Assembly (NCBI GenBank): GCA_938083195.1
Contig: CALKCK010000033.1
Location: 1 to 64,000 of the forward strand
DNA length: 64,000 nt
Reading direction: 5' to 3'
From: an uncultured Pirellulaceae bacterium
GTDB taxonomy: Bacteria; Planctomycetota; Planctomycetia; Pirellulales; Pirellulaceae
Part shown: piece after piece, positions 1 through 64,000 of the stretch
How positions within the stretch are numbered: position 1 is the first letter of the stretch
Layout: each line of letters opens with the position of its first letter
Position numbers and translations under genes: made by a program
The notes under the pieces: generated by a model
Seen by the model: the letters and a program-made list of their open reading frames with translations, nothing else
Told to the model about the DNA's origin: nothing
Databases searched by the model: none

Positions 1-557
1 GTAACGCCACCAAACCGAGTCTTACTATTAACATAAAACACTCCGTCACCCCGCCGTCCATTGACAGGGTCGTATACCAACCAAGTCCCAAAATTAAATC
101 CGTAATTCTGCGGATGAACTTTCGGATTCCCCGAAGAATCATTTCTCACACGGTCGTTGACTTCACTGGCACATTGATACATTGGAATTCGCAGCATCGG
201 TACGCCGGTATCAAGCTGAGCGTCCCACGCAACATTCAAGTCAACAGCCTTGTATGAATTACTTTGCTCACAAAAAGGAAGCAATCTTCCGTGAATCGAC
301 CAGGACCCGTTATTACCGGTTAACACACTGCCCGACTCTATTTCAAAGCTAGGTGGAAAGTGCTGAAAAGCAGACTCATAGTTGTGTGCCGCGAGAACCA
401 CCTGACGAACATTGTTGAGACAAGAAGTTCGACGAGCAGCCTCCCGCACCATTTGAACCGCTGGCAACAGCATCCCAATCAAGATTCCAATAATCGCGAC
501 TACGACCAGTAATTCTACAAGGGTAAAACCGCGCTTTGGATGAATTACGATTTGCAT
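1..557 (-). CDS. DUF1559 pseudopilin-like protein, 3' end outside window
   Basis: The reading frame is open from the ATG at 557 down to the window edge (185 codons), so the C-terminus is missing. The N-terminus is a type IV prepilin/type II pseudopilin signal: a short basic leader ending in KRG, then [22 protein letters not shown] with the conserved Glu five residues after the predicted cleavage Gly. It continues with the VREAARR and SCLNN...AAHNYES segments typical of the planctomycete DUF1559 family (SBP_bac_10-like). Members are thought to be exported and processed like pseudopilins; their cellular role is unknown. It is divergent from a second DUF1559 gene at 1320, and the shared intergenic region holds a 12-bp tandem repeat. 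No clear Shine-Dalgarno precedes the ATG. Confidence 0.93.
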
Positions 558-1319
558 AAAAACGTTAACAAACTTGCTACACTAGTTTAATAATTAGATT
601 TGCAGGATAGGCAATGAAGCCCAACTTACGACGCTAACCTAATTATCTCATTCCTGCCTGAAAAAACAAACCGTATTTTCTTAACCCCTCTGAACACCGC
701 CCCAATTGCAAACGCTCTTGCAAACGCTCTTGCAAACGCTCTTGCAAACGCTCTTGGAAACGCTCTTGGAAACGCTCTTGGAAACGCTCTTGGAAACGCG
801 AAACGCTCTACTCAGCGGTTAATGACGGCGGCTTAATTCAAAGTCGGGATAAGCTACCGACGAAAAATTGAAACGGATTGCCAACGCTGATTTCATACTT
901 GTTCTACCCCAGTTTCTTGCGGATTTACCGCGATTTTAGCCAGGTTGCGACCTGCCTCGCCACCTCTGCTTAACGCACCGGCTAAATCGAAAAATCGGAG
1001 CTCGACGTCGGAAAAGAAGCACGCGACTATTCACATCTTCCCAAAAAAAAGAGCCCATTCCGTTCAAGAAAAAATAGACCACCCCTAAACGTCCCGAAGT
1101 ACCGCCAAGGGGCCGAAATGCCACCATAAAGGCCGGCATCGTAATTTTAAATTTCTTCCCTGCGGAAATCCGATAGCCTGTCGGTCAAATTAGATTAGAT
1201 TCGTACCAAAGGCTTTGTTTAAAATGTGATGATCCCTTCATTATTTTTACTTCCATCCCTCGTTGCCGACTGACCTTGCCTGGCAGCACGTTGCTCGATC
1301 TTAGAAAAGGAGAAGCAAA
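558..1319. other. Divergent intergenic region between two DUF1559 genes
   Basis: This 762-bp region separates the two divergently transcribed DUF1559 genes and must hold both promoters. Its one clear structure is the 12-bp tandem array at 708-809. A ribosome-binding site (AGGAG) lies at about 1308-1312 for the right-hand gene. The open frame at 936-1139 on the reverse strand has arginine-rich, non-protein-like composition, and I do not call it a gene. Confidence 0.6.
708..809. repeat. 12-bp tandem repeat array, about 8.5 units
   Basis: Four perfect copies of GCAAACGCTCTT (708-755) are followed by four copies of the variant GGAAACGCTCTT, then a partial, slightly rearranged unit (GGAAACGC then GAAACGCTCT). 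The C-to-G change is shared by all of the second block, so a mutated unit was itself amplified. The array lies in non-coding DNA 151 bp upstream of the left DUF1559 start and about 510 bp upstream of the right one. It has no spacers, so it is not a CRISPR. Confidence 0.95.
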
Positions 1320-2351
1320 ATGAAAAAAAACAAAAGAGGTTTTACCCTTGTCGAACTGCTGGTTGTGATTGCGATTATCGGAATCTTAATTGGCATGCTG
1401 CTGCCTGCGGTTCAACAAGTGAGGGAAGCCGCCCGGCGCATTTCATGTGCTAACAACCTCAAGAATGTCATGCTCGCAATGCATAACTACGAAGGTGCAC
1501 ACAAACACTTCCCCATGGGTGCAGAAGCCCAACTAGGGAACTCGCTCCCCGAATCCAATCTGTTTATGAGTGCCTTCTCTTTGACGCTCCCTTTCATCGA
1601 ACAAGAAAACTTACAGAATTTGATCAACTTTGATTTACCTTGGGAACAGCAGCAAGCTGTGGTCGCGAGTACGCCTGTAAATTCATTTTTCTGTCCGTCG
1701 AATGTCGGAGAGGACGTAATCGTAGATCCTGAATTTGGAGCTTTTGCACAAGGATACGGACTTCCAATTGGCGACACTTACGGTGTCACCACCTACGTAC
1801 TTTCACGTGGCTCAAGCTACAAATGGTGCAACCAGCCATACACGCTCCCGGGGAAAGGAATGTTTGATCTTGGAATGAAAGTGAAGTTTAGCGACATCAC
1901 CGACGGATCTAGTAACACCATGGGGATTGGTGAAGGAGCCACCGGTAAAGCTTGGAAAATCAGCACTGCTCAGGGAAGTGAAGGGCCACCAGCGACTGAT
2001 GCCCAAGGGAACGAGGTTTGGGCCAAACAACATTGGCTAGTACCTCAGCCCGGCAGTACCTTTTATCAGTCCCAAGGCCTCTCACCGCGAACCAGTATTT
2101 TCGCTTCCACAGCGGATTACCTAAATAAGAATCCTGTAACTCAATCCATCATTGATGACAGTGGGTTTGCAGGAACTGCTGGCGGCACGGTTAATGACGG
2201 CGATGCAACAAGTAACTTCCGAAGCAATCACCCCGGCGGCTCAAACTTCGCTATGGGTGACGGATCGGTTCAGTTTCTTGCCAACCCGTCTATCGACGTC
2301 TACCGGGCTATCTCCACCATTCAGGGACGGGAAGTTTTTGAACTTGATTAA
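1320..2351 (+). CDS. DUF1559 pseudopilin-like protein
   Basis: A complete 343-residue member of the planctomycete DUF1559 family. Residues 1-30 form a prepilin-type signal (basic leader, Gly7, then [20 protein letters not shown]). The VREAARR...CANNLKN...HNYE block follows, and the C-terminal motif HPGGSNFAMGDGSVQFL marks the end of the family domain. Cys residues around 120 and 165 may form disulfides after export. A good ribosome-binding site (AGGAG) sits 7 nt before the ATG. The gene stands alone and ends in a strong hairpin. It is divergent from a paralogue whose first 50 residues are nearly the same but whose central domain differs. Export and processing by a type II/IV pilin-like machinery is inferred; the function is unknown. 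Confidence 0.95.
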   Translation: MKKNKRGFTLVELLVVIAIIGILIGMLLPAVQQVREAARRISCANNLKNVMLAMHNYEGAHKHFPMGAEAQLGNSLPESNLFMSAFSLTLPFIEQENLQNLINFDLPWEQQQAVVASTPVNSFFCPSNVGEDVIVDPEFGAFAQGYGLPIGDTYGVTTYVLSRGSSYKWCNQPYTLPGKGMFDLGMKVKFSDITDGSSNTMGIGEGATGKAWKISTAQGSEGPPATDAQGNEVWAKQHWLVPQPGSTFYQSQGLSPRTSIFASTADYLNKNPVTQSIIDDSGFAGTAGGTVNDGDATSNFRSNHPGGSNFAMGDGSVQFLANPSIDVYRAISTIQGREVFELD

Positions 2352-2407
2352 GCTTGCAACTTGGCCTTATTTGCCAAGTGATATTTCAAAACGAAGCTTT
2401 TAAATAC

Positions 2408-2455
2408 ACCGTCGTCGATCGTTGACTTAATTAAAAAATCAACGATCGACACGGT
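2408..2455 (+). terminator. Hairpin downstream of DUF1559 gene
   Basis: The 12-bp arms GTCGATCGTTGA (2414-2425) and TCAACGATCGAC (2439-2450) are perfectly complementary. Past a one-base bulge they extend by ACCGT/ACGGT. The hairpin begins 56 bp after the stop codon and is followed by AATTTTTG, a short T run. It fits a rho-independent terminator for the upstream gene. Confidence 0.7.
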
Positions 2456-2558
2456 AATTTTTGATTTGAAAGCCCGGTTAGGACGACCTTCGCTAACAAG
2501 GCAACCTCCCTTCGGTTTTCAAGATTGTGAACTGCTTTTAATATCATAGGACGATCGA

Positions 2559-4244
2559 TTGAACGCGACGGTTCCTTCAGAAATTCAAGCGGATTTGGAT
2601 TTCGCACTTTCAAAACTTGAAAAAGGTGCACAAAACCTTCAGTCAATGCCGTTGCTACAGCGGCGACAGCTGATCCAATCCTGTGCGGCAAACATACCGG
2701 ATTTCGCTCAGCAATGGGTGGAGGTCACTTGTGCCGCAAAACAGATTTCCCCAACGCGCCCCGTAGCTTCTGAAGAAATTCTCACTGGACCAGCCTCCTT
2801 ACTTCGATACTTGCAATTGCTTTCCGGTTTATTTCGCAATGTCGAAAAGTCAGGCAAACCCCAACTCCCCGGCTCGCCCCGCTGCAATCTGACCGGTCGT
2901 ACCTGTGTCCCAATCCTGCCGGTAAAACGTCTATTTGACCCATTAATTTTCCGGGGTCTGTCTGCTGAAGTTTGGTTAAACGTCGACCATGATGATCAAG
3001 ATATTTTTGCCGAACTCCCTTCTGACCGAAATAACATTGGGAACGGAAAAATTGCTGCGGTCCTCGGAGCTGGGAACGTCAGTGCCATTCCGGCGACCGA
3101 CATGCTCTACAAGATCTTTCACGACGGAGAAGTCGTTTTATTAAAACTCAACCCCGTCAATGACTACCTTTACTCGACTTTTACTTCGATCTTCGCACCG
3201 TTAATTGAAAAACAATTACTTCAAATTTTACGCGGCGGGAACGAAATTGGAAAAGCGATTGTCAGTCACCCTAAAATCGACACGCTTCATGTCACCGGTT
3301 CCCATCATACGCACGATGCCATTATCTGGGGAGCGAACGCCGACGAACGAGCCGATCGCATTGCCAATAACAACCCACTTGTTAACAAACCAATTACGAG
3401 CGAACTTGGAAACGTCACCCCGTGGATTGTCGTACCGGGGAATTACTCAAATCGCCAACTCCAATCCCAAGCCGAACATATCGCTGCATCTATTGTCAAC
3501 AATGCATCGTTCAATTGTGTCGCTACAAAAATGATCGTGACTTGTAGCGATTGGCCGCAACGTTCTGATTTTCTCGACCGAATTGAAACGCTATTAAAAA
3601 ACATCCCTCCGCGACATGCCTATTACCCGGGAGCCCGGGAGCGATTTGAACGCGCTAATGCCGGCCGCGAAATTTCGAACTCATCTTCCGAACTTCCCTG
3701 GACATTAATTCAAAATACGACTCCAGAGTCTGCGGCTCACCTTTTTCAAGAAGAGTCATTTGTCTGCGTGTGTGCTGAAACAACGCTAGAGGGCAGTACT
3801 CCTGGTGAGTTTTTAGACTCCGCGGTCGAATTCGTAAACGACCAACTCTTTGGAACCTTGTGTGCAACGATCACCGCACCCAAATCATTTGAAAACCGGG
3901 AAGCATTGGCCTTAGAAAAGGCAATTGCCAAATTGCGTTACGGATCGGTCTGCGTTAATCAGTGGGCAGGGGTGGTCTACGGACTAATGACGCCACCGTG
4001 GGGAGGTCATCCCAGTTCTAGTCTAGAATCACCTCAAAGCGGGATGGGGCACGTCCACAATACTTTTTGTTTGAAAAACTTTGAGAAAACAGTGCTTCGC
4101 GGTCCACTCTGCAGCCACCCCAAACCGGTCTGGTTTCATTCTCACAAAACAGCCACTCAGGTTGGCTGGTCCTTATTAAAGCTTTACGAAAAACCAACAA
4201 TCACACGTTTGCCTTTACTTTTCTTTCACGCCCTGCGTGGCTGA
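2559..4244 (+). CDS. Aldehyde dehydrogenase family protein
   Basis: 561 residues, somewhat longer than the usual 480-500. The NAD-binding Rossmann part shows LGAGNVSAIPATDML near residue 175. The general base is probably Glu282 in TSELGNVTP, and the nucleophile is Cys320 in ASFNCVATKM, so the protein should be a catalytically competent NAD(P)-dependent aldehyde oxidiser or acyl-CoA-type reductase; the substrate cannot be read from sequence. The start is a TTG with AGGA seven bases upstream; no in-frame ATG is placed better. No signal peptide, so cytoplasmic. It is the first gene of a same-strand set with the beta-helix lipoprotein (68 nt downstream) and the diheme cytochrome, which suggests an oxidative pathway. 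The last ~60 residues extend past the catalytic domain and are unassigned. Confidence 0.88.
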   Translation: MNATVPSEIQADLDFALSKLEKGAQNLQSMPLLQRRQLIQSCAANIPDFAQQWVEVTCAAKQISPTRPVASEEILTGPASLLRYLQLLSGLFRNVEKSGKPQLPGSPRCNLTGRTCVPILPVKRLFDPLIFRGLSAEVWLNVDHDDQDIFAELPSDRNNIGNGKIAAVLGAGNVSAIPATDMLYKIFHDGEVVLLKLNPVNDYLYSTFTSIFAPLIEKQLLQILRGGNEIGKAIVSHPKIDTLHVTGSHHTHDAIIWGANADERADRIANNNPLVNKPITSELGNVTPWIVVPGNYSNRQLQSQAEHIAASIVNNASFNCVATKMIVTCSDWPQRSDFLDRIETLLKNIPPRHAYYPGARERFERANAGREISNSSSELPWTLIQNTTPESAAHLFQEESFVCVCAETTLEGSTPGEFLDSAVEFVNDQLFGTLCATITAPKSFENREALALEKAIAKLRYGSVCVNQWAGVVYGLMTPPWGGHPSSSLESPQSGMGHVHNTFCLKNFEKTVLRGPLCSHPKPVWFHSHKTATQVGWSLLKLYEKPTITRLPLLFFHALRG

Positions 4245-4311
4245 CAGATCCAGTAAAAAATCAAGTACGGCACCCAACAGCCGGTGCAAACATATGTCCA
4301 GGAAAAAGAAA

Positions 4312-5628
4312 ATGAAAAACCTATCAATTGCGATCACCTTAGTCATCACTCTGATTGTCAGCGGTTGTGAAAAATCTCCGTTACCTTCGACGACAGAATC
4401 TTCGACGACAGAACCAGTAAAAAATGTGACGACAGAAACTCCTAACACAGCGACGATTGTGATCACTCCGGGCGCGGAGGCGCAGAAAAAGGCCCAAGAA
4501 GCATTTCTGCTTGCCGAGCCGGGCGACATCATTGAATTCGCTGAGGGTAAATTTGAGTTTGACAGCCCACTCTCCTTGATCGACGTTGCAAATGTGACCA
4601 TTCGCGGAAAAGGAATGGAGCAGACAATTCTTAACTTCTCCAAATTCCAAGATGGCAAGGGCGGCGAAGGAATCAAAGTAAAAGCCGACCAGTTTACCAT
4701 CGAAGATTTGACGATCGAAGACACACCAGGCGACGCTATAAAACTTCAAGATTGTAATGGACTTACGATGCGACGCATTCGCACCTGGTGGACCAACGGG
4801 CCTTCCTCAGAAAACGGTGCCTACGGTTTATATCCGGTACTTTCGAACAACGTCCTCATTGAGGACTGTGTTGCTGAATGTGCTTCTGACGCAGGGATCT
4901 ACGTTGGGCAATCAAAACAGATCATTGTTCGCAATTGCATTACGGAAAAAAATGTCGCCGGAATTGAAATTGAAAATTGCATTGGTGCCGATGTCTACGA
5001 CAACGTCAGCAAAAATAATACGGGAGGTATTCTCGTCTTTTCGCTGCCCGGATTGACAATAAAAAACGGCGCCGACTGTCGCGTTTTCAATAATACAATC
5101 ACGGCTAACAACCATGAAAACTTTGCCAAAGAAGGAGCGATGGTCGCCACCGTTCCATCGGGAACCGGTTTGATGATTATGGCAAATGACCGTGTCGAGG
5201 CATTTGGAAATACATTCGATGGTAACGCCGGGGCAGGCTGCTTAATCGTTAGCTTTATTACTACACAGCGAAAATTCGATGACCCGCAGTACGACCCCTA
5301 CCCAGAAGCAATCGCCGTCAAAAACAACACCTTTAAAAACGGTGGCACGGATCCTCAGGGAGAACAATTTAAAATGTTCACCGACGCGACGGGCCAGAAC
5401 CTGCCAGACATTGTTTACGACGGCATTCTTGATCAAACCAAACTGGTAGATAAGAAATTACCAGCTGATCTGAGTGTTTCGATCATCGACAATGGCAAGG
5501 CAACTTTTGTCAATCTTGACCTTGGGAAGCTATTCGCTGGCAAACAACCTAACATGACAACCGACATCACAGAGTTCGCTCACCCGTTACCTCCAGTCAA
5601 AACGGTCACGATTGAAGGCGTTAAATAG
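4312..5628 (+). CDS. Parallel beta-helix repeat lipoprotein
   Basis: About 438 residues. The ATG at 4312 is chosen over an upstream in-frame GTG (4237, overlapping the dehydrogenase end) because AGGAAAAAG precedes it and it opens directly into a lipoprotein signal, MKNLSIAITLVITLIVSGC, with lipobox VSGC. After a Ser/Thr-rich linker the mature protein has many turns of a right-handed beta-helix: repeats such as VTIRGKGM, LTIEDTPGDAIKL, NVLIEDCVAE, IIVRNCITEKN and GADVYDNVSKNNTGGI, as in NosD/carbohydrate-binding folds. It resembles the beta-helix family TIGR03805, whose members recur next to the diheme family found immediately downstream. No catalytic residues can be assigned. Probably anchored in a membrane facing the periplasm. 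Confidence 0.87.
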   Translation: MKNLSIAITLVITLIVSGCEKSPLPSTTESSTTEPVKNVTTETPNTATIVITPGAEAQKKAQEAFLLAEPGDIIEFAEGKFEFDSPLSLIDVANVTIRGKGMEQTILNFSKFQDGKGGEGIKVKADQFTIEDLTIEDTPGDAIKLQDCNGLTMRRIRTWWTNGPSSENGAYGLYPVLSNNVLIEDCVAECASDAGIYVGQSKQIIVRNCITEKNVAGIEIENCIGADVYDNVSKNNTGGILVFSLPGLTIKNGADCRVFNNTITANNHENFAKEGAMVATVPSGTGLMIMANDRVEAFGNTFDGNAGAGCLIVSFITTQRKFDDPQYDPYPEAIAVKNNTFKNGGTDPQGEQFKMFTDATGQNLPDIVYDGILDQTKLVDKKLPADLSVSIIDNGKATFVNLDLGKLFAGKQPNMTTDITEFAHPLPPVKTVTIEGVK

Positions 5629-5682
5629 GGACTTCGCGAGTCTGGCCTTGAATTCGACGGCAACCGACTGATAATAATCCCT

Positions 5683-6843
5683 GTGCCTACCTTCTACGCA
5701 AAACGATTGAATCAAATCTCGGAATCCAAGTCGGTTCCGATCGCATTAGTACTACTATTGATAACAGTGCTGCTTTTTATGTTAGTCGGTTGCGAACCCT
5801 CAGTCTCTCCAGTCGGCGATTCATCCAATGGGGTTGAACAGGACGGGACGAGCCAACTTCCAAACAGTCGAATCAGTAAATACAAACCCAAGCTGTCAGA
5901 CTATGAGATCTTCCAAATTCCAATGGACGAACTCAAGCCCGCCAGCGAAGTTATTGAATACGATTTAAACACGCCCTTATTTAGTGATTACTCTCAAAAA
6001 CAGAGACTCATCAAATTACCCCCGGGCACGCAGATCAACTACAAACCGAGTGGTCCTCTCGACTTTCCTGTTGGAACCATTATTGCGAAGACGTTTTACT
6101 ACGCCAAAGACCTCACCGATTCATCGTCGTCTCGGCGTCTCGTTGAAACAAGAATAATGGAACACCGGACAGAGGGATGGGTCGGCATTCCCTATCTCTG
6201 GAACTCCGATCAAACAGATGCCGAGCTTGCCATCATCGGGGCAACCGTCGACGTTTCATGGATTCACAGCGATGGAACCCCCCGCTCAAACTCACATTTG
6301 GTGCCGAATCTAAACGACTGCAAACGCTGCCATACGGATACGGAAATGCATCCGCTCGGTCCAAAAGCCGCGAACTTGAATCGTGACCTTGCCCTCAGCG
6401 GCAGTCATGAAAATCAACTAGAACACTGGCGTTACGCCGGACTGATCGACGGCCTTCCCGAGTTGTCAGAAATCCCCAAGCTTGCGGTTTGGAATGACGA
6501 ATCTACTGGCACAGTCGATCATCGCGCCCGGGCTTATCTCGAAGTCAATTGTGCTCACTGCCACAATCCAATTGGACCGGCCAGAAACTCGGGGCTTCAC
6601 CTCAATATAGAAGAAACAAATCCGTATCACCTGGGAACATTCAAAATCCCCGTCGCTGCTGGAAAGGGTACCGGAGGCAGGTTGTATGGGATTGTGCCGG
6701 GCAAGCCAGATGAGTCAATTCTGGAATACCGAATGCAAACTACAAAATCGGGAGAGATCATGCCCGAATTTGGCAAATCTCTGGTTCATGATGAGGGACT
6801 CGCTTTAATTCGCACTTGGATCAAAGAGATGAAATCGGATTGA
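5683..6843 (+). CDS. Diheme c-type cytochrome lipoprotein (SO2930/HNE_0200-like)
   Basis: 386 residues from a GTG start. A lipoprotein signal runs to lipobox LVGC near residue 37. Two c-type heme sites are visible: CKRCH from Cys213 and CAHCH from Cys290. The NTPLFSDYSQKQRLIKLPPG segment near residue 100 and the terminal GEIMPEFGKSLVHDEG...IRTWI stretch match my memory of TIGR03806, described as a regular partner of the TIGR03805 beta-helix family. It lies 54 nt after the beta-helix gene on the same strand. Role inferred: periplasmic electron acceptor or oxidase subunit working with the beta-helix partner; the physiological substrate of such pairs is not established. Confidence 0.85.
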   Translation: MPTFYAKRLNQISESKSVPIALVLLLITVLLFMLVGCEPSVSPVGDSSNGVEQDGTSQLPNSRISKYKPKLSDYEIFQIPMDELKPASEVIEYDLNTPLFSDYSQKQRLIKLPPGTQINYKPSGPLDFPVGTIIAKTFYYAKDLTDSSSSRRLVETRIMEHRTEGWVGIPYLWNSDQTDAELAIIGATVDVSWIHSDGTPRSNSHLVPNLNDCKRCHTDTEMHPLGPKAANLNRDLALSGSHENQLEHWRYAGLIDGLPELSEIPKLAVWNDESTGTVDHRARAYLEVNCAHCHNPIGPARNSGLHLNIEETNPYHLGTFKIPVAAGKGTGGRLYGIVPGKPDESILEYRMQTTKSGEIMPEFGKSLVHDEGLALIRTWIKEMKSD

Positions 6844-6878
6844 TCGCTCACTCCAAAACAACTTGCAAGGAATCCGGT

Positions 6879-7859
6879 TTAGCCGACCCGACGCAACGTT
6901 TCCGAAGGCAGTTCACCGAACTGAGTCTTGTAGGATTGCGAGAAATCACCAAAGTGAAAAAATCCAAATTGACAAGCAACAGAAGTCACTGTCGTTTCTT
7001 CAGATCGACAGCGCTTCAGTTTGTGTCGTACTTGATGGAGCCGATGCCGTTTTAAGTAGTTCATCGGCGAGATACCAAGACATTTCTTAAACGCATACTG
7101 TAAAGTCCGCTCACTCACCTGAGCGGCCTCACACAGATCCACCATCCTTACGTGTTCTTCCGGTCGCTGTTTGGAGTAATCCTCGGCGACGCGAACCAGC
7201 GCCCTCGATTTCGCAAGCCCCTTCGGTTTCTCCGCAACTTCAATTTCGGGGTGTTCTTCCATCATCGAATGACGAATGGAATATGCGACCAACATTAACG
7301 CGCGATCACGCAATGCTTCTTGAATTTTCAGCCTTAGCTCAGGCCCTAAATCATGACGATTGAACTGATGAATAAATTCTGGCCAACTCGCCACCCAATA
7401 GCTCGAATCTAAATCGATCATCGCACTTTGCAGCGCCGAACTCTGAACGAGAGCCTCACCGAACAGAGTTTGATAGTAGGGCTCAAGCTGCTCAGGAGGA
7501 ACAAATATTGAACTGGAAGAAAACGAACCGTCATTGATGCAGCTATCGAAGTCAAAAGTTGGAGGCATAACAAAAACACGACGGGCGTCAATTTTCTCTC
7601 CAGCAAAATGCCCCCCGTGCGCTGTATCGAACAAGGTCGCGACGTACCGGCGAGCTGGCAGACGAGATCGAACCACAATCGACTGATTAACAAATAAACT
7701 CAGTAATTTGATTCCATCCAATTCAATCACAGTTTGAGAGCTGCGGAATTCCGTTCCCGTCAATTGCACCAACTCTAACGATGTACCAAACAACGACCCG
7801 TCCCAATCAGAAGGGTCCGTAATAATTTGTGTCATCGTTTGAATCTTCATGCCGCCCAT
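6879..7859 (-). CDS. AraC-family transcriptional regulator
   Basis: 326 residues. The C-terminal ~105 residues form the double helix-turn-helix of AraC/XylS regulators: VRMVDLCEAAQVSERTLQYAF, then PMNYLKRHRLHQVRHKL and VACQFGFFHFGDFSQSYKTQFGELPSETLR. The N-terminal ~215 residues resemble the sensory domain of EutR-like AraC proteins but are too divergent for a ligand call. It converges on the diheme cytochrome gene (35 bp between stops) and is divergent from homoserine dehydrogenase. By position it most plausibly regulates the dehydrogenase/beta-helix/cytochrome set, although that promoter lies 5 kb away. Confidence 0.92.
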   Translation of the reverse strand: MGGMKIQTMTQIITDPSDWDGSLFGTSLELVQLTGTEFRSSQTVIELDGIKLLSLFVNQSIVVRSRLPARRYVATLFDTAHGGHFAGEKIDARRVFVMPPTFDFDSCINDGSFSSSSIFVPPEQLEPYYQTLFGEALVQSSALQSAMIDLDSSYWVASWPEFIHQFNRHDLGPELRLKIQEALRDRALMLVAYSIRHSMMEEHPEIEVAEKPKGLAKSRALVRVAEDYSKQRPEEHVRMVDLCEAAQVSERTLQYAFKKCLGISPMNYLKRHRLHQVRHKLKRCRSEETTVTSVACQFGFFHFGDFSQSYKTQFGELPSETLRRVG

Positions 7860-8177
7860 CCTACCGAATGGCTTTGATCATGCCCGTTTCACAGGATAAC
7901 GGATTCGAAATTGTTTTTCCTGATTTCCATCAAAAAAACGCGACAATTCTTAAAATGCCATAGCAACCTTGGTAATCAAGTGCAGTTCCGCAAACTTGCC
8001 TTAGCCCCACCCGCCACTGGAGAACCGAATCCCCATATTGGTGAGCAATCAATAACGGCAAATATCCGACATTCATGGCCTCGAAGTCTAGCAATGTCGC
8101 TTGAGAAAAACCTAGTCTCGCCCTACATTGGCATTCACGATATTAACCTGCGAAGCCAAACTCACTGCAAAAAAAAA
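7860..8177. other. Divergent promoter region, AraC regulator / homoserine dehydrogenase
   Basis: 318 bp between divergent starts. The homoserine dehydrogenase frame is open back to a TTG at 7911, but the added 89 codons do not resemble the family N-terminus, so the region is treated as non-coding. No convincing hairpin or repeat was seen. Confidence 0.5.
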
Positions 8178-9476
8178 ATGAATAAAACAGGCGTAGCGAT
8201 TGTCGGATTGGGAACAGTCGGGCAGGGCGTAGCTCAATTGCTACTAGACCATGGAGATCGCACCGCGCGTCACGCAGGCCGTACGCTGTGGCTGACCCAT
8301 GTGGTTGTCAAAGACATTAACAAACCGCGAGATGTCGACCTTCCTGCAGGCATTCTTACAGATGATCTCAATCAGGTGATCAATGACGATTCCGTCAAGG
8401 TTGTTGCCCAGCTCGTGGGGGGGATTGAACCAGCTCGGTCAATCATCTTAAAGTTACTCGAAAGTGGAAAAGACGTAGTCACTGCCAATAAAGCACTCCT
8501 AGCAGAACACGGCCCCGAAATTTTCGACCGCGCTCGACAATTGGGACGTTCCGTTGCATTTGAAGCATCAGCTGCCGGCGGAATTCCAATTATCACCAAC
8601 GTAAGCCAATGCCTGTCTGCTAATCAAATTGAATCACTTCACGCGATTCTCAATGGAACGAGTAATTTCATTCTTTCCAAAATGGATAGCGAGGGCGGTG
8701 ATTATCAATCAGCTCTCTCCCTGGCCCAACAATTAGGATTAGCCGAAGCAGATCCCACCATGGATGTCGATGGTACCGACGCCGCGCAGAAACTCGCAAT
8801 TCTCGCGCACCTTTGCTTTGGAGCCCGTGTTCACTGGTCGGATATTCCTCGACGAGGAATTGATTCCATTGATGATCGCGATTTGAAATTTTCAAAAAAC
8901 CTAGGGTATCGAATCAAGCTAATCGCCTTTGCCAAACTAGCCGGCACCGGTATTCAATTAATGGTTTCGCCAATGCTTGTGAAAGCAGGGAAACCACTTG
9001 CTGAAGTACAAGCAAACTTTAACGCAGTTAGCGTTGTTGGAGATGCTGTCGGTCCAGTATTTTTTCACGGCCAAGGGGCCGGGCAAATGCCTACCGCATC
9101 GGCTGTCGTGGCTGATATGATTGACACCGCAGTTGGACGTACGGCGATTACATTCAAAACCCTCGAATTATGGGCTGATGGCCACAAACGAGTCGATTTT
9201 GCCGAACCAGGCGATCTCGAAGGCCGCTTCTATATGCGGTTCGATGTGGTTGATCAGCCTGGTGTGATGGGCCAAATCACCGGTCGCTTAGGGCAACATG
9301 GAATTTCAATCGCGTCGGTTTATCAGCACGAGACTCAAAACGAACGCCAGCAAACCGTTCCTATCGTAATTATGACGCACGCCGCCAAAGAATCATCAGC
9401 TCGTGCTGCAATGAAACAAATTGCCGACATGCCTACCGTTGCCGAATCTCCGGAACGTTTTAGAATTCTGAGCTGA
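8178..9476 (+). CDS. hom: Homoserine dehydrogenase
   Basis: 432 residues from the ATG at 8178. This start puts the NAD(P)-binding motif (VAIVGLGTVGQGVAQLL) at the very N-terminus as in the family. Catalyses NAD(P)-dependent reduction of aspartate semialdehyde to homoserine in the Thr/Met/Ile pathway. Family signatures include TANKALLAEHG, FEASAAGGIPII, LNGTSNFILSKM and ADPTMDVDGTDAAQKLAILA, the last two close to the substrate-binding Glu/Asp cluster. A C-terminal ACT domain (about residues 350-432, RFYMRFDVVDQPGVMGQITG) suggests allosteric control, typically by threonine. It is followed after 85 nt by a phosphoglycerate-mutase-like gene that probably encodes the next pathway step. No strong Shine-Dalgarno is visible. 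Confidence 0.96.
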   Translation: MNKTGVAIVGLGTVGQGVAQLLLDHGDRTARHAGRTLWLTHVVVKDINKPRDVDLPAGILTDDLNQVINDDSVKVVAQLVGGIEPARSIILKLLESGKDVVTANKALLAEHGPEIFDRARQLGRSVAFEASAAGGIPIITNVSQCLSANQIESLHAILNGTSNFILSKMDSEGGDYQSALSLAQQLGLAEADPTMDVDGTDAAQKLAILAHLCFGARVHWSDIPRRGIDSIDDRDLKFSKNLGYRIKLIAFAKLAGTGIQLMVSPMLVKAGKPLAEVQANFNAVSVVGDAVGPVFFHGQGAGQMPTASAVVADMIDTAVGRTAITFKTLELWADGHKRVDFAEPGDLEGRFYMRFDVVDQPGVMGQITGRLGQHGISIASVYQHETQNERQQTVPIVIMTHAAKESSARAAMKQIADMPTVAESPERFRILS

Positions 9477-9561
9477 GGCTCTCCGGTCGACTTAATAAAG
9501 TGGCGGCTGTGAAACCCAATCCTCACGGCTTTACTCTCACTCAAAGATCACAAAATCAATT

Positions 9562-10767
9562 ATGAAATACGTCATCATTATTCCTGATGGATGCGCGGAC
9601 GAATCTCAAACGGAACTCGATGGAAAAACCCCGCTCGAAGCAGCAGTGACCCCTGCGATGGACCAAATTGCTGCCAACGGAATCGTAGGCCGAGCCAACC
9701 ATACCCCCGCTCATCTGCCTGCTGGCAGCAGTGTCGCGAACATGAGCCTGTTGGGTTACGATCCAATCAAAAATTACACAGGGCGAGCACCACTCGAAGC
9801 TGCTGCCCAAGGGATCGAGCTCGGTGAACACGACTGGTGCATTCGCTGTAACCTCGTCACGGTCGCTGAGCAAACGATGACCAGCTTCACTGCCGGCCAT
9901 ATTTCATCGCCAGATGCCAAAGAACTACTAAAAACTGCTCAGGATAATTGCACAAACTCCCAAATGGAATTTATTCCTGGCGTGAGCTATCGCAACTTGT
10001 TGATGTTTCGTGGCACCCCCGATAACCCAGCCCCCTTTTCCAATGAGACCAGAGCTACACCGCCGCATGACCTTTCCGACAAATCAGTGGCAGAAGACTT
10101 CCCTCGAGGGCCGGGCAGTAATCTTCTTTGTGATTTAATGAACCAGAGCACCGACTGGTTTTCGGAACACCCCGTTAATCACGCACGCCAAGGTAACGAC
10201 CAACTCACCGCCACCAATATCTGGCTATGGGGATTAGGACAACGGCCAAATTTGACTGCGTTCAGTCAACTGCATGGAATCAACGGCGCAATGATTACCG
10301 CTGTAGATTTGCTTCGAGGCCTCGCGGCTTTGATTGGTTGGGATCGAATCGAGGTTCCTGGCGCAACTGGATACACTGATACTGACTACGCAGCTAAAGG
10401 GAAATTCGCAATCGAAGCACTAGAAAAATATGATCTGGTTTGCATCCATGTTGAAGCCCCCGATGAATCTTCACACGAAGGCGATCTCCAAAAGAAAATC
10501 ACCTCGATCGAAGAAATAGATAAAAGCATAGTGGGTCCCGTACTCGAACACCTTCAAGCAACTGGGGAAGAATTCAGAATTCTAGTAACACCTGACCACC
10601 CAACTTACCTCAGCACAAAAACCCACACCCACGGAAACGTCCCTTTTACAATTTGTGGGACAGGAATTTCAGCGGATCAATTTGAAAAATATAACGAAAC
10701 TAACGCGGAAGCAAGCGAATTAGAAATGCTCAATGGCTGGGAACTGATGCCATTTTTTTTAAAATAG
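9562..10767 (+). CDS. Archaeal-type phosphoglycerate mutase-like protein, probable homoserine kinase
   Basis: 401 residues of the alkaline-phosphatase-superfamily ApgM fold. Metal-binding Asp9 lies in IIIPDGCADE; the nucleophile loop is PAGSSVANMSLLGYDP (Ser56/57). Further metal ligands lie in HVEAPDESSHEGD and TPDHPTYLSTKTHTHGNVPF. A subgroup of this family has been proposed as an alternative homoserine kinase (TIGR02535), because it occurs beside homoserine dehydrogenase or threonine synthase in genomes lacking ThrB. Here it lies 85 nt downstream of homoserine dehydrogenase and upstream of leuB, which supports that assignment over glycolysis. The alternative, cofactor-independent 2,3-bisphosphoglycerate-independent mutase activity, cannot be excluded from sequence. 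Confidence 0.88.
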   Translation: MKYVIIIPDGCADESQTELDGKTPLEAAVTPAMDQIAANGIVGRANHTPAHLPAGSSVANMSLLGYDPIKNYTGRAPLEAAAQGIELGEHDWCIRCNLVTVAEQTMTSFTAGHISSPDAKELLKTAQDNCTNSQMEFIPGVSYRNLLMFRGTPDNPAPFSNETRATPPHDLSDKSVAEDFPRGPGSNLLCDLMNQSTDWFSEHPVNHARQGNDQLTATNIWLWGLGQRPNLTAFSQLHGINGAMITAVDLLRGLAALIGWDRIEVPGATGYTDTDYAAKGKFAIEALEKYDLVCIHVEAPDESSHEGDLQKKITSIEEIDKSIVGPVLEHLQATGEEFRILVTPDHPTYLSTKTHTHGNVPFTICGTGISADQFEKYNETNAEASELEMLNGWELMPFFLK

Positions 10768-10823
10768 AGCTTTAGACGAACCGTCTCAATAAACCGCAAT
10801 TCCACATTCAGGGTCAGATTAAG

Positions 10824-11906
10824 ATGAAGAAATCAGGTACCGTCGCAGTCCTTCCGGGAGATGGAATTGGTCATGAAGTCACTGAGCAGGCCATTCGCGT
10901 CATTGAAAAGCTAAACGCTGATTTCTCAACCGGATTGGAATGCACTACAGCGCCTGTCGGCGGAACCGCCTATGACTTACACGGGCATCCTTTGCCCCCC
11001 GAGACATTGGAACTCGCCCGTCAATCGGATGCCGTATTGCTAGGCGCTGTTGGTGGCCCTAAATGGGAAACGATTACACGGGAACACCGCCCTGAAAGAG
11101 CTCTATTGTCTTTGAGAAGTGAACTCGAATTATTTTCCAACCTTCGCCCCGCTTTGCTTTTCCCAGAACTGGCATCAGCATCGACACTTAAACCTGAAGT
11201 GGTCTCAGGCCTCGACATCATGATCGTTCGTGAATTGACGGGCGGAATCTACTTCGGTGAACCTCGAGCAATGACAACCGACGACGATGGAATCCGAATT
11301 GGATACAACACGATGGTCTACCGTGAGCCAGAAATTCGCCGAATCGCTCACTCTGCCTTTCAAGTAGCTCAGCAACGTGACAAACGTGTTTGCAGTGTTG
11401 ACAAAGCAAACGTGATGGAGGTCTCTGAACTTTGGCGAGAGGTTGTTACCGATGTGGGTAACGATTACCCAGAGATCGAGCTTTCTCACATGTACATTGA
11501 TAACGCCTGCATGCAACTGGTTCGTGAGCCAAAGCAGTTCGATGTCATTGTGACCACGAATCTCTTTGGAGACATTCTCTCCGATGCTGCTTCAATGTTG
11601 ACCGGCTCGATCGGCATGCTTCCTTCAGCCTCCTTGGATTCAAATAACAAAGGCATGTACGAACCAGTCCATGGCTCTGCTCCTGACATCGCAGGTCAAA
11701 ACTTAGCCAACCCACTGGCAACCATTTTATCAGTAGCCATGATGCTAAGAACGACATTCGAAAACAGTGTCGATGCACAACGAATTGAGAACGCTGTCAA
11801 GAACGTGTTGTCCAGTGGCCTGAGGACTGCGGACATTGCACGCGAGGGGGAAACCGCCATCGGCACATCAGAAATGGGTGACGCTGTGGTTGCCGGCATT
11901 AATTAA
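10824..11906 (+). CDS. leuB: 3-isopropylmalate dehydrogenase
   Basis: 360 residues, the usual family length. Oxidises and decarboxylates 3-isopropylmalate to 2-oxoisocaproate in leucine synthesis. Visible signatures: [11 protein letters not shown] at the N-terminus, [10 protein letters not shown], the substrate-binding Arg region [33 protein letters not shown], and the C-terminal [26 protein letters not shown] with the metal-binding Asp residues. [13 protein letters not shown] forms the NAD loop. GGIYFGEP fits LeuB rather than isocitrate or tartrate dehydrogenase. It follows the putative homoserine kinase by 56 nt and is probably co-transcribed with it, forming an aspartate/branched-chain amino-acid cluster. 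Confidence 0.96.
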
Positions 11907-11942
11907 GCGATGATTCGACAAAAGAATCACCTATGCGCTAAA

Positions 11943-14909
11943 TTATTTATTTAAGAAGATCTCACTCTGTACGACGTTTTTAATCAAATCGCGGACGCCA
12001 CCCTTCGTTTCATTTAGATCGATTACAATTCGATCGATTTCCCCTCGGTCGACCGGTTCCATCAATCTACCGCTGGAATAGCTCAATAATTTTTCGGTAA
12101 GGCAACGTGTCACTTCTTTTTCCCGTGTAAGCAGCATTTGCTTAAACTCGACAATATCCTTAACCGTTCGTCCATTCGCCATCGTCGCTGAGGCATCAAT
12201 TGTATCTTTCGACCTTGGATACTTATCTCGCCAACGACCAACTTGGTCAAAATTTTCAAAGGCAAATCCCATTGGATCAATTTTTCGATGACAACCATTG
12301 CAAGCCGCATGCTTGCGATGCAACAACAACTGTTCACGAATAGTCACCGCTCCCCGAGTATCCGTTGGGAGCGGTTCTACATCGGGCGGGGGAGGCGAGG
12401 GGGGTAAGCCAAGAACATTTTCCAATACCCAGACCCCGCGAACGACTGGCGAAGTATCTACTCCATTGGCAGTAGCAGTCATTACGCCGGGAAGCACAAA
12501 AATCCCCCCCAAACGCGGATCGTCAACTTCCATTTTTCGCAATTCACTTCCGCGGATATCCTCACGACGATAAATCCATTTCCCCAAAACGTCGTTCATG
12601 TAGGTGTATTTAGAATCAATAAATTGCTTGATGGGGTCGTTGTTAATTACCGCGTCAGAGAAATATCGGGTTACCTGCTCGATCATTAACTGCTCTACAT
12701 TCAAGTTTCGGTAAAACTGCTCCGAAGGGGGCATCTTCCCAAGCTTATCCAATCGCAACCACATCGATGAAAAGTTCCGCACAAATGATTTCGCCTTTTC
12801 ATCGTCCAGCATTCGGTCGACCTGTTGCGCCAATACCCGAGGGTCGTTCAACTGGTCTTTGCTCGCCAATTGAAAAAGGGTTTCATCGGGCATGGATGAC
12901 CAAAGAAAATAACTCAATCGAGAAGCAATTTCATAAGAACCAAGCGACCCCGAATCCTCGCTCCGGTAAATAAATTGAGGTGAACACAACATGGCAAGAT
13001 AACCATCCTGCAAAGCCCCAACCACTCCGTTCGCCTGCGACAACGCACCGCCGCCATTTTTTGATTTCTGACTATCAACCGAAAGAGGCGTTATTGGTAC
13101 GCCAGGGCCCGACCAACTAGCTCGAAAACGATTCGGAACCCCGAAAGCAAAATACTCTATACGAAGATCGTGCGCGCCTGATTCTAATTGAACTCGGCCG
13201 TTTCTAAGTGCTGCTCCATGTAACCCATCATGCTCGACCACTATTTTATTATTAATAAGAATCCGAGCACCATCGTCAGATGCCATTTCAAAAGAGTATT
13301 CACCATTCTCAGGAACCTTTATCTTCCCCTCACAAACGAGTCCAAAATAATCCTTCGATTGCGAGGCATTGAGATCGACGAGGCCACTTGAAAATACTCC
13401 CTCCGCGACTGGCTTTAGCGCATCGAATTCAGGCAGACTGCTCCAGCGACCTTCGTACACTCGATATCCCAAATCCTCAACCAGTCCACCTCGATTCCCC
13501 TTAATCGCCTTCAAAACTAGATTTACATAAGGAGCCATTTCCTCTTTTGATACTGGACGTCGGAAAGCACGTTCGGCAAAACGAAAAAGCAAATCACGGA
13601 CTTCATCTTCATCGCCTGATTCATTCCCATAAAGCATTTGATGGCTTTTCGGCGGCCAAGAATCGACCAAGGGCTCCAAAGTCAGACTATGAATCTTTAC
13701 CAACGGGCCCTGATAATTTTCCAGTAACACCTCTTCTAATCCTCTGATCCGTTTGCGACGTGCCTCATCAAATTGAGCCTTGTCGGAAAACTGTGCTTGC
13801 TTCGGCGACTCTATATATTGATTTTGCAAATACTTCTTTACCAATCGCTCCGTTTGTAATTCTCGAGACGTCGGACCATTTTGCCACGTCAACTGAGGTG
13901 CCCAGTCCCCATCAATCCACGACTCGCAAGAGAATTGGTGAATGCGGCCATCAGCGGGGATTTCCCAGTTGGTGATATGAATCTGATTGCGACCTTTCGC
14001 AAGTTCTAAGCTGACCAAAAAAGGTGAATCCTGTTGGGTTGGAATCAGCTCCCCCCACGGGTGATGCTGATTCTCCGCAGAAATTTCCACCGAAATTCGA
14101 TAACGAGCTGCAATCCCTACTCGATTTAATCCGTCAATCTTCAACGATGCACCCCGAAAAAGTGAATCAAACTTGACGTTTTGCTCACTAGCTACCCGCT
14201 CAAGCTCCCCCGCGCCTCGCTTGTAGAGTGGAGCAACAAAACGCCTGGTTTCAACTTTTGGTTTCATTTCCTGATGCGTAGCCGCTGCAATCGACTCATC
14301 CGCAGCACCATAGATCAGATTTAATAAAAAGTCCGACATCACCAACTTCTCTCCGATATTGGCGGAACCGCTCTCTGTTTCATCCGCAGGAAAAAACCGA
14401 ACTGGATCGTCGGCCGTGTGTTCGACCCGCCCGTTCCCGTTGTTATCGTAAAGCCGCGTATTAGCAATTCCGGGACGGTACATCAGACCATCGAGATAAA
14501 ATAAATCACGAAAGGTATTTCGTAATTCATGCCGGTTCAGCCTTCGCAAAATTGTTTGCCCTTCCGTACTGCGGCGGGCAGCATAGGCTGATTTAAGCTT
14601 TAAAGTCAGCCGCTCGATAAATTGCGAAGTTGCCTCGCGAGCGGGCTGAGGGCTATCGAGCGGTGGCATTTCCCCAAGATTCAACTGATCTAAAATCCCC
14701 TGCCAGGCAACAAGCGTCTCTATTTGCGAAAAATCGTTACCGAGATTATCGAATCTTTGGTCGTTTTCCTGACGCTCCGCGCCGTGGCATGCAAGGCAAT
14801 TCTGATTCAAGAATTCCCTCAATTCATCCGCGGATGCAGCGCATGAGATACCCCAAAACATCACCACCAAGATCGAAGCAATTAGGTGTCTCACAATCTC
14901 TAACTCCAA
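11943..14909 (-). CDS. DUF1592 planctomycete cytochrome protein with PA14 domain
   Basis: 988 residues with a signal peptide (about 1-27). The N-terminus has a c-type heme site CLACH (Cys38) and a DUF1587-type region (RRLNRHELRNTFRDL). A PA14 domain, a probable carbohydrate-binding module, spans about 490-608 (GEYSFEMASDDGARILINNK). It is followed by the DUF1592, DUF1588 and DUF1585 blocks (IASRLSYFLWSSMPDETLF; GVWVLENVLGLPPSPPPPDV; HRKHAACNGCHRKIDPMGFA, a second CxxCH). These multi-DUF proteins are exported and have no proven reaction; linkage to polysaccharide breakdown is inferred. Its start overlaps the end of the upstream DUF1552 gene by 10 nt, so the two are translationally coupled. Confidence 0.93.
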   Translation of the reverse strand: MELEIVRHLIASILVVMFWGISCAASADELREFLNQNCLACHGAERQENDQRFDNLGNDFSQIETLVAWQGILDQLNLGEMPPLDSPQPAREATSQFIERLTLKLKSAYAARRSTEGQTILRRLNRHELRNTFRDLFYLDGLMYRPGIANTRLYDNNGNGRVEHTADDPVRFFPADETESGSANIGEKLVMSDFLLNLIYGAADESIAAATHQEMKPKVETRRFVAPLYKRGAGELERVASEQNVKFDSLFRGASLKIDGLNRVGIAARYRISVEISAENQHHPWGELIPTQQDSPFLVSLELAKGRNQIHITNWEIPADGRIHQFSCESWIDGDWAPQLTWQNGPTSRELQTERLVKKYLQNQYIESPKQAQFSDKAQFDEARRKRIRGLEEVLLENYQGPLVKIHSLTLEPLVDSWPPKSHQMLYGNESGDEDEVRDLLFRFAERAFRRPVSKEEMAPYVNLVLKAIKGNRGGLVEDLGYRVYEGRWSSLPEFDALKPVAEGVFSSGLVDLNASQSKDYFGLVCEGKIKVPENGEYSFEMASDDGARILINNKIVVEHDGLHGAALRNGRVQLESGAHDLRIEYFAFGVPNRFRASWSGPGVPITPLSVDSQKSKNGGGALSQANGVVGALQDGYLAMLCSPQFIYRSEDSGSLGSYEIASRLSYFLWSSMPDETLFQLASKDQLNDPRVLAQQVDRMLDDEKAKSFVRNFSSMWLRLDKLGKMPPSEQFYRNLNVEQLMIEQVTRYFSDAVINNDPIKQFIDSKYTYMNDVLGKWIYRREDIRGSELRKMEVDDPRLGGIFVLPGVMTATANGVDTSPVVRGVWVLENVLGLPPSPPPPDVEPLPTDTRGAVTIREQLLLHRKHAACNGCHRKIDPMGFAFENFDQVGRWRDKYPRSKDTIDASATMANGRTVKDIVEFKQMLLTREKEVTRCLTEKLLSYSSGRLMEPVDRGEIDRIVIDLNETKGGVRDLIKNVVQSEIFLNK

Positions 14910-16162
14910 CCAAGTCCGCTGAGGGTACCACTGCTCGTACCGAATCGATCCGCTTCGACTCCATGGTTTTGCAAAATGGACAATAATAGATTTGCCGCAG
15001 GTATTCGGCCTACAACCTCAGAAAACACCTTATGCTCTCCATGATGATAGCCACCGCCAGCCAACAACAAGGGAAGATTTTTGGTTTGATGTGTGCCCGT
15101 CGCCATTCCGCAACCAAATAGAATCGTTGTGTGATCTAACATCGTCCCGCCATTAATCACGTCCACTTGCTGCTTCAATCTTTCCATCAGGTAAGCCATC
15201 ATCTCGATCTGATAACCCTCAATCTTTTTAAGAGCCGCCACTGGCTCTGCTCTTTCTCCATGATGAGAAAAATTGTGATAGCCGCCACTCAAACCAAAAT
15301 CGCCGTTGGCGAAACCACTCACGCAGGTCACGACACGGGTGGAATCCGTTTGGAGCGCCAAAACAATCATCTCAATTGTCGCCTTTAGCCGATCCGGAGT
15401 TCCGCCCTTCGGTTGTGGCTCCAAAACATCCGTCTTGGGCTTAGGCCGGTCAATCCACGGCTCCTGCTGGACGATCTTCTTTTCAAGAGAGCGGACCGAA
15501 CCGAAGTATTCATCCAGCTTTCGTTGATCCTGCTTGCCCAGTTGCTGCTGAAGCGACTTCGCCTGCCCCATCACAACATCCAAAACACTATTTTGCCGTT
15601 TCAATCTTTCTAAAGCGGTTGCTTTTCTCTCAGTGGGCTCGTCAAGAAACATCTGGCGATAAGCGGTTCGCATATCAATTGTCGGAACCTGAACACCGGC
15701 ACGAGTAAAGCTAATAAGATTCTGTTCATTGCAACCGATCGTCATTGAGGGAAACCGCGTGGCTGTACCATTAAACTCAGCGAGCCTCTGATCCAAACTA
15801 AGATTGCCCTCGGGATATCCGTGAGCCAACGATGGCCGCACGCCGCTTAATAATACGGGCACTCCGGCGTGCCCTCCCGTATTCCCGTGGTCCAGGTTTG
15901 AAAAAATAGTTAGTTGATTTCGATGTTGCTCGAGCGCTTGCAACGTTTCTGGCATTTCATAGCCAACTCCAACCTGATCAGATGCGGGAAAAAAACCATT
16001 CCGATACATGCCATAATTATTCGATAGGCAAACAAATCGCTTCACTGGCCGCTGCCCGGCACACGAGGCATGGCTGTTCGAAACCATCGCTTCGAGCATC
16101 GGCAATGCGATCGCCACTCCCGCTCCTTTTAAAAAACTCCGCCGTTTAAGTGGAACTCGCAT
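14900..16162 (-). CDS. DUF1552 Tat-exported protein
   Basis: About 420 residues. The ATG at 16162 is preferred over one 18 nt upstream because AAAGGA precedes it and it leads straight into a twin-arginine signal, MRVPLKRRSFLKGAGVAIALP. The body matches the DUF1552 family (related to DUF1501): FVCLSNNYGMYRNGFFP, HQLTIFSNLDHGN-like and GGHAGVPVLLSG segments, then GGTMLDHTTILFGCGMATGTHQTKNLPLLLAGGG near the C-terminus. The fold is thought to be alkaline-phosphatase/sulfatase-like, but no activity is established. It is the first gene of a coupled pair with the DUF1592 protein. In the second pair of this window (18.0-21.7 kb) the gene order is reversed. Confidence 0.92.
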   Translation of the reverse strand: MRVPLKRRSFLKGAGVAIALPMLEAMVSNSHASCAGQRPVKRFVCLSNNYGMYRNGFFPASDQVGVGYEMPETLQALEQHRNQLTIFSNLDHGNTGGHAGVPVLLSGVRPSLAHGYPEGNLSLDQRLAEFNGTATRFPSMTIGCNEQNLISFTRAGVQVPTIDMRTAYRQMFLDEPTERKATALERLKRQNSVLDVVMGQAKSLQQQLGKQDQRKLDEYFGSVRSLEKKIVQQEPWIDRPKPKTDVLEPQPKGGTPDRLKATIEMIVLALQTDSTRVVTCVSGFANGDFGLSGGYHNFSHHGERAEPVAALKKIEGYQIEMMAYLMERLKQQVDVINGGTMLDHTTILFGCGMATGTHQTKNLPLLLAGGGYHHGEHKVFSEVVGRIPAANLLLSILQNHGVEADRFGTSSGTLSGLGWS

Positions 16163-16465
16163 TTCCCATTCCTTTAGCATTAAACTATCAAAGCATTAAT
16201 CAACACATCCGTTGGTGAAAACACATCCACAATGCATCTTCCACAATCAGATTAGCTTTGGTTTCCAAGCATCACTCAACGAACTACAATTGTACCGTGA
16301 AGCACGTTGGTCTGCCAATGAATTCAGCAAACGGTGTCAACCTAACAGCTTGTTCAATTGGCCAAAGCACGAGAGATTGGAAGGTTTTTTTAACATACAA
16401 TCCGCTCCTCTCATGAACCCGCCGTCCAAACCGACCCATTGATTAGTTCCCCTAAAGAAAACGCC
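16163..16465. other. Divergent promoter region, DUF1552 / sulfatase
   Basis: About 300 bp between divergent genes. No repeat, hairpin or credible small gene was seen. The sulfatase frame stays open upstream to a TTG at 16439. Confidence 0.4.
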
Positions 16466-17932
16466 ATGTGTCTCGCCATGATGACTAAGAAAAATACTCG
16501 CTGCGGCCTTATTGGGAATCCTTGCCGACACGGCATTGTATTCGTACTTTTTGCACTCGCATCCCATGGACTGCTTGGCCTGGCGAACCTCAGCGCCCAA
16601 CAACCACTCGCCTCGCCGGACACCAGACCCAACATCGTACTAATCATGGCAGACGATTTAGGCTGGAAAGACCTCCACTGTTACGGGAACGAAAATCTCG
16701 AAACTCCTCATTTAGATCAACTTGCCAAACAAGGCATGCTATTTACAGATGCCTACTCAGCGTCCCCCGTTTGCACTCCCACCCGCGCAGCCATGATGAC
16801 TGGCGAGTCACCAGCACGACTCAACATCACCAACCATGCTCCAGGTCACCCACCGGGATACCAAAAGCCGGGAACGCAAATCAAAACAGCCCTCTGGCAA
16901 CGCAACCTCCCTCTTGCTCGAGTCACGCTTGCCGAACAATTAAAAGCTGACGGCTACGCAACAGGCTTTGTCGGCAAGTGGCACCTTTCTCACCAAACCA
17001 AGAAATCAAGCGGCCCAACAGAACCTGAATTGCGTGCAGAGCATCAGGGATTTGATATTAACATCGGAGGTTGTTCATTCGGTGGCCCCCCCAGTTACTT
17101 CGAACCATACCGCATCCCAAACATCTCGCGAAATGATCAAATAAACTATCTTCCTGAGCGATGTGGCCAGGAGTGCATTCGCTTTATTGAGGCGAATCAA
17201 GACAAACCATTTTTCCTCTGCTGGTGGAACTATTCCGTCCATTACCCATTCCAAGCCCCGGAACCACTTGTTCAAAAGTATGAAAAAAGAAAAGGCCCAG
17301 GAATCGAAAACCCAACCTACGCAGCAATGATCGAAGGCATGGACCAATCCATCGGCAAACTACTCAAAAGCCTAGACAGGCTGAAACTCGCTGAGAATAC
17401 AATGATTATTTTCACGTCGGACAACGGCCCATTCGCCGCCAATGTCAAACCCCTTCGAGGTGAAAAAGGATATCTTTACGAAGGTGGAATCCGCGTCCCC
17501 GCGATTGTCAAATGGCCTGGGAAAGTCAAACCGAACACAGTCAGCAAGACTCCCATCATCAGCATGGACTTTCACGCAACCATTCTCGACGCCGTTGGCA
17601 TCGCTGCCGATCCGTCGAACCATCCCGACGGTGACTCCCTTACCGACTTACTTACCGGAACATCATCGCTTAACCGGGACGCGATCTACTTCCACTACCC
17701 TAATTATGCATTCCACAAAAAAAATCGACCGGGAAGTGCAATTCGATGTGGAGATTATAAGCTAATCAAGTTCTACGATGATAACTCAGTTGAGCTCTAC
17801 AATCTCAAGGATGACCTGAGTGAATTAAAAGATCTTTCTAAATCCATGCCGAACAAAACGATGGAGTTAAAAAATAAACTCGAAGCCTGGATATCTGAAA
17901 CGGACGCTAAAACCCCCGCGAATGCGAACTAA
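16466..17932 (+). CDS. Sulfatase (arylsulfatase-type)
   Basis: About 488 residues. The formylglycine signature is CTPTR, with the modified Cys near residue 103 (SPVCTPTRAAMMTGES). Metal ligands are the N-terminal Asp pair in IVLIMADDLGW and Asp-Asn in FTSDNGPFAANV; GKWHLS contributes the catalytic Lys/His. It hydrolyses sulfate esters, probably of polysaccharide, outside the cytoplasm: a hydrophobic signal (HGIVFVLFALASHGLLG) follows a basic N-terminus. The start is uncertain: in-frame TTG 16439, ATG 16466 and ATG 16478 all precede the signal segment and none has a strong ribosome-binding site. It lies alone on the forward strand between two reverse-strand DUF1552/DUF1592 pairs. Confidence 0.93.
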   Translation: MCLAMMTKKNTRCGLIGNPCRHGIVFVLFALASHGLLGLANLSAQQPLASPDTRPNIVLIMADDLGWKDLHCYGNENLETPHLDQLAKQGMLFTDAYSASPVCTPTRAAMMTGESPARLNITNHAPGHPPGYQKPGTQIKTALWQRNLPLARVTLAEQLKADGYATGFVGKWHLSHQTKKSSGPTEPELRAEHQGFDINIGGCSFGGPPSYFEPYRIPNISRNDQINYLPERCGQECIRFIEANQDKPFFLCWWNYSVHYPFQAPEPLVQKYEKRKGPGIENPTYAAMIEGMDQSIGKLLKSLDRLKLAENTMIIFTSDNGPFAANVKPLRGEKGYLYEGGIRVPAIVKWPGKVKPNTVSKTPIISMDFHATILDAVGIAADPSNHPDGDSLTDLLTGTSSLNRDAIYFHYPNYAFHKKNRPGSAIRCGDYKLIKFYDDNSVELYNLKDDLSELKDLSKSMPNKTMELKNKLEAWISETDAKTPANAN

Positions 17933-18003
17933 CTCAACTACCAGCACGACTAAATTAATTTCTGCATTCGAGGACGGGAGCCGATTAAAACCCAACGCTA
18001 CGG

Positions 18004-19326
18004 TTAAAGTTTAACCGGACCTTCCTTACATAAACCCGCCAATCCAAAACTGTCGATTCGATGTCCCATTGCATGGGCAATCGCGAGCCAAAGCCGACTC
18101 GTCGTCACGTTTTTGACTTTCGCAAATCGTCCCATTTCAAATCCAAAACCGCCCCCGACAAGCACCATCGGTAAATTATCAAGTGTGTGTGAATTCCCAT
18201 GTCCTAATTCATTGGTCCAAACAACCAACGTATTATCAAGCATTGACTCATTCGTTCCAGGCTCTTTGGTCGCCTCTAATTTTTTACAAAGATAAGCGAG
18301 CTGCTCACAGTACCAGGTATTAATCCGGCGCAATTTATCCTGCGTCACCTTTTTCCCATCGGGATCATGAGAAAGCGTATGATGCCCTTCACTTATGTCG
18401 AGCCACTTCATTCTTGATTGCCCAACTGACTGAGTATACTGCAGGGTAGAAATTCGATTTAAATCGTTCTCAAAACCATTCACTAACAAATCAATTTGCA
18501 TCTTGGACAACGTCGGCATGTCGTCGTCAGAATTCCCGACATTCTTCGGCAGTTCAACCGGAGCAGCATGGTAAGCAGGCTCGTCTCGGTTGACTAACTC
18601 CCGTTCCATCTGGCCAATATATTTCCCATGAGCCTCGAGAAGATGTCGATCTCGCTCGGAAGCCCGCATGCCAGAGGACTGCACATCCTCTCGGACCATA
18701 TGCAATACACTCAGTAAATTTTCTCGATCCTTAACGTTACCGTACATTTTTTCATACATTCGATAAGGGTCGGCAATTGGCGCAACTGGCTGATTTGGGC
18801 CGGCATACACCATTCTCGTCCATGGGTCTGCCTTATGAGGAACCCGAACGCCAAATTCAAGCGTTCCGAAACGTGTATTGGTCGCCTCGTCGGCCTGTAG
18901 AAACCCCTTGATCTCTTGATCAATCGAAATTCCTTTGGCCCACCCAGCAGGCTTATCACTCCCACCTTGAATGTTCCCCGGAAAAAGCTCATTGCCTGTC
19001 AGCAAACAACTCATACCGCGCATGTGATTATCGCCATCACCACGCACCTTATTGCAAACGCCGTGGACCACCAGCGTTTTTTCTCTCAATTCTTCAAGCG
19101 GTTGAAGCACCTGGTCCATCTCGAAATCAGGGCCTTCGGTTTTTGGCCAAAAACCCTCTCTCACCATTCCGTTGGGAGAGAACATTATCACGAGCCGCTT
19201 TTTTTTCCCTGATTGCAAATCAGGAATCGCCCAATTGAGTCCATGCCAACTGGAAAGACCTGGGAAAGCCAGTGCGAAAGAACCTGCGCCTCGCAAAAAC
19301 TCTCGTCGCAAAATTTTTGAACTCAT
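18004..19326 (-). CDS. DUF1552 Tat-exported protein
   Basis: About 440 residues. The ATG at 19326 is chosen because GAGG lies five bases upstream; a second in-frame ATG sits at 19341. A twin-arginine-like signal (SSKILRREFLRGAGSFALAFPG) opens the protein. DUF1552 signatures include LVIMFSPNGMVREGFWP, GMSCLLTGNELFPG, SRMKWLDISEGHHTLSHDPDG and SMLDNTLVVWTNELGHGNSHTLDNLPMVLVGGG. Function unknown; probably works with the DUF1592 cytochrome encoded just upstream. It is divergent in sequence from the DUF1552 protein at 14900. Three 16-bp tandem repeats lie in the leader, 44-91 bp before the start. Confidence 0.92.
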   Translation of the reverse strand: MSSKILRREFLRGAGSFALAFPGLSSWHGLNWAIPDLQSGKKKRLVIMFSPNGMVREGFWPKTEGPDFEMDQVLQPLEELREKTLVVHGVCNKVRGDGDNHMRGMSCLLTGNELFPGNIQGGSDKPAGWAKGISIDQEIKGFLQADEATNTRFGTLEFGVRVPHKADPWTRMVYAGPNQPVAPIADPYRMYEKMYGNVKDRENLLSVLHMVREDVQSSGMRASERDRHLLEAHGKYIGQMERELVNRDEPAYHAAPVELPKNVGNSDDDMPTLSKMQIDLLVNGFENDLNRISTLQYTQSVGQSRMKWLDISEGHHTLSHDPDGKKVTQDKLRRINTWYCEQLAYLCKKLEATKEPGTNESMLDNTLVVWTNELGHGNSHTLDNLPMVLVGGGFGFEMGRFAKVKNVTTSRLWLAIAHAMGHRIDSFGLAGLCKEGPVKL

Positions 19327-19369
19327 ATCAACCTCGCTCAATTTCCAAGGAAAAACAAAATCCCCTAAT

Positions 19370-19417
19370 CACACCTACTCGACTTCACACCTACTCGACT
19401 TCACACCTAAGCGACAT
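19370..19417. repeat. 16-bp tandem repeat, 3 units
   Basis: Two perfect copies of CACACCTACTCGACTT (19370-19401) and a third, diverged copy (CACACCTAAGCGACAT) lie between the DUF1592 stop (19424) and the DUF1552 start (19326). They occupy the leader of the DUF1552 gene. Confidence 0.95.
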
Positions 19418-19423
19418 GCTAAC

Positions 19424-21736
19424 CTATTTACCGCCGGTCTCGCTTTGATAATTCATCGGCACCAACGATATTTCAACCAATAATTTTTCAATATTAAAAT
19501 CCGAATTCTTAAACTTTTGATGCAGTTCATCAACCTGATTCTTCCCAACGGCATCCAGCGATTGCTTCGTGTAGTAATTGAATAACTGACGAATAAAACT
19601 CTTTTGGACACGTTCGCTACTTGCCAAAAATGAAGCTAAATCACGGGCTCCACCAATTTCCACATCCTCCCCTTCAGGGGTCGTATAAATTGAATTCACA
19701 TCGATCGGTTTTGATTTCTCATGAGTCCGATATCGCCCAACGGCGTCGTAGTTCTCCAAGCTAAATCCAAGTGGATTAATCACCTGATGGCAGCTCATGC
19801 ACCCTGTCTCCTTTGTCTGATGCTCAACTCGCTCGCGCGTTGTCATCGTCGGATTGAACTCTTCGGTCAGCGGTTTCACATCATCCGGTGGCTGCCGAAG
19901 ACTGGTGCCAAGAATCTGCTTCGCGATAAACACACCCCGATGAATCGGTGAACTGTCTTTGCTATACGCAAGACCGCTCATCAAAAACGGATGGGTCAGG
20001 ACACCGCTTCGATTGCCTACAGCACCACTGACCTTATCAAAACTGTCGCCACTGACCGGAATCCCGTAAAATTCACCAATTCTTTTGTTCACATACAGAT
20101 AATCAGCCAAGAACAGCTGTCGATAATCAGAGTTATCTTTCCACACAACCTCGTCCAGATAAAGCAACAGGCTGGTTTGAAGATCCGAAACGAGCGGTTG
20201 ATCAAAATCTGGGTAGGCCGTTTTGTCTTTCGTCGAACTGGCCGCTCGCTCAGCCTTAAGCCAGTCCAGAAAAAACATTCTTAGCTTCTGCCGAGATCGC
20301 AAGTCACGCACCATGCGTCGTGATTCCCGCTCAACGATTTTTGGATCGACCAACTGCCCCTTGTCCGCGAGCTTATAGAGTTGCTTATCCGGGAGCGAAT
20401 CCCAGAGCGTCAGCGCTAAATTTCTTGCAACCTCATCACTACGACGGCGACTTTGAATTACCGGATACAAAAATCGCGGCGATTTCAACGCCAACAAAAC
20501 AACTCGCTTTACTTTATCTTTTTGACTAATCTCCTGCCCAAAATGACGCCCTACAAAAAACTCTCGGTCGTCTTCACTAAGAGTTGTTGCAAACGCTCGC
20601 CCAACAAACTGGTAACAAAACTCACGTAACTTCGTCGATGAATCTTTGTCATTTTCAGTTGTTCCCGCAAGTTTCCACATCCTCTGGGAAACCCATTCCG
20701 CCGTTTCAATCGCCGCGTCGGTCGTGGCTCGGTCCCACTGTTCAGAAACCGAAATCCCACGTTCGAAACCATAACTCGCATCGTCCGCCGGAAATACTGT
20801 CGAACAGATACAGATCTCCCGAGGCGAAACTGGGATCAAACTTGACTCCGGGATAACCTCGACTATCCCGTTAGGACGCTTCCACAGCAATCTAATCTTG
20901 GCTGGCGGTTGAGGGTACGAAAACAGATAAAGGCTTAACCCAACAGGCCTTCCACCGATCAAAAATATGGATGCACGATGTTCCACAACATCATCTGATC
21001 GAACCTTCCGATCAATGAGTGGATTTTTCAAGTCATTGACCGCAAGAGAGAAACCGTTCTTGGACTCGACCAGTATTTCATACGTCCCAGTTTCTACGGG
21101 AATCAGCCCCCCTTTCCAGTAGGTGGAAAACCCTTGATTCATCAGATTGACATCTTTTTTAGGATCTTCCGCCTTCTTTAAAGACGTATATTTTCCAGTC
21201 GGATCAAAATGGGGGACTCCGCTACTGAAATCAATCGTTCGATCTACTTGAGATGACAATCGTCTTTTTTCTGTCCAATTTCGCGATGCGAAATAATTTG
21301 CCTCTAAACCTCTCGCGTTAGAAACATTTACCTCAGAGCTGAACACTCCAAGTAAATCTACGATGGACTCGCGCAGTTGACGGACCGTCAAACGAGACAA
21401 TTCGACTCTCGATTTGTTTGACTTTCGTTGAGCCTCGAGAGAATAGAAACGATCGTATACAAATGCTGCGACCAACTTTGCATCATCACCAACGCAAGTC
21501 TCCGGATGTTCTTCAGGCATCGTTTTGACAATGAGTTTCTCAAGTTGGGATAACGCAAGGTCTCCGCGAAGCGGATCAGAATAATGCTCGGCAGTCCCTT
21601 GGCCATTGTTACCATGGCAAGCCGCGCACTGAGCGCGATAAATTTCCGCTCCCTGTTCATCACCCTGAACTGAGTCAATGAGTAATAACCCAATCGAAAA
21701 ACACAGGATCAAAACGTGATTTTGAATTTGAAGCAT
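19424..21736 (-). CDS. DUF1592 planctomycete cytochrome protein with PA14-like domain
   Basis: About 770 residues. The ATG at 21736 is used in place of an in-frame TTG 12 nt upstream. It has a signal peptide, then a c-type heme site CAACH in a cytochrome domain (AEIYRAQCAACHGNNGQGT), a DUF1587-like part (LTVRQLRESIVDLLG), a PA14-like domain at about 195-302 (GTYEILVESKNGFSLAVN), and DUF1592/1588/1585 blocks ending with a second CxxCH in TGCMSCHQVINPLGFSLENYD. It is ~200 residues shorter than the DUF1592 protein at 11943, and its PA14-like domain comes before rather than within the DUF1592 part. It is the first gene of a pair with the DUF1552 gene. Role unknown; periplasmic redox or carbohydrate function inferred. 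Confidence 0.9.
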   Translation of the reverse strand: MLQIQNHVLILCFSIGLLLIDSVQGDEQGAEIYRAQCAACHGNNGQGTAEHYSDPLRGDLALSQLEKLIVKTMPEEHPETCVGDDAKLVAAFVYDRFYSLEAQRKSNKSRVELSRLTVRQLRESIVDLLGVFSSEVNVSNARGLEANYFASRNWTEKRRLSSQVDRTIDFSSGVPHFDPTGKYTSLKKAEDPKKDVNLMNQGFSTYWKGGLIPVETGTYEILVESKNGFSLAVNDLKNPLIDRKVRSDDVVEHRASIFLIGGRPVGLSLYLFSYPQPPAKIRLLWKRPNGIVEVIPESSLIPVSPREICICSTVFPADDASYGFERGISVSEQWDRATTDAAIETAEWVSQRMWKLAGTTENDKDSSTKLREFCYQFVGRAFATTLSEDDREFFVGRHFGQEISQKDKVKRVVLLALKSPRFLYPVIQSRRRSDEVARNLALTLWDSLPDKQLYKLADKGQLVDPKIVERESRRMVRDLRSRQKLRMFFLDWLKAERAASSTKDKTAYPDFDQPLVSDLQTSLLLYLDEVVWKDNSDYRQLFLADYLYVNKRIGEFYGIPVSGDSFDKVSGAVGNRSGVLTHPFLMSGLAYSKDSSPIHRGVFIAKQILGTSLRQPPDDVKPLTEEFNPTMTTRERVEHQTKETGCMSCHQVINPLGFSLENYDAVGRYRTHEKSKPIDVNSIYTTPEGEDVEIGGARDLASFLASSERVQKSFIRQLFNYYTKQSLDAVGKNQVDELHQKFKNSDFNIEKLLVEISLVPMNYQSETGGK

Positions 21737-21942
21737 CCCGATCACCAATCATCAATCAACTACCCAAATGGAGATCTCATGATAGTTGATTTCAACCTGC
21801 CACTCAGCACCGTTTTGCTCTGAATTTCAATCCGTCTAATTAAAAATAGAAAACGCTGCAAAAAGAACATTATAACGAGGGAAAACTGCCGAACCTGAAC
21901 GTTTCCCCAGCATCAATATCTCAGACTTTCTAACCGTACGAG

Positions 21943-22821
21943 CTACCGAACGGCGACTATGTAAGATATCCAACAGGGCGCACTGGGCACCAAATCTCGC
22001 CGTTCGAATTTCCCAGTGTCTTCACCATCTTCGTCTTCTGTTTCCCAGTAGACATAGCTTTCCTTGAATCCGGCCTCAGCAAGCATTTCCCGAACTTCGG
22101 CGATACTCCAAAATCTCCAGTGGTACTCAAAAGCCCGATTGATCCGACTTCCATCTTTAAATTTGAAACTGATCGAAAAACTGGCATCGTGATTAATTGG
22201 ATTATAACTATCCTGCTTCCAATAATAGCGAAAACCTCGTTTGCCTTTTTTGACAACGCGTTTGTCGACGTGCCCTTCAATCTGGCAATCGCCTCCGCCC
22301 ATCATATCCATCACCATGATGCCGTCAGCCTTGATATTGGCACGCGCCATTTTAAAATACTCGATCACTTCAGACCTTGTTTTAAAAATCCAAAATGAGA
22401 AATTTTGTGCCGCCAACACATCGACCTGAGGTCGGTTTTTTTTGCGGACGTCCTGCTTAAGCAAACGCACACGCTTCTTTTGAGCTTCCGATAATTTGAC
22501 TAGGTTATTCGCTCGCCCCCACTCAAGGGTCTCCGAGCAAAGATCTACTCCTAACGCCGTCCGCTCAGAATCAGATTTCACCCACTTACAACAAACCGCA
22601 AACGTACCGCAAAAATCCTCGCGGAGACTATATGGTTTTCTCTGATAGATATCGCGAAAGGCTTGTTCGAAAAACTCAACTTCATGGTCTGGTGACTGTA
22701 CAGACTTTTGGTAGCAGCGGAATTTGTCAGCCTTCTCGGCAAGTGTCTTTTTCTCATTAATGCGGGTGGACGGAGTTCCCATGGTAGAAATATCAGCCTT
22801 GTTTTTCATGTTGCTTATCAT
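21943..22821 (-). CDS. Class I SAM-dependent methyltransferase
   Basis: 292 residues, no signal peptide. Motif I is unusual (YSLREDFCGTFAVCCKWV) and is followed by the acidic loop TALGVDLCSETLEWGR and the motif IV region VDVLAAQNFSFWIFKTRSEVIEYFKMARANIKADGIMVMDMMGG. The EDFCGT version of motif I defines a widespread but uncharacterised methyltransferase subgroup. Substrate unknown. The start could also be Met5 (22809) or a Met at 22779. The gene has the same orientation as its neighbours but is 200 bp or more from each, so it is probably monocistronic. Confidence 0.88.
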   Translation of the reverse strand: MISNMKNKADISTMGTPSTRINEKKTLAEKADKFRCYQKSVQSPDHEVEFFEQAFRDIYQRKPYSLREDFCGTFAVCCKWVKSDSERTALGVDLCSETLEWGRANNLVKLSEAQKKRVRLLKQDVRKKNRPQVDVLAAQNFSFWIFKTRSEVIEYFKMARANIKADGIMVMDMMGGGDCQIEGHVDKRVVKKGKRGFRYYWKQDSYNPINHDASFSISFKFKDGSRINRAFEYHWRFWSIAEVREMLAEAGFKESYVYWETEDEDGEDTGKFERRDLVPSAPCWISYIVAVR

Positions 22822-22935
22822 TGATGCTGCGGAGCAGTTGCACTGCTAGAAACAGTCTAGTCCAAAATAACAATCTTAACGACGTGGCTATTATTTTTTG
22901 AACTAAATCTGGTTTTGATTTCTGTGAAGGACAAA

Positions 22936-22972
22936 ATGTGGGTGATCGCCAGAACTTTCGACAATCACCCAC
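22936..22972 (-). terminator. Hairpin downstream of DUF1080/CBM9 gene
   Basis: The perfect 9-bp arms GTGGGTGAT (22938-22946) and ATCACCCAC (22964-22972) enclose a 17-nt loop. Read on the reverse strand, the hairpin starts 28 nt after the DUF1080 stop and is followed by ATTTTG, a weak T run. Confidence 0.5.
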
Positions 22973-22999
22973 CCATTGATTATTCACTCACAAAAAGGA

Positions 23000-24352
23000 C
23001 TAGTTACCCTCGACCATTTCGAGTGTCCCCGCGTTGGAGATATCAAAATAAGTGTCATTCGACGCATCGTTCCACTTCATCGCAGACATTCGACGCCCAT
23101 CACCCGGATCGTTATTGACTTGAACGTCAAACCCAATTTTCTTTCCAACTTTACCCTTTAAATCAATGCAAACTTCGACAATGTAACCGTTCTTGGTCTT
23201 TGTCACCGCAGATTGGTAGGTTGAAAGATCATTTTCAGATCCAGCCGATTCGTTTCCATCAGGCTCCGTGCGATACTGAGCATCGTCATCATCGTACGTC
23301 GAAGTTCTCGCGAAATTTCGATCAATAAAAAACTCGACTCCATCACGATCCCATTCATCTCCGGCCTCGGAACCAATTGCATCATCAGTGACCTCGGCCA
23401 AACAATAAAGATGCCCCTCGTCCCACAAACAACGAACCCATGCTGTCGAAGCTTTCTGGTCATCCGAAAGCTCATCCACCTCGTCAATGGACCGCGAAGT
23501 TAACACGCGAGGCACACCCACCCACAGATCATCGACTTTACCGTCTACCTTGGGCGTTCCCTTGAACGCCTTCACTTGCCGTCGCTCATCACCACTGATT
23601 TCGCGAATACGAATATTTTTCCACTGAACCTTAAATGGACCGGCATTTTTTTTGACACCATGAACTTGAAGCCCTAAAAATCCTTTCGCCGATTCAATCG
23701 CTGGCATCTCAATGTCCTCGACACAAGTTCCATTGATCCAAGTTTGGATTCTCGGACCGTCAGCCAACACCCGATACTCATTCCAACCTTCGTTTTTGAA
23801 TACGTTCTTCTGAGTACGCGTTGGACTAACCCATCCCCGCTTGGTTCCTTCCGAATAGATATACCCTGACTCCCCAGGATCCCATTCAATCTCAACCTGC
23901 GGACCATGCACCCGCCCCTCTTTATAATCAGGCTTACTCACGGAACGAATTTGGACTCCAGAATTCAATCCCTTGTCAACTTTGACCTCGAACACCAATT
24001 CGAAATCACCGTATTCTTTTTCCGAACAGAGAAATGAGTTTGGACTTCCCTTAACCGTCTGACCAAGAATAGTACCATCGACTACCTCGTAGGTTGCAGT
24101 TCCATTTTTCTGCTCCCAACCATCCAGGTCTTTACCATTAAACAACTCAACAAACCCATCTTCCTGCTTACCAGCCAAAGAATTGGTGACACCACTTCCG
24201 CTACCAGCTAACAAAGTCACAGGGGTACAGGAAATTGCAGTCTGAGCGACCAATGTCGAACTTAGAAGCAGGGCTCCCCCCAACACGCCAAAAAAAACCG
24301 CGAATGCAGCAATCCGTACCACATTTTTAAAATTGCCAATAGAAACGCTCAT
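23000..24352 (-). CDS. DUF1080 (3-keto-disaccharide hydrolase-type) protein with CBM9-like domain
   Basis: 450 residues. A signal peptide covers about residues 1-37. A DUF1080 jelly-roll domain follows at about 60-255 (GFVELFNGKDLDGWEQKNG; FELVFEVKVDKGLNSGVQIRS; GWNEYRVLADGPRIQTWING). The C-terminal ~190 residues look like a family-9 carbohydrate-binding module (GTPKVDGKVDDLWVGVPRV; WVRCLWDEGHLYCLAEVTDDAI; DGVEFFIDRNF). Some DUF1080 proteins have been reported to hydrolyse 3-keto-disaccharides, so a secreted carbohydrate-processing role is likely. GAGGA seven bases before the ATG supports the start. It is divergent from the zinc-ribbon gene at 24470. Confidence 0.9.
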   Translation of the reverse strand: MSVSIGNFKNVVRIAAFAVFFGVLGGALLLSSTLVAQTAISCTPVTLLAGSGSGVTNSLAGKQEDGFVELFNGKDLDGWEQKNGTATYEVVDGTILGQTVKGSPNSFLCSEKEYGDFELVFEVKVDKGLNSGVQIRSVSKPDYKEGRVHGPQVEIEWDPGESGYIYSEGTKRGWVSPTRTQKNVFKNEGWNEYRVLADGPRIQTWINGTCVEDIEMPAIESAKGFLGLQVHGVKKNAGPFKVQWKNIRIREISGDERRQVKAFKGTPKVDGKVDDLWVGVPRVLTSRSIDEVDELSDDQKASTAWVRCLWDEGHLYCLAEVTDDAIGSEAGDEWDRDGVEFFIDRNFARTSTYDDDDAQYRTEPDGNESAGSENDLSTYQSAVTKTKNGYIVEVCIDLKGKVGKKIGFDVQVNNDPGDGRRMSAMKWNDASNDTYFDISNAGTLEMVEGN

Positions 24353-24469
24353 TAATAATCCTCGTAAGATATCGATCGCCTTAAGCGATCTGTCAAAACT
24401 GCAAAAAGTCAGCTAGATTTTAAGCTCAACATTTACTGAAAACGATTCATCCACTCGATCGGAGCCATT

Positions 24470-24727
24470 GTGAAACCGCTCATTCCCCCTAATGGAAAGT
24501 GCCTTCAGGGAGGCCGCGATGAATGTCCGTTGGTCTGCAAGTATAACCATTTTGATGGTGATGAGCTAACCATCGACGCCTGGGAATTGAAATGCCTTGA
24601 TTGCGGTTGGCGAGATACCGTCGGCTATAGAAGCGACGAGATGGACGACGAAACAGCCGACCCAAAAGAGTGTCCGTTTTGTAAAAAAACTGACCTTCCT
24701 ACTGGCCAACGTCCCTGTGAACAATAA
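24470..24727 (+). CDS. Small zinc-ribbon-like protein
   Basis: 85 residues from a GTG start. It is acidic overall, with four Cys pairs or near-pairs: CLQGGRDEC, CPLVC, CLDCGW and CPFCKK. The last two CxxC motifs are spaced like a zinc ribbon. No known family was recognised. It is cytoplasmic by lack of signal. The gene is real in appearance because of its composition, its divergence from a neighbour, and a strong intrinsic terminator 24 nt after its stop. A nucleic-acid or protein-binding role is only a guess from the ribbon. Confidence 0.75.
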   Translation: MKPLIPPNGKCLQGGRDECPLVCKYNHFDGDELTIDAWELKCLDCGWRDTVGYRSDEMDDETADPKECPFCKKTDLPTGQRPCEQ

Positions 24728-24750
24728 TGACCATACTTGGTTCTCTGGGT

Positions 24751-24776
24751 CGTTCGAATCGAGTTCGAACGTTTTT
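24751..24776 (+). terminator. Rho-independent terminator
   Basis: Perfect 8-bp arms CGTTCGAA/TTCGAACG with a 5-nt loop, followed directly by TTTTT. It lies 24 nt downstream of the zinc-ribbon gene and just before the convergent gene ending at 24794. Confidence 0.88.
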
Positions 24777-24793
24777 AGCTAGATCTTCGAGTG

Positions 24794-25660
24794 CTAGAAA
24801 GAAATATAGCGAATTAGATTTCTAAGTGGCTGGCCATCGACATAAGCGGCTGGCTGGCCAATCAATCCACGCCCCACATAGGTTCCCGGAGGCATATTCT
24901 GGAGCCTTACCGCGACCGATTGATCCTTCGAGGTTCCAACTACATTTTGATAGGCATTGGGCGGCAGGCAACAAACGGTTGTCTGTAAATTAGATGATGT
25001 TGCAGGGGCGATCACTGGAACTGTGCTAACCCGAGGCGGGGCAAGCCCCAGCGTCGATTGTTGAACCGCTGTTTGCTGAACGTTGGAACTGCCAGACGAA
25101 CCCACGGGCTGATAGGCAACTTGACTTACCGAACGACTTGGAAAGCTCGCCGAGGTGAGCTGAATCGATTTCCCATCTTTAATATTGAGAGCAGGTATCG
25201 TAGATGCCTGATACTGTAAAACCAAACGCCGAGAACTTGGCCGTCTTGCTACTTGCGGCGGACGCACGACCGCTCGCTGCGCTGTCAATTGCGGTTGCAC
25301 AGGAAGCGACTGCGGAGCGACAATCGAAATAGGTCTGGGTTGGGCGTTGGGAGCCGGGCTACTCGCGTTTGCGTTCGATGGGAAAATTAAATTTGACGGC
25401 GGTATCGAAGCACTTGTCGACAACGAAGGAATCGTAAATTGGGAAAGGTTCCCAACCTCTTTACTGGATAAAGGCACAAACTTGGACTCAAAGCTACTGC
25501 TCATTTGATAAGGCTGTGCCTTGTGAATACTGAATTCACCCGCGCGCACATAAGGCGGCGTATAAAACACTGAATCCATCTGGCCAATTGCATGACTTTC
25601 AAACTGCCCGCACGAAACAGCAGCCACCGTCACCATTAAAAAAAAGAAAACTCGGTTCAT
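24794..25660 (-). CDS. Hypothetical secreted Pro/Ser/Gln-rich protein
   Basis: 288 residues. A cleavable signal peptide is likely (MNRVFFFLMVTVAAVSCGQFESHA); the VSCG could be a weak lipobox. The rest is low-complexity, rich in Ser, Pro, Gln, Val and Ala (for example SSNLQTTV, QPRPISIVAPQSLPVQPQ). A more ordered C-terminus of about 55 residues reads VAVRLQNMPPGTYVGRGLIG...PLRNLIRYISF. I recognise no family. It may be an extended envelope or matrix protein. It stands between two convergent or same-strand genes with no obvious partner. Confidence 0.7.
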   Translation of the reverse strand: MNRVFFFLMVTVAAVSCGQFESHAIGQMDSVFYTPPYVRAGEFSIHKAQPYQMSSSFESKFVPLSSKEVGNLSQFTIPSLSTSASIPPSNLIFPSNANASSPAPNAQPRPISIVAPQSLPVQPQLTAQRAVVRPPQVARRPSSRRLVLQYQASTIPALNIKDGKSIQLTSASFPSRSVSQVAYQPVGSSGSSNVQQTAVQQSTLGLAPPRVSTVPVIAPATSSNLQTTVCCLPPNAYQNVVGTSKDQSVAVRLQNMPPGTYVGRGLIGQPAAYVDGQPLRNLIRYISF

Positions 25661-25863
25661 TTACTTCTCGCAGAGAAACTCACCGGCTGTCGCTCGCCCA
25701 ATTTAAAGCCACGCCATGCCGATACTCATCGACTCTTTCGATAAGTGAATTACCAGATCACCACTACGAGGCCAACCTCAATGCGATTGGATGATAAAAG
25801 GCCCCGACTACCGAAGCCGCTAGCAAATTAAATGATGACGAATTTGAAGTGGAATGCCCGAAT

Positions 25864-27531
25864 TTAGGCTTCTGATTCAATTTCAGTTGTTTCGCTATCT
25901 TGTTTTTTTAACTTTGCAATTCCAATGCCGGCAAAGCCAATAGCAATGGTCATCAAGGGACTAATCCAATTGAAGAAACAGAACGGTGCGTAGATAAAGG
26001 TCGATACCCCAAGCACGGAACTTTGTGCCGCACCGCATGTATTCCATGGGATCAATACCGATGTGACCGTGCCAGCGTCTTCCAATGTGCGGCTAAGATT
26101 TTGAGGCGCCAAACCGCGTTTGGCATAGGTATCTCGAAACATTTGGCCCGGCACAACTATTGCTAAATACTGATCTGAAGCTGTTGCATTCACAAAAATG
26201 CAACTTCCGGCAGTCGTCGCTATCAGAGACCCCGTCGACTGGGCCATGCCAATGAGAGGATCAGTAATCCGCTTCAACAACCCACAGGCTTCCATCACAC
26301 CGCCGAAACACATGGCAGTAATAATCAACCAGATCGTGTTCAGCATTCCGTCCATTCCTTTACCTTTTAGCAACTTAACGGCCATGACTTTTGCTTGCAT
26401 TTCGGCGACCTTTTGCTTGGCAGAACCAATCTCGGCCGCTTCCGAAGAACCTTCCGGTGCCAATTCAGCCTGCTCCAAGCCTGTTTTTGCTTGCTCAAAT
26501 TCTGCCTCAAACGCTGCTGCGTCTGCTTTCGAATAACGGGCCGTTTCAAATGCCATAGAGTTTATAAACGCAACATACGATCGTTTTGCATAACTCGGCT
26601 GTACCATTTCTGTTTCGCCAGTCGACGAAACAACCTCCACATCATCAAGTCCAGCAATTTCCGAAACCATTTGCGGTTGGAAAATAATGGCAAACACACC
26701 GCCCAGCACCGCTCCAATAAATAAAGCTGCGACGGCGTCAAACTTTAAAATCACCATTCCAAGCACAACAAGCGGCACAATAAATAGCACAGGGCTTAAG
26801 GTGTCAAAATTAGCAAGCATTTCTTGCTTTAAGGCCGCCGTATTCCCTTCAATCTCAGTCGGCTCCCCTCCCAACCCAATCAAGAGATAGATGATCAGAG
26901 CGATGACAAAACTTGGAACGGTCGTCCACAGCATGTACTTGATGTGGGTGATTAAATCGGTTCCCGCCATCGCCGCCGCTAAATTCGTGGTATCCGAAAG
27001 TGGTGAAATTTTATCACCGAAATACGCGCCCGAAATGATTGCTCCGGCAGTTAGGGGCGTGCTGACTCCAAGCGCCATTCCAATTCCCAACAACGCTATC
27101 CCCACCGTTGCCACCGTAGACCATGAACTCCCCGTTGCAACCGAAACGATGGCACAGACGACTGCCGTTGCCACCAAGAAACTCTGTGGATTCAAAACAT
27201 CGAGCCCATAATAAATCATCGCTGGCACAACGCCGCTCATCATCCAGGTTCCAGCAAGGGAACCGATCAACAACAAGATTAGCATGGCAACCAAAGCTGA
27301 ACCAATCGCGCGCTCGATGCCAGCCAGCATTTCTTTAAACGAATTAAGGTACAACCTTCCAACGATGGCCGCAGCTCCTGCAGCCATCAGTAGCGCAATT
27401 TGATTAGGCCCGTAAGAAGAATCTTCTCCATAGAGATAGACGTTCAGACCCAGCAATCCGATCAAAACAAGAACAGGAACCAATGCCGCCCAAAGGGAGG
27501 GAGACTTGGCTTGATTGGCGAGATTTTTCAT
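25864..27531 (-). CDS. NhaC-family Na+/H+ antiporter
   Basis: About 555 residues with some 11-12 hydrophobic segments. Family signatures: VATAVVCAIVSVATGSSWSTVATVG, GAIISGAYFGDKISPLSDTTNLAAAMAGTDL and the near-repeat in the second half, GSCIFVNATASDQYLAIVVPGQMFRDTY...LSRTLEDAGTVTSVLIPWNTCGAAQ. Exchanges Na+ (or a related solute such as malate/lactate in paralogues) for protons. A charged insertion of about 80 residues, rich in Ala/Glu/Lys and probably coiled-coil, interrupts the transmembrane core near residues 305-385. The ATG at 27531 is preferred over an in-frame TTG at 27552. It lies downstream of the histidine kinase on the same strand (136 nt). Confidence 0.92.
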   Translation of the reverse strand: MKNLANQAKSPSLWAALVPVLVLIGLLGLNVYLYGEDSSYGPNQIALLMAAGAAAIVGRLYLNSFKEMLAGIERAIGSALVAMLILLLIGSLAGTWMMSGVVPAMIYYGLDVLNPQSFLVATAVVCAIVSVATGSSWSTVATVGIALLGIGMALGVSTPLTAGAIISGAYFGDKISPLSDTTNLAAAMAGTDLITHIKYMLWTTVPSFVIALIIYLLIGLGGEPTEIEGNTAALKQEMLANFDTLSPVLFIVPLVVLGMVILKFDAVAALFIGAVLGGVFAIIFQPQMVSEIAGLDDVEVVSSTGETEMVQPSYAKRSYVAFINSMAFETARYSKADAAAFEAEFEQAKTGLEQAELAPEGSSEAAEIGSAKQKVAEMQAKVMAVKLLKGKGMDGMLNTIWLIITAMCFGGVMEACGLLKRITDPLIGMAQSTGSLIATTAGSCIFVNATASDQYLAIVVPGQMFRDTYAKRGLAPQNLSRTLEDAGTVTSVLIPWNTCGAAQSSVLGVSTFIYAPFCFFNWISPLMTIAIGFAGIGIAKLKKQDSETTEIESEA

Positions 27532-27667
27532 CGTACCCAAGGGTTGAAACAAGACGGCTACAGGAAGAACGATTGCAGCTCAATCGCTGAACAATATTCT
27601 TTGATGACAATTTCACGTTGTCAATCTAAGCACCGAAGAAAAATCAAGAAACAGGACGAAACCGCCC

Positions 27668-29056
27668 TCACGCCGCTTCACCTTCGCTCGGTTCCATTCG
27701 AGAGACCTTCGCTGGTGTCAACGTAAGCGACTTTCCCATGCAAATCGCGTTCGGATCCATCGGCACCGATAAGATAAATTGCGGTCCGGAATCCTGCTCC
27801 GCTGAATATTCGATCCTACCACCATGCATCTCAGCAATTGACCAGACCTTAGAGAGCCCAAATCCAAGGCCTCGACCTGCCTCCCGACCTGAGAAAAATG
27901 GATCAAACAAGTGATCGACAATGTCACTACGTATCTGCTCACCATTGTCAGAAACTACAAACTGGATCATCCCAAGTTCAGTCCGGTCGATACGAATTTC
28001 GATCTCCGCTTGCTGCCGATTAGCTCCCTCGAGTGATTCAACTGAATTTCGCACCAAGCTCTTGATCGCTACCGCAATCTGAGTGGCGTCCAATTCTGCT
28101 CGATCGACTCCAGCACTGATGATTACTCGAAACTCACAACCGGGAACCCTATCAATCAATGAAGCCAATTCATCAACCACGCGAGTCATCATCAACCGAA
28201 TCGAAGTTGTTTGAAGTCGCGCCACAGGAGGATGAGCAAATAACATCATGTCCGAAATCATTTCATGAGCCCGCATCGCCTGCTCGTAAATTACACCCAA
28301 CTTGTATTTTTTTTCTTGATTCGTCTCAACAGCCAACATCGTTTGTGCTCGCGAGGCTATGTTGGCAAGCGGATTGTTGATTTCGTGACTCGCTCCATAA
28401 GCCAACTGCTTCATGGATGCCAGCTTATCCCGCTGCAGACGATTTGCGTGACTCGCTGACGATACAAGCGCCGCTTTCCCCAATTCGACTAACTCCGCAA
28501 TCGGCAACTTACTCCCTCGTTCGCCCAACCAACGTCGAGTCAAACGCCTCGACGTTTCCTTACGTCTGATGCCAGAACAGACAAACTGATCCGCTCGCAG
28601 TTCTCTCCCAATCAGATTCAAAATAAATTTTTTATTCTGCCGCTTTTTTTGATTACCAAAAAATTGAGCAAACACCTCGAGCGAGCGTCTTAGTTTTTTA
28701 TTGGAACGCGCACGGCTGAATTCAACGAACCAATCGTTCAGTTTTTTCTCTGAACATTTTTTACCAATCCCTGAACCACGCTCAACGCCGACGGCGGCGA
28801 TCCCATCCAGCACGGTTGCTGCAACTGCTTCCACTAATTGCTGGGCAGAGGAGGGGACTTGATGGTGGGATTCGTGAAAATGAGCTAACGAAAACAACAA
28901 CAACGTTGGGTTTGAACGCAACAACCGATGCAATTGATCGACGGAGCCTGGGGACGTACAGATCGTAACCAATTTTACCAAATCAGTTTCGAGGCAGGGC
29001 AAACGAATTGCCACGCGATCATCCTGTTCGCCCAATCCAATTGGTAACCAACGCAC
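27668..29056 (-). CDS. Soluble sensor histidine kinase
   Basis: 462 residues from a GTG start, with no transmembrane segment or signal peptide. The C-terminal half is a complete kinase core: phosphoacceptor His in GASHEINNPLANI (about residue 222), N box KSLVRNSVESL (about 333), G1 VVSDNGEQI (about 369), F box LFDPFFSGREAG and G2 GRGLGFGLSKVWSIAEMHGG. The N-terminal ~200 residues match no sensor domain that I recognise and include a Lys/Arg-rich stretch. It lies just downstream of the response regulator at 29164, but a terminator hairpin sits between them. The partnership is inferred from adjacency. Confidence 0.92.
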   Translation of the reverse strand: MRWLPIGLGEQDDRVAIRLPCLETDLVKLVTICTSPGSVDQLHRLLRSNPTLLLFSLAHFHESHHQVPSSAQQLVEAVAATVLDGIAAVGVERGSGIGKKCSEKKLNDWFVEFSRARSNKKLRRSLEVFAQFFGNQKKRQNKKFILNLIGRELRADQFVCSGIRRKETSRRLTRRWLGERGSKLPIAELVELGKAALVSSASHANRLQRDKLASMKQLAYGASHEINNPLANIASRAQTMLAVETNQEKKYKLGVIYEQAMRAHEMISDMMLFAHPPVARLQTTSIRLMMTRVVDELASLIDRVPGCEFRVIISAGVDRAELDATQIAVAIKSLVRNSVESLEGANRQQAEIEIRIDRTELGMIQFVVSDNGEQIRSDIVDHLFDPFFSGREAGRGLGFGLSKVWSIAEMHGGRIEYSAEQDSGPQFILSVPMDPNAICMGKSLTLTPAKVSRMEPSEGEAA

Positions 29057-29081
29057 GGCTGCACCCGTTATTCAAGTCCAT

Positions 29082-29116
29082 AAAAAAAACGCACCTCAGA
29101 CAATGCCGAGGCGCGC
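29082..29116 (-). terminator. Rho-independent terminator after response regulator
   Basis: On the reverse strand, CGCGCCTC and GAGGTGCG pair over 8 bp with one G-T wobble around a 10-nt loop. A run of eight T follows (the A run at 29082-29089 on the forward strand). It separates the response regulator from the histidine kinase. Confidence 0.85.
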
Positions 29117-29163
29117 TCGTTGTTTTTAACACGCGTTTGCGAAGTCGCAATCCTCAACAAGCT

Positions 29164-29757
29164 CTAACCGACAGCCGTATTGTTGCTGTCCATATCCAGC
29201 ATCTGGCACCCGCGCTCGAGCAAAACATCAACTGAGAATGGCTTGTTCATGAAATCATCCGCACCAGCGGCACGCAAATCAGCGATCTTATCCTGCTCCA
29301 CCATTCCGGAGATGCAGATAATTTTCACCGTCTTCATCGAGGGGTCATTACGAACCCGCTGACAAACCTCTTTGCCGTTAATATCCGGCAGCATCACATC
29401 AAGAATCACGAGATCAGGCCGGAACTCTTTCACTAACATGCCCGCTCCAAATCCGTTATTAGCGGACTTTATCTCGAAACGACCATCTCGTGCAAATACG
29501 TCGGCCATCAACTCAACCAATTCCACATCGTCATCGACAATCAGCAATTTTCGCTTGCCGCTTTCCAATGCATCTGTTGGAATTCCGTTCTCTTTCATAA
29601 ATGAATAGAGTTGATCACGTGGAATTCGGCGAAACCGACTGCCCGGTACGCGAAAGCCTTTGAGGCTTCCATTGTCAAAGCAACGAATAATCGTCTGCTG
29701 GCTAACCTTGCAGATTTTCGCTGCTTCGCCGGTGGTAAAGACTGTTTTTGTACTCAT
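29164..29757 (-). CDS. Response regulator with N-terminal excisionase/MerR-type HTH
   Basis: 197 residues. Residues 1-60 are an excisionase-family winged helix: VFTTGEAAKICKVSQQTIIRCFDNGSLKGFRVPGSRFRRIPRDQL. Residues 68-190 are a REC domain with acidic pocket DDD (75-77), phosphoacceptor Asp120 in LVILDVMLPDING, Ser/Thr at 150 and Lys172 in NKPFS. The DNA-binding domain is N-terminal to REC, the reverse of the OmpR and NarL layouts. A good ribosome-binding site (AGAGGA) lies 8 nt before the ATG. It is presumably phosphorylated by the kinase encoded downstream; target genes are unknown. An inverted repeat about 215 bp upstream could be an operator. Confidence 0.93.
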   Translation of the reverse strand: MSTKTVFTTGEAAKICKVSQQTIIRCFDNGSLKGFRVPGSRFRRIPRDQLYSFMKENGIPTDALESGKRKLLIVDDDVELVELMADVFARDGRFEIKSANNGFGAGMLVKEFRPDLVILDVMLPDINGKEVCQRVRNDPSMKTVKIICISGMVEQDKIADLRAAGADDFMNKPFSVDVLLERGCQMLDMDSNNTAVG

Positions 29758-30346
29758 TGAACCATCCTCTCCCTAGGTGGTTGGGCGGGAAAGAATAAAT
29801 CTCCACCCGACACGTCTAAGTTGATTTGGGTGCGGTACGGCGGCGAAGGTAAACTCGGGTTCCCCCGTAGTCCACGCGAACATCGCTCAACTCCGTATAC
29901 ACCACAAACTACTGAATCCTACTATTTGGAAAAATTGACCGTTCCATCCGATATTGCCAATCTTGCCAACACGACCGGATTATATCTAACCTGTCCGGTC
30001 GGTCAAGATTGATTAGATTAACAAAATTGAGGTAAATAAGTGATTGAGGTTAACTTGTTTGCAAGAAATTTTCTTTCTATTCACGCTGTTAACCCTATAC
30101 CTCCCATCCTTTCAACGCCAATTCAAGCGATTTCAGGGTTGGCGAAAGTCATCCTAATTGAAATAAAAAAAAACCAATTGTTAAAATAGGCAAAATGAAA
30201 ACTGTATCGACGACGCAATAACAGGTAGCAAGCTAATTTAAAACCAAGGTTCGCTTTCACCAATCGATTGATTTCTCTATAGTCCCGCACGCAGTTTTTA
30301 AGTTTTTTGCTTCATTCCTGTTTTGAGATAGAAACGGGTCGGTTAA
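29758..30346. other. Divergent intergenic region, response regulator / lipoprotein
   Basis: 589 bp of AT-rich DNA between divergent genes. The only structure noted is the inverted repeat at 29972-30001. The short forward frame at 29821-30012 lacks a ribosome-binding site and protein-like composition, and I do not call it. Confidence 0.5.
29972..30001. promoter_or_regulatory. Inverted repeat, possible operator
   Basis: Perfect 8-bp arms CGACCGGA (29972-29979) and TCCGGTCG (29994-30001) are separated by 14 bp; the arm-centre spacing is about two helical turns. There is no T run, so a protein-binding site is more likely than a terminator. Position: about 215 bp upstream of the response regulator and 345 bp upstream of the lipoprotein gene. 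Confidence 0.35.
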
Positions 30347-31240
30347 ATGCAAACATACGCGCTTCAATCAAAATCGATCGTCGATCACTTCAAGCACCAT
30401 TGGCTAGGACTTTGGGTACTGGCAGTTTGCTCGATAGCAATAGCCGGTTGTGGCAGCACCACAACCCGCTCCGCGACAGAGCAGTTGCTCATGTCCGATG
30501 CGGTTGACCAAGCCATCAGCCAGATTGATTTCCAATCTCTGCGAGGCCAAAAAGTATTTCTCGACACACTGTACCTGCACTCCGTGAAAGGGGTGGGGTT
30601 TGTGAATTCAGAATACATCATTAGCTCGCTGAGACAACAACTCACAGCCGCAAGCTGTTTAATTCAGGATACGCGCGAATCGGCAGATATCATCGTTGAA
30701 CCACGGGTTGGTGCCCTTGGAACAGACGGCCACGAAGTCGTCTATGGCATCCCGCAAGCTAGTTCACTCACCTCAGCAGCGAGCATGTTTTCAAATTCGC
30801 CACTCCCAGCACTACCGGAACTCTCCTTCGGAAAAAGCAACGCGCAGTCGGGCATCGCCAAAGTGATCGTCTTTGCATACGACCGCGAATCTCGAAATCC
30901 AATTTGGCAATCCGGAATCGCCAAAGCGGAAAGTACAAGCAGTAATACTTGGTATCTCGGTGCTGGACCGTTTCAAAAAGGAACCATTTATGAAGGCATG
31001 AGGTTTGCTGGCCAGAAATTACCATCCGCACCCAACCTCGATGCAATGACTGCAGAAAATCTTTTGATCAACCGTGACAAAAACAAACCGCTACCGCCCG
31101 CTCCACCAACCATTGAATATGGGAATGAATACGTCTTTGAAAATTTATCACAAGACTCTTTAAACGCTACTTCCACCAAAAACGGAAAGCCAGCAGTCCA
31201 AAAAGCGAATTACGAAGACGATATTGAACCAAAGAAATGA
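30347..31240 (+). CDS. Planctomycete lipoprotein (DUF6655-like)
   Basis: 297 residues. A lipoprotein signal ends in lipobox IAGC (GLWVLAVCSIAIAGCGSTTTRSATEQLL). The conserved-looking part follows: AVDQAISQIDFQSLRGQKVFLDT, then NSEYIISSLRQQLTAASCLI and ADIIVEPRVGALGTDGHEVVYGIPQ. This layout (a surface lipoprotein with a two-strand and helix unit reminiscent of LptE/CsgG-like folds) matches what I remember of DUF6655 in planctomycetes, but the family name is given with reserve. The C-terminal 60 residues are charged and Pro-rich. The gene is single and ends in a strong hairpin. Confidence 0.8.
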   Translation: MQTYALQSKSIVDHFKHHWLGLWVLAVCSIAIAGCGSTTTRSATEQLLMSDAVDQAISQIDFQSLRGQKVFLDTLYLHSVKGVGFVNSEYIISSLRQQLTAASCLIQDTRESADIIVEPRVGALGTDGHEVVYGIPQASSLTSAASMFSNSPLPALPELSFGKSNAQSGIAKVIVFAYDRESRNPIWQSGIAKAESTSSNTWYLGAGPFQKGTIYEGMRFAGQKLPSAPNLDAMTAENLLINRDKNKPLPPAPPTIEYGNEYVFENLSQDSLNATSTKNGKPAVQKANYEDDIEPKK

Positions 31241-31253
31241 AGTTCATCCGCAA

Positions 31254-31285
31254 CGACATTCAATCAAACACGAAATTGAATGTCG
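31254..31285 (+). terminator. Hairpin downstream of lipoprotein gene
   Basis: Perfect 10-bp arms CGACATTCAA (31254-31263) and TTGAATGTCG (31276-31285) begin 14 nt after the stop codon. No T run follows, so intrinsic termination is uncertain, but position and stability suggest a 3' end. Confidence 0.55.
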
Positions 31286-31375
31286 CCCTTCAAAAGCAAT
31301 CACAGAACAATTCGCCCTACGAAAGTGCGAGTACCTTTTGACCGTCTCGCGACGATTTTCAAATCGCCAAATAGA

Positions 31376-32773
31376 CTAGTTCTTTTTCGGTGTGACTTCA
31401 CCGTTGGCCATCGGAAGCGTGCCTGCGAAAAGTCCTTGAATTACTTTGGTCATATGGCGAAAGTCTAGCTTCTGAGATTCGTCCCCCGGCATGTGGTAAT
31501 CTTCATGGAGACTGCCCGCCGAAAAACTATGAGCAATCACTCCCTTTTGTGCGAATGGGTAATTATCGCTTGAGCGATAGAGCATGTCACCGCTGAATTG
31601 AGGGTGCTGAAAAATCAGGACGCCGACATTTTTTGCACCGACGCTCATCAACTCACTCATATTTGACTCATCCCACCCCGTCGACCAGCATTTCCCACTG
31701 GCCCCCGCTTCAGGTCGACCAATCATTTCAATATTTACGTTAGCTACTGTCTTTTCAAGCGGCCAAATTGGATTATTTACGTAGTACTTAGACCCCAAAA
31801 GCCCTTTTTCTTCCCCCCAAAAAGTCATAAAAATCACAGTCCGCTTTGGCCCCTCAGGCATTGCAGCAAAGGCATCGGCAAGACTTAGAACGGCCGTTAC
31901 GCCAGATGCGTTATCGTCAGCGCCATTACAAATCACATCACCAACGTTTCCCTTAATGCCTACATGATCGAGATGAGCCGAGATGATAATCGCTTCCTTC
32001 GCCAGCTCTGGATCACTTCCAGGGATCATTCCAATCACATTTCGAACAATTGCCGTCGACTTCATCTGACGCGGCAATGAGATTTCATAGTCACCCTCAA
32101 CGCCACTTTTTTCGACTAAGACAACATGGCCGGAACTAGATTCCCGCCCCGTTTGCATTCGGGGCGCACCACTGGAAGAAGCCATCCCAACTAAGCGGTG
32201 ATCCGGATCAACCTGAACCAGGATTGCCGTTGCACCATTTTCACGAAGACGGGCAAGCCGCCGCATCAAATTACTCTGATCCCGACGCGATTGAAACTTT
32301 TCCGCAACAATACACACAGGTCCATCGTATTTTTCATCATTCGCATTGTCGGCAGTTAACATTTCAACCTTGCCTTGGTAATCAAACGCCTCGTCGCTCG
32401 CCGACAAAAGACCGTAAGTAGCAACCACGTCACCCTCACGCTTTACCTTTAGCGCTCCAACAGAAACCTTCGCAACGTTGATCTCGTTATTTTGATAATA
32501 GGAACCATCGTCTCCGAGCCCTTTTAAACCTGCACCTAAAAATCTTGCCGCGACATAGCTGGAGGCAATCGTTAACTCAGGGGAGGGAGTGTCTCGACCT
32601 CTCATTTCATCAGATGCCAAAAAGGAAACGGTAGAGGTAACGATACTCTCGTTAATTACCTTAATCGATTCCGAGGGAATGCCTTGCTGAGCAAATGCTG
32701 CTGAGCCGGAGAATACGATCGCACAATATCCCAGCATGATCCCAAATTGAAGCCCGTTTTTTTGACGTATCAT
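31376..32773 (-). CDS. M28-family zinc metallopeptidase with PA domain
   Basis: About 465 residues from the ATG at 32773, which directly opens a signal peptide (KNGLQFGIMLGYCAIVFSGSAAFAQ). An in-frame ATG 54 nt upstream is less likely. Zinc ligands of the aminopeptidase core are visible: HLDHVG (about 266), GADDNASGV (Asp, about 286), FWGEEKGLLGS (catalytic Glu), NVNIEMIGRP and DYHMPGDE. In the fourth motif the ligand position holds Glu where Asp is more usual. A protease-associated (PA) insert lies before the catalytic core (RLARLRENGATAILVQVD). Probably a periplasmic or secreted aminopeptidase. Monocistronic. Confidence 0.93.
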   Translation of the reverse strand: MIRQKNGLQFGIMLGYCAIVFSGSAAFAQQGIPSESIKVINESIVTSTVSFLASDEMRGRDTPSPELTIASSYVAARFLGAGLKGLGDDGSYYQNNEINVAKVSVGALKVKREGDVVATYGLLSASDEAFDYQGKVEMLTADNANDEKYDGPVCIVAEKFQSRRDQSNLMRRLARLRENGATAILVQVDPDHRLVGMASSSGAPRMQTGRESSSGHVVLVEKSGVEGDYEISLPRQMKSTAIVRNVIGMIPGSDPELAKEAIIISAHLDHVGIKGNVGDVICNGADDNASGVTAVLSLADAFAAMPEGPKRTVIFMTFWGEEKGLLGSKYYVNNPIWPLEKTVANVNIEMIGRPEAGASGKCWSTGWDESNMSELMSVGAKNVGVLIFQHPQFSGDMLYRSSDNYPFAQKGVIAHSFSAGSLHEDYHMPGDESQKLDFRHMTKVIQGLFAGTLPMANGEVTPKKN

Positions 32774-32867
32774 TTTTCTAATTGACCTCGGTATAAAATT
32801 AAATGTTAGGAATTCTATTTGTTTCAAACCGTGCTGCAGGGTTCACTACCAATTTCTAAGGGCATTC

Positions 32868-34712
32868 TTAGGATCCCGACTTGCCCTCTAAATGCAACAT
32901 CACCATCGCAATATCCGCGGGTGTGATACCACTGATTCGCTGCGCCTGGTCTAAACTGGCCGGACGAAAACGACCCAATTTTTCTTTGGCCTCTTTCCTT
33001 AAGTGAGACAAACCCTCGTAGTCAAAGTGCTCAGGGATCTTCTTTTTTGCCAAACGTTTATGCTTTTCAATCGTCGCTTGCTGACGATTGACGTAACCAG
33101 AATATTTAATGTCATAGACCACCTGGTGTTTAACCTCTTCGGACACACTCTCCAAAGACGGCAAATGGCTTTCCAGTTCAGCCCATTGTGTTTCGGTTCG
33201 TTTGAGCAGCTTCTCTAATGTGACACCTTCGGCGCGATGACTTGCCAACAACTGGTTGACACGAACGATTTCCGTCTCTTTTGCGTCAAGACGGTCAAAT
33301 CGATCTGCCCCCACCAACCCCAACTCAAATGCTTCCCGCGTCAAACGACGGTCAGCATTGTCTTGCCGAAGTAGTAATCGATATTCGGCGCGACTGGTAA
33401 ACATTCGATACGGTTCATCAACACTGCAAGTGACAAGATCGTCAATCAACACTCCGATGTAACCTTTATCTCGGTCGATTACCCAATCTGGTTTCCCTGC
33501 CAGTTTCAGAGCCGCATTCGCACCGGCCATCAACCCCTGAGCTCCCGCCTCCTCATACCCCGTGGTCCCGTTAATCTGCCCAGCAAAATAAAGCCCTGAC
33601 ACTGTCTTGGTTTCCAAGGTGGGACGCAATTGATCAGGCGGGCAGAAATCATATTCAACGGCATACCCGTAACGCATGATCTGCGCATTCTCAAGCCCTG
33701 GAATCAACTTGAACATCGCGTCCTGGACATCCCGCGGAAGACTCGTGGAAACTCCATTGACATAAATTTCGAGCGTATCACGCCCCTCCGGTTCCAAAAA
33801 CAACTGATGTCGATCTTTGTCCGAAAACTTGACCACCTTATCCTCAATCGAAGGACAATAACGCGGACCACTTCCTTGAATCTGACCGCTATACATTGGA
33901 GCGCGATGTAAATTATCTCGAATCAACTGATGTACATTTTCGTTCGTAAATGTGATCCAACAAGGAATTTGTTCAACAGAAAAATTATCAGTCAAAAATG
34001 AAAAGGGCTGAGGATTATCATCGCCAGGCTGAATCTCAGCTCGACTATAATCAATGGTTCTCCCGTTCAGTCTTGGCGGGGTCCCCGTCTTAAACCTCGC
34101 CAGTTCAAACCCAAGCCTATTAAGAGCGGCACTGATTCCGGTCGTCGTGCCCTCTCCGGCACGCCCTCCCTTGGTCTTCGCCTCCCCCGTATGCATTAGC
34201 GCTGACAGAAATGTCCCCGTTGTAAGAATTACCGCTGGAGCATGGTATTCCACATCGCCCAAAACCTGCACTCCAATTACTCGCTGACCATCATTGCTCC
34301 CCTCTATCTCATGCGGCTCCGTCAAAATATCTAACACGACCTCTTGACGAAGTTCTAGATTTTCCTGGTGTTCAATCGCAGCTTTAACCCAGTTCTGATA
34401 ACCTTTTTTGTCGGCCTGCGAACGGGGGCTGTGCATCGCCGGCCCCTTTCGCATATTGAGCATCCTGAACTGAATGCCGGTCGCATCGATCGCCTGCCCC
34501 ATCAGACCGCCCAGCGCATCAATCTCGCGAACAAGATGCCCCTTTGCCACCCCACCAATGGCAGGATTGCAGCTCAACTGACCGACGGTGTCTAGATTCG
34601 TCGTAATCAACGCAACTCGTGCACCAAGCCTAGCCGCCGAGGCAGCCGCTTCGGTCCCCGCATGTCCAGCGCCGACAACGATCACGTCGTATTGATAGAT
34701 AATTTTGTTCAT
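32868..34712 (-). CDS. mnmG: tRNA uridine-5-carboxymethylaminomethyl synthesis protein MnmG
   Basis: 614 residues, the standard length. FAD-dependent partner of MnmE in forming cmnm5U34 or nm5U34 in tRNA anticodons. The dinucleotide motif is [18 protein letters not shown] at the N-terminus. Further signatures: [90 protein letters not shown] and the C-terminal helical domain [21 protein letters not shown]...[42 protein letters not shown] precedes the ATG. MnmE is not in the window. Confidence 0.97.
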
Positions 34713-34826
34713 GCAATTTCCTGAACCTGAATGATCCCCCCATCATATTTGATCGAGAGACAGCCCATACCCCAAATCGAAACCGCTGAGGCTTTTTTAA
34801 TGGGTTTAACCGCCAACCACCATGGC

Positions 34827-36428
34827 TTAGGAGCTACAGGAAAGCATCGAACAGCCTACCCGATCGCGCGCCCATTCAGGCCGTTTTTCAGCGAACGCCT
34901 CTTTTCCATCCTGTTCCACATAGGGATTTCGAAGAACATCCAGAAGCTCTCCAATCATGGCATGATCTCCCTTTTCCGATCGATCAATCGCGAGCTGGGC
35001 CAGATAATTACGCAGGACATACTTTGGATTCACTCGATTCATCCTCTCTTTTCGCTCTTCATTTGAAAGTCCATCCAACAGTAGGCGACGTTTATAGTCT
35101 CCGACCCACTTCAAAATTCGCGTGCGAACTTCTCCCACTAATAACGCCGGTGAATAGTATGCCTCTCGAAGAATACTTATGATCTCATCTTCTGGCTGAT
35201 CTTCGATTCCAATCTCCGCAAGACTGCGAAAGAAAATCGTCATGTCAGTCTCAAGCAAAATTAAGATCTCGAACAGCTCTTTTTTGAGAGCTTCATCGGT
35301 GGCGGCGGAATACATCGACAAGCCCAACTTCTCTGCAATCATCTGACTAGAACCTGCTTCAATCCTGTCAAGATAAACCTCCAAACCACGCTGCAACGAT
35401 TCAACATCTTGCACCAGTGGCATAATCGCATTTCCCAATTGATACAAATTCCAATGCGCTACGAGAGGCTGATTTCCAAAACGATACCGCTTCCCCGAAG
35501 CATCCGTGGTATTGGGCGTCCAACCAGGATCGTAATCTTCCAACCAACCGTATGGGCCATAATCAATTGTGAGTCCCAGAATCGACATATTATCGGTGTT
35601 CATTACCCCATGAACGAAACCGACTCTCATCCAGTGAATGACCATCTCTGCGGTGCGCTTGCAGACCTCTTCAAACCAAGCCGAATATTTCTCAGGTTGA
35701 TCCGAATGTAAATGCGGAAAAGAATCCTCGATCGTAAAATCGCACAGACGCTTCAAATTCTCAACATCATCTCGTGCAGCGAAAATTTGAAAATTCCCAA
35801 ATCGAATAAAAGAGGGGGCGACCCGGCAAACCACCGCTCCCGGTTCGTATTTTGGATTTCCGTCATACAGCATATCGCGCATGACCTGTTCACCGGTTAA
35901 GACGAGCGACAGTGCCCGCGTTGTTGGAACACCGAGATGATACATTGCCTCGCTACATAAAAACTCTCGAATCGACGACCGAAGAACCGCTAATCCATCA
36001 GCCGTTCGAGAGTATGGGGTTGGCCCGGCACCTTTTAATTGCAACGCCCATCGCTCGCCGAAAGAATTGACAACTTCGCCCAAATTTATGGCTCGTCCAT
36101 CTCCCAATTGCCCCGCCCAATTACCAAACTGATGCCCGCCATAACACATCGCATAAGGATCCATCCCTTCCAGCAAACGATTACCGCTAAAAACCTGGGC
36201 AAACACTGGCGACTCAAATTCGTCAACATTTAGACCAAACAGGTCCCCCACTTCAGTCGCGTGCGCAATCAAAGTTGGCTTCACGACAGGCGTAGGCAAT
36301 ACCCTTGAATAACAAGCACCAACGACCTGCCGCCTCCCATTACTTAAATCAGGATCAGCTGGTAACTGATCAATAAACCGATTGTCGAATTTAAGTTCGG
36401 TCAAATTGCGTTTTAGATTTTCGGACAT
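34827..36428 (-). CDS. selO: Protein adenylyltransferase SelO
   Basis: About 533 residues. The ATG at 36428 (preceded by AAGGG) is chosen; the frame is open 84 nt further up, but that stretch overlaps the 3' end of the upstream gene and is not family-like. SelO (YdiU) is a pseudokinase-fold enzyme that transfers AMP from ATP to Ser/Thr/Tyr of proteins, linked to redox control. Visible: YAMCYGGHQFGNWAGQLGDGRAINLGEV, LQLKGAGPTPYSRTADGLAVLRSSIREFL, GVPTTRALSLV, GFVHGVMNTDNMSILGLTIDYGPYGWLEDYDP and YVLRNYLAQLAI. The chain ends in CSS, as in cysteine versions of the family whose eukaryotic homologues place selenocysteine there. Confidence 0.96.
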   Translation of the reverse strand: MSENLKRNLTELKFDNRFIDQLPADPDLSNGRRQVVGACYSRVLPTPVVKPTLIAHATEVGDLFGLNVDEFESPVFAQVFSGNRLLEGMDPYAMCYGGHQFGNWAGQLGDGRAINLGEVVNSFGERWALQLKGAGPTPYSRTADGLAVLRSSIREFLCSEAMYHLGVPTTRALSLVLTGEQVMRDMLYDGNPKYEPGAVVCRVAPSFIRFGNFQIFAARDDVENLKRLCDFTIEDSFPHLHSDQPEKYSAWFEEVCKRTAEMVIHWMRVGFVHGVMNTDNMSILGLTIDYGPYGWLEDYDPGWTPNTTDASGKRYRFGNQPLVAHWNLYQLGNAIMPLVQDVESLQRGLEVYLDRIEAGSSQMIAEKLGLSMYSAATDEALKKELFEILILLETDMTIFFRSLAEIGIEDQPEDEIISILREAYYSPALLVGEVRTRILKWVGDYKRRLLLDGLSNEERKERMNRVNPKYVLRNYLAQLAIDRSEKGDHAMIGELLDVLRNPYVEQDGKEAFAEKRPEWARDRVGCSMLSCSS

Positions 36429-36477
36429 AACCCTTATTTCGTAATCATCATTAAAAAACATTATTGAAGAAATGAAA

Positions 36478-38382
36478 TCAATCTTCAGAATCAGGAGTGT
36501 CACCGACGTCATTCAGCAACGCCTCCAATCCAACTAGGTTAGCACCTAGACTTTCTTTCGCATCCACGTCCGCGCGATGCCCAATAATCCCGATCGGCCC
36601 ATCATACCCAGCCTTAATAACCTCGCGAATCATATCTGCTTCGTGAAGCCCTTTTCCAATAGTTAAAATTTGATTGGCGTGCGTCCGGCGATTGACAGTC
36701 TCAGGGTCGGCCATCCCGTTCAGATTAAGACACAATAGAAACGGTTGAACCGTCGCAAAAACATTTGAAAAATCAGCAATGTCATCATGACCATGATGAA
36801 AACTGTAAACAATCCCAACGTTTGACAGTCCGTGCTTACTACGCAGAGATTCACATACTGCAACCAAATTCTCAGGTTTTCCAGCCCATCCACCGTGGCT
36901 GTAGATGCCGAATTTCAAACCAAGTTCCTGAGCTCTTTGCGCTTTTGGCAAAAACTGCTGGACTACGAAAAGCGTTTTTTCTTCATCAGTCCCCTCCGGT
37001 AATTTCCCACGAAACATATCCCAAATCTGTGGTTGGATCTGATACTTTCGTATCAGTGGCGCCATGGATTCGTGCCAATTCCAGAACGCAAAATACTCGA
37101 GTCCATTCTTCTTGTACTCGATTATTTCCTGCTCAAACTCAGGAATGTGTTTCTCACGCCAATCGTAGGCAACTCGGTTGAATCCCAATTCACGAACCAT
37201 CTCCGCACGTTCGGCAGGCCCTCGATTCTTAGCATCGAAGGGAACGATACACCAGGCTACCAAGTTTTTGGTGAGGAAATTCTCGTACTCCTGTACCGAG
37301 TCCAACGTAGTATTTTTATCGTCTATTAAATCAAGCAGCGCCTCCGCAAACGCACCGCCGATCCGGTTATAACATTTTACACTGCCAAGGTAGTGATAGG
37401 GCCGATCAGAACCAATCTGTTTCCACTCATCTAAATTATCTTTCCAACCCTTGGTAAAAACCGCATCGGCTTCGACATCCCAATACTGGTCGGTATGCAC
37501 GATCGCGACATTTCCTTTGAATTCGTCCATCTCCCCCACAGCAGCTTGCTTCCGTTTAAATTCACTTTTCTTTTCGTTAACCCTTTCCCCCTGAACACCG
37601 CCAACGCCGAGCACCCCGACCACAAAGGGCAACCGAGAATGGCCCAAATCCTTACGAACATCCCGAATAAAGTGAGCCATATTCTCAGTATAAGCGGCCA
37701 CAAAATCTGGCTTCATCATATCGTTCCAGCCCTGAAACCATACGAAACCGGCGAGTTCATAGCCTACCTCAGCGTCGTAACGAGGGACAAAATCTCCGAT
37801 CCCGTCAAGCGTCGCCTGAATCTCTTTAAGCATTTCACGGTAATAAAATCCGTACGAATCCTTCGTCTCATCCAAAGTCGTTTCCGGATGACGCTTCTGT
37901 TCCTTAACTAACTGAGATTGCAACATCTCACCGTCAGGTAAGCCAGCACTGGGCGGACGAAAATCCCGAAACAACGACTTCCCCCCCCAAGCAGTTTTGA
38001 TCAATAAAACAGGCTCGTCATACCGTTCACCCATTGAGAAGCCAAATTGCAACTCAGGACCAATTCGATTGGGACTTCCGAAGCCAGCGGTCAACTTTCC
38101 GTTTCGGTCTAAAAATTTGATATGCACATCTTCGCGTTCAACCAACTCACCATCTCGATGCAAATGAGCGAACAATTTCTCGGTCTCCGGTTGCATCATT
38201 TGATGCTGCAGCAAGGCAACTGTCGCTTTGCCTTCCATGTTGGATTGGCCCGCGAGAATAAAAACCTTTACCGGCTTTGCTTCGCCCGAATGACTTCGCC
38301 CATTTCGCTGAGCATGCACTTGCTCAACAAGGACAATCGCCATTGCAAGAAATAGAAATTGATAAATGGATCGTTTAATCAC
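36478..38382 (-). CDS. Sialate O-acetylesterase-type (SASA) protein fused to a TIM-barrel domain
   Basis: 634 residues from a GTG start preceded by AAAAGGG. Signal peptide (about 1-24). Residues ~35-375 are a SASA/SGNH-type carbohydrate esterase with nucleophile motif VFILAGQSNMEG, the oxyanion block IKTAWGGKSLFRDFRPP, GFVWFQGWNDM and a C-terminal catalytic-His region near HYLGSVKCYNRIGGAFAEAL. Residues ~390-634 look like a sugar phosphate isomerase/epimerase-type TIM barrel (VAWCIVPFDAKNRGPAERAEMVRELGFNRVAYDWREKHIPEFEQEI, KFGIYSHGGWAGKPENLVAV, GIIGHRADVDAKESLGANLVGLEAL). Such domains usually occur as separate proteins. It presumably deacetylates sugars outside the cytoplasm. It lies 49 nt upstream of selO. 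Confidence 0.88.
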   Translation of the reverse strand: MIKRSIYQFLFLAMAIVLVEQVHAQRNGRSHSGEAKPVKVFILAGQSNMEGKATVALLQHQMMQPETEKLFAHLHRDGELVEREDVHIKFLDRNGKLTAGFGSPNRIGPELQFGFSMGERYDEPVLLIKTAWGGKSLFRDFRPPSAGLPDGEMLQSQLVKEQKRHPETTLDETKDSYGFYYREMLKEIQATLDGIGDFVPRYDAEVGYELAGFVWFQGWNDMMKPDFVAAYTENMAHFIRDVRKDLGHSRLPFVVGVLGVGGVQGERVNEKKSEFKRKQAAVGEMDEFKGNVAIVHTDQYWDVEADAVFTKGWKDNLDEWKQIGSDRPYHYLGSVKCYNRIGGAFAEALLDLIDDKNTTLDSVQEYENFLTKNLVAWCIVPFDAKNRGPAERAEMVRELGFNRVAYDWREKHIPEFEQEIIEYKKNGLEYFAFWNWHESMAPLIRKYQIQPQIWDMFRGKLPEGTDEEKTLFVVQQFLPKAQRAQELGLKFGIYSHGGWAGKPENLVAVCESLRSKHGLSNVGIVYSFHHGHDDIADFSNVFATVQPFLLCLNLNGMADPETVNRRTHANQILTIGKGLHEADMIREVIKAGYDGPIGIIGHRADVDAKESLGANLVGLEALLNDVGDTPDSED

Positions 38383-38677
38383 GGGAAAACCCTTTTAACT
38401 ACGGTGTATACAATGGCTGCAAATTCAATAAGCCAAACTCTCGGCCCCAGGCTTCTGCGCCCCAACTCAGCCTCTCAGTTCAACGCCTAAGTTCTGCGCC
38501 TAAGTTGTGCGCCTAAGTTCAGCGTTGAACATTGTAGCATTTCGGTAATCTGAAACACGCACAGACAAACCAAACAGCGGTACACTGATTATGCTCAATC
38601 CCCTCGGGCCCAGCAGAGCGACTGGAACTGCATGGAATTCTGGTTAAACGATTTCCAAATCGCGACTTAAGACATCG
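38383..38677. other. Spacer between NAD(P)H-hydrate dehydratase and SASA protein
   Basis: 295 bp on the reverse-strand transcript between two same-strand genes. Besides the 13-bp tandem repeat at 38484-38522, I see no terminator with a T run and no small gene. Confidence 0.4.
38484..38522. repeat. 13-bp tandem repeat, 3 units
   Basis: Three copies of CGCCTAAGTTCTG with changes only in the last three bases of copies 2 and 3 (GTG, CAG). It lies about 100 bp upstream of the GTG start of the SASA-TIM protein (reverse strand). Confidence 0.95.
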
Positions 38678-39721
38678 CTAGAACCCAATTGTTTTCTCGG
38701 TTGCTTTGACTTGCTTTTTAAACGCAACGGATAAACTGTTGAGAATATCGGTGGCTATTACCGACGCCTGACCTATTGACTCAGTCGCCACGTCCCCAGC
38801 ATTTCCGTGCAAAAACACACCCGTCACGGCGGCGTCGAGAGCGGACATGCCTTGACCAAGCAAGGCTGCAATCACGCCCGTTAACACATCCCCGGACCCT
38901 GCCGTCGCCATCCCGGGGTTCCCTGACACATTGCGATATTCTAAATCTCCATTTGTAACGTAAGTCCGGCTACCTTTGAGAACGATCACAAGCGATGCGT
39001 CAGCCGCCATTTTCTTCGCTTGATTTTCGAGCTCTTGCCGATCTGTAGAACTCGATCCAGCCAGCTTTCGAAACTCGCCAGGATGCGGAGTCAACACCCG
39101 CAAACCGGCGTGAGACTCTAGGCCAGCATTCGCTTCAGCCAGAGCGTTGAGTGCGTCGGCATCTACTACCATTGGTTCTTCTGCATCCCGGTAGATCTTG
39201 GACACCCAATGATCAAGCTCAACCGACCGCCCCATCCCAGGCCCGATGGCAATCGCATCCGACCATTGACAATGGAGGGCAATATCGAGCTCGCTACCGT
39301 CTCCGATCTGCCCCTTTTCTGAGTCCACCCCAACGGTCATTAGACACGGACTCCACCCTGCGACGACGGCTTGAATTTCACGTGGCACCATCGCACGCAC
39401 CAGTCCGGCACCGGATCTTAACGCCGCCATGCTGGTCAAGCCAATAGCGCCAGCCATCTCAGATGAACCGCCGATTGCCAAGACTCGGCCAAAATCTCCT
39501 TTATGAGCATCAACGGCTCGAGGCAAAATCATTGATGGTGACACCTCTGCCTGGCTGACTGGGCTAGAAACTTCCGTTTCACTGACCTTAGTGCTTACCG
39601 CTGCCTCGTTAGGTTTTCTCGCTGGTTGAGCATGAATCACTAAATCAGTGAACTCTTTGAGACTGATCCTTCCGGCTCTAAATTGTTTAGCGGCTTGTTG
39701 AAACTGGTGAGAATTAATCAT
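38678..39721 (-). CDS. nnrD: ADP/ATP-dependent (S)-NAD(P)H-hydrate dehydratase with N-terminal extension
   Basis: 347 residues. Residues ~65-340 are the YjeF C-terminal (ribokinase-like) domain that dehydrates damaged NAD(P)H hydrates: KGDFGRVLAIGGSSEMAGAIGL, LRSGAGLVRAMVP, IGPGMGRS, VVDADALNAL, VLTPHPGEFRKLAG, VVLKGSRTYV and the catalytic GNPGMATAGSGDVLTGVIAALLGQG. The epimerase (YjeF_N) domain that is often fused is absent. Instead there is a ~30-residue helical segment (HQFQQAAKQFRAGRISLKEFTDLV) and a Ser/Val/Glu linker. Cytoplasmic. Divergent from argG. Confidence 0.94.
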   Translation of the reverse strand: MINSHQFQQAAKQFRAGRISLKEFTDLVIHAQPARKPNEAAVSTKVSETEVSSPVSQAEVSPSMILPRAVDAHKGDFGRVLAIGGSSEMAGAIGLTSMAALRSGAGLVRAMVPREIQAVVAGWSPCLMTVGVDSEKGQIGDGSELDIALHCQWSDAIAIGPGMGRSVELDHWVSKIYRDAEEPMVVDADALNALAEANAGLESHAGLRVLTPHPGEFRKLAGSSSTDRQELENQAKKMAADASLVIVLKGSRTYVTNGDLEYRNVSGNPGMATAGSGDVLTGVIAALLGQGMSALDAAVTGVFLHGNAGDVATESIGQASVIATDILNSLSVAFKKQVKATEKTIGF

Positions 39722-39890
39722 AGTAAATATCCAGCAAAAGAACGAAAACCCAAAGGACGGAAACCTAAATAATTAGACCTATCCATGATGTTACAAATCG
39801 TTTGTTTGAACTACAATCGTGGTTTTAAAATCTTTAACATTCGTCGCCTGCTAATTTTTTGGTATTGCGACTAAGCCCACGGTAAAAAAG

Positions 39891-41105
39891 ATGAAAAGTT
39901 GCGTTGTTGCTTATTCAGGTGGATTGGACACATCAGTGATTCTTGGCTGGCTCATGGACCAGGGCTATGAGTGCCATGCGGTCTATGTTGATTTGGGCCA
40001 ACCCTGTGAAGATCGCGCCGAGATCCTGAAAAAAGCAGAGGACGCCGGGGCCAAGTCGGCCCGAATCGTTGATGCTCGCGAAGAACTATGTCGAGATTTT
40101 GCGTTTCCAGTACTTGCCTGGCAGGCGAAGTACGAAGGCCCCTACTTGCTTGGAACTTCGATCGCACGTCCTTTAATCTCAAAAGTCTGCCTGCAGGTCG
40201 CCCGCGAAGTCGGAGCCACGGCCTACGCCCACGGCGCGACGGGAAAAGGAAACGACCAATGCCGCTTCCAATTAGCTGCCGAAGCACTCGATGCGAACAT
40301 TGAAGTTATTGCCCCGTGGAGAATGCAGAAGTTTCGTGATTCATTCCCTGGAAGAACCGAATTGATTGCTTACTGCGAAGAAAAGAACATTCCAGTCAAA
40401 GCCTCTACTGCCAAACCTTACAGCAGTGATGAAAACTGTCTCCACATTAGTTATGAAGCAGGGAAACTCGAAGATCTGGATGTTAACGGTGTTGAGGTGG
40501 TTGAATTTGGAATGGGAGTCTCTCCAGCAGAAGCCCCCGATCAGAAAGAGACAGTTACCATCACTTTTGAGTCGGGTGTACCGGTCTCAGTAAATGGCGA
40601 GTCATTGTCGGCGCTTGGAATCGTCGAAAAATTAAATGACATTGGTGGTAGGAACGGAATTGGCCGAATCGACATGGTCGAAAATCGATTCGTTGGAATG
40701 AAGAGCAGGGGAGTCTACGAATCCCCGGGGATGACTGTCCTTTACGACGCACATCGATACATCGAACAACTGGCAATGGATCGCGATCTAATGCACCTCC
40801 GCGATCGACTTGCACCTGAAGTAGCCGAAATGGTTTATTATGGATTTTGGTACTGCCCAAAATTTGACTCGCTACTCGCTTTTAATCAAGAAGCCCAGAA
40901 ACCAGTTACTGGAAGCGTCACCCTCGACCTGTACAAAGGCAACATTTCAGTCGCGGATCGCTCAAGCCCCAACAGCTTGTATGACGACCAGATCGCGACC
41001 ATGGAAGGCGGCGGTTCCTACAATCAAGATGACGCCGAAGGTTTTTTGAGAATCCAAGGTCTTCCAGGACGCGTTCAGGCGAACGTTTTGCCTCGAAAGT
41101 ACTAA
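39891..41105 (+). CDS. argG: Argininosuccinate synthase
   Basis: 404 residues, normal length. Ligates citrulline and aspartate with ATP cleavage to AMP in arginine synthesis. The PP-loop is VVAYSGGLDTSVILGWL at residues 5-21. Further signatures: GTSIARPLISK, AHGATGKGNDQCRFQL, APWR, the ENCLHISYEAGKLED segment and MVENRFVGMKSRGVYESPG. The start is fixed by the PP-loop position. Adjacent genes are not part of the arginine pathway; it is divergent from nnrD. Confidence 0.97.
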   Translation: MKSCVVAYSGGLDTSVILGWLMDQGYECHAVYVDLGQPCEDRAEILKKAEDAGAKSARIVDAREELCRDFAFPVLAWQAKYEGPYLLGTSIARPLISKVCLQVAREVGATAYAHGATGKGNDQCRFQLAAEALDANIEVIAPWRMQKFRDSFPGRTELIAYCEEKNIPVKASTAKPYSSDENCLHISYEAGKLEDLDVNGVEVVEFGMGVSPAEAPDQKETVTITFESGVPVSVNGESLSALGIVEKLNDIGGRNGIGRIDMVENRFVGMKSRGVYESPGMTVLYDAHRYIEQLAMDRDLMHLRDRLAPEVAEMVYYGFWYCPKFDSLLAFNQEAQKPVTGSVTLDLYKGNISVADRSSPNSLYDDQIATMEGGGSYNQDDAEGFLRIQGLPGRVQANVLPRKY

Positions 41106-41196
41106 GACGGCACTCATTGCCTGCCCCAAGGGATGCGAAATCAGAGGCAAATCTCTACAATAATCTTGTAAACAACTGCAACTCGATGGAACAACG

Positions 41197-42891
41197 ATGT
41201 ATCTGATAGAGAACCCAGTACTCCAACGGGAACTACTCGTCAATTTACGTACTTCTCGTTCCTTTGTTTTACTTCTGGTCTATCAGGTCATCTTGGCGGC
41301 AGTCGTTTATTTCGCATGGCCGCAAGATGGATTGGCGCTGGATCTAACTGGCAGTCCTGATTCGACCAGCAATTTAGTCGATCTTTTTTTTCTAGGGCAG
41401 TACATTCTTGCGGCTTTGATGGCGCCTAGCTTTGCCGCCGGCGCAATCGCTGGAGAAAAAGAACGGGCCACCTACGAGATGCTGCTTGCGAGTCCCATTC
41501 GGCCCGAAGCCGTCGTCATGGGAAAACTGGTGGCAGCTCTCACTCATTTAGCGATTCTAATTTTTGCCACACTACCGATTGTGATGCTCTGCCTGCCTCT
41601 TGGCGGTGTCTCAATTTACGAAGTTCTGGCAGCTTATCTAGTTCTGATCTCGAGCGTTATTTGCTTTGGAATGATCAGCGTCGCGTGCGGCAGTTTTTTC
41701 CCCAGAACCAGTTCTGCGCTGGTCGTTTCGTACATCATTATTTTACCAATTGCAATCGTCGTCGTACTGTATTGGTATTCCTTGCGACAATTCGGTGAAA
41801 CGAGGATTGAAATAGCGACAACGGTCGTCCCAGGATTTTCAGCGGCTCTCACTATTTATTTATTTTATGTCTGCTGCGGACGGATGCTGTATCCTCCCGA
41901 CTTTGGAAGTGAAGGCAAAGAGGTAATTGACCTCGAAGAAGAATCTGAGAAAGCCGTGGGACTTGTCATCCAACGAGATCAATTTCCCGATCGACTTTTC
42001 GCACCACCCAAACGCGAAACATTGATGGAGGACGGAACCAACCCTGTCTACGACAAAGAGATGCGCAGCGAAATTTTCGGGCAAGGCACGTTAATGCTTC
42101 GCCTGGCAATTCAAATCAGCATGGTCCTTGCAATTCCGCTAATGGCAGTTTGCCTTTATATTTTCCGGCCTCTTGCTCCGTGGTACATTGCCTACGTAGT
42201 CTTATTTAATATTTTGATCGGACCTGTTTTTTCTGCAGGAAGCGTTACCAGTGAACGCGAGCGACAAACGTTGGACTTATTACTGACAACTGTCATTACT
42301 CCTTGGCAACTACTCTGGGGGAAATTGTTATCAGGCTTGAGGGTCTCCAGTGTCCTCTCATCTTTTTTACTTTGGCCTGTATTTTTGGCGACCCTCATGG
42401 TGCGGGATTACTGGTCAAATATTCCGAGCATTTTCTGTTACGTCATTATTTTTGCTTTGAGTTGCCTAACCACAGCCATCGTTGCTTTGTTTTGTTCGAC
42501 AATTTTCAATAAAACATCTACCAGTTTGATTGCGACTTATTTCATCATCTTAACGCTCTACCTTTCACCCTTGGCATGCAGTTTTTTCGGCAACACGTAT
42601 TTCCCCGATACACGTGGTACCAACATCGTCAACACAATGACCATTACAAGCCCTTTCGCCGCGGCGTTCAACGTCCCTCTCTATGTTGAGAGCGATTTGA
42701 CAGACGAAACCGTGGGATGGGACAGCAACTCTCGATGGGCAGGGGATGACAGCGTCTTCGGATATCGCTTATTTGATCTACTTCATTTTGCTGGCTATTG
42801 CATCTTTACAATCATTCTCGACTTCTTGCTCTTCATCGGCATGCTACGAATGTTCAATTCAAGGTGGCGCGTCTCTTCTTCATCGAGTTAG
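41197..42891 (+). CDS. ABC-2 type transporter permease
   Basis: 564 residues with two similar halves of about six membrane segments each. Each half opens with a short amphipathic N-terminal stretch (LIENPVLQRELLVNLRTSRSF; DGTNPVYDKEMRSEIFGQG) and carries a cytoplasmic loop of the ABC-2/gliding type (GAIAGEKERATYEMLLASPIRPEAVVMGKL; GSVTSERERQTLDLLLTTVITPWQLLWGKLLSG). The SPIRP and TVITP loops after the E-R-x-T-x-(E/D)-L-L-L motif are typical of NosY/ABC-2 exporters. No ATPase gene is adjacent, so the nucleotide-binding partner must be encoded elsewhere. Substrate unknown. Confidence 0.9.
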   Translation: MYLIENPVLQRELLVNLRTSRSFVLLLVYQVILAAVVYFAWPQDGLALDLTGSPDSTSNLVDLFFLGQYILAALMAPSFAAGAIAGEKERATYEMLLASPIRPEAVVMGKLVAALTHLAILIFATLPIVMLCLPLGGVSIYEVLAAYLVLISSVICFGMISVACGSFFPRTSSALVVSYIIILPIAIVVVLYWYSLRQFGETRIEIATTVVPGFSAALTIYLFYVCCGRMLYPPDFGSEGKEVIDLEEESEKAVGLVIQRDQFPDRLFAPPKRETLMEDGTNPVYDKEMRSEIFGQGTLMLRLAIQISMVLAIPLMAVCLYIFRPLAPWYIAYVVLFNILIGPVFSAGSVTSERERQTLDLLLTTVITPWQLLWGKLLSGLRVSSVLSSFLLWPVFLATLMVRDYWSNIPSIFCYVIIFALSCLTTAIVALFCSTIFNKTSTSLIATYFIILTLYLSPLACSFFGNTYFPDTRGTNIVNTMTITSPFAAAFNVPLYVESDLTDETVGWDSNSRWAGDDSVFGYRLFDLLHFAGYCIFTIILDFLLFIGMLRMFNSRWRVSSSSS

Positions 42892-42967
42892 CCCATATAA
42901 TACCCTCGCCCATACAATACCATCGCCATCAATTCCGTCGCCATCAATTCCGTCGCCATCAATAACC
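42890..42967. repeat. 15-bp tandem repeat, 3 good and 2 degenerate units
   Basis: Units: AGCCCATATAATACCC, TCGCCCATACAATACCA, then TCGCCATCAATTCCG twice exactly (42923-42952) and TCGCCATCAATAACC. The array fills almost the whole space between the permease stop (42891) and the methyltransferase start (42984). Confidence 0.95.
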
Positions 42968-42983
42968 CAGAAATAGAAAAACC

Positions 42984-43799
42984 ATGTCCAGAACAACTAG
43001 GTCTCACACGGTAAATTCGGCCTGCATTTTTCTAGGCCTTGCGTTGCTATGCTTGTCTTTCAGCTGCAACACGGCACAGGCAGAGGAACCGTCACGCAAC
43101 TCCACCAAATCCACTGCAACGGCACCAGGCAAGTCTGGCAAAAACACCCAAGACGACAAAAAGGCAAAAGTCCCCAAAGGGGTCGACGTTTACATGGGGC
43201 GGCGGGTCGCTCAAACCATGCACTATCTCGGAGCCGAATGGTTAATCCGAAACGAACGGGAACGTGAAGAACGATGCTCGTTGATGCTTGCAAACCTAGG
43301 TATTCGCAAAGGTATGACTATCTGCGACATGGGTTGTGGGAATGGATTTCATTCACTTGCGATGGCGAAAATGACGGGCAAAAACGGATTGATCTTAGGG
43401 GTCGATGTCCAACCTGAAATGCTTGGATTTTTACGGGAACGGATGGAGTCAGACGGGATCGAAAATGTAGTGCCAATTCTTGGCTCTTTCCACAACCCTC
43501 ATCTCCCCCCGAACACTGTTGATCTCGTACTGATGGTGGATGTTTATCATGAGTTTTCGCATCCCAAGGAAATGCTCGCCTCTATCCGCAAAAGTCTAAA
43601 ACCGGATGGACTCGTCGTGCTCGTAGAATACCGCGAAGAAGATCCTAAGGTTCCTATCAAGCCGCTTCACAAGATGAGCAAAAAACAAGTCAACAAGGAA
43701 CTCAACGCCAACGGTTTTACACTCGTCAAAGAATTTGACAAACTACCGTGGCAGCACATGATGTTTTTTGGAAAATCAGATTTCCCTTTGAATGACTAA
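42984..43799 (+). CDS. Exported SAM-dependent methyltransferase-like protein
   Basis: 271 residues. The N-terminus is a signal peptide (VNSACIFLGLALLCLSFSCNTAQAEE) and may be a lipoprotein signal (FSCN). A Lys/Ser/Thr-rich linker follows. Residues ~90-260 form a class I methyltransferase: motif I ICDMGCGNGFHSLAMAKMTG, acidic loop ILGVDVQPEML, motif IV VDLVLMVDVYHEFSHP, and the strand KPDGLVVLVEYREED. The intact motifs predict SAM binding, which is unexpected for a protein targeted outside the cytoplasm. Family members with this layout exist in several Gram-negative phyla, without known function. No Shine-Dalgarno is seen; the leader is a tandem repeat. Confidence 0.88.
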   Translation: MSRTTRSHTVNSACIFLGLALLCLSFSCNTAQAEEPSRNSTKSTATAPGKSGKNTQDDKKAKVPKGVDVYMGRRVAQTMHYLGAEWLIRNEREREERCSLMLANLGIRKGMTICDMGCGNGFHSLAMAKMTGKNGLILGVDVQPEMLGFLRERMESDGIENVVPILGSFHNPHLPPNTVDLVLMVDVYHEFSHPKEMLASIRKSLKPDGLVVLVEYREEDPKVPIKPLHKMSKKQVNKELNANGFTLVKEFDKLPWQHMMFFGKSDFPLND

Positions 43800-43846
43800 A
43801 GCCAATTCGGCGTTCGGACGCATTTCGCGCACGAAAACTGACATGG

Positions 43847-44656
43847 TTAATAGGATGCTTCCGAAAAATACTTAGTTTTCAGATCGACTTCCTCTCGCCA
43901 AGCATCCAGTTCCACAGCGGTATTAACCAACAAAGCCTTGGCTTTCACGTCTTCACCTTGCCGAAAAAAAGATTCGACATCTCTCTCCACATCCGAATTT
44001 CGAGTCCGATTCAAAGTGGCAGACTTAGCTTCTTCGAACTCTTTTGCCGCGTTCTTCGCGTCGGGGTTCATCGCTAAATAAGTTCGCCCGGCGATATCCA
44101 TCATTCGATACGATTTCTCAAGTTTCATCACCGCATTGCGATAATAGACAACCTCTGCCAACTCATCGTAATCCGTGGAGAGCATTTTACGAGCCTTGAC
44201 TAAACGGTCAAAATTCAACGCAACCAACACAGACACAAGTAAGAAGCCTCCAATCATCCCAAACAAAACTAACCGCCGAGCGTGAGAGACCTTCTTAGTG
44301 GCAAGTTGAAAATGAGGAGTAAAATTCTGATTCTCATTTCCCGCCGCCTGACCAAGCAAACTTGTTTCACTTGAGGGTTTTAAAGATGGAATTGAAAATT
44401 CGAAATCGCTGACTTTGGAGGGGACTTCCGTTCCTACCGGCTTAACATCGGCATCTCCGCTAACTGCATCTCCGCTATCTGCATCTCCCAACTCTTCGTC
44501 TAATCTCGAAGAACTCTTTTCCGAAGGGGTCGGAGCGGCAACTTTCTCAGGAACGATCTCGACGCTATCGCATTTTGTACAGCGCACGCGTCTACCGACA
44601 ATTTGCTCGTCGGCTTTCAGTTTCTTCCCGCAAGTTTTACATCGAAATCGAATCAT
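43847..44656 (-). CDS. Zinc-ribbon, single-membrane-span protein
   Basis: 269 residues. It opens with an MJ0042-type zinc ribbon (RFRCKTCGKKLKADEQIVGRRVRCTKCDS; two CxxC pairs). An acidic linker of ~90 residues contains an in-frame GDADSGDAVSGDAD repeat. One transmembrane helix follows near residues 132-152 (LVLFGMIGGFLLVSVLVAL), then a C-terminal helical domain of about 115 residues. Planctomycetes have many such ribbon-plus-membrane proteins of unknown function; I cannot assign more. It converges on the exported methyltransferase gene. Confidence 0.8.
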   Translation of the reverse strand: MIRFRCKTCGKKLKADEQIVGRRVRCTKCDSVEIVPEKVAAPTPSEKSSSRLDEELGDADSGDAVSGDADVKPVGTEVPSKVSDFEFSIPSLKPSSETSLLGQAAGNENQNFTPHFQLATKKVSHARRLVLFGMIGGFLLVSVLVALNFDRLVKARKMLSTDYDELAEVVYYRNAVMKLEKSYRMMDIAGRTYLAMNPDAKNAAKEFEEAKSATLNRTRNSDVERDVESFFRQGEDVKAKALLVNTAVELDAWREEVDLKTKYFSEASY

Positions 44657-44891
44657 CCAAATCTCAGCTGGAGGTTTGATCTTATCGTTGTTCAGATTCT
44701 AGCGTGTTCTACCGTTTCGTCCTAAGCTAATTCAGGTTTCTCAAACCTTAACGGGCGAACTCCAATCCTGCGGTCGGATTAGTCCTATCTCAAACCTAAT
44801 CAATTAACAGACAGCCAAATCATCGGTGAATTCGATGACAGCTTCGAATCCAGATTGAATCTACCAGAGCATTCAAAACGCCTGTTGATCA

Positions 44892-46382
44892 TCATGCCAA
44901 AATTGACTTTGCCACGTTTCCATGCACATCCGTCAAGCGATAATCTCGCCCTTGGAAACGATAGGTTAACGCCTCATGGTTGATCCCCAACGTGTGCAAC
45001 AACGTGGCATTAAGATCGTGGACATGCATCGGATCGCGAGTAATATTGTAACACCAATCATCTGTCTCTCCGTAACGATACCCTTGCTTCACGCCTCCGC
45101 CAGCCATCCATATTGAAAAACATCGCGGGTGGTGATCGCGTCCGAAGTTACTCTCATTGCCACCCTGTCGATAAACTGTCCTTCCAAACTCTCCGCCCCA
45201 AATCACCAGCGTATCCTCAAGCATTCCTCGAGCTTTGAGATCCATAATCAATGCCGCGGATCCTTGATCAACCTCTTTCGCAATCTTTCGATGGCGTGAA
45301 GGAAGGCCGGAGTGATGATCCCAACCACGATGATAGATCTGAATAAAGCGGACACCTTTCTCAGCCAGTCGCCTCGCCAATAAACAATTGGCAGCATGTG
45401 TTCCAGGAACCTTCGCTTCGTCACCGTACAACTTAAAAGTTGATTCGGGTTCACTTGAAATATCGGTTAAATCAGGAACCGAGGTTTGCATGCGATAGGC
45501 CATTTCATAGGCGGCAACTCGAGTGTCAATTTCGGGGTCCCCGACTGCCTGCTTATGCAGAGAATTTAATTGGGCAAGGCCATCTAACATTTTACGCTGT
45601 TGTGCAAGTGTTTCTCCCGTTGGATCCTTCAAATACAAAACGGGATTCCCCTCACTTCTCAATTTTACTCCCTGATGGTTACTCGGCAGAAATGCCGAAC
45701 CCCATAAACGGGAATAGTTTGGCTGTGCTTGAGGGTCACTGTTTTTATCGAGTAGCACAACATAGGCCGGTAAGTTCTCACTTTCCGAACCCAAACCATA
45801 ACTCGTCCAAGCACCAATCGAGGGTCGCCCAGGTTGCTGATGTCCCGTTTGAAAAAAAGTAATCGCAGGATCATGATTGATCGCTTCGGTGTACATCGAA
45901 TTAATTACGCAAATATCATCAGCGATCTTATGATGGTGCGGTAAAAGATCACTAATCCATTGACCACTCTTTCCGTGTTGGCGAAACGGGGCAATCGACT
46001 GGGCGGCTGGAAATTTAGTTTGCCCGGAAGTCATCCCCGTTAGCCGCTGACCATTTCGAATCGAATCAGGCAACTCCTGCCCATTGAGCTTGCTAAGCGT
46101 CGGTTTGTAATCAAAAGTATCAATTTGCGAAGGCGCACCGGACTGACAAAGATAAATCACTCGTTTCGCTGTGGGTGGAAAATGCACAGGCCCAGGTTTC
46201 CCTGGCCCATACCCCGGCCCATTTGAAATCGCCAATGAATTTTTCAGGTCATCCAGCGCCACCGCCGATGTTCCTGAACGCATCAACGAATAAAACGCAG
46301 CCATCCCAATTCCGACTCGAGAAGCAGCTCCGAGAAATTGGCGGCGATTCTGACGTTGGCAATAATCTTCGAATGGATGCAT
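44892..46382 (-). CDS. DUF1501 Tat-exported protein
   Basis: 496 residues with a twin-arginine-type signal (RQNRRQFLGAASRVGIGMAAF). DUF1501 signatures: AKRVIYLCQSGAPSQIDTFDYKP, GHQQPGRPSIGAWTSYGLGSESENLPAYVVL, RFIQIYHRGWDHHSGLP, DTLVIWGGEFGRTVYRQG, GRDHHPRCFSIWMAGGGVKQGYRYGETDDW and HDLNATLLHTLGINHEALTYRFQGRDYRLTDVHG. The fold is sulfatase/phosphatase-like; activity unproven. It starts 6 nt after the PSD1 gene ends. Its AAGGG ribosome-binding site lies within the last codons of that gene, so translation is coupled. Confidence 0.95.
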   Translation of the reverse strand: MHPFEDYCQRQNRRQFLGAASRVGIGMAAFYSLMRSGTSAVALDDLKNSLAISNGPGYGPGKPGPVHFPPTAKRVIYLCQSGAPSQIDTFDYKPTLSKLNGQELPDSIRNGQRLTGMTSGQTKFPAAQSIAPFRQHGKSGQWISDLLPHHHKIADDICVINSMYTEAINHDPAITFFQTGHQQPGRPSIGAWTSYGLGSESENLPAYVVLLDKNSDPQAQPNYSRLWGSAFLPSNHQGVKLRSEGNPVLYLKDPTGETLAQQRKMLDGLAQLNSLHKQAVGDPEIDTRVAAYEMAYRMQTSVPDLTDISSEPESTFKLYGDEAKVPGTHAANCLLARRLAEKGVRFIQIYHRGWDHHSGLPSRHRKIAKEVDQGSAALIMDLKARGMLEDTLVIWGGEFGRTVYRQGGNESNFGRDHHPRCFSIWMAGGGVKQGYRYGETDDWCYNITRDPMHVHDLNATLLHTLGINHEALTYRFQGRDYRLTDVHGNVAKSILA

Positions 46383-46387
46383 CTGTT

Positions 46388-49300
46388 TTAACCCTTAGTT
46401 AAAAATTCACTTAAATTCATCAACATGCGGGCTACCTGAGTTAGAGCCGCCAGCTTGGCGCGATCCTTTACCGCCGTAATTTTAATTCCTCCAACCCCAA
46501 GCGTCTGATCCGCTGCAGATAAATCTGCTCGATATTGATCGAGCCTTCGGTGATAAGTACCCAATAGGATCTCCAACTCTGGCTCCGTTGGTTCCCGAGA
46601 CGTGCAACACTTAAAACCAAAAGCAATCTTCGATTCAATCGTGGGCTGATCTGAGTCGAGCATTCGTTTCCCTAAGAACCTCGCAGATTCTACGAATTGC
46701 GGATCATGAAGCATCACCAACGCCTGCAATGGAGTATTGGTGGACGAACGCCGCACCACACAGTACTCCCGGCTCGGTGCATCAAAAGTCGCCATCGACG
46801 GTGGAGGTACAGTGCGCTTCCAGAATGTGTATAGCGTTCGTCGAAGCAATTGATCCGCGCGGGTCTGATGTGGATAAGACCGCGAATAACCAGGACGATT
46901 ATTGACCTCCATCCACAATCCCTGAGGGTGATAAGGATAGACACTCGCACCACCAATTTTACCATCGAGCAATCCACTAACCGCAAGTGCGTTGTCTCGA
47001 ATCTCCTCGGCATCGAGTCTCACTCGCGGGCCTCGCGCTAAAAAGCGATTCTCAGGATCCCATTGGAAATTGGCCTCGGTAATTCGAGACGACTGCATAT
47101 AAGTTCTTGAGGAAACAATCGTCTTTAAGATAGCTTTGACATCCCATCCCGACTCCATAAACTCAACCGCCAGCCAATCCAATAAATCAGGATGGCTGGG
47201 ATACTCACCTTGGGCGCCGAAATCCTCACTTGTCTTCACGATCCCGACTCCAAACAGCCGCTGCCAAAACCGATTAACAGTAACTCGTGCCGTGAGAGGC
47301 TGTTCCGAGGACACTAGCCATCGCGCCAGTCCTAATCGGTTTTGCGGCCCGTCGACATCGAGCGTTCCAATCGCCGATGGAACTCCAGGAGAGACAGGAC
47401 GCTCTTTGTTGGGTTTGTCATACTCCCCTCGCTCTAACACATAGACAGGACGTGGCTGGGGCATCTCCTGCATCACCATGGTTGCCGGTACGATCGAGAC
47501 TTTTTTTAATTCTGCACGGACAAACTGAAGCTCTTTTACGATCTCCCGCGCCTCTTCAGAACCAAACTTAATCACTAACAATTCTCTTAGCCGGTTCGTT
47601 TGATCAACAGAACGGTTTGCGAGGTCAATTGCCAGTAAATCCTCCAGCGGGCTCACCATGGGTGCAGTCGCTGAAGCTGAAATTCGGAATTTTCCAATTT
47701 GATGAGAGCCACCATAGCGGTGCAACATCTTAATTCGAACCGCCATTCCAGGCGGTATTGGCGTTTCTAAACTATACATCGCCACCCGATTATCAGGGCG
47801 AGTATTTCCATCAACCGCCCACCCCGTAGCGTCCACACGCCCATCAATCGTGAGATCAACCGTGTATCGTTTTTGCTCATAATCGGCACTTGCAGAAGAA
47901 ATTTTCACCGGCTCATAAGAAGCACCATCACCCGACTTTACTTCTACAACAAATTCAGAAAGTACATAGTTCCCATTAAAACCACGACTTGCAGAACCAT
48001 TAACTAGCGAAGGATCAACCATCGCTTCCAACCGAATTGCTGCGACCGACTGCTCAGTCTTAAAAACAAATTCATAATCATCCTTAAGTGGATTTTTTCC
48101 AACCATCAGCACGCTGTGGTCTTCCATAGTTTTCGGCGTTGCCCCCCCCGAAGAGACGACCTTAACCGGGCGCAATATTTCCCACTCTGCAATTTGTTTG
48201 CGAATATCACTTTCCCACTGATTGATGGGAGCCTTTAATTCAGCCAATTTTTCTTCAAGCTTTGCAATCCGCTTTTCCAACTTCTCTTGGGCCGCATTCA
48301 GCGGTGAGGCGACAACGAGGTTGGGAGTAAACCCATTGAGCCCCCGCTCAGGCACGTTATTGAAAAACGCGTAGAACCGGTAAAAATCCTCTTGAGAAAC
48401 GGGGTCGTATTTATGATCATGACAACGCGCACAAGTAAATGTTTGCCCCAACCACACCGTCGATGCAGTTACGACGCGATCGATGACGTACTCAGTTCGG
48501 TATTCTTCATCCACGACCCCACCTTCAATCGTGATCGGGTGATTGCGATTAAAACCAGTCGCCAACCGCGTTTGATCCGTCGCCTCTGGTAATAAATCCC
48601 CTGCAATTTGTTCGATGGTAAATTGATCAAATGGCATATTGGTATTAAAGGCATTAATCACCCAGTCTCGCCAAACCCATTGCTTTCGTTCACGATCGTA
48701 TTGATAGCCACTGGTATCAGCATATCTTGCAGAGTCCAGCCAGAACCGTGCCATCTGTTCGCCGTAATGCGTACTTGAGAGCAAGCGATCAATCACTTTC
48801 TCATAAGCAATTCGAAGGGGATCTTCGTCATTTTCGAATGCTTCAATTTCGGAGACCGAAGGTGGCAAGCCTGTCAAATCAAAAGTCACGCGGCGGATGA
48901 GAGCACTCCGATCCGCCACCGCTGAGGGCTGTTGATTCTCCAGCTTCAGTCGTTCCACTACAAACGTATCTATTGCGTTAAATACAGTTGCTGAATCCTT
49001 AATCTCTGGCAACCCAGGGCGTTGAGGCGATCGATACGACCAATGCCTTTCGTACTTAGCACCTTCCTCAATCCACGCACTAAGAATCTCAACTTCTGCA
49101 TCAGAGAGTGTATGTTTTTGAGAATCTGGCGGCGGCATTTTGGTATCTGGATCTACCGATGTTATCCTGACAATCAATTCACTTTTGGCGGGCTCATCAA
49201 AATCAAAGACATCCAATTCGATCGCCGAGGCACGATCATCTAACCGTAAATCAGTCGCCTTGCTCTGTTCGCTGGCGCGATCAGGCCCGTGACACAAAAA

Positions 49301-49426
49301 ACAACGATCCGAGAGGATCGGTCGCACATCCCGATTGAATGCGACCGTCCCGTCTTGGCCGTAGCTATTATGTAAAATTGAAATCAAACAACTAAATATG
49401 ATTCCAACGATTTTTAATCTAGGCAT
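46388..49426 (-). CDS. PSCyt1-PSCyt2 (DUF1549)-PSD1 (DUF1553) planctomycete cytochrome protein
   Basis: About 1012 residues from the ATG at 49426 (GGTGA six bases upstream; the longer TTG frame is rejected). Signal peptide, then a PSCyt1 heme site CFLCH (NRDVRPILSDRCFLCHGPD). DUF1549 follows (RVTFDLTGLPPSVSEIEAF; QMARFWLDSARYADTSGYQYD; FNRNHPITIEGGVVDEEYR) with a second CxxCH in FTCARCHDHKYDPVSQEDFY. A coiled coil (LEKRIAKLEEKLAEL), a discoidin-like beta domain of ~150 residues and the DUF1553 block (LARWLVSSEQPLTARVTVNRFWQRLFG; TFDAPSREYCVVRRSSTNTPLQALVMLHD) complete it. Exported, probably a diheme protein. It forms a fixed two-gene unit with the DUF1501 protein downstream; function unknown. 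Confidence 0.95.
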   Translation of the reverse strand: MPRLKIVGIIFSCLISILHNSYGQDGTVAFNRDVRPILSDRCFLCHGPDRASEQSKATDLRLDDRASAIELDVFDFDEPAKSELIVRITSVDPDTKMPPPDSQKHTLSDAEVEILSAWIEEGAKYERHWSYRSPQRPGLPEIKDSATVFNAIDTFVVERLKLENQQPSAVADRSALIRRVTFDLTGLPPSVSEIEAFENDEDPLRIAYEKVIDRLLSSTHYGEQMARFWLDSARYADTSGYQYDRERKQWVWRDWVINAFNTNMPFDQFTIEQIAGDLLPEATDQTRLATGFNRNHPITIEGGVVDEEYRTEYVIDRVVTASTVWLGQTFTCARCHDHKYDPVSQEDFYRFYAFFNNVPERGLNGFTPNLVVASPLNAAQEKLEKRIAKLEEKLAELKAPINQWESDIRKQIAEWEILRPVKVVSSGGATPKTMEDHSVLMVGKNPLKDDYEFVFKTEQSVAAIRLEAMVDPSLVNGSASRGFNGNYVLSEFVVEVKSGDGASYEPVKISSASADYEQKRYTVDLTIDGRVDATGWAVDGNTRPDNRVAMYSLETPIPPGMAVRIKMLHRYGGSHQIGKFRISASATAPMVSPLEDLLAIDLANRSVDQTNRLRELLVIKFGSEEAREIVKELQFVRAELKKVSIVPATMVMQEMPQPRPVYVLERGEYDKPNKERPVSPGVPSAIGTLDVDGPQNRLGLARWLVSSEQPLTARVTVNRFWQRLFGVGIVKTSEDFGAQGEYPSHPDLLDWLAVEFMESGWDVKAILKTIVSSRTYMQSSRITEANFQWDPENRFLARGPRVRLDAEEIRDNALAVSGLLDGKIGGASVYPYHPQGLWMEVNNRPGYSRSYPHQTRADQLLRRTLYTFWKRTVPPPSMATFDAPSREYCVVRRSSTNTPLQALVMLHDPQFVESARFLGKRMLDSDQPTIESKIAFGFKCCTSREPTEPELEILLGTYHRRLDQYRADLSAADQTLGVGGIKITAVKDRAKLAALTQVARMLMNLSEFLTKG

Positions 49427-49555
49427 TAATTCACCAATTATTTGGACGGCTGCAAAAGACAAACTCGCTGGCGATTGATAGGTTTAGCGAGAAGCACCTC
49501 TCGCTTACCCGAAATGAAACCACTTCTGACTATCGAGCGGACTCGTTAAAAAAAA

Positions 49556-50989
49556 TCATTTTGGCCCAAGCGCACTTGACGCTGATTTACGCTTCTCTTT
49601 CATCTGTTTTGCAAGATCCTCTCGAATCGATCGATACTCTAATCGATCGGCAACATTTACAAACTCCCCCGGATCTTTTTTCAAATCGTATAATTCAGTT
49701 CCCTTCGCTCCACGCGCCCATTCTGTATAGCGATAACTACCATTCCTAAGACTCGCGCCCTCCCGTGTGGAAACGGAAAACGTAGTATCCTTCGTCCACA
49801 AGTCCGTCTCTACATCCTTGAGAATTGGAACCATACTTTTCCCTTGCAGGTACTCTGGCGGACTTAAATGGCAAAGTGAACTAACGGTCGGATAGAGATC
49901 GATTAATTCACACATATGCTGCGACGATTTCCCATGCGCCTGGCTCAACCAAGGTGCACTCAAAATAAATGGGACTCGGGTCGTTTCTTCAAACAAATGT
50001 TGTTTTTGCCATTTATGATGTTCACCTAGGTGATATCCGTGATCACTAGAAAAAACAACAAGCGTTTTCTGTTTTAGATCGAGTGCATCGAGTGCATCAA
50101 GTAGACGGCCAACTTGAAAGTCCATGTGGGTCACACAGCCATAATAGGCACTCAATATACCGGGCATTTGCTCGGTTGTGATTTGCAGCGATTGATTAGT
50201 CTTGTATGTCCTTGTCGCCTGGCCAACATCGTCAAGATCATCCACAGGTACTTTAGGGAGAGTGATTTCCGACTCTGGATACTTTCTAAAGTATGACTCA
50301 GGTGCTACTAACGGTACGTGAGGCCGAACAAAGCCACAGGCGATAAAAAATGGCTCGGCCCGATGTCTCTTCATCAGTTCAATCGTCTTGGTTGCCGCCA
50401 AACCATCGGCCATCGCCATGTCACCATCGGTCGCCTCTACCCGCTGAAATGTCTGACTCGCTTTCCAACCCGGCGAATGTTGAATCTTTTTACCCGGCAA
50501 ATTCTGCTCACCGCATTGAATATTATAGGTCTCTCCCCATGATTGCGGGTCGTCTTCGATCGCAGTCCCATCGATTACCTCCTGAGGAATTCCCATGTGA
50601 TAGATTTTGCCAACCCGAGCAACATAGTATCCGTTATTCAAAAACAACTGAGGAAGGGTCACCGCATCGGGGCGATACTTGCGAAAGATAGTTGTATTTT
50701 TTAAATCGCCTGTGCTGTAGGGATATAAACCATTCATCATCGACGAACGCGAGGCTCCACAGACTGGAAACTGGCAATACATTCGATGAAAGCTAACCCC
50801 GCGGCGGGCGAGCCGGTCTAGATTTGGCGTCTTGCATTGAGGATGACCAAATCCACTAAGTGCTGTATTTAGGTCGTCCGACATAATCAACAGGACATTA
50901 GGGTGGGCTGGGGGCTCATCTGCAAACACCTCGAGCGGCGTTACAAAAAGCCAGATCAGACTCAAAAACATTACCCCGCGACACGTCAT
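49556..50989 (-). CDS. Sulfatase (iduronate-2-sulfatase-like)
   Basis: 477 residues with a signal peptide (GVMFLSLIWLFVTPLEVFADE). The formylglycine motif is CGASR with Cys77 (FPVCGASRSSMMNGLYP). The metal site begins with SDDLNTALSGFGHP and ends with VFSSDHGYHLGEHHKWQK, whose DHGYHLGEH signature is typical of the iduronate-2-sulfatase-like (S1_7-type) group. CGFVRPHVPLVAPESYF supports the same group. Likely removes sulfate from uronic-acid-rich or fucose-type polysaccharide outside the cytoplasm. AGAGGTAAGG precedes the ATG, and a 13-bp direct repeat lies directly upstream of that. Third gene of the sulfatase block. Confidence 0.95.
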   Translation of the reverse strand: MTCRGVMFLSLIWLFVTPLEVFADEPPAHPNVLLIMSDDLNTALSGFGHPQCKTPNLDRLARRGVSFHRMYCQFPVCGASRSSMMNGLYPYSTGDLKNTTIFRKYRPDAVTLPQLFLNNGYYVARVGKIYHMGIPQEVIDGTAIEDDPQSWGETYNIQCGEQNLPGKKIQHSPGWKASQTFQRVEATDGDMAMADGLAATKTIELMKRHRAEPFFIACGFVRPHVPLVAPESYFRKYPESEITLPKVPVDDLDDVGQATRTYKTNQSLQITTEQMPGILSAYYGCVTHMDFQVGRLLDALDALDLKQKTLVVFSSDHGYHLGEHHKWQKQHLFEETTRVPFILSAPWLSQAHGKSSQHMCELIDLYPTVSSLCHLSPPEYLQGKSMVPILKDVETDLWTKDTTFSVSTREGASLRNGSYRYTEWARGAKGTELYDLKKDPGEFVNVADRLEYRSIREDLAKQMKEKRKSASSALGPK

Positions 50990-51004
50990 AGCCTTACCTC
51001 TATT

Positions 51005-51034
51005 GGTTCATTTCAATGGTTCATTTCAATGGTT
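51005..51034. repeat. 13-bp tandem repeat, 2 full units plus part
   Basis: GGTTCATTTCAAT occurs twice in exact tandem (51005-51030), followed by GGTT. It ends 16 bp upstream of the sulfatase start at 50989 (reverse strand), just outside its ribosome-binding site. Confidence 0.93.
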
Positions 51035-51125
51035 GAGTCTAACAATCTTTTGTTAGTAGATTTAGCTTGGGGGCAATGAAAACAAACCACCCGCCCCGAT
51101 TGTTGAAAGGACACGATTCAATGGA

Positions 51126-52628
51126 TCAACGTCCAGTCCCTTTGTTCGTCTTCCCAGCTTCAGTTCGCTTTGATTTCCAAAGATTGATATTGCCGACATC
51201 GTTTTTCGACTGAGGCCCAGGGACGCTCCTCCCTGACGCCACATCACTGGCTAACTGGTCGAGCAATTTTTTCGCGATATCGGTCTGGCGATGATAAAGA
51301 TTATTTTGCTCCTTCGGATCCTCCGCCAGATTGTACAACTGCGCTTCGTCTGAATCCGACTCCATCTCTTTTTCCTTCGGCGAACTCCATCCGCCAGATC
51401 CCCGAGCAAGCAACAATTTCCAGTCTCCAGAGCGATAGGCGAAATGTCCACTAATTGAATGATGCACCACACCAACGCGGTTGGCCTTGATTTGCTTTCC
51501 AAATAACGCCGGTAAGAAACTGACACTGTCTTCACAGCTTCCCACAGGAACTTCAGCGCCGAGGACTTCGACCGCCGTCCGGAAGAAATCGGTCAAGCAA
51601 ATCAATTGCGAACAATGCGTTCCAGCAGAAATTTTCCCAGGCCAGCGCACGATGAACGGAACGCGGTGACCACCGTCCCAGATATCAGCCTTCGACCCTC
51701 GCATCTCACCACTTACCCAGTGCCCTTGATCAGCCAGTCCTTTAATGTCGGCCGCTTTCGAACAACCATTGTCACTCGTAAAAATCACAAGTGTATTGTC
51801 GCTCAAACCTTGATTTTCCAAAGCTTTTGAAATCTCTCCAACCGCATGGTCCGTCTGCATCACAAAGTCACCGTATTTACCAAGCCCACTCATTCCAACC
51901 CAACGCCCAGTTGGAACGATGGGAGTGTGGGGCGAGCCAAGGGGGACATAAAGAAAAAATGGCTTTTCTTTTCCCTTGCGTGACTGAATGTACTCAACAC
52001 TCTTCTGTGTCACTCTGGGAAGAAAATTCTCAACAGGATCGTGCTCAATCACTTTTCCATTTTCAATGATTGCCTCCATACTGCGGGCATGATGAATTCC
52101 ATGAAAATAATCAAACCCTCGATCAACCGGACCATCGGGAATCGTCGATCCTACCGGTGGTACCGCCTTCCCTTTAGCCTTCAACCGTTTGCCAGTCTGG
52201 GGATCCAGATACTCAAAATTCAAGTGCCACTTTCCTATAATGGCAGTATCGTACCCTTGAGTCTGATAAAACCCGGCAACCGTCGGCCGATCTTTCGCAA
52301 TCAAGCACGGGGAAAATCCTTGCACCACGCCTTTTTGCAACTTGGTTCTCCAACTGTAACGGCCAGTCAGAAGACCATAACGAGTCGGCGTGCAAACCGA
52401 GGATCCAGAATGTGCGTCGGTAAAAACCATTCCTTCGGAAGCCAATTGATCAACGTGGGGCGTTTTGATCTTTCCATGTTCAGGATTCAAGCACTGCACA
52501 TCTCCGTACCCAAGATCATCGCATATAATAAAAACAACATTGGGCCTTTCGTCCGCGTGGGCAGCGACAGCGAGCACGAAAAAAACAAATAGAGAGAAAC
52601 CACTTTTCATTTGACTGCATTTTTTCAT
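51126..52628 (-). CDS. Sulfatase (arylsulfatase A-like)
   Basis: 500 residues. Signal peptide (GFSLFVFFVLAVAAHADE). Formylglycine motif CTPTR with Cys79 (GSSVCTPTRYGLLTGRYSWRT). Metal-site segments VVFIICDDLGYGDVQCLNP and IFTSDNGCSKAAD; GKWHLN and HTPIVPT hold catalytic Lys and His. The start overlaps the stop of the upstream sulfatase as ATGA. Because an 18-bp direct duplication covers this spot, a second in-frame ATG in the same sequence context lies six codons downstream (52610), and either could be used. Sulfate-ester hydrolase acting in the periplasm or outside. Confidence 0.95.
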   Translation of the reverse strand: MKKCSQMKSGFSLFVFFVLAVAAHADERPNVVFIICDDLGYGDVQCLNPEHGKIKTPHVDQLASEGMVFTDAHSGSSVCTPTRYGLLTGRYSWRTKLQKGVVQGFSPCLIAKDRPTVAGFYQTQGYDTAIIGKWHLNFEYLDPQTGKRLKAKGKAVPPVGSTIPDGPVDRGFDYFHGIHHARSMEAIIENGKVIEHDPVENFLPRVTQKSVEYIQSRKGKEKPFFLYVPLGSPHTPIVPTGRWVGMSGLGKYGDFVMQTDHAVGEISKALENQGLSDNTLVIFTSDNGCSKAADIKGLADQGHWVSGEMRGSKADIWDGGHRVPFIVRWPGKISAGTHCSQLICLTDFFRTAVEVLGAEVPVGSCEDSVSFLPALFGKQIKANRVGVVHHSISGHFAYRSGDWKLLLARGSGGWSSPKEKEMESDSDEAQLYNLAEDPKEQNNLYHRQTDIAKKLLDQLASDVASGRSVPGPQSKNDVGNINLWKSKRTEAGKTNKGTGR

Positions 52629-52639
52629 TTGACTGAATC
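52604..52639. repeat. 18-bp direct duplication across a start codon
   Basis: TTTTCATTTGACTG occurs at 52604-52617 and again at 52622-52635 (18-bp period). On the reverse strand each copy contains CAAATGAAAA, so the sulfatase has two equivalent in-frame ATG codons, the first fused to the stop codon of the upstream gene. Confidence 0.92.
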
Positions 52640-54154
52640 CGTTCCTTCGATTTGTTTTTGATCCCAGAGGCGATACGGATCATCCAGCCTTACCATCTCT
52701 TGATAGAGCAACGCCTCCATCTCTTTTCGTTTCTCAGCATATTTCGGATCATCGGCCAGATTCAACTGCCCGTCGGCAGGCAAATGCCCTGTCAGTTCCA
52801 CCACATCCGAGGCATGATGCTGCTCGATAAATTCATCAGGATTGTCTTTTAGATTAAACAGTTGAGTTTCCTGAACCTCTCCATCGAGAACATCGTATTT
52901 AATCAGCTTCCAGTCGCCTTTGCGTACAGACCGCATTCCTGGTTTTGTCCCACCACAGTAAACCCCAAACAAAACATCTCGTACAACTTCCTGCTTACCC
53001 TCAAGAACAGGTTTGAAACTCTTTCCCTCATTGGTCGCGGGAAATTTAGTTCCCGTCAGATCGCACATCGTCGCCAAAGCATCCAACAAATAGATGTTCC
53101 CCTGACTACGTTTGCCAGGTTCGATCCCTGGTCCCTTCACGATCATTGGCACCCGCCAGGTATGCTCGTAGAGATTTTGTTTTCCTTGAAGGCCATGCCG
53201 CCCGATCGCCATTCCGTGGTCGGACGTGTAAAAAATGAATGTATTATCAAGCTCGCCCATTGCTTCAAGTTTACTGAGAACACGACCAATCTGGGTATCG
53301 ATATTTTCACTGCACGCAAATTCTCGACCGATCTCATTGCGGATCGTTCGCTCATCACGATTTTTCCAAACTCCAGATACATTCACCTCATCTCGCAGAC
53401 CGGGATGCCCATGATGAAACGGATGGGCTGGTAAATAATTTGACGGCAATTGTGGTTGCGATGGATTTGCTGGAGGCAAAGACGAAGAATCCTTATGATT
53501 TACCGCCCCGTATTTGTCTAGCAGCTCAGATTTCCCATCGCGGGTATCATGCGGATGTGAAAAACCAAAGTAAATAAGAAACGGATCCTTATCTTTCAAG
53601 GTTTCTCGCTGATTAAGATACTGCAGCACCTGTTCCGCGTGCCAGGCACTTCCCGATTCGTCCGTACCCCCGCGCTTTGTACTATCATTGCGGATCTTAA
53701 ACTTTGCGTTGGCCGCCTCAAAGCTATTCCCTTTCTTGCATGTCCGAACAGTTTCGTAACCTGCTCGATTGAACACGGCCGCCATCGAAGTATCTGCTAA
53801 CTCCGGTGCCGTCAATCGCTCTGTCACTGGTCCCTTACCTTTGCGGCGGCGATTGCGTGGGAGATGCCAAACCGTTCTCCCCGACATTACCATGTGTCGC
53901 GATGCGGTGCAGACAGCACCTGACCACGCACCCATGTGATACGCCCGGTCAAACACCATTCCTTCTCGGGCAATTTTATCAATTACTGGTGTGTCTAGTT
54001 TTGACTCAGGATTATAAATCTTTAAATCGAAAGGAGACTGATCATCCACAATAATGAACAACAAATTTGGACGCTCATCCGCCAAGGAACAAGCCGGGAC
54101 CGCGATAACAAAAAGTACCACAGTGCAAATAAATTTCTTAAATAACAATGCCAT
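52625..54154 (-). CDS. Sulfatase
   Basis: 509 residues. Signal peptide (FICTVVLFVIAVPACSLADE). Formylglycine motif CTASR with Cys82 (WSGAVCTASRHMVMSGRTVW). Metal-site segments LLFIIVDDQSPFDLKIYNP and FYTSDHGMAIGRHGLQGKQNLYEHTWRVPMIVKGPG; FGFSHPHDTRDGK is part of the substrate pocket. It resembles choline-sulfatase/iduronate-like members more than classical arylsulfatases. First gene of a reverse-strand block of three sulfatases followed by the PSD1 and DUF1501 genes; it overlaps the next sulfatase by 4 nt. Confidence 0.95.
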   Translation of the reverse strand: MALLFKKFICTVVLFVIAVPACSLADERPNLLFIIVDDQSPFDLKIYNPESKLDTPVIDKIAREGMVFDRAYHMGAWSGAVCTASRHMVMSGRTVWHLPRNRRRKGKGPVTERLTAPELADTSMAAVFNRAGYETVRTCKKGNSFEAANAKFKIRNDSTKRGGTDESGSAWHAEQVLQYLNQRETLKDKDPFLIYFGFSHPHDTRDGKSELLDKYGAVNHKDSSSLPPANPSQPQLPSNYLPAHPFHHGHPGLRDEVNVSGVWKNRDERTIRNEIGREFACSENIDTQIGRVLSKLEAMGELDNTFIFYTSDHGMAIGRHGLQGKQNLYEHTWRVPMIVKGPGIEPGKRSQGNIYLLDALATMCDLTGTKFPATNEGKSFKPVLEGKQEVVRDVLFGVYCGGTKPGMRSVRKGDWKLIKYDVLDGEVQETQLFNLKDNPDEFIEQHHASDVVELTGHLPADGQLNLADDPKYAEKRKEMEALLYQEMVRLDDPYRLWDQKQIEGTDSVK

Positions 54155-54546
54155 CAGCTCACCTTATTTTGTTCAGCAATTCACTTGCCAATCGGACTCA
54201 AAATCACGCAAATCCGGCGACCGCCACCAATCTGGCAATGTCCCCAGTCATCGAATTTTGATGATAACACTCTCGCGAAACAAAGGCGAATAAAAAGCAA
54301 ATCAAATTTCACCATGGCAACAAAACCCCATCTTTACTTGCGAATCGCAGGTGCCCCGAGAACTCGGCAAGCCTCGTCACCGGCGGTCTACGACTCGTCC
54401 CCACAATAACATTACCCAAGTTTCAACCATGCAAAACCTGACTTTCTAACAACTGCTAGCGAGCACTTGATGTTGCCCGAGAACCGCCCATCTTTTAAAA
54501 AACACTCGCCTAATGCCTGTCCCAGTTACGGTCTGATTCTCTCCCA
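54155..54546. other. Divergent intergenic region, sulfatase block / glycosyltransferase
   Basis: 392 bp holding the promoters of the sulfatase block (left) and the glycosyltransferase pair (right). No hairpin, repeat or credible small gene was found. Confidence 0.4.
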
Positions 54547-55542
54547 ATGCCTCACACTAAACTCGATATCGTTATTCCTGTTTTCAATGAGATAGAAATC
54601 ATTGAACAGCTTCACGAACGGGTCGTTGCAGCGTGTCGCCAAACGGGGGAATCCTTTCAAATCATTTATATTGACGATGGCAGTTCGGACGACACTGCCT
54701 ACTGGATCTCAGCCAACACCGCTGCGATGGACTTGGGTTCACAAGGTCAAACGAAACTAATTCGTCTATCCCGAAATTTTGGCCAACCGGCGGCAATTCA
54801 CGCAGGGCTCCAATCAAGTACCGCGGATTGCGTTGTACTGATGGACGGCGACCTGCAAGATCCACCGGAGTTGATTCCTGAAATGCTGGATCGCTGGATT
54901 GAGGGTGATCAAATTGTGATCGCCCAAAGGACTTCGAGAAAAGAATCCTTGATTCGTGGAATAGGATTCAAGCTTTTTCACAAAATCTTTCGTTACTTAT
55001 CCGATTCGAAAATGCCAGCCAACACAGGAACGTTTTGCCTGCTGGATCGCCGCGCGGTCGAAGCTGTATGTCGTCTATCTGAGTCGCATCGATTCTTCCC
55101 GGGGCTTCGGGCGTGGGTCGGATTCCGTCAATCGTTTATCCCACTCGAGCGTCCAGACCGAGCCGGCGGATCCCCTAAACAAACCCTAGGACGACTAATC
55201 CAATACGCGATGGATGCGATTTTTGGATACTCCCTGAAACCACTGAGAGTACTCACAGCAATTGGCTTTACAATCTGTTGTTTTGCACTCGTGACCCTTA
55301 GCTATTTTGTCCTAACAAAAATTGGAGGCTGGGAAACTTCGACATTCGGACTCAAGACTCTGTCGTGTGCAATCTTCGGGCTTGGTGGATTCCAATTGAT
55401 TGCAATTGGTGTACTCGGAGAATACGTCGGTCGAATTTATGACGAAGTCAGACAACGCCCAGCCTACATCGTTGATCAAGAACTTCAGATTGCATCAAAA
55501 TTCAGTGAGCCGATCAACTACCACAACAGAAAAGCCAGTTGA
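54547..55542 (+). CDS. Family 2 glycosyltransferase (DPM1/ArnC-like) with two membrane helices
   Basis: 331 residues. GT2 domain at residues 1-230: LDIVIPVFNEIEIIEQL, FQIIYIDDGSSDDTAYW, LIRLSRNFGQPAAIHAGL, and the DxD-type CVVLMDGDLQDPPELIPEM. RRAVEAV...GLRAWVGFRQSFIPLERPDRAGG carries the acceptor region. Two C-terminal transmembrane helices (about 235-260 and 270-300) are typical of enzymes making polyprenyl-phosphate sugars such as dolichyl- or undecaprenyl-phosphate mannose/glucose/aminoarabinose. The next gene, overlapping as TGATG, encodes a multi-span membrane protein that could use the lipid-linked sugar. Confidence 0.93.
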   Translation: MPHTKLDIVIPVFNEIEIIEQLHERVVAACRQTGESFQIIYIDDGSSDDTAYWISANTAAMDLGSQGQTKLIRLSRNFGQPAAIHAGLQSSTADCVVLMDGDLQDPPELIPEMLDRWIEGDQIVIAQRTSRKESLIRGIGFKLFHKIFRYLSDSKMPANTGTFCLLDRRAVEAVCRLSESHRFFPGLRAWVGFRQSFIPLERPDRAGGSPKQTLGRLIQYAMDAIFGYSLKPLRVLTAIGFTICCFALVTLSYFVLTKIGGWETSTFGLKTLSCAIFGLGGFQLIAIGVLGEYVGRIYDEVRQRPAYIVDQELQIASKFSEPINYHNRKAS

Positions 55543-57323
55543 TGCCCGAGCCGTGTGAGACACCAAAAAACGACATTGTCCATCACGACATTCAAACTCA
55601 ACGTCGGTTTGACAAACGATTTCTCGTTTGGCTCTCACTACCACTTATTGGCTGTGTTCTTTTAGGGTTGTATTGTTGCGAACTCAATCAGCAACTTTAC
55701 CAACACAAAAACCCATTCTTTGACTCACTGAGCTATTACGAAAGTCTGTTTCGGGTGATGACCGTCTCTGGCTCCGAGGGTTTCCCCCGTGGTCTGGAAG
55801 AAGGCTGTTTTAATTACACGACCGTCTGCTTGCCTTTTATTTTCGCCGCCGCACTCGGAGATTGGGTTGAGCCAAGTCGGTTCGTCGGCATCTGGATTCA
55901 GGTGACTTATTTGGCACTCTTTCAGATCAGTCTGTTTTACTATCTAACCCGAATTAAAAAACTACAACCACCGACGGCGGCTTTGGGCTGCCTGATCTTT
56001 CTCGCAACCGCTTGTTTATTTTTTTCCAACGGTGGAATCTCGGATTTCCGAATGGATCTTGGCCTTTGCTTAACCTATGGAATCACAGTTTGCTGGTATT
56101 TATCGGCCATGGCAAAACCAAACTTGTCGCATTTCAGCTTACTCGGAATCGCTGCAGCGGTTTGCTGTTTGTCACGTGCGACGGCGCCCATCTATCTCGT
56201 TGCGAGCCTCGCGCCACTGGTTTTTATAGAACTATTCCCTGCCGACAAACGAAAGGCAAAATTGATCGGCTTGACCGTTGCCGCAGCGACAACCGTTGCT
56301 TTAGCCGGCTGGTTCTTTGTCCTCAACTTTGATTACTTATATTATTACTACGCCGTATGGAACACGGACGCCAATGCAAAAATACCATGGAACGAGGCGT
56401 TCCTTCATCTTAAATTGACCCAGCGATGCTTGGGCGATCCCCTGATTTATTTGATCGTCATTCTCCAAGCAGGCGTGGGGGTGACTGCCATCTTTCACCA
56501 TCGGCTCTGGACAGTCACTAAAGCGGCTTGGCAAGAGGGAGATATTGATTGGCGAATCGCTTGGATTGGCGTTAGCCCTATCGCCTTAATGATTGCTCGC
56601 CGGGCCGGGTTAAATCCATTTGTGTGCATGCCAGCGATCATCGGGCTGTTACTCCTGTTTCTAATTCCAATACTTAAGAACCAGGATCGACTGAATGACA
56701 ACCGCTTAACCGCATTCGCTTGGATTTGCCTGACCTTATGCCTGGCCACTACTTCGTTTCGCGGGTGGGAGCAACACCAGCCAAATTCGTTCAACACAAT
56801 GGCCGCACAACAACAACTTATTGACCACATCATTACGGACAGCATGGAACAAAACCTAGCTCAGGTAAATTACGCGGTTATGCACACGACCGACATCAAT
56901 ACAAAAAGCCTAAAATCAATTCTCTTGTTTGATCGACCTGATGCCGCTCCAAATTTAAATTCAGTGACGTTGAAGCAAACACAATTCATTGATCATCCAA
57001 TTTTTTCAAAATATGCTGCGGCTGACTGGGGCACCATCCCGGGCAACACCGATTCAGAAAAATTAAATCACCTATTTCAACTAGCCAACGAACGGCTAAA
57101 TTACCTCGTGTTACCGGATCATCAATCGTGCATCACTATTGGACAAGCGGTGCCTCAAAATTGCATCAACCGCCATCTCGAAGCACTGCGCATCAAAGTT
57201 GCCGATGGAAATTGGAAAATGATCGCCGGCCCCGTACAAACCAATGAAACCGAGTCGACTGAAATTTGGCGCAGAATCCCACTGAACCAGTCCCGTTTGG
57301 AAAACGTTGACAGCCGCGATTGA
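55542..57323 (+). CDS. Multi-span membrane protein, putative GT-C type glycosyltransferase
   Basis: 593 residues. The ATG at 55542 overlaps the preceding stop (TGATG). About ten hydrophobic segments occupy residues 30-400. The first extracytoplasmic loop carries acidic residues after transmembrane segment 1 (NPFFDSLSYYESLFRVM), where ArnT/PMT-type GT-C enzymes have a catalytic Asp, and a second acidic loop reads GGISDFRMDLG. The C-terminal ~170 residues are soluble. No family was firmly recognised; the GT-C assignment rests on topology, the acidic loop and coupling to a polyprenyl-phosphate-sugar synthase-like gene. Expected role: transfer of a sugar from a lipid carrier outside the membrane. 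Confidence 0.85.
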   Translation: MPEPCETPKNDIVHHDIQTQRRFDKRFLVWLSLPLIGCVLLGLYCCELNQQLYQHKNPFFDSLSYYESLFRVMTVSGSEGFPRGLEEGCFNYTTVCLPFIFAAALGDWVEPSRFVGIWIQVTYLALFQISLFYYLTRIKKLQPPTAALGCLIFLATACLFFSNGGISDFRMDLGLCLTYGITVCWYLSAMAKPNLSHFSLLGIAAAVCCLSRATAPIYLVASLAPLVFIELFPADKRKAKLIGLTVAAATTVALAGWFFVLNFDYLYYYYAVWNTDANAKIPWNEAFLHLKLTQRCLGDPLIYLIVILQAGVGVTAIFHHRLWTVTKAAWQEGDIDWRIAWIGVSPIALMIARRAGLNPFVCMPAIIGLLLLFLIPILKNQDRLNDNRLTAFAWICLTLCLATTSFRGWEQHQPNSFNTMAAQQQLIDHIITDSMEQNLAQVNYAVMHTTDINTKSLKSILLFDRPDAAPNLNSVTLKQTQFIDHPIFSKYAAADWGTIPGNTDSEKLNHLFQLANERLNYLVLPDHQSCITIGQAVPQNCINRHLEALRIKVADGNWKMIAGPVQTNETESTEIWRRIPLNQSRLENVDSRD

Positions 57324-57693
57324 TCGATTCTAAAACCCTTTTTATTAACGGAAACTCGATCTATTTAAGTACGAATGGCAAGACATGCTCCACTACGATA
57401 TTTTCTTGCGAAAGCCCGAAAGCAACGAATTCTACAAACGAAATCTTGAATAAAGCATGGGAATTTACAATTGAGAACTGAATTTCAAATTGATTTCATT
57501 TGACGAATATTCCAAAATAAAATTTGCAGTTACGGCGATCAAAATTAAACCGAAACTAAAAACCACAAATGCACCGGGGATGACCTCCATTGACCAACGG
57601 CTCCAGTTACGACCTGCGGCGATTGCTGTCTTAAGCTTTTAGGAAACCGTAGACTCACTTCAATACTAAAACTCAACTTCTTTCAATCAAAAT
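57324..57693. other. Intergenic region with a possible small reverse-strand gene
   Basis: 370 bp between two forward genes. It contains the possible reverse-strand 41-codon membrane-protein frame at 57465-57590 and the promoter of the sulfatase at 57694. Nothing else was seen. Confidence 0.4.
57465..57590 (-). CDS. Possible small membrane protein or gene remnant
   Basis: A 41-codon frame on the reverse strand: ATG, then MEVIPGAFVVFSFGLILIAV, a convincing hydrophobic helix, and a polar tail ending SSQL. The frame also reads protein-like upstream of the ATG (LKTAIAAGRNWSRWS) back to an in-frame stop at about 57641, so it may be the 3' remnant of a longer gene rather than an intact small one. 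GGAG lies about 10 nt before the ATG. No family recognised. Confidence 0.3.
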   Translation of the reverse strand: MEVIPGAFVVFSFGLILIAVTANFILEYSSNEINLKFSSQL

Positions 57694-59088
57694 ATGCCAC
57701 AACTAAAAACTACCATCCTGGTCTTATTGTTGATGACACCAATTACTCTCTCAGCCGAGACGGGCAGTTCCAAGGACAAGCCAAACATTATCGTCATTCT
57801 CGCGGACGACTTGGGCTATCATGACCTCGGCTTCCAAGGCTCCCAGAACATCAAGACTCCCAATCTCGATCAACTCGCTGCCGGCGGTACCATTTTTACC
57901 GACGCCCACACTACGGCGTCGGTCTGCAGTCCATCGAGAGCCGGATTCTTAACCGGTCGCTATCAACAACGATTTGGGCACGAGGCCAACGTCCCTCCCC
58001 CCGAACACGGAATGGACACCAGCGAGTACACCTTAGGACAAGCCTTTCAGTCACTCGGCTACTCAACTTACCTCGTTGGAAAATGGCACCTCGGCGATCC
58101 TGATCGCTGCTACCCTACGCGACGAGGATTCGATGAATTCTGGGGACTCCGTGAAGGGAGCCGTCGCTACTGGTACGACGAATCAAAATCGGACAAACAG
58201 GGCGACCCGCATGCAATCGAACACAACGGAAAACAAGTCAAATTCGAAGGGTTTTTGACCGACCGATTTACGGACGAGGCGATTCGAATGGCCAAGTCGT
58301 CAAAAAATCCATTTTTTCTATTCCTGTCCTACACGGCGCCTCACGCTCCACTGGAAGCTGAACAAGCGGACTTAGATCGCGCCAATCAAGACGCCTACGT
58401 CGCACTCGTTCAGAACATGGACGACAACATTGGCCGTCTTGTCGCATCGTTGGAAGAGCAGGGGATTCGCGACAACACGCTAATCTGGTTCTTCAGTGAC
58501 AACGGCGGAGTTTGCGCTTCTGCGTCCAATGCCCCGCTCAATGGAAAAAAAGGAATCAAATTCGAAGGAGGTCAGCGCGTCCCGTTTATCATGAACTGGC
58601 CTAATCATGTACCCGCGGGAAAAACATTTAATGGCCTGACATCTGCGATGGATATCTTTCCGACCAGTTTTAAATTGGCTGGCGGTAAAACCACACCACG
58701 CCCACTCGACGGTGTCGATCTGATGCCATTTTTAACAAAAGAAACAACCACGCCTCCCCATCAAAACCTATTCTGGAAAAAACTCGAAGGGTCCGCAGTT
58801 CGTTCTGGCAACTGGAAAATGATTCAAACGCAAGGTTTGCCAACCATGCTGTACGACCTTCAAGCCGACCTTAGTGAATATAAAAATCTTGCCGAACAGC
58901 AACCTGCAAAAGTCAAAGAACTCCAAGCCCTCTACCAAAACTGGGACAAACAAACCGTTCCGGCTCAATGGGGGGAGGCGGAACGTTACACCGAAATTCG
59001 ACGTGAAGATTACATCCGATTCCGAGACAGCGGCCGCCCTCTGAGACTTCCCAGTCCACGGAAAAAGAAAAACAAGAAGACTAAATAA
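57694..59088 (+). CDS. Sulfatase (arylsulfatase)
   Basis: 464 residues. Signal peptide (MPQLKTTILVLLLMTPITLSAE). Formylglycine motif CSPSR with Cys78 (TTASVCSPSRAGFLTGRYQQR), matching the classical arylsulfatase consensus. Metal-site segments NIIVILADDLGYHDLGFQGS and IWFFSDNGGVCASASNAPLNGKKG; GKWHLGD and SYTAPHAPLEA carry catalytic Lys and His. The C-terminus is strongly basic (SPRKKKNKKTK), which may aid retention on anionic polysaccharide or surfaces. Single gene, convergent with the PEP-CTERM protein. Confidence 0.95.
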   Translation: MPQLKTTILVLLLMTPITLSAETGSSKDKPNIIVILADDLGYHDLGFQGSQNIKTPNLDQLAAGGTIFTDAHTTASVCSPSRAGFLTGRYQQRFGHEANVPPPEHGMDTSEYTLGQAFQSLGYSTYLVGKWHLGDPDRCYPTRRGFDEFWGLREGSRRYWYDESKSDKQGDPHAIEHNGKQVKFEGFLTDRFTDEAIRMAKSSKNPFFLFLSYTAPHAPLEAEQADLDRANQDAYVALVQNMDDNIGRLVASLEEQGIRDNTLIWFFSDNGGVCASASNAPLNGKKGIKFEGGQRVPFIMNWPNHVPAGKTFNGLTSAMDIFPTSFKLAGGKTTPRPLDGVDLMPFLTKETTTPPHQNLFWKKLEGSAVRSGNWKMIQTQGLPTMLYDLQADLSEYKNLAEQQPAKVKELQALYQNWDKQTVPAQWGEAERYTEIRREDYIRFRDSGRPLRLPSPRKKKNKKTK

Positions 59089-59247
59089 AACAATTACGGG
59101 TCACTTGTCCCTCGAAGACTTAGAAGCCTCTCTCGGGAAGATGCGGGGGAAAGACGTCGGTAAACTCAGCCAATGCCGCTGAATCCCCCGAAAAGAGAGC
59201 CACTTTCCCGCAACAATCGACGACCACTTTCCTATGGCGGTACTAAA

Positions 59248-60516
59248 CTACCGAGCAGTTCGTCGACGTCGTCCAATCAACAACGCACCCAAGGTACCAA
59301 GAGCGAGCATACTGCCTGGCTCTGGAACTGCAGAAAACCCAGATGCACCGAATTGGTAAAACTGAGTGGCATCGTTGTTACCAATAATTTGAACGTAATA
59401 CGTTCCAGCCTCCAGAACCATGTCTATCTGTTCTGAAACGCCCAACCCCGAGTTGTTCGAATCACCGAGCACGGTTGTCCCGTCGCTCGCTAACAAGACC
59501 ATGTCAAGGTCCGATTGATTGGATAGTGAATAAGAACTGTCTCCATCGTGGTTGTAGGTTGGGCCTACCATGTCCAGAGCAAATGACATGTCGTAAATTC
59601 CATCGAGTGTAATTTCAAGAAAGTCGACATCAGTGTCGTTGTCAATCGAGATAAAGTCCACCTGATCCGGATCGACTTCAACAACCGACGCTCCCATGTT
59701 TGCATCGGCACCAATCAGCATGTCCGTACCATCGAAGATTCCTAAATCGGTCGCAACACTGAAGGCATCATTGCCGCCATTCTCTTCCCAGTTATCACCA
59801 TATCGGCGTTGTGCCTGATGGATATCGTCAATCTGAGGCCCGTCAAAAGTAGTGTTGATGGATCCTTCCATTAACTGCCGACTGTTATTTGCCGTCACAT
59901 GAGGCAAGCCCATCCCATGCCCGAATTCATGAGCCAATACATTTCTTAAACCAAGGTAATTACTTGAACTGTTGGAGTAAAAAGAGACGTTATCCGTGTC
60001 GATCACCATATCCCCGTGGTCGGGGAAATAGTTATAGGCAAGTGTGTTTCCACCTGTTTGACCGTCAATCGAATGACCGCTAATCCTCACGTCAGCAACG
60101 ACGCCTAGTTGACCGCGTGGTGCCACCGTATTGTCAATTCTCTCACCGCTATCGTTTGCCTCGTACGCAAAGCTCAAACCCGAAACATTGCCCCATCTCT
60201 CGAAAATACTATCGAAAACTGTGAACCATGGTCGATTCGTTAAATCAGCTCCACCTGCTCCGGCACCAATATTCGTATCAAGGAAACCGATCAAGTCACT
60301 CGCATCGGTTGACTCATTGCTTAAGGCAGGAGTAATCGCAGTCCCGTCACTAACGAATCCCCAAGTGAACGTGGTTGCATCCCCCAGCCCCAACCCTGAA
60401 CCATCGGTTGCAGTCTCCCCCCAACGAGTCTGCCCCAAAACGACAGATACGTCAAGCATTGAAAACAAAACGATAGCCAGAACGGATGTCCTCAAAACAG
60501 GAATTAGCTGTAGCAT
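59248..60516 (-). CDS. PEP-CTERM metzincin-type metalloprotease
   Basis: 422 residues from the ATG at 60516, which has AGGTG five bases upstream and opens a signal peptide (MLQLIPVLRTSVLAIVLF...VVLGQ). The zinc motif is HEFGHGMGLPH in LRNVLAHEFGHGMGLPHVTANN, the HExxHxxGxxH signature of metzincins (matrixin-like). A pre-peptidase-type or lectin-like beta region (QVDFISIDNDTDVDFLEITLDG...YVQIIGNNDATQFYQFG) follows. The chain ends in a PEP-CTERM sorting signal: VPEPGSMLALGTLGALLIGRRRRTAR. It should be processed by an exosortase, which is not encoded here. An extracellular protease attached to or released from the envelope is likely; target unknown. Confidence 0.92.
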   Translation of the reverse strand: MLQLIPVLRTSVLAIVLFSMLDVSVVLGQTRWGETATDGSGLGLGDATTFTWGFVSDGTAITPALSNESTDASDLIGFLDTNIGAGAGGADLTNRPWFTVFDSIFERWGNVSGLSFAYEANDSGERIDNTVAPRGQLGVVADVRISGHSIDGQTGGNTLAYNYFPDHGDMVIDTDNVSFYSNSSSNYLGLRNVLAHEFGHGMGLPHVTANNSRQLMEGSINTTFDGPQIDDIHQAQRRYGDNWEENGGNDAFSVATDLGIFDGTDMLIGADANMGASVVEVDPDQVDFISIDNDTDVDFLEITLDGIYDMSFALDMVGPTYNHDGDSSYSLSNQSDLDMVLLASDGTTVLGDSNNSGLGVSEQIDMVLEAGTYYVQIIGNNDATQFYQFGASGFSAVPEPGSMLALGTLGALLIGRRRRTAR

Positions 60517-60867
60517 TGGTGCACCTACAAAGTCGACGAGCATATAAGCAAAGAAATTTTTTACCGGCATTGACGAAGCTCTAAATCGAAAACGCTTCTT
60601 ACCGTCCCTCCTATGATAGTTAAAAACTTTCCCCACGATCACTGCTCAAGCTGTTTTTCCAAAAAAATCAAAGCCTGCCTAACACGCAAAAAATCGAACA
60701 AACTGCCCGCCAGCGAAAACCACCCAAATTAGCTGGTCCACGGATTTGAGTCGCCTTTTTCTGAGAAACGTTCAAGGGGCACCCAACAAACAGAGAAGTA
60801 GCGAACTCCTTAGGATCCCGGTTTCACGTCATCTTTTTACGGAAATCCCCTCGGCATTTGCTCTCAC
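60517..60867. other. Intergenic region, PDZ/toroid protein / PEP-CTERM protease
   Basis: 351 bp between two reverse-strand genes, carrying the promoter of the protease. The protease frame runs open upstream to 60642, but that extension is Arg/Phe-rich and unlike a signal. No repeat or terminator with a T run was seen. Confidence 0.4.
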
Positions 60868-62400
60868 TTAGTCCTTTCCGGTGATCGCCAAATTGTGTTT
60901 ATGAATTGAAAAAACAAATGCCACCACACTCGACGTAAGCATCCGAGCATCTGGGCCATACCCGGCATTATCCCGGTTCGGTTGGTAATAGAATCCGCCA
61001 TTGTGGCATTGAGCAAGCGCAAACCACCAACGATTAGAATCCATGAGCTTTCGAAAACTATCAGGATCAACATTGGCGGCGAGGGCCGTGTACCCCATCC
61101 CCATCATTGGCGATCCATGGGTATCGGGAAAACTCTCTGGATGAGCTCCAATTACCTGAGCATGCTTTTTGGCTCGTTGAAGATAAACTGAATCTTCATA
61201 AGGGCTTAAAAAATTTGCGACACCCGCCGCGCCAGTTCGTCCCATGTCAGCCCAACCCTCCGGCCCACCGCCTACCTGATCTTCATACCAAACATATCCA
61301 TTGGCGCCGGAAGCTCGTTTTAGAAAATCATAGGCGGCGTCATGCTTACTTCGGTCGACCTTGATTCCGCAACGGTGCATCATTGAATAGGCAAGTGCTC
61401 CCTGTCCGGTAAGCATTGCGATCGGACCATATCCCTCGAACCCCGGATTATGCCCCCAACCGCCTCGAGCATCGGCTGGACCTTTTGGATAAGAATTCGG
61501 ATGAGATTCTTTAGAGCTCGGTTTGATTTGTGACATTTTCAAATACTGACTATCAGCGAGATAATCATGGATTTGTTGAAGCTCTGGGATGACCCATGCT
61601 TTTTTTGTTTGCAGGTAATACTCGCTGACCACGATCGCCGCGCTCATGTACCGCCAATTGATCAAACCCGACACTCGATTGTCTTTTGATTTTGTCTCAC
61701 GACAATGAAACTGAACACAACGCTCAGCCGCCTCCAAATGCTTACGTTTACCACTCGCCAACAGCGCAAGCGGCGCAAAAGTGTTGTGAACTGCATTCCC
61801 AAACGAGCCATCCGGCTTTTGATTTTGCACGAGGGCATCTAACAGCTCACTCAAAATCAAATCTGTTTTTTCACAAGAAGCAGGAAAGCTGTCGGCATAG
61901 GCACCATATCGCTTACCAACGTTGAGAACGATATTTCGCTGCTCGCTGCCACGACGAACCATCAACTTCAGTCGCCCGTCCGATTTCTTGGCCTGCGATG
62001 ATTCCAGCAATTGAGCAAATTCAGAAATAGGCCCGACGGCTCCAAATACTTTCATGCCGTATCCATTTTGATGCGCATTGGTGAATAGTTTTCCGTCGAC
62101 ACCAATAATTCGATCGCCGGCTAAGATCTTTCGGTGAGCAGGGGAATCGGGAAACACATATCTAACCAATAATGTCTTTGGCTGATCTGCCGTCAACTCA
62201 ACTCGTAATCCCGTAATTCCAAGGTTGTAGAACCAACCGGGCACATTAGCATCGGGGCCTGAATTTGCCTTCCGATTCCACGGAGATCCATTTTCATAAT
62301 AATGAACCTGAGCAACCGCATTTGTATTCGCACAACACCAATAAATAATCAGCGCAATTGATGTTTTTAAAATTAGAGAAGTAACCGGATTTAAGCGCAT
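60868..62400 (-). CDS. Exported PDZ plus alpha/alpha-toroid protein (DUF6288-like)
   Basis: About 510 residues from the ATG at 62400, which opens a signal peptide (SLILKTSIALIIYWCCANTNAVAQ). A PDZ-like domain covers ~45-165 (NLGITGLRVELTADQPKTLLVRYVFPDSPAHRKILAGDRIIGVDG). The rest shows repeated helical pairs of a terpenoid-cyclase/prenyltransferase-type toroid: LVQNQKPDGSFGNAVHNTFAPLALLASG, GPIAMLTGQGALAYSMMHRCGI, GMGYTALAANVDP and WFALAQCHNGGFYYQPNRDN. No cyclase DxDD acid motif is seen, so it is more likely a binding or scaffold protein. I recall this layout as DUF6288. Function unknown. Confidence 0.85.
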   Translation of the reverse strand: MRLNPVTSLILKTSIALIIYWCCANTNAVAQVHYYENGSPWNRKANSGPDANVPGWFYNLGITGLRVELTADQPKTLLVRYVFPDSPAHRKILAGDRIIGVDGKLFTNAHQNGYGMKVFGAVGPISEFAQLLESSQAKKSDGRLKLMVRRGSEQRNIVLNVGKRYGAYADSFPASCEKTDLILSELLDALVQNQKPDGSFGNAVHNTFAPLALLASGKRKHLEAAERCVQFHCRETKSKDNRVSGLINWRYMSAAIVVSEYYLQTKKAWVIPELQQIHDYLADSQYLKMSQIKPSSKESHPNSYPKGPADARGGWGHNPGFEGYGPIAMLTGQGALAYSMMHRCGIKVDRSKHDAAYDFLKRASGANGYVWYEDQVGGGPEGWADMGRTGAAGVANFLSPYEDSVYLQRAKKHAQVIGAHPESFPDTHGSPMMGMGYTALAANVDPDSFRKLMDSNRWWFALAQCHNGGFYYQPNRDNAGYGPDARMLTSSVVAFVFSIHKHNLAITGKD

Positions 62401-62638
62401 AGAAAAAACTCGTAGACTGTAGACAGATTCGAACAATGATTGCCAAGGGTAATTGCGATGCGGTGACTTATTCGCCCACCCAATGAGCCTTAAAGCTTAT
62501 TCTCCATCGTCATGAAGGAAAAGACGGAAGCAATAATTAAACCGTTTGATGAAGTTAGAACGACACGTCCACTTGCACGTTCCTCGCAAACTCAATAAAT
62601 ATCAAGTTATCCAGACAGAACTTACAATTTTTTTTGAC

Positions 62639-63145
62639 ATGAAAAATCTGATGAACCAAACAAACCGATCACTCCTTTCACTCATCGCAATCTTTGGCAC
62701 TGTCGTTTTGACTGCTGGGTGCAACACGCCTTTAGCCTCACCGGCTGCCAACTCTGCCCAACCTGACAATTCCAAATCGACTGCCAAAATTGCCCTGATT
62801 AGTATTACCAGTGATCCAAAAGTCGATCCTCAGGCAGTGAACATGGGGCTTACGTTCGCTGGGTTCTGCCTCGATGAAGGGTATCAAGTAGCAATCTTTT
62901 TTAATGTCAAAGGAACAACATTGCCGACCACAGAGTTCCCGGACGACTTCGCGTATCAGGATCACGCTCCTATGAAAACTCAACTCGCTAAACTAAAAGA
63001 ACGGGGAGCCGAACTGCATGTCTGTCCGGTGTGCATGAATGATCTTACGATTAGCGACACCCAAATCATCGACGAGGCATTTGTTACGAGTAAACCCAAA
63101 CTGTTTGCAAACCTTGGTTCTGACACCATGGTATTCACCTATTAG
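62639..63145 (+). CDS. DsrE-like lipoprotein
   Basis: 168 residues from the ATG at 62639; the frame is open ~90 nt further upstream, but that part is not signal-like. Lipoprotein signal with lipobox LTAGC (SLLSLIAIFGTVVLTAGCNT). The mature part resembles the DsrE/DsrF (sulfur-relay-like) fold: KIALISITSDPKVDPQAVNMGLTFAGFCLDEGYQVAIFFNVKG, then KTQLAKLKERGAELHVCPVCMNDLTIS, which places CPVC where DsrE-family proteins keep their reactive Cys. An exported, lipid-anchored DsrE protein is unusual; a thiol or sulfur-binding role is inferred. Monocistronic. Confidence 0.82.
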   Translation: MKNLMNQTNRSLLSLIAIFGTVVLTAGCNTPLASPAANSAQPDNSKSTAKIALISITSDPKVDPQAVNMGLTFAGFCLDEGYQVAIFFNVKGTTLPTTEFPDDFAYQDHAPMKTQLAKLKERGAELHVCPVCMNDLTISDTQIIDEAFVTSKPKLFANLGSDTMVFTY

Positions 63146-63250
63146 TAATTGCCTTGCTTTCTTTGCGAGTAACGCAAACATGCAAACTTAGTTTCACCAA
63201 CATTTTCAAGTTCCACTTTACGGGCCTTATGATTTTAAAGGAGACTGACG

Positions 63251-63635
63251 ATGTCCATGGAATCACAGAACAATTTGCAACAAAGAAAGTTTATAATTGG
63301 TGGAGGCTAATTAACCACCAGCGGAAAAGCAATCACTAGTTTAGTCTTGGGGTTGCTCAGCCTATTTGGCGCATGCTTGACCGGCATCCCCGGTTTGATC
63401 TTTGGAATCGTTGGCCTGGGCGAGATTAATCGAAGCCGTGGCCGCTTCAGCGGTCGCGGGATCACGGGTTGTGTTCAACAGCCTTGGAATCGCCTGGAGT
63501 GCAATGCTCGTGTTGCTTTTGCCAGCCTTGCTCCTCCCCTCAATTCAAGCAGCTAGGGACCAGGCAAGCGAACAGCTTAATCACCGAAGCATTGGCAAAA
63601 CAAATCACAAATGGGGAAATCAAGATAGACAGTAA
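63251..63635 (+). pseudogene. Disrupted DUF4190-type membrane protein gene
   Basis: An ATG at 63251 with a perfect AAAGGAG site starts MSMESQNNLQQRKFIIGGG and meets TAA at 63308. The same frame then reads TTSGKAITSLVLGLLSLFGACLTGIPGLIFGIVGLGEINRSRGRFSGRGIT, the classic DUF4190 double-helix unit. The protein continues only after a frame change near 63465-63475 as VFNSLGIAWSAMLVLLLPALLLPSIQAARDQA, ending at 63635. An in-frame stop plus a frameshift (net loss of about 2 nt) indicate a decayed gene, unless both are sequencing errors. The LLPSIQAAR end recalls the DUF1559 helix border. Original function unknown. Confidence 0.72.
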
Positions 63636-63921
63636 TTTCCTGCTCAGTCTTGACTGAAATATCTGTCTTTTCAACTAACGTCTTTTTACAAATAACTCCA
63701 CTCGCGAAAAAAAACCTCAAACTTTGTTGTGTGAATACAAAAAGACTCTGCAACTTGAGTGACGTCAAACAAAACCGTGTTTACAAAGTCAGCGATTAAG
63801 ATGCTGACTTTGAACAAACAGCCTGAGAAAACCTAGCTAAACAAACAGCCCACCGATACTTTAGACTTCCAAACAACTAGCTGATTCGTTTTTCATCGTT
63901 GTTGTTTTACTGAACCTTAGT
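63636..63921. other. Convergent intergenic region
   Basis: 286 bp between the disrupted DUF4190 gene and the reverse-strand ABC exporter. Apart from the hairpin at 63784-63812, nothing was recognised. Confidence 0.4.
63784..63812. terminator. Bidirectional hairpin between convergent genes
   Basis: Perfect 10-bp arms CAAAGTCAGC (63784-63793) and GCTGACTTTG (63803-63812) with a 9-nt loop lie between two convergent genes, about 110 nt past the ABC exporter stop. There is no long T run on either side, so the terminator role is likely but not certain. Confidence 0.5.
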
Positions 63922-64000
63922 CTACTGATAGCCTTGTGCCTGAATGGTGAAGAGATGAGCGTAATGGCCATTTTGCACCATCAACTCCTCATGAGACCCT
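63922..64000 (-). CDS. ABC transporter ATP-binding protein, C-terminal end only
   Basis: Only the last 25 codons lie in the window; the rest is beyond the right edge. The reverse-strand frame reads GSHEELMVQNGHYAHLFTIQ and then AQGYQ before TAG. G-[ST]-H-E-E-L followed by G-x-Y-x-x-L/H is the ending typical of MsbA/HlyB-type exporter ATPases (fused permease-ATPase). Substrate unknown. Confidence 0.75.
   Translation of the reverse strand, partial: GSHEELMVQNGHYAHLFTIQAQGYQ

Follow-up and report, generated by a model that had tools for sequence, protein, structure and literature searches.

What do a beta-helix lipoprotein and a di-haem cytochrome do side by side, and why would an aldehyde dehydrogenase be found next to them? 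The TIGR03805/TIGR03806 two-gene pair (HNE_0200, SO2930 family) has no function assigned in the sources searched, where no paper deals with what the pair does, judged by title or by the start of its abstract. We met the pair on contig CALKCK010000033.1 of an uncultured Pirellulaceae bacterium (GCA_938083195.1), in the 64,000-nucleotide stretch analysed here (positions 1-64,000, the window). Three genes lie there on the forward strand: a divergent aldehyde dehydrogenase (ALDH, 561 aa, TTG start; 2559-4244), the beta-helix lipoprotein (HELIX; 4294-5628) and the di-haem lipoprotein (CYT; 5683-6843). An AraC-family regulator on the reverse strand (6879-7859) converges on CYT, 35 nt away. A sequence-only reading had described this convergent regulator and three same-strand genes with short gaps, and this layout is borne out: 54 nt separate HELIX from CYT, and the ALDH-HELIX spacing varies with the HELIX start codon, from 67 nt (ATG at 4312) through 49 nt (ATG at 4294) to an 8-nt overlap (GTG at 4237). 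The ATG at 4294 is a better choice than the opening of the reading frame at 4237. Upstream of ALDH, also on the forward strand, lies a gene for a DUF1559/N-methyl pseudopilin-like protein (1320-2351; PF07596 at 175 bits, PF07963), which that reading had overlooked.

The two family names that had been proposed proved correct in profile searches. HELIX belongs to TIGR03805 (379 bits against a cut-off of 141.5) and CYT to TIGR03806 (386 bits against 313.3), the latter with its two CxxCH haem sites at residues 213-217 and 290-294. As in the named pair, the two genes are adjacent with HELIX before CYT; the window adds ALDH and the DUF1559 pseudopilin to the bare pair, and in this genus AraC too. 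Both lipoproteins begin with lipobox-like motifs, VSGC and LVGC; 12 of 38 planctomycete HELIX/CYT rows match the strict lipobox pattern, and 45 of the 46 aligned HELIX rows retain the lipobox cysteine. ALDH is a member of PF00171 (46.7 bits, cut-off 23), and its best score against the named NCBIfam ALDH families is 22.3 bits, below the cut-off of 615. The Cys320 and Glu282 that had been picked out by eye are both present and, together with Asn173 and Lys196, complete a catalytic set that does not vary across the 51 family rows. The enzyme is probably cytoplasmic. The regulator is an AraC/XylS member by its HTH_18 domain (PF12833, 74.2 bits against 33.6), with no equivalog scoring over its cut-off.

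Do these genes form one transcript? A strong hairpin at 2408-2455, between DUF1559 and ALDH, is likely a terminator, so that ALDH probably starts its own transcript: the fold of 2395-2475 reaches -32.2 kcal/mol (z -7.80), and none of 200 shuffles did as well. The ALDH-HELIX and HELIX-CYT gaps hold no strong hairpin (z -0.72 and -0.92).

The arrangement recurs in planctomycetes. Among 60 relatives, 16 carry both ALDH and a CYT over its cut-off, none CYT only, two ALDH only and 42 neither; put another way, every one of the 16 relatives with CYT has ALDH, as do only 2 of the 44 lacking CYT. Across 392 genomes of the phylum, with at most three candidates scored per genome, ALDH occurs in 13 of the 19 that have HELIX over its cut-off, against a base rate of 35 in 392; in one of these 13 (G089) HELIX is fused to a MauG-like enzyme. 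The ALDH-CYT link in planctomycetes thus exceeds chance, with counts inflated by kinship: carriers in the window's genus mostly form one tight clade and are not independent events. In the ALDH tree, 27 rows of a clade of 28 (support 100/99) come from genomes with the HELIX-CYT pair; six strong-ALDH genomes (G043, G096, G184, G272, G340 and G359) are absent from it, either because the gene caller missed or shortened ALDH or because they were not entered.

Gene order follows the same pattern. ALDH adjoins HELIX or CYT in 19 genomes, nine in the window's genus and ten in family f21, where HELIX and CYT are fused in all ten loci. A same-strand DUF1559 gene precedes ALDH in 16 of these 19 loci. When DUF1559 from a locus of another family (L080) was compared with the window's genome, the window copy scored 291 bits and the next DUF1559 match 115. 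Judged by sequence, the DUF1559 gene is an orthologous and recurrent member of the module. AraC is present in all nine carriers of the window's genus (the window and L043-L050). As a part of the module everywhere it was rejected, since 9 of 10 adjacent f21 loci hold another gene family in its place (a GGDEF protein, in the single member scanned). AraC regulators, like TonB receptors, are enriched near the pair in named loci; among the planctomycete loci compared, homologues of the window's AraC were seen in its genus only. The phylum also holds exceptions for ALDH. Six of the 19 HELIX genomes lack it, HELIX and CYT are adjacent or fused without it in at least four genomes (G130, G103, G166 and G397, the last with only the fused two-haem protein labelled), and in six relatives (G037, G040, G049, G054, G056 and G058) ALDH and CYT are on different contigs.

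The pair is common: a wider scan gave at least 584 CYT relatives, of which the best 80 were kept, mostly from Proteobacteria. None of the 44 wider-scan genomes with the pair that were searched has a strong match to the window's ALDH, and so the pair works without this ALDH. Together with the exceptions in the phylum, this rejects ALDH as a universal partner; of the neighbourhood that the sequence-only reading expected, what stands is an ALDH that recurs beside the pair in planctomycetes and is no general partner. In named loci ALDH is mildly enriched, in a few lineages only (14 within 5 kb against 6 beyond, excluding ALDH-domain proteins above 900 aa). Of 10 Dyella/Rhodanobacter loci, 8 have an ALDH of another subfamily after HELIX-CYT and a TonB gene.

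What could such a module do? From the families, synteny, co-occurrence and invariant residues we infer a direction of electron flow, a substrate class, a chemistry, a shared aldehyde intermediate and roles for DUF1559 and AraC, as follows. Exported HELIX would act as the substrate binder, in the periplasm or at the outer surface, with Tyr177, Asp199, Tyr203, Glu225 and Glu227 as its candidate site; these are kept in 46 of 46 rows (from an alignment covering 39 of the best 80 loci) and in four of four outgroup beta-helices. CYT would take the electrons. The first of its haems would belong to a P460-like domain and the second to a class-I-like cytochrome c domain (with His294 and probably Met360, the latter invariant in 70 of 70 rows), from which the electrons would pass to the respiratory chain. 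The substrate would likely be an alcohol or similar compound and the product an aldehyde, which ALDH would oxidise in the cytoplasm, and AraC would switch the genes on. We tentatively propose, with slightly less than even confidence, that DUF1559, ALDH, HELIX and CYT, joined in this genus by AraC, function as a module in the oxidative catabolism of an alcohol-type substrate.

Several neighbours agree with this proposal. A GSDH-type dehydrogenase is fused to a related di-haem domain in four of four cases scanned, which agrees with electron removal from a periplasmic dehydrogenase and with the periplasmic oxidation put forward earlier, whose substrate and reaction are conjecture. The partner in these fusions is a PQQ-type GSDH domain (PF07995), whereas that of CYT is a beta-helix. 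Within the wider ALDH family, some members sit beside a GMC oxidoreductase, an acyl-CoA ligase, isocitrate lyase and malate synthase, in agreement with aliphatic alcohol or aldehyde catabolism. ALDH also occurs in 18 plasmid records, among five of which, taken for examination, the Tsukamurella record has no GMC or acyl-CoA ligase alongside; viral contigs yielded no ALDH or CYT relatives. The LaoABCR system of Pseudomonas aeruginosa, which excerpts of PMC7318663 and PMC10045523 describe as pairing long-chain alcohol oxidation with an ALDH and a regulator, resembles the window cluster by that description only: an alcohol-type step, an ALDH and a regulator. Unlike LaoABCR, the cluster has no adjacent GMC alcohol dehydrogenase (its own genome holds only a 30% GMC relative elsewhere) and its regulator is AraC, not TetR; none of the six Pseudomonas genomes searched yielded a strong match for the window's ALDH. 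A close GMC partner occurs in only two of 16 carriers. The notion that HELIX-CYT plainly replaces GMC is weakened, as the pair coexists with a close GMC in G049 and G024, and in G049 a GMC gene immediately precedes ALDH. Weighing against an alcohol module are those 44 genomes where the pair manages without a strong ALDH match, and HELIX itself, in which no redox cofactor was recognised and whose fold suggests another substrate. The planctomycete module links the pair genetically to an ALDH with intact catalytic residues, which opens the substrate class to screening.

That fold is the starting point of the strongest competing explanation, which we regard as unlikely though well short of far-fetched: HELIX would be a surface protein that binds carbohydrate or processes polyuronate, CYT would oxidise a sugar-like product and ALDH would handle a sugar-derived aldehyde. 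The best Foldseek matches of HELIX are mannuronan C5-epimerases, PL6 alginate lyases and RbmB, and these nearest solved folds point to a polymer of sugar acids more than to an alcohol; the resemblance to the epimerases and lyases is one of fold only, and HELIX is no NosD (TIGR04247, 37.9 bits against 300). The GSDH fusions, the TonB receptors near 27 of 80 loci, a Hymenobacter TIGR03805 gene that sits among glycoside hydrolase genes, and the subject of the one listed paper with the name TIGR03805, a Burkholderia exopolysaccharide cluster (PMC3584217), all lean the same way. The informative neighbours of the wider ALDH family lean the other way, being GMC, acyl-CoA ligase and glyoxylate-shunt genes, and neither a glycoside hydrolase nor a polysaccharide lyase family features among the top 25 families of either neighbour tally. 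The tally of named loci omits 20 of these loci (redundant, short or incomplete), TonB hits, proteins below 140 or above 1000 aa and genes off the low end.

Could CYT be the enzyme? Its first haem domain (residues about 85-224; 5935-6354, forward strand) appears, from alignments of weak homology, to resemble cytochrome P460 weakly, a likeness that is new here. PF16694 matches 49 of 70 CYT members at E<=10 (best 1.5e-5), with the window's CYT below the gathering cut-off (12 bits against 27, E 0.29). An hhalign comparison with P460 gave a probability of 92.7 (local E 4.2e-7, residues 67-137), and the first domain alone gave E 4e-5 globally and 0.0015 locally. In Foldseek, 8 of the 23 top matches of this domain are P460/c'-beta proteins, none significant. 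Both appear to be beta-rich haem domains, and a GT..xK motif, Glu, Trp and CxxCH follow one another alike in the two; unlike P460/c'-beta, CYT continues into a class-I-like cytochrome c domain and has a beta-helix partner. Lys136 and Glu155, which do not vary in any of the 70 rows (the alignment covers 61 of the best 80 loci, leaving out L189 and L200 for in-frame stops and 17 as redundant, short or incomplete), align with Lys70 and Glu96 of P460, which an excerpt of PMC11928373 gives as the cross-linking lysine and the distal carboxylate. The two residues are not specific to partners of HELIX, a possibility rejected because the GSDH-fusion type retains both (Lys in 13 of 15, Glu in 15 of 15); that type does not conserve Lys321, Glu362 and His369 of CYT. 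A catalytic or gas-binding P460-like haem, acting in small nitrogen or peroxide chemistry with HELIX as a scaffold in a stress or detoxification system, would fit this alignment, and elsewhere MauG-like di-haem enzymes occur fused to HELIX relatives or close to them. Even so, we consider it distinctly unlikely, given an identity of only 9-13% to P460, a GSDH-fusion type that keeps both residues where PQQ is the likely catalyst, and no nitrogen-cycle genes recognised among the scanned subset of neighbours. The P460-like reading is directly testable by spectroscopy and, if true, would bring into carbon catabolism a haem chemistry familiar from hydroxylamine oxidation.

A bolder version of the alcohol proposal is improbable in our view: TIGR03805 beta-helices would be a new class of cofactor-poor oxidoreductase, in which the di-haem partner generates a protein-derived redox site for the oxidation of an alcohol-type substrate. 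The partner, a P460-like/class-I-like cytochrome here and a MauG-like protein in other lineages, would oxidise, or draw electrons through, Tyr177 and Tyr203 of HELIX, and the dedicated ALDH would complete the pathway in planctomycetes. In G314 a MauG-like gene lies directly upstream of a TIGR03805 relative, in Ruegeria one lies two genes upstream, and the fused MauG-like protein of G089 scores below the MauG and MbnH cut-offs; CYT itself is not MauG-like. The invariant Trp166 of HELIX, considered as a MauG-type modification site, is weakened as a candidate by gaps at that position in the four outgroup beta-helices, three of which have MauG/CCP-type genes fused or nearby. Were this bolder version true, P460-type haems would occur far outside nitrogen metabolism.

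Very doubtful, finally, is a pair whose main role is to deliver electrons from the outer membrane to extracellular acceptors, with ALDH merely supplying reducing power: excerpts from the Shewanella literature, where SO_2930 and SO_2931 have passing mentions only, list both S. oneidensis proteins as outer-membrane/extracellular c-type cytochromes and count SO_2931 among five outer-membrane cytochromes (PMC4837345, PMC12175506) and in a multi-gene deletion of such cytochromes (PMC5829830), but neither is singly tested in the cited passages, CYT has two haems only and the GSDH fusions point toward electron intake.

A last observation concerns the signal scans. The hairpin before ALDH is absent from the output of the simple terminator scan, and the simple promoter scan stayed at chance (7 found, 7.7 expected); terminator-like sites numbered 12, against 8.2 expected.

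Five neighbouring genes concern us here. The gene content, with DUF1559 and planctomycete cytochrome families for example, suggests a Planctomycetota genome. A pseudopilin-like DUF1559 gene (1320-2351) comes first and is followed by an aldehyde dehydrogenase (ALDH, 2559-4244), a beta-helix lipoprotein (HELIX, 4294-5628) and a di-haem lipoprotein (CYT, 5683-6843), all on the forward strand, and last by an AraC regulator on the reverse strand (6879-7859; its EutR match is under the cut-off, 87.5 bits vs 319). The HMM search bears out the families named in the sequence-only reading: HELIX and CYT pass the curated cut-offs of TIGR03805 and TIGR03806. HELIX is the only TIGR03805 match in its genome, and CYT alone exceeds the cut-off among four TIGR03806 matches. 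The two families form a lipoprotein pair that is not known to have an assigned function; an incomplete search of the open-licence literature found no published function for it. A divergent enzyme, the ALDH scores 46.7 bits against PF00171, and no NCBIfam model comes close to its cut-off. Its Cys320 and Glu282, which the same reading had picked out, are nonetheless kept, with Asn173 and Lys196, in all 51 rows of the family alignment.

The module is real and recurrent, and a functional link within the window's planctomycete lineage is supported and in our judgement quite probable; the reaction itself is one that we infer, and the full alcohol-to-acid mechanism is tentative, somewhat short of an even chance. 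Among 60 relatives, own genome included, CYT passes its cut-off in 16, and all 16 have a strong ALDH match (E below 1e-40); two have the ALDH only and 42 neither (Fisher p 1e-12, kinship ignored). Across 392 genomes of the phylum, HELIX is over the cut-off in 19 and a strong ALDH present in 35, with both in 13 (p 4e-11, kinship again ignored). Six of the 19 HELIX genomes lack a strong ALDH (G103, G130, G166, G225, G314, G397): in four of these CYT adjoins or is fused to HELIX, in G314 the neighbour of HELIX is MauG-like, and in G225 no CYT was seen in the stretch inspected.

A conserved ALDH neighbourhood is indeed found among planctomycetes. In family f21 the ALDH directly precedes a fused HELIX-CYT protein in 10/11 ALDH loci; in the eleventh genome, G402, the pair is located away from the ALDH. 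There (L210:8993-12320), two CYT-like proteins follow HELIX one after the other, and the latter of them carries three CxxCH motifs. The fused protein of G031 lies ~4 kb from the ALDH. In the window's genus (28 genomes), nine have both ALDH and CYT and 19 have neither. Because the homoserine dehydrogenase of five other carriers compared is 96-97% identical to the window's, most carriers look, from this sequence, like one clade, with G024 apart; they may represent about two events, not nine. The G024 locus (L043) retains the five genes and lacks the homoserine dehydrogenase flank. Downstream of the module, 8/9 genus carriers (all except G024) conserve a large PA14-domain protein of the planctomycete PSD/PSCyt kind (window 11943-14909).

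The DUF1559 gene is a further member. A same-strand copy lies upstream of the ALDH in 16/19 loci where the ALDH adjoins HELIX/CYT. It is no random representative of its large family: the DUF1559 protein upstream of an f21 ALDH, used as query, scores the window copy at 291 bits and the next match in the window's genome at 115. A strong hairpin (2408-2455, z -7.80) intervenes between DUF1559 and ALDH, so the former is probably transcribed apart in the window's genome.

In a tree of 51 ALDHs, which omits six genomes with strong ALDHs, 28 rows form a clade (support 100/99) in which G034 alone lacks a CYT over the cut-off. Outside it are 18 planctomycete rows, and only G089 has a HELIX over the cut-off, MauG-fused; G124 has a partial match under it. 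Three ALDH relatives outside this pair-linked clade (L093, L095, L096) adjoin a GMC oxidoreductase in a cluster that also encodes isocitrate lyase and malate synthase, and another (L099) has genes for an acyl-CoA ligase and an acyl-CoA dehydrogenase nearby. Plasmid-borne ALDHs neighbour GMC and acyl-CoA ligase genes in Sulfitobacter and Polaromonas (the latter also a desaturase gene), and acyl-CoA ligase without GMC in Klebsiella and Streptomyces. No context of this type was found in the f76 loci, Tsukamurella and many other ALDH loci. Inside the clade, G049 has a GMC gene directly upstream of the ALDH; a close GMC relative occurs in only 2/16 carriers. These neighbours (GMC, acyl-CoA ligase, isocitrate lyase/malate synthase) point, without proof, to aliphatic alcohol or aldehyde catabolism. 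Two further loci may be recorded: EutB, the ethanolamine ammonia lyase large subunit (L213:4012-5427), is encoded two genes from a GMC-ALDH pair, and in another class of the phylum the gene for a protein with seven CxxCH motifs (L097:7215-8771) overlaps at its end with the 5' end of an ALDH ORF of the window's type.

In a wider scan, recurrence of the ALDH partner is not borne out as a general rule. We scanned the best 80 loci of at least 584 CYT relatives, mostly from Proteobacteria, and in most of these 80 HELIX is directly 5' of CYT. Yet none of the 44 pair genomes searched has a strong match to the window ALDH; five matches are weak (E 1e-4 to 9e-4). Neighbours were counted in 79 loci of the scan plus a Novosphingobium plasmid, within 5 kb (722 kb) versus beyond (558 kb): TonB receptors 32 vs 4, AraC 18 vs 4, ALDHs of any kind 14 vs 6, GMC 0 vs 1 and acyl-CoA ligase 1 vs 7, figures uncorrected for locus kinship and a guide only. 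In Dyella/Rhodanobacter the order is HELIX-CYT-TonB-ALDH in 8/10 loci (one with a CYT from the relative scan, absent from the gene calls); these ALDHs share ~21-25% identity with that of the window. Planctomycete G056 (L039) has an extra ALDH 5' of HELIX-CYT, 35% identical to one from Novosphingobium. Several lineages have thus brought the pair together with ALDHs from distinct subfamilies.

What could HELIX do? In the model of the fused f21 protein (pLDDT 87.8, pTM 0.86), the predicted beta-helix has a fold like that of mannuronan C5-epimerases and polysaccharide lyases. Tyr177, Asp199, Tyr203, Glu225 and Glu227 are kept in 46/46 pair-type rows and 4/4 outgroup beta-helices, Trp166 in the pair type only. 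G089 carries the TIGR03805 domain and a MauG/MbnH-like di-haem enzyme as one fused protein (216 and 203 bits, short of the MauG/MbnH cut-offs); an enzyme with 57.8% identity to this di-haem domain lies directly 5' of HELIX in G314, and in Ruegeria the gene two places 5' of a HELIX relative encodes a cytochrome c peroxidase that shares 40.6% identity with it. Two different di-haem partners for one type of beta-helix argue for redox work, though not in every member: the Hymenobacter outgroup is located among glycoside hydrolases, and none of its listed neighbours is a haem gene. A penicillin acylase-family gene (PF01804) adjoins the fused HELIX protein of two distantly related planctomycetes, G031 (L038:9431-11635; CYT fusion) and G089 (L209:4139-6343; MauG-like fusion).

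The CYT-type domain is best read as the electron acceptor of a periplasmic dehydrogenase, because it is fused to a PQQ-type dehydrogenase (GSDH, PF07995) in 4/4 relatives scanned (L022, L024, L032 and a copy in the window's own genome). The AlphaFold2 model of CYT (pLDDT 85.4, pTM 0.79) has a beta-rich first haem domain. Foldseek returned no match at E<=0.001; P460/c'-beta structures make up 8 of its top 23, none significant (best E 0.055). The cytochrome P460 model PF16694 picks up 49 of the 70 family proteins at E<=10 (lowest E 1.5e-5), although the window CYT scores only 12 bits and more of the proteins are hit by ordinary cytochrome c models. Compared with 13 planctomycete P460 proteins, the CYT profile gave a probability of 92.7 (E 4.2e-7, residues 67-137 only); a control comparison with HELIX reached 18.6% (E 0.0013) through signal peptides. 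The domain alone gave E 4e-5 globally (probability 43) and 0.0015 locally (probability 17), and the P460 profile reached 60/70 CYT domains vs 18/350 shuffles at E<=10 (best E 0.016). Lys136 and Glu155, present in 70/70 CYT rows, align with Lys138 and Glu163 of the P460 protein L229 and, counted by hand on the alignment, with Lys70 and Glu96 of N. europaea P460, given as cross-linking and distal in Table 2 of PMC11928373. Since relatives of the GSDH-fusion type, of which the four named above were scanned for GSDH, also keep them (Lys 13/15, Glu 15/15), the P460 likeness, if real, would be shared by the family as a whole. Lys321, Glu362 and His369, (nearly) invariant in CYT with HELIX and unconserved in the GSDH type, may mark a partner interface. 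In the window's genus, P460 genes and the module are nearly exclusive (14 and 9 of 28 genomes, both only in G024; kinship uncorrected).
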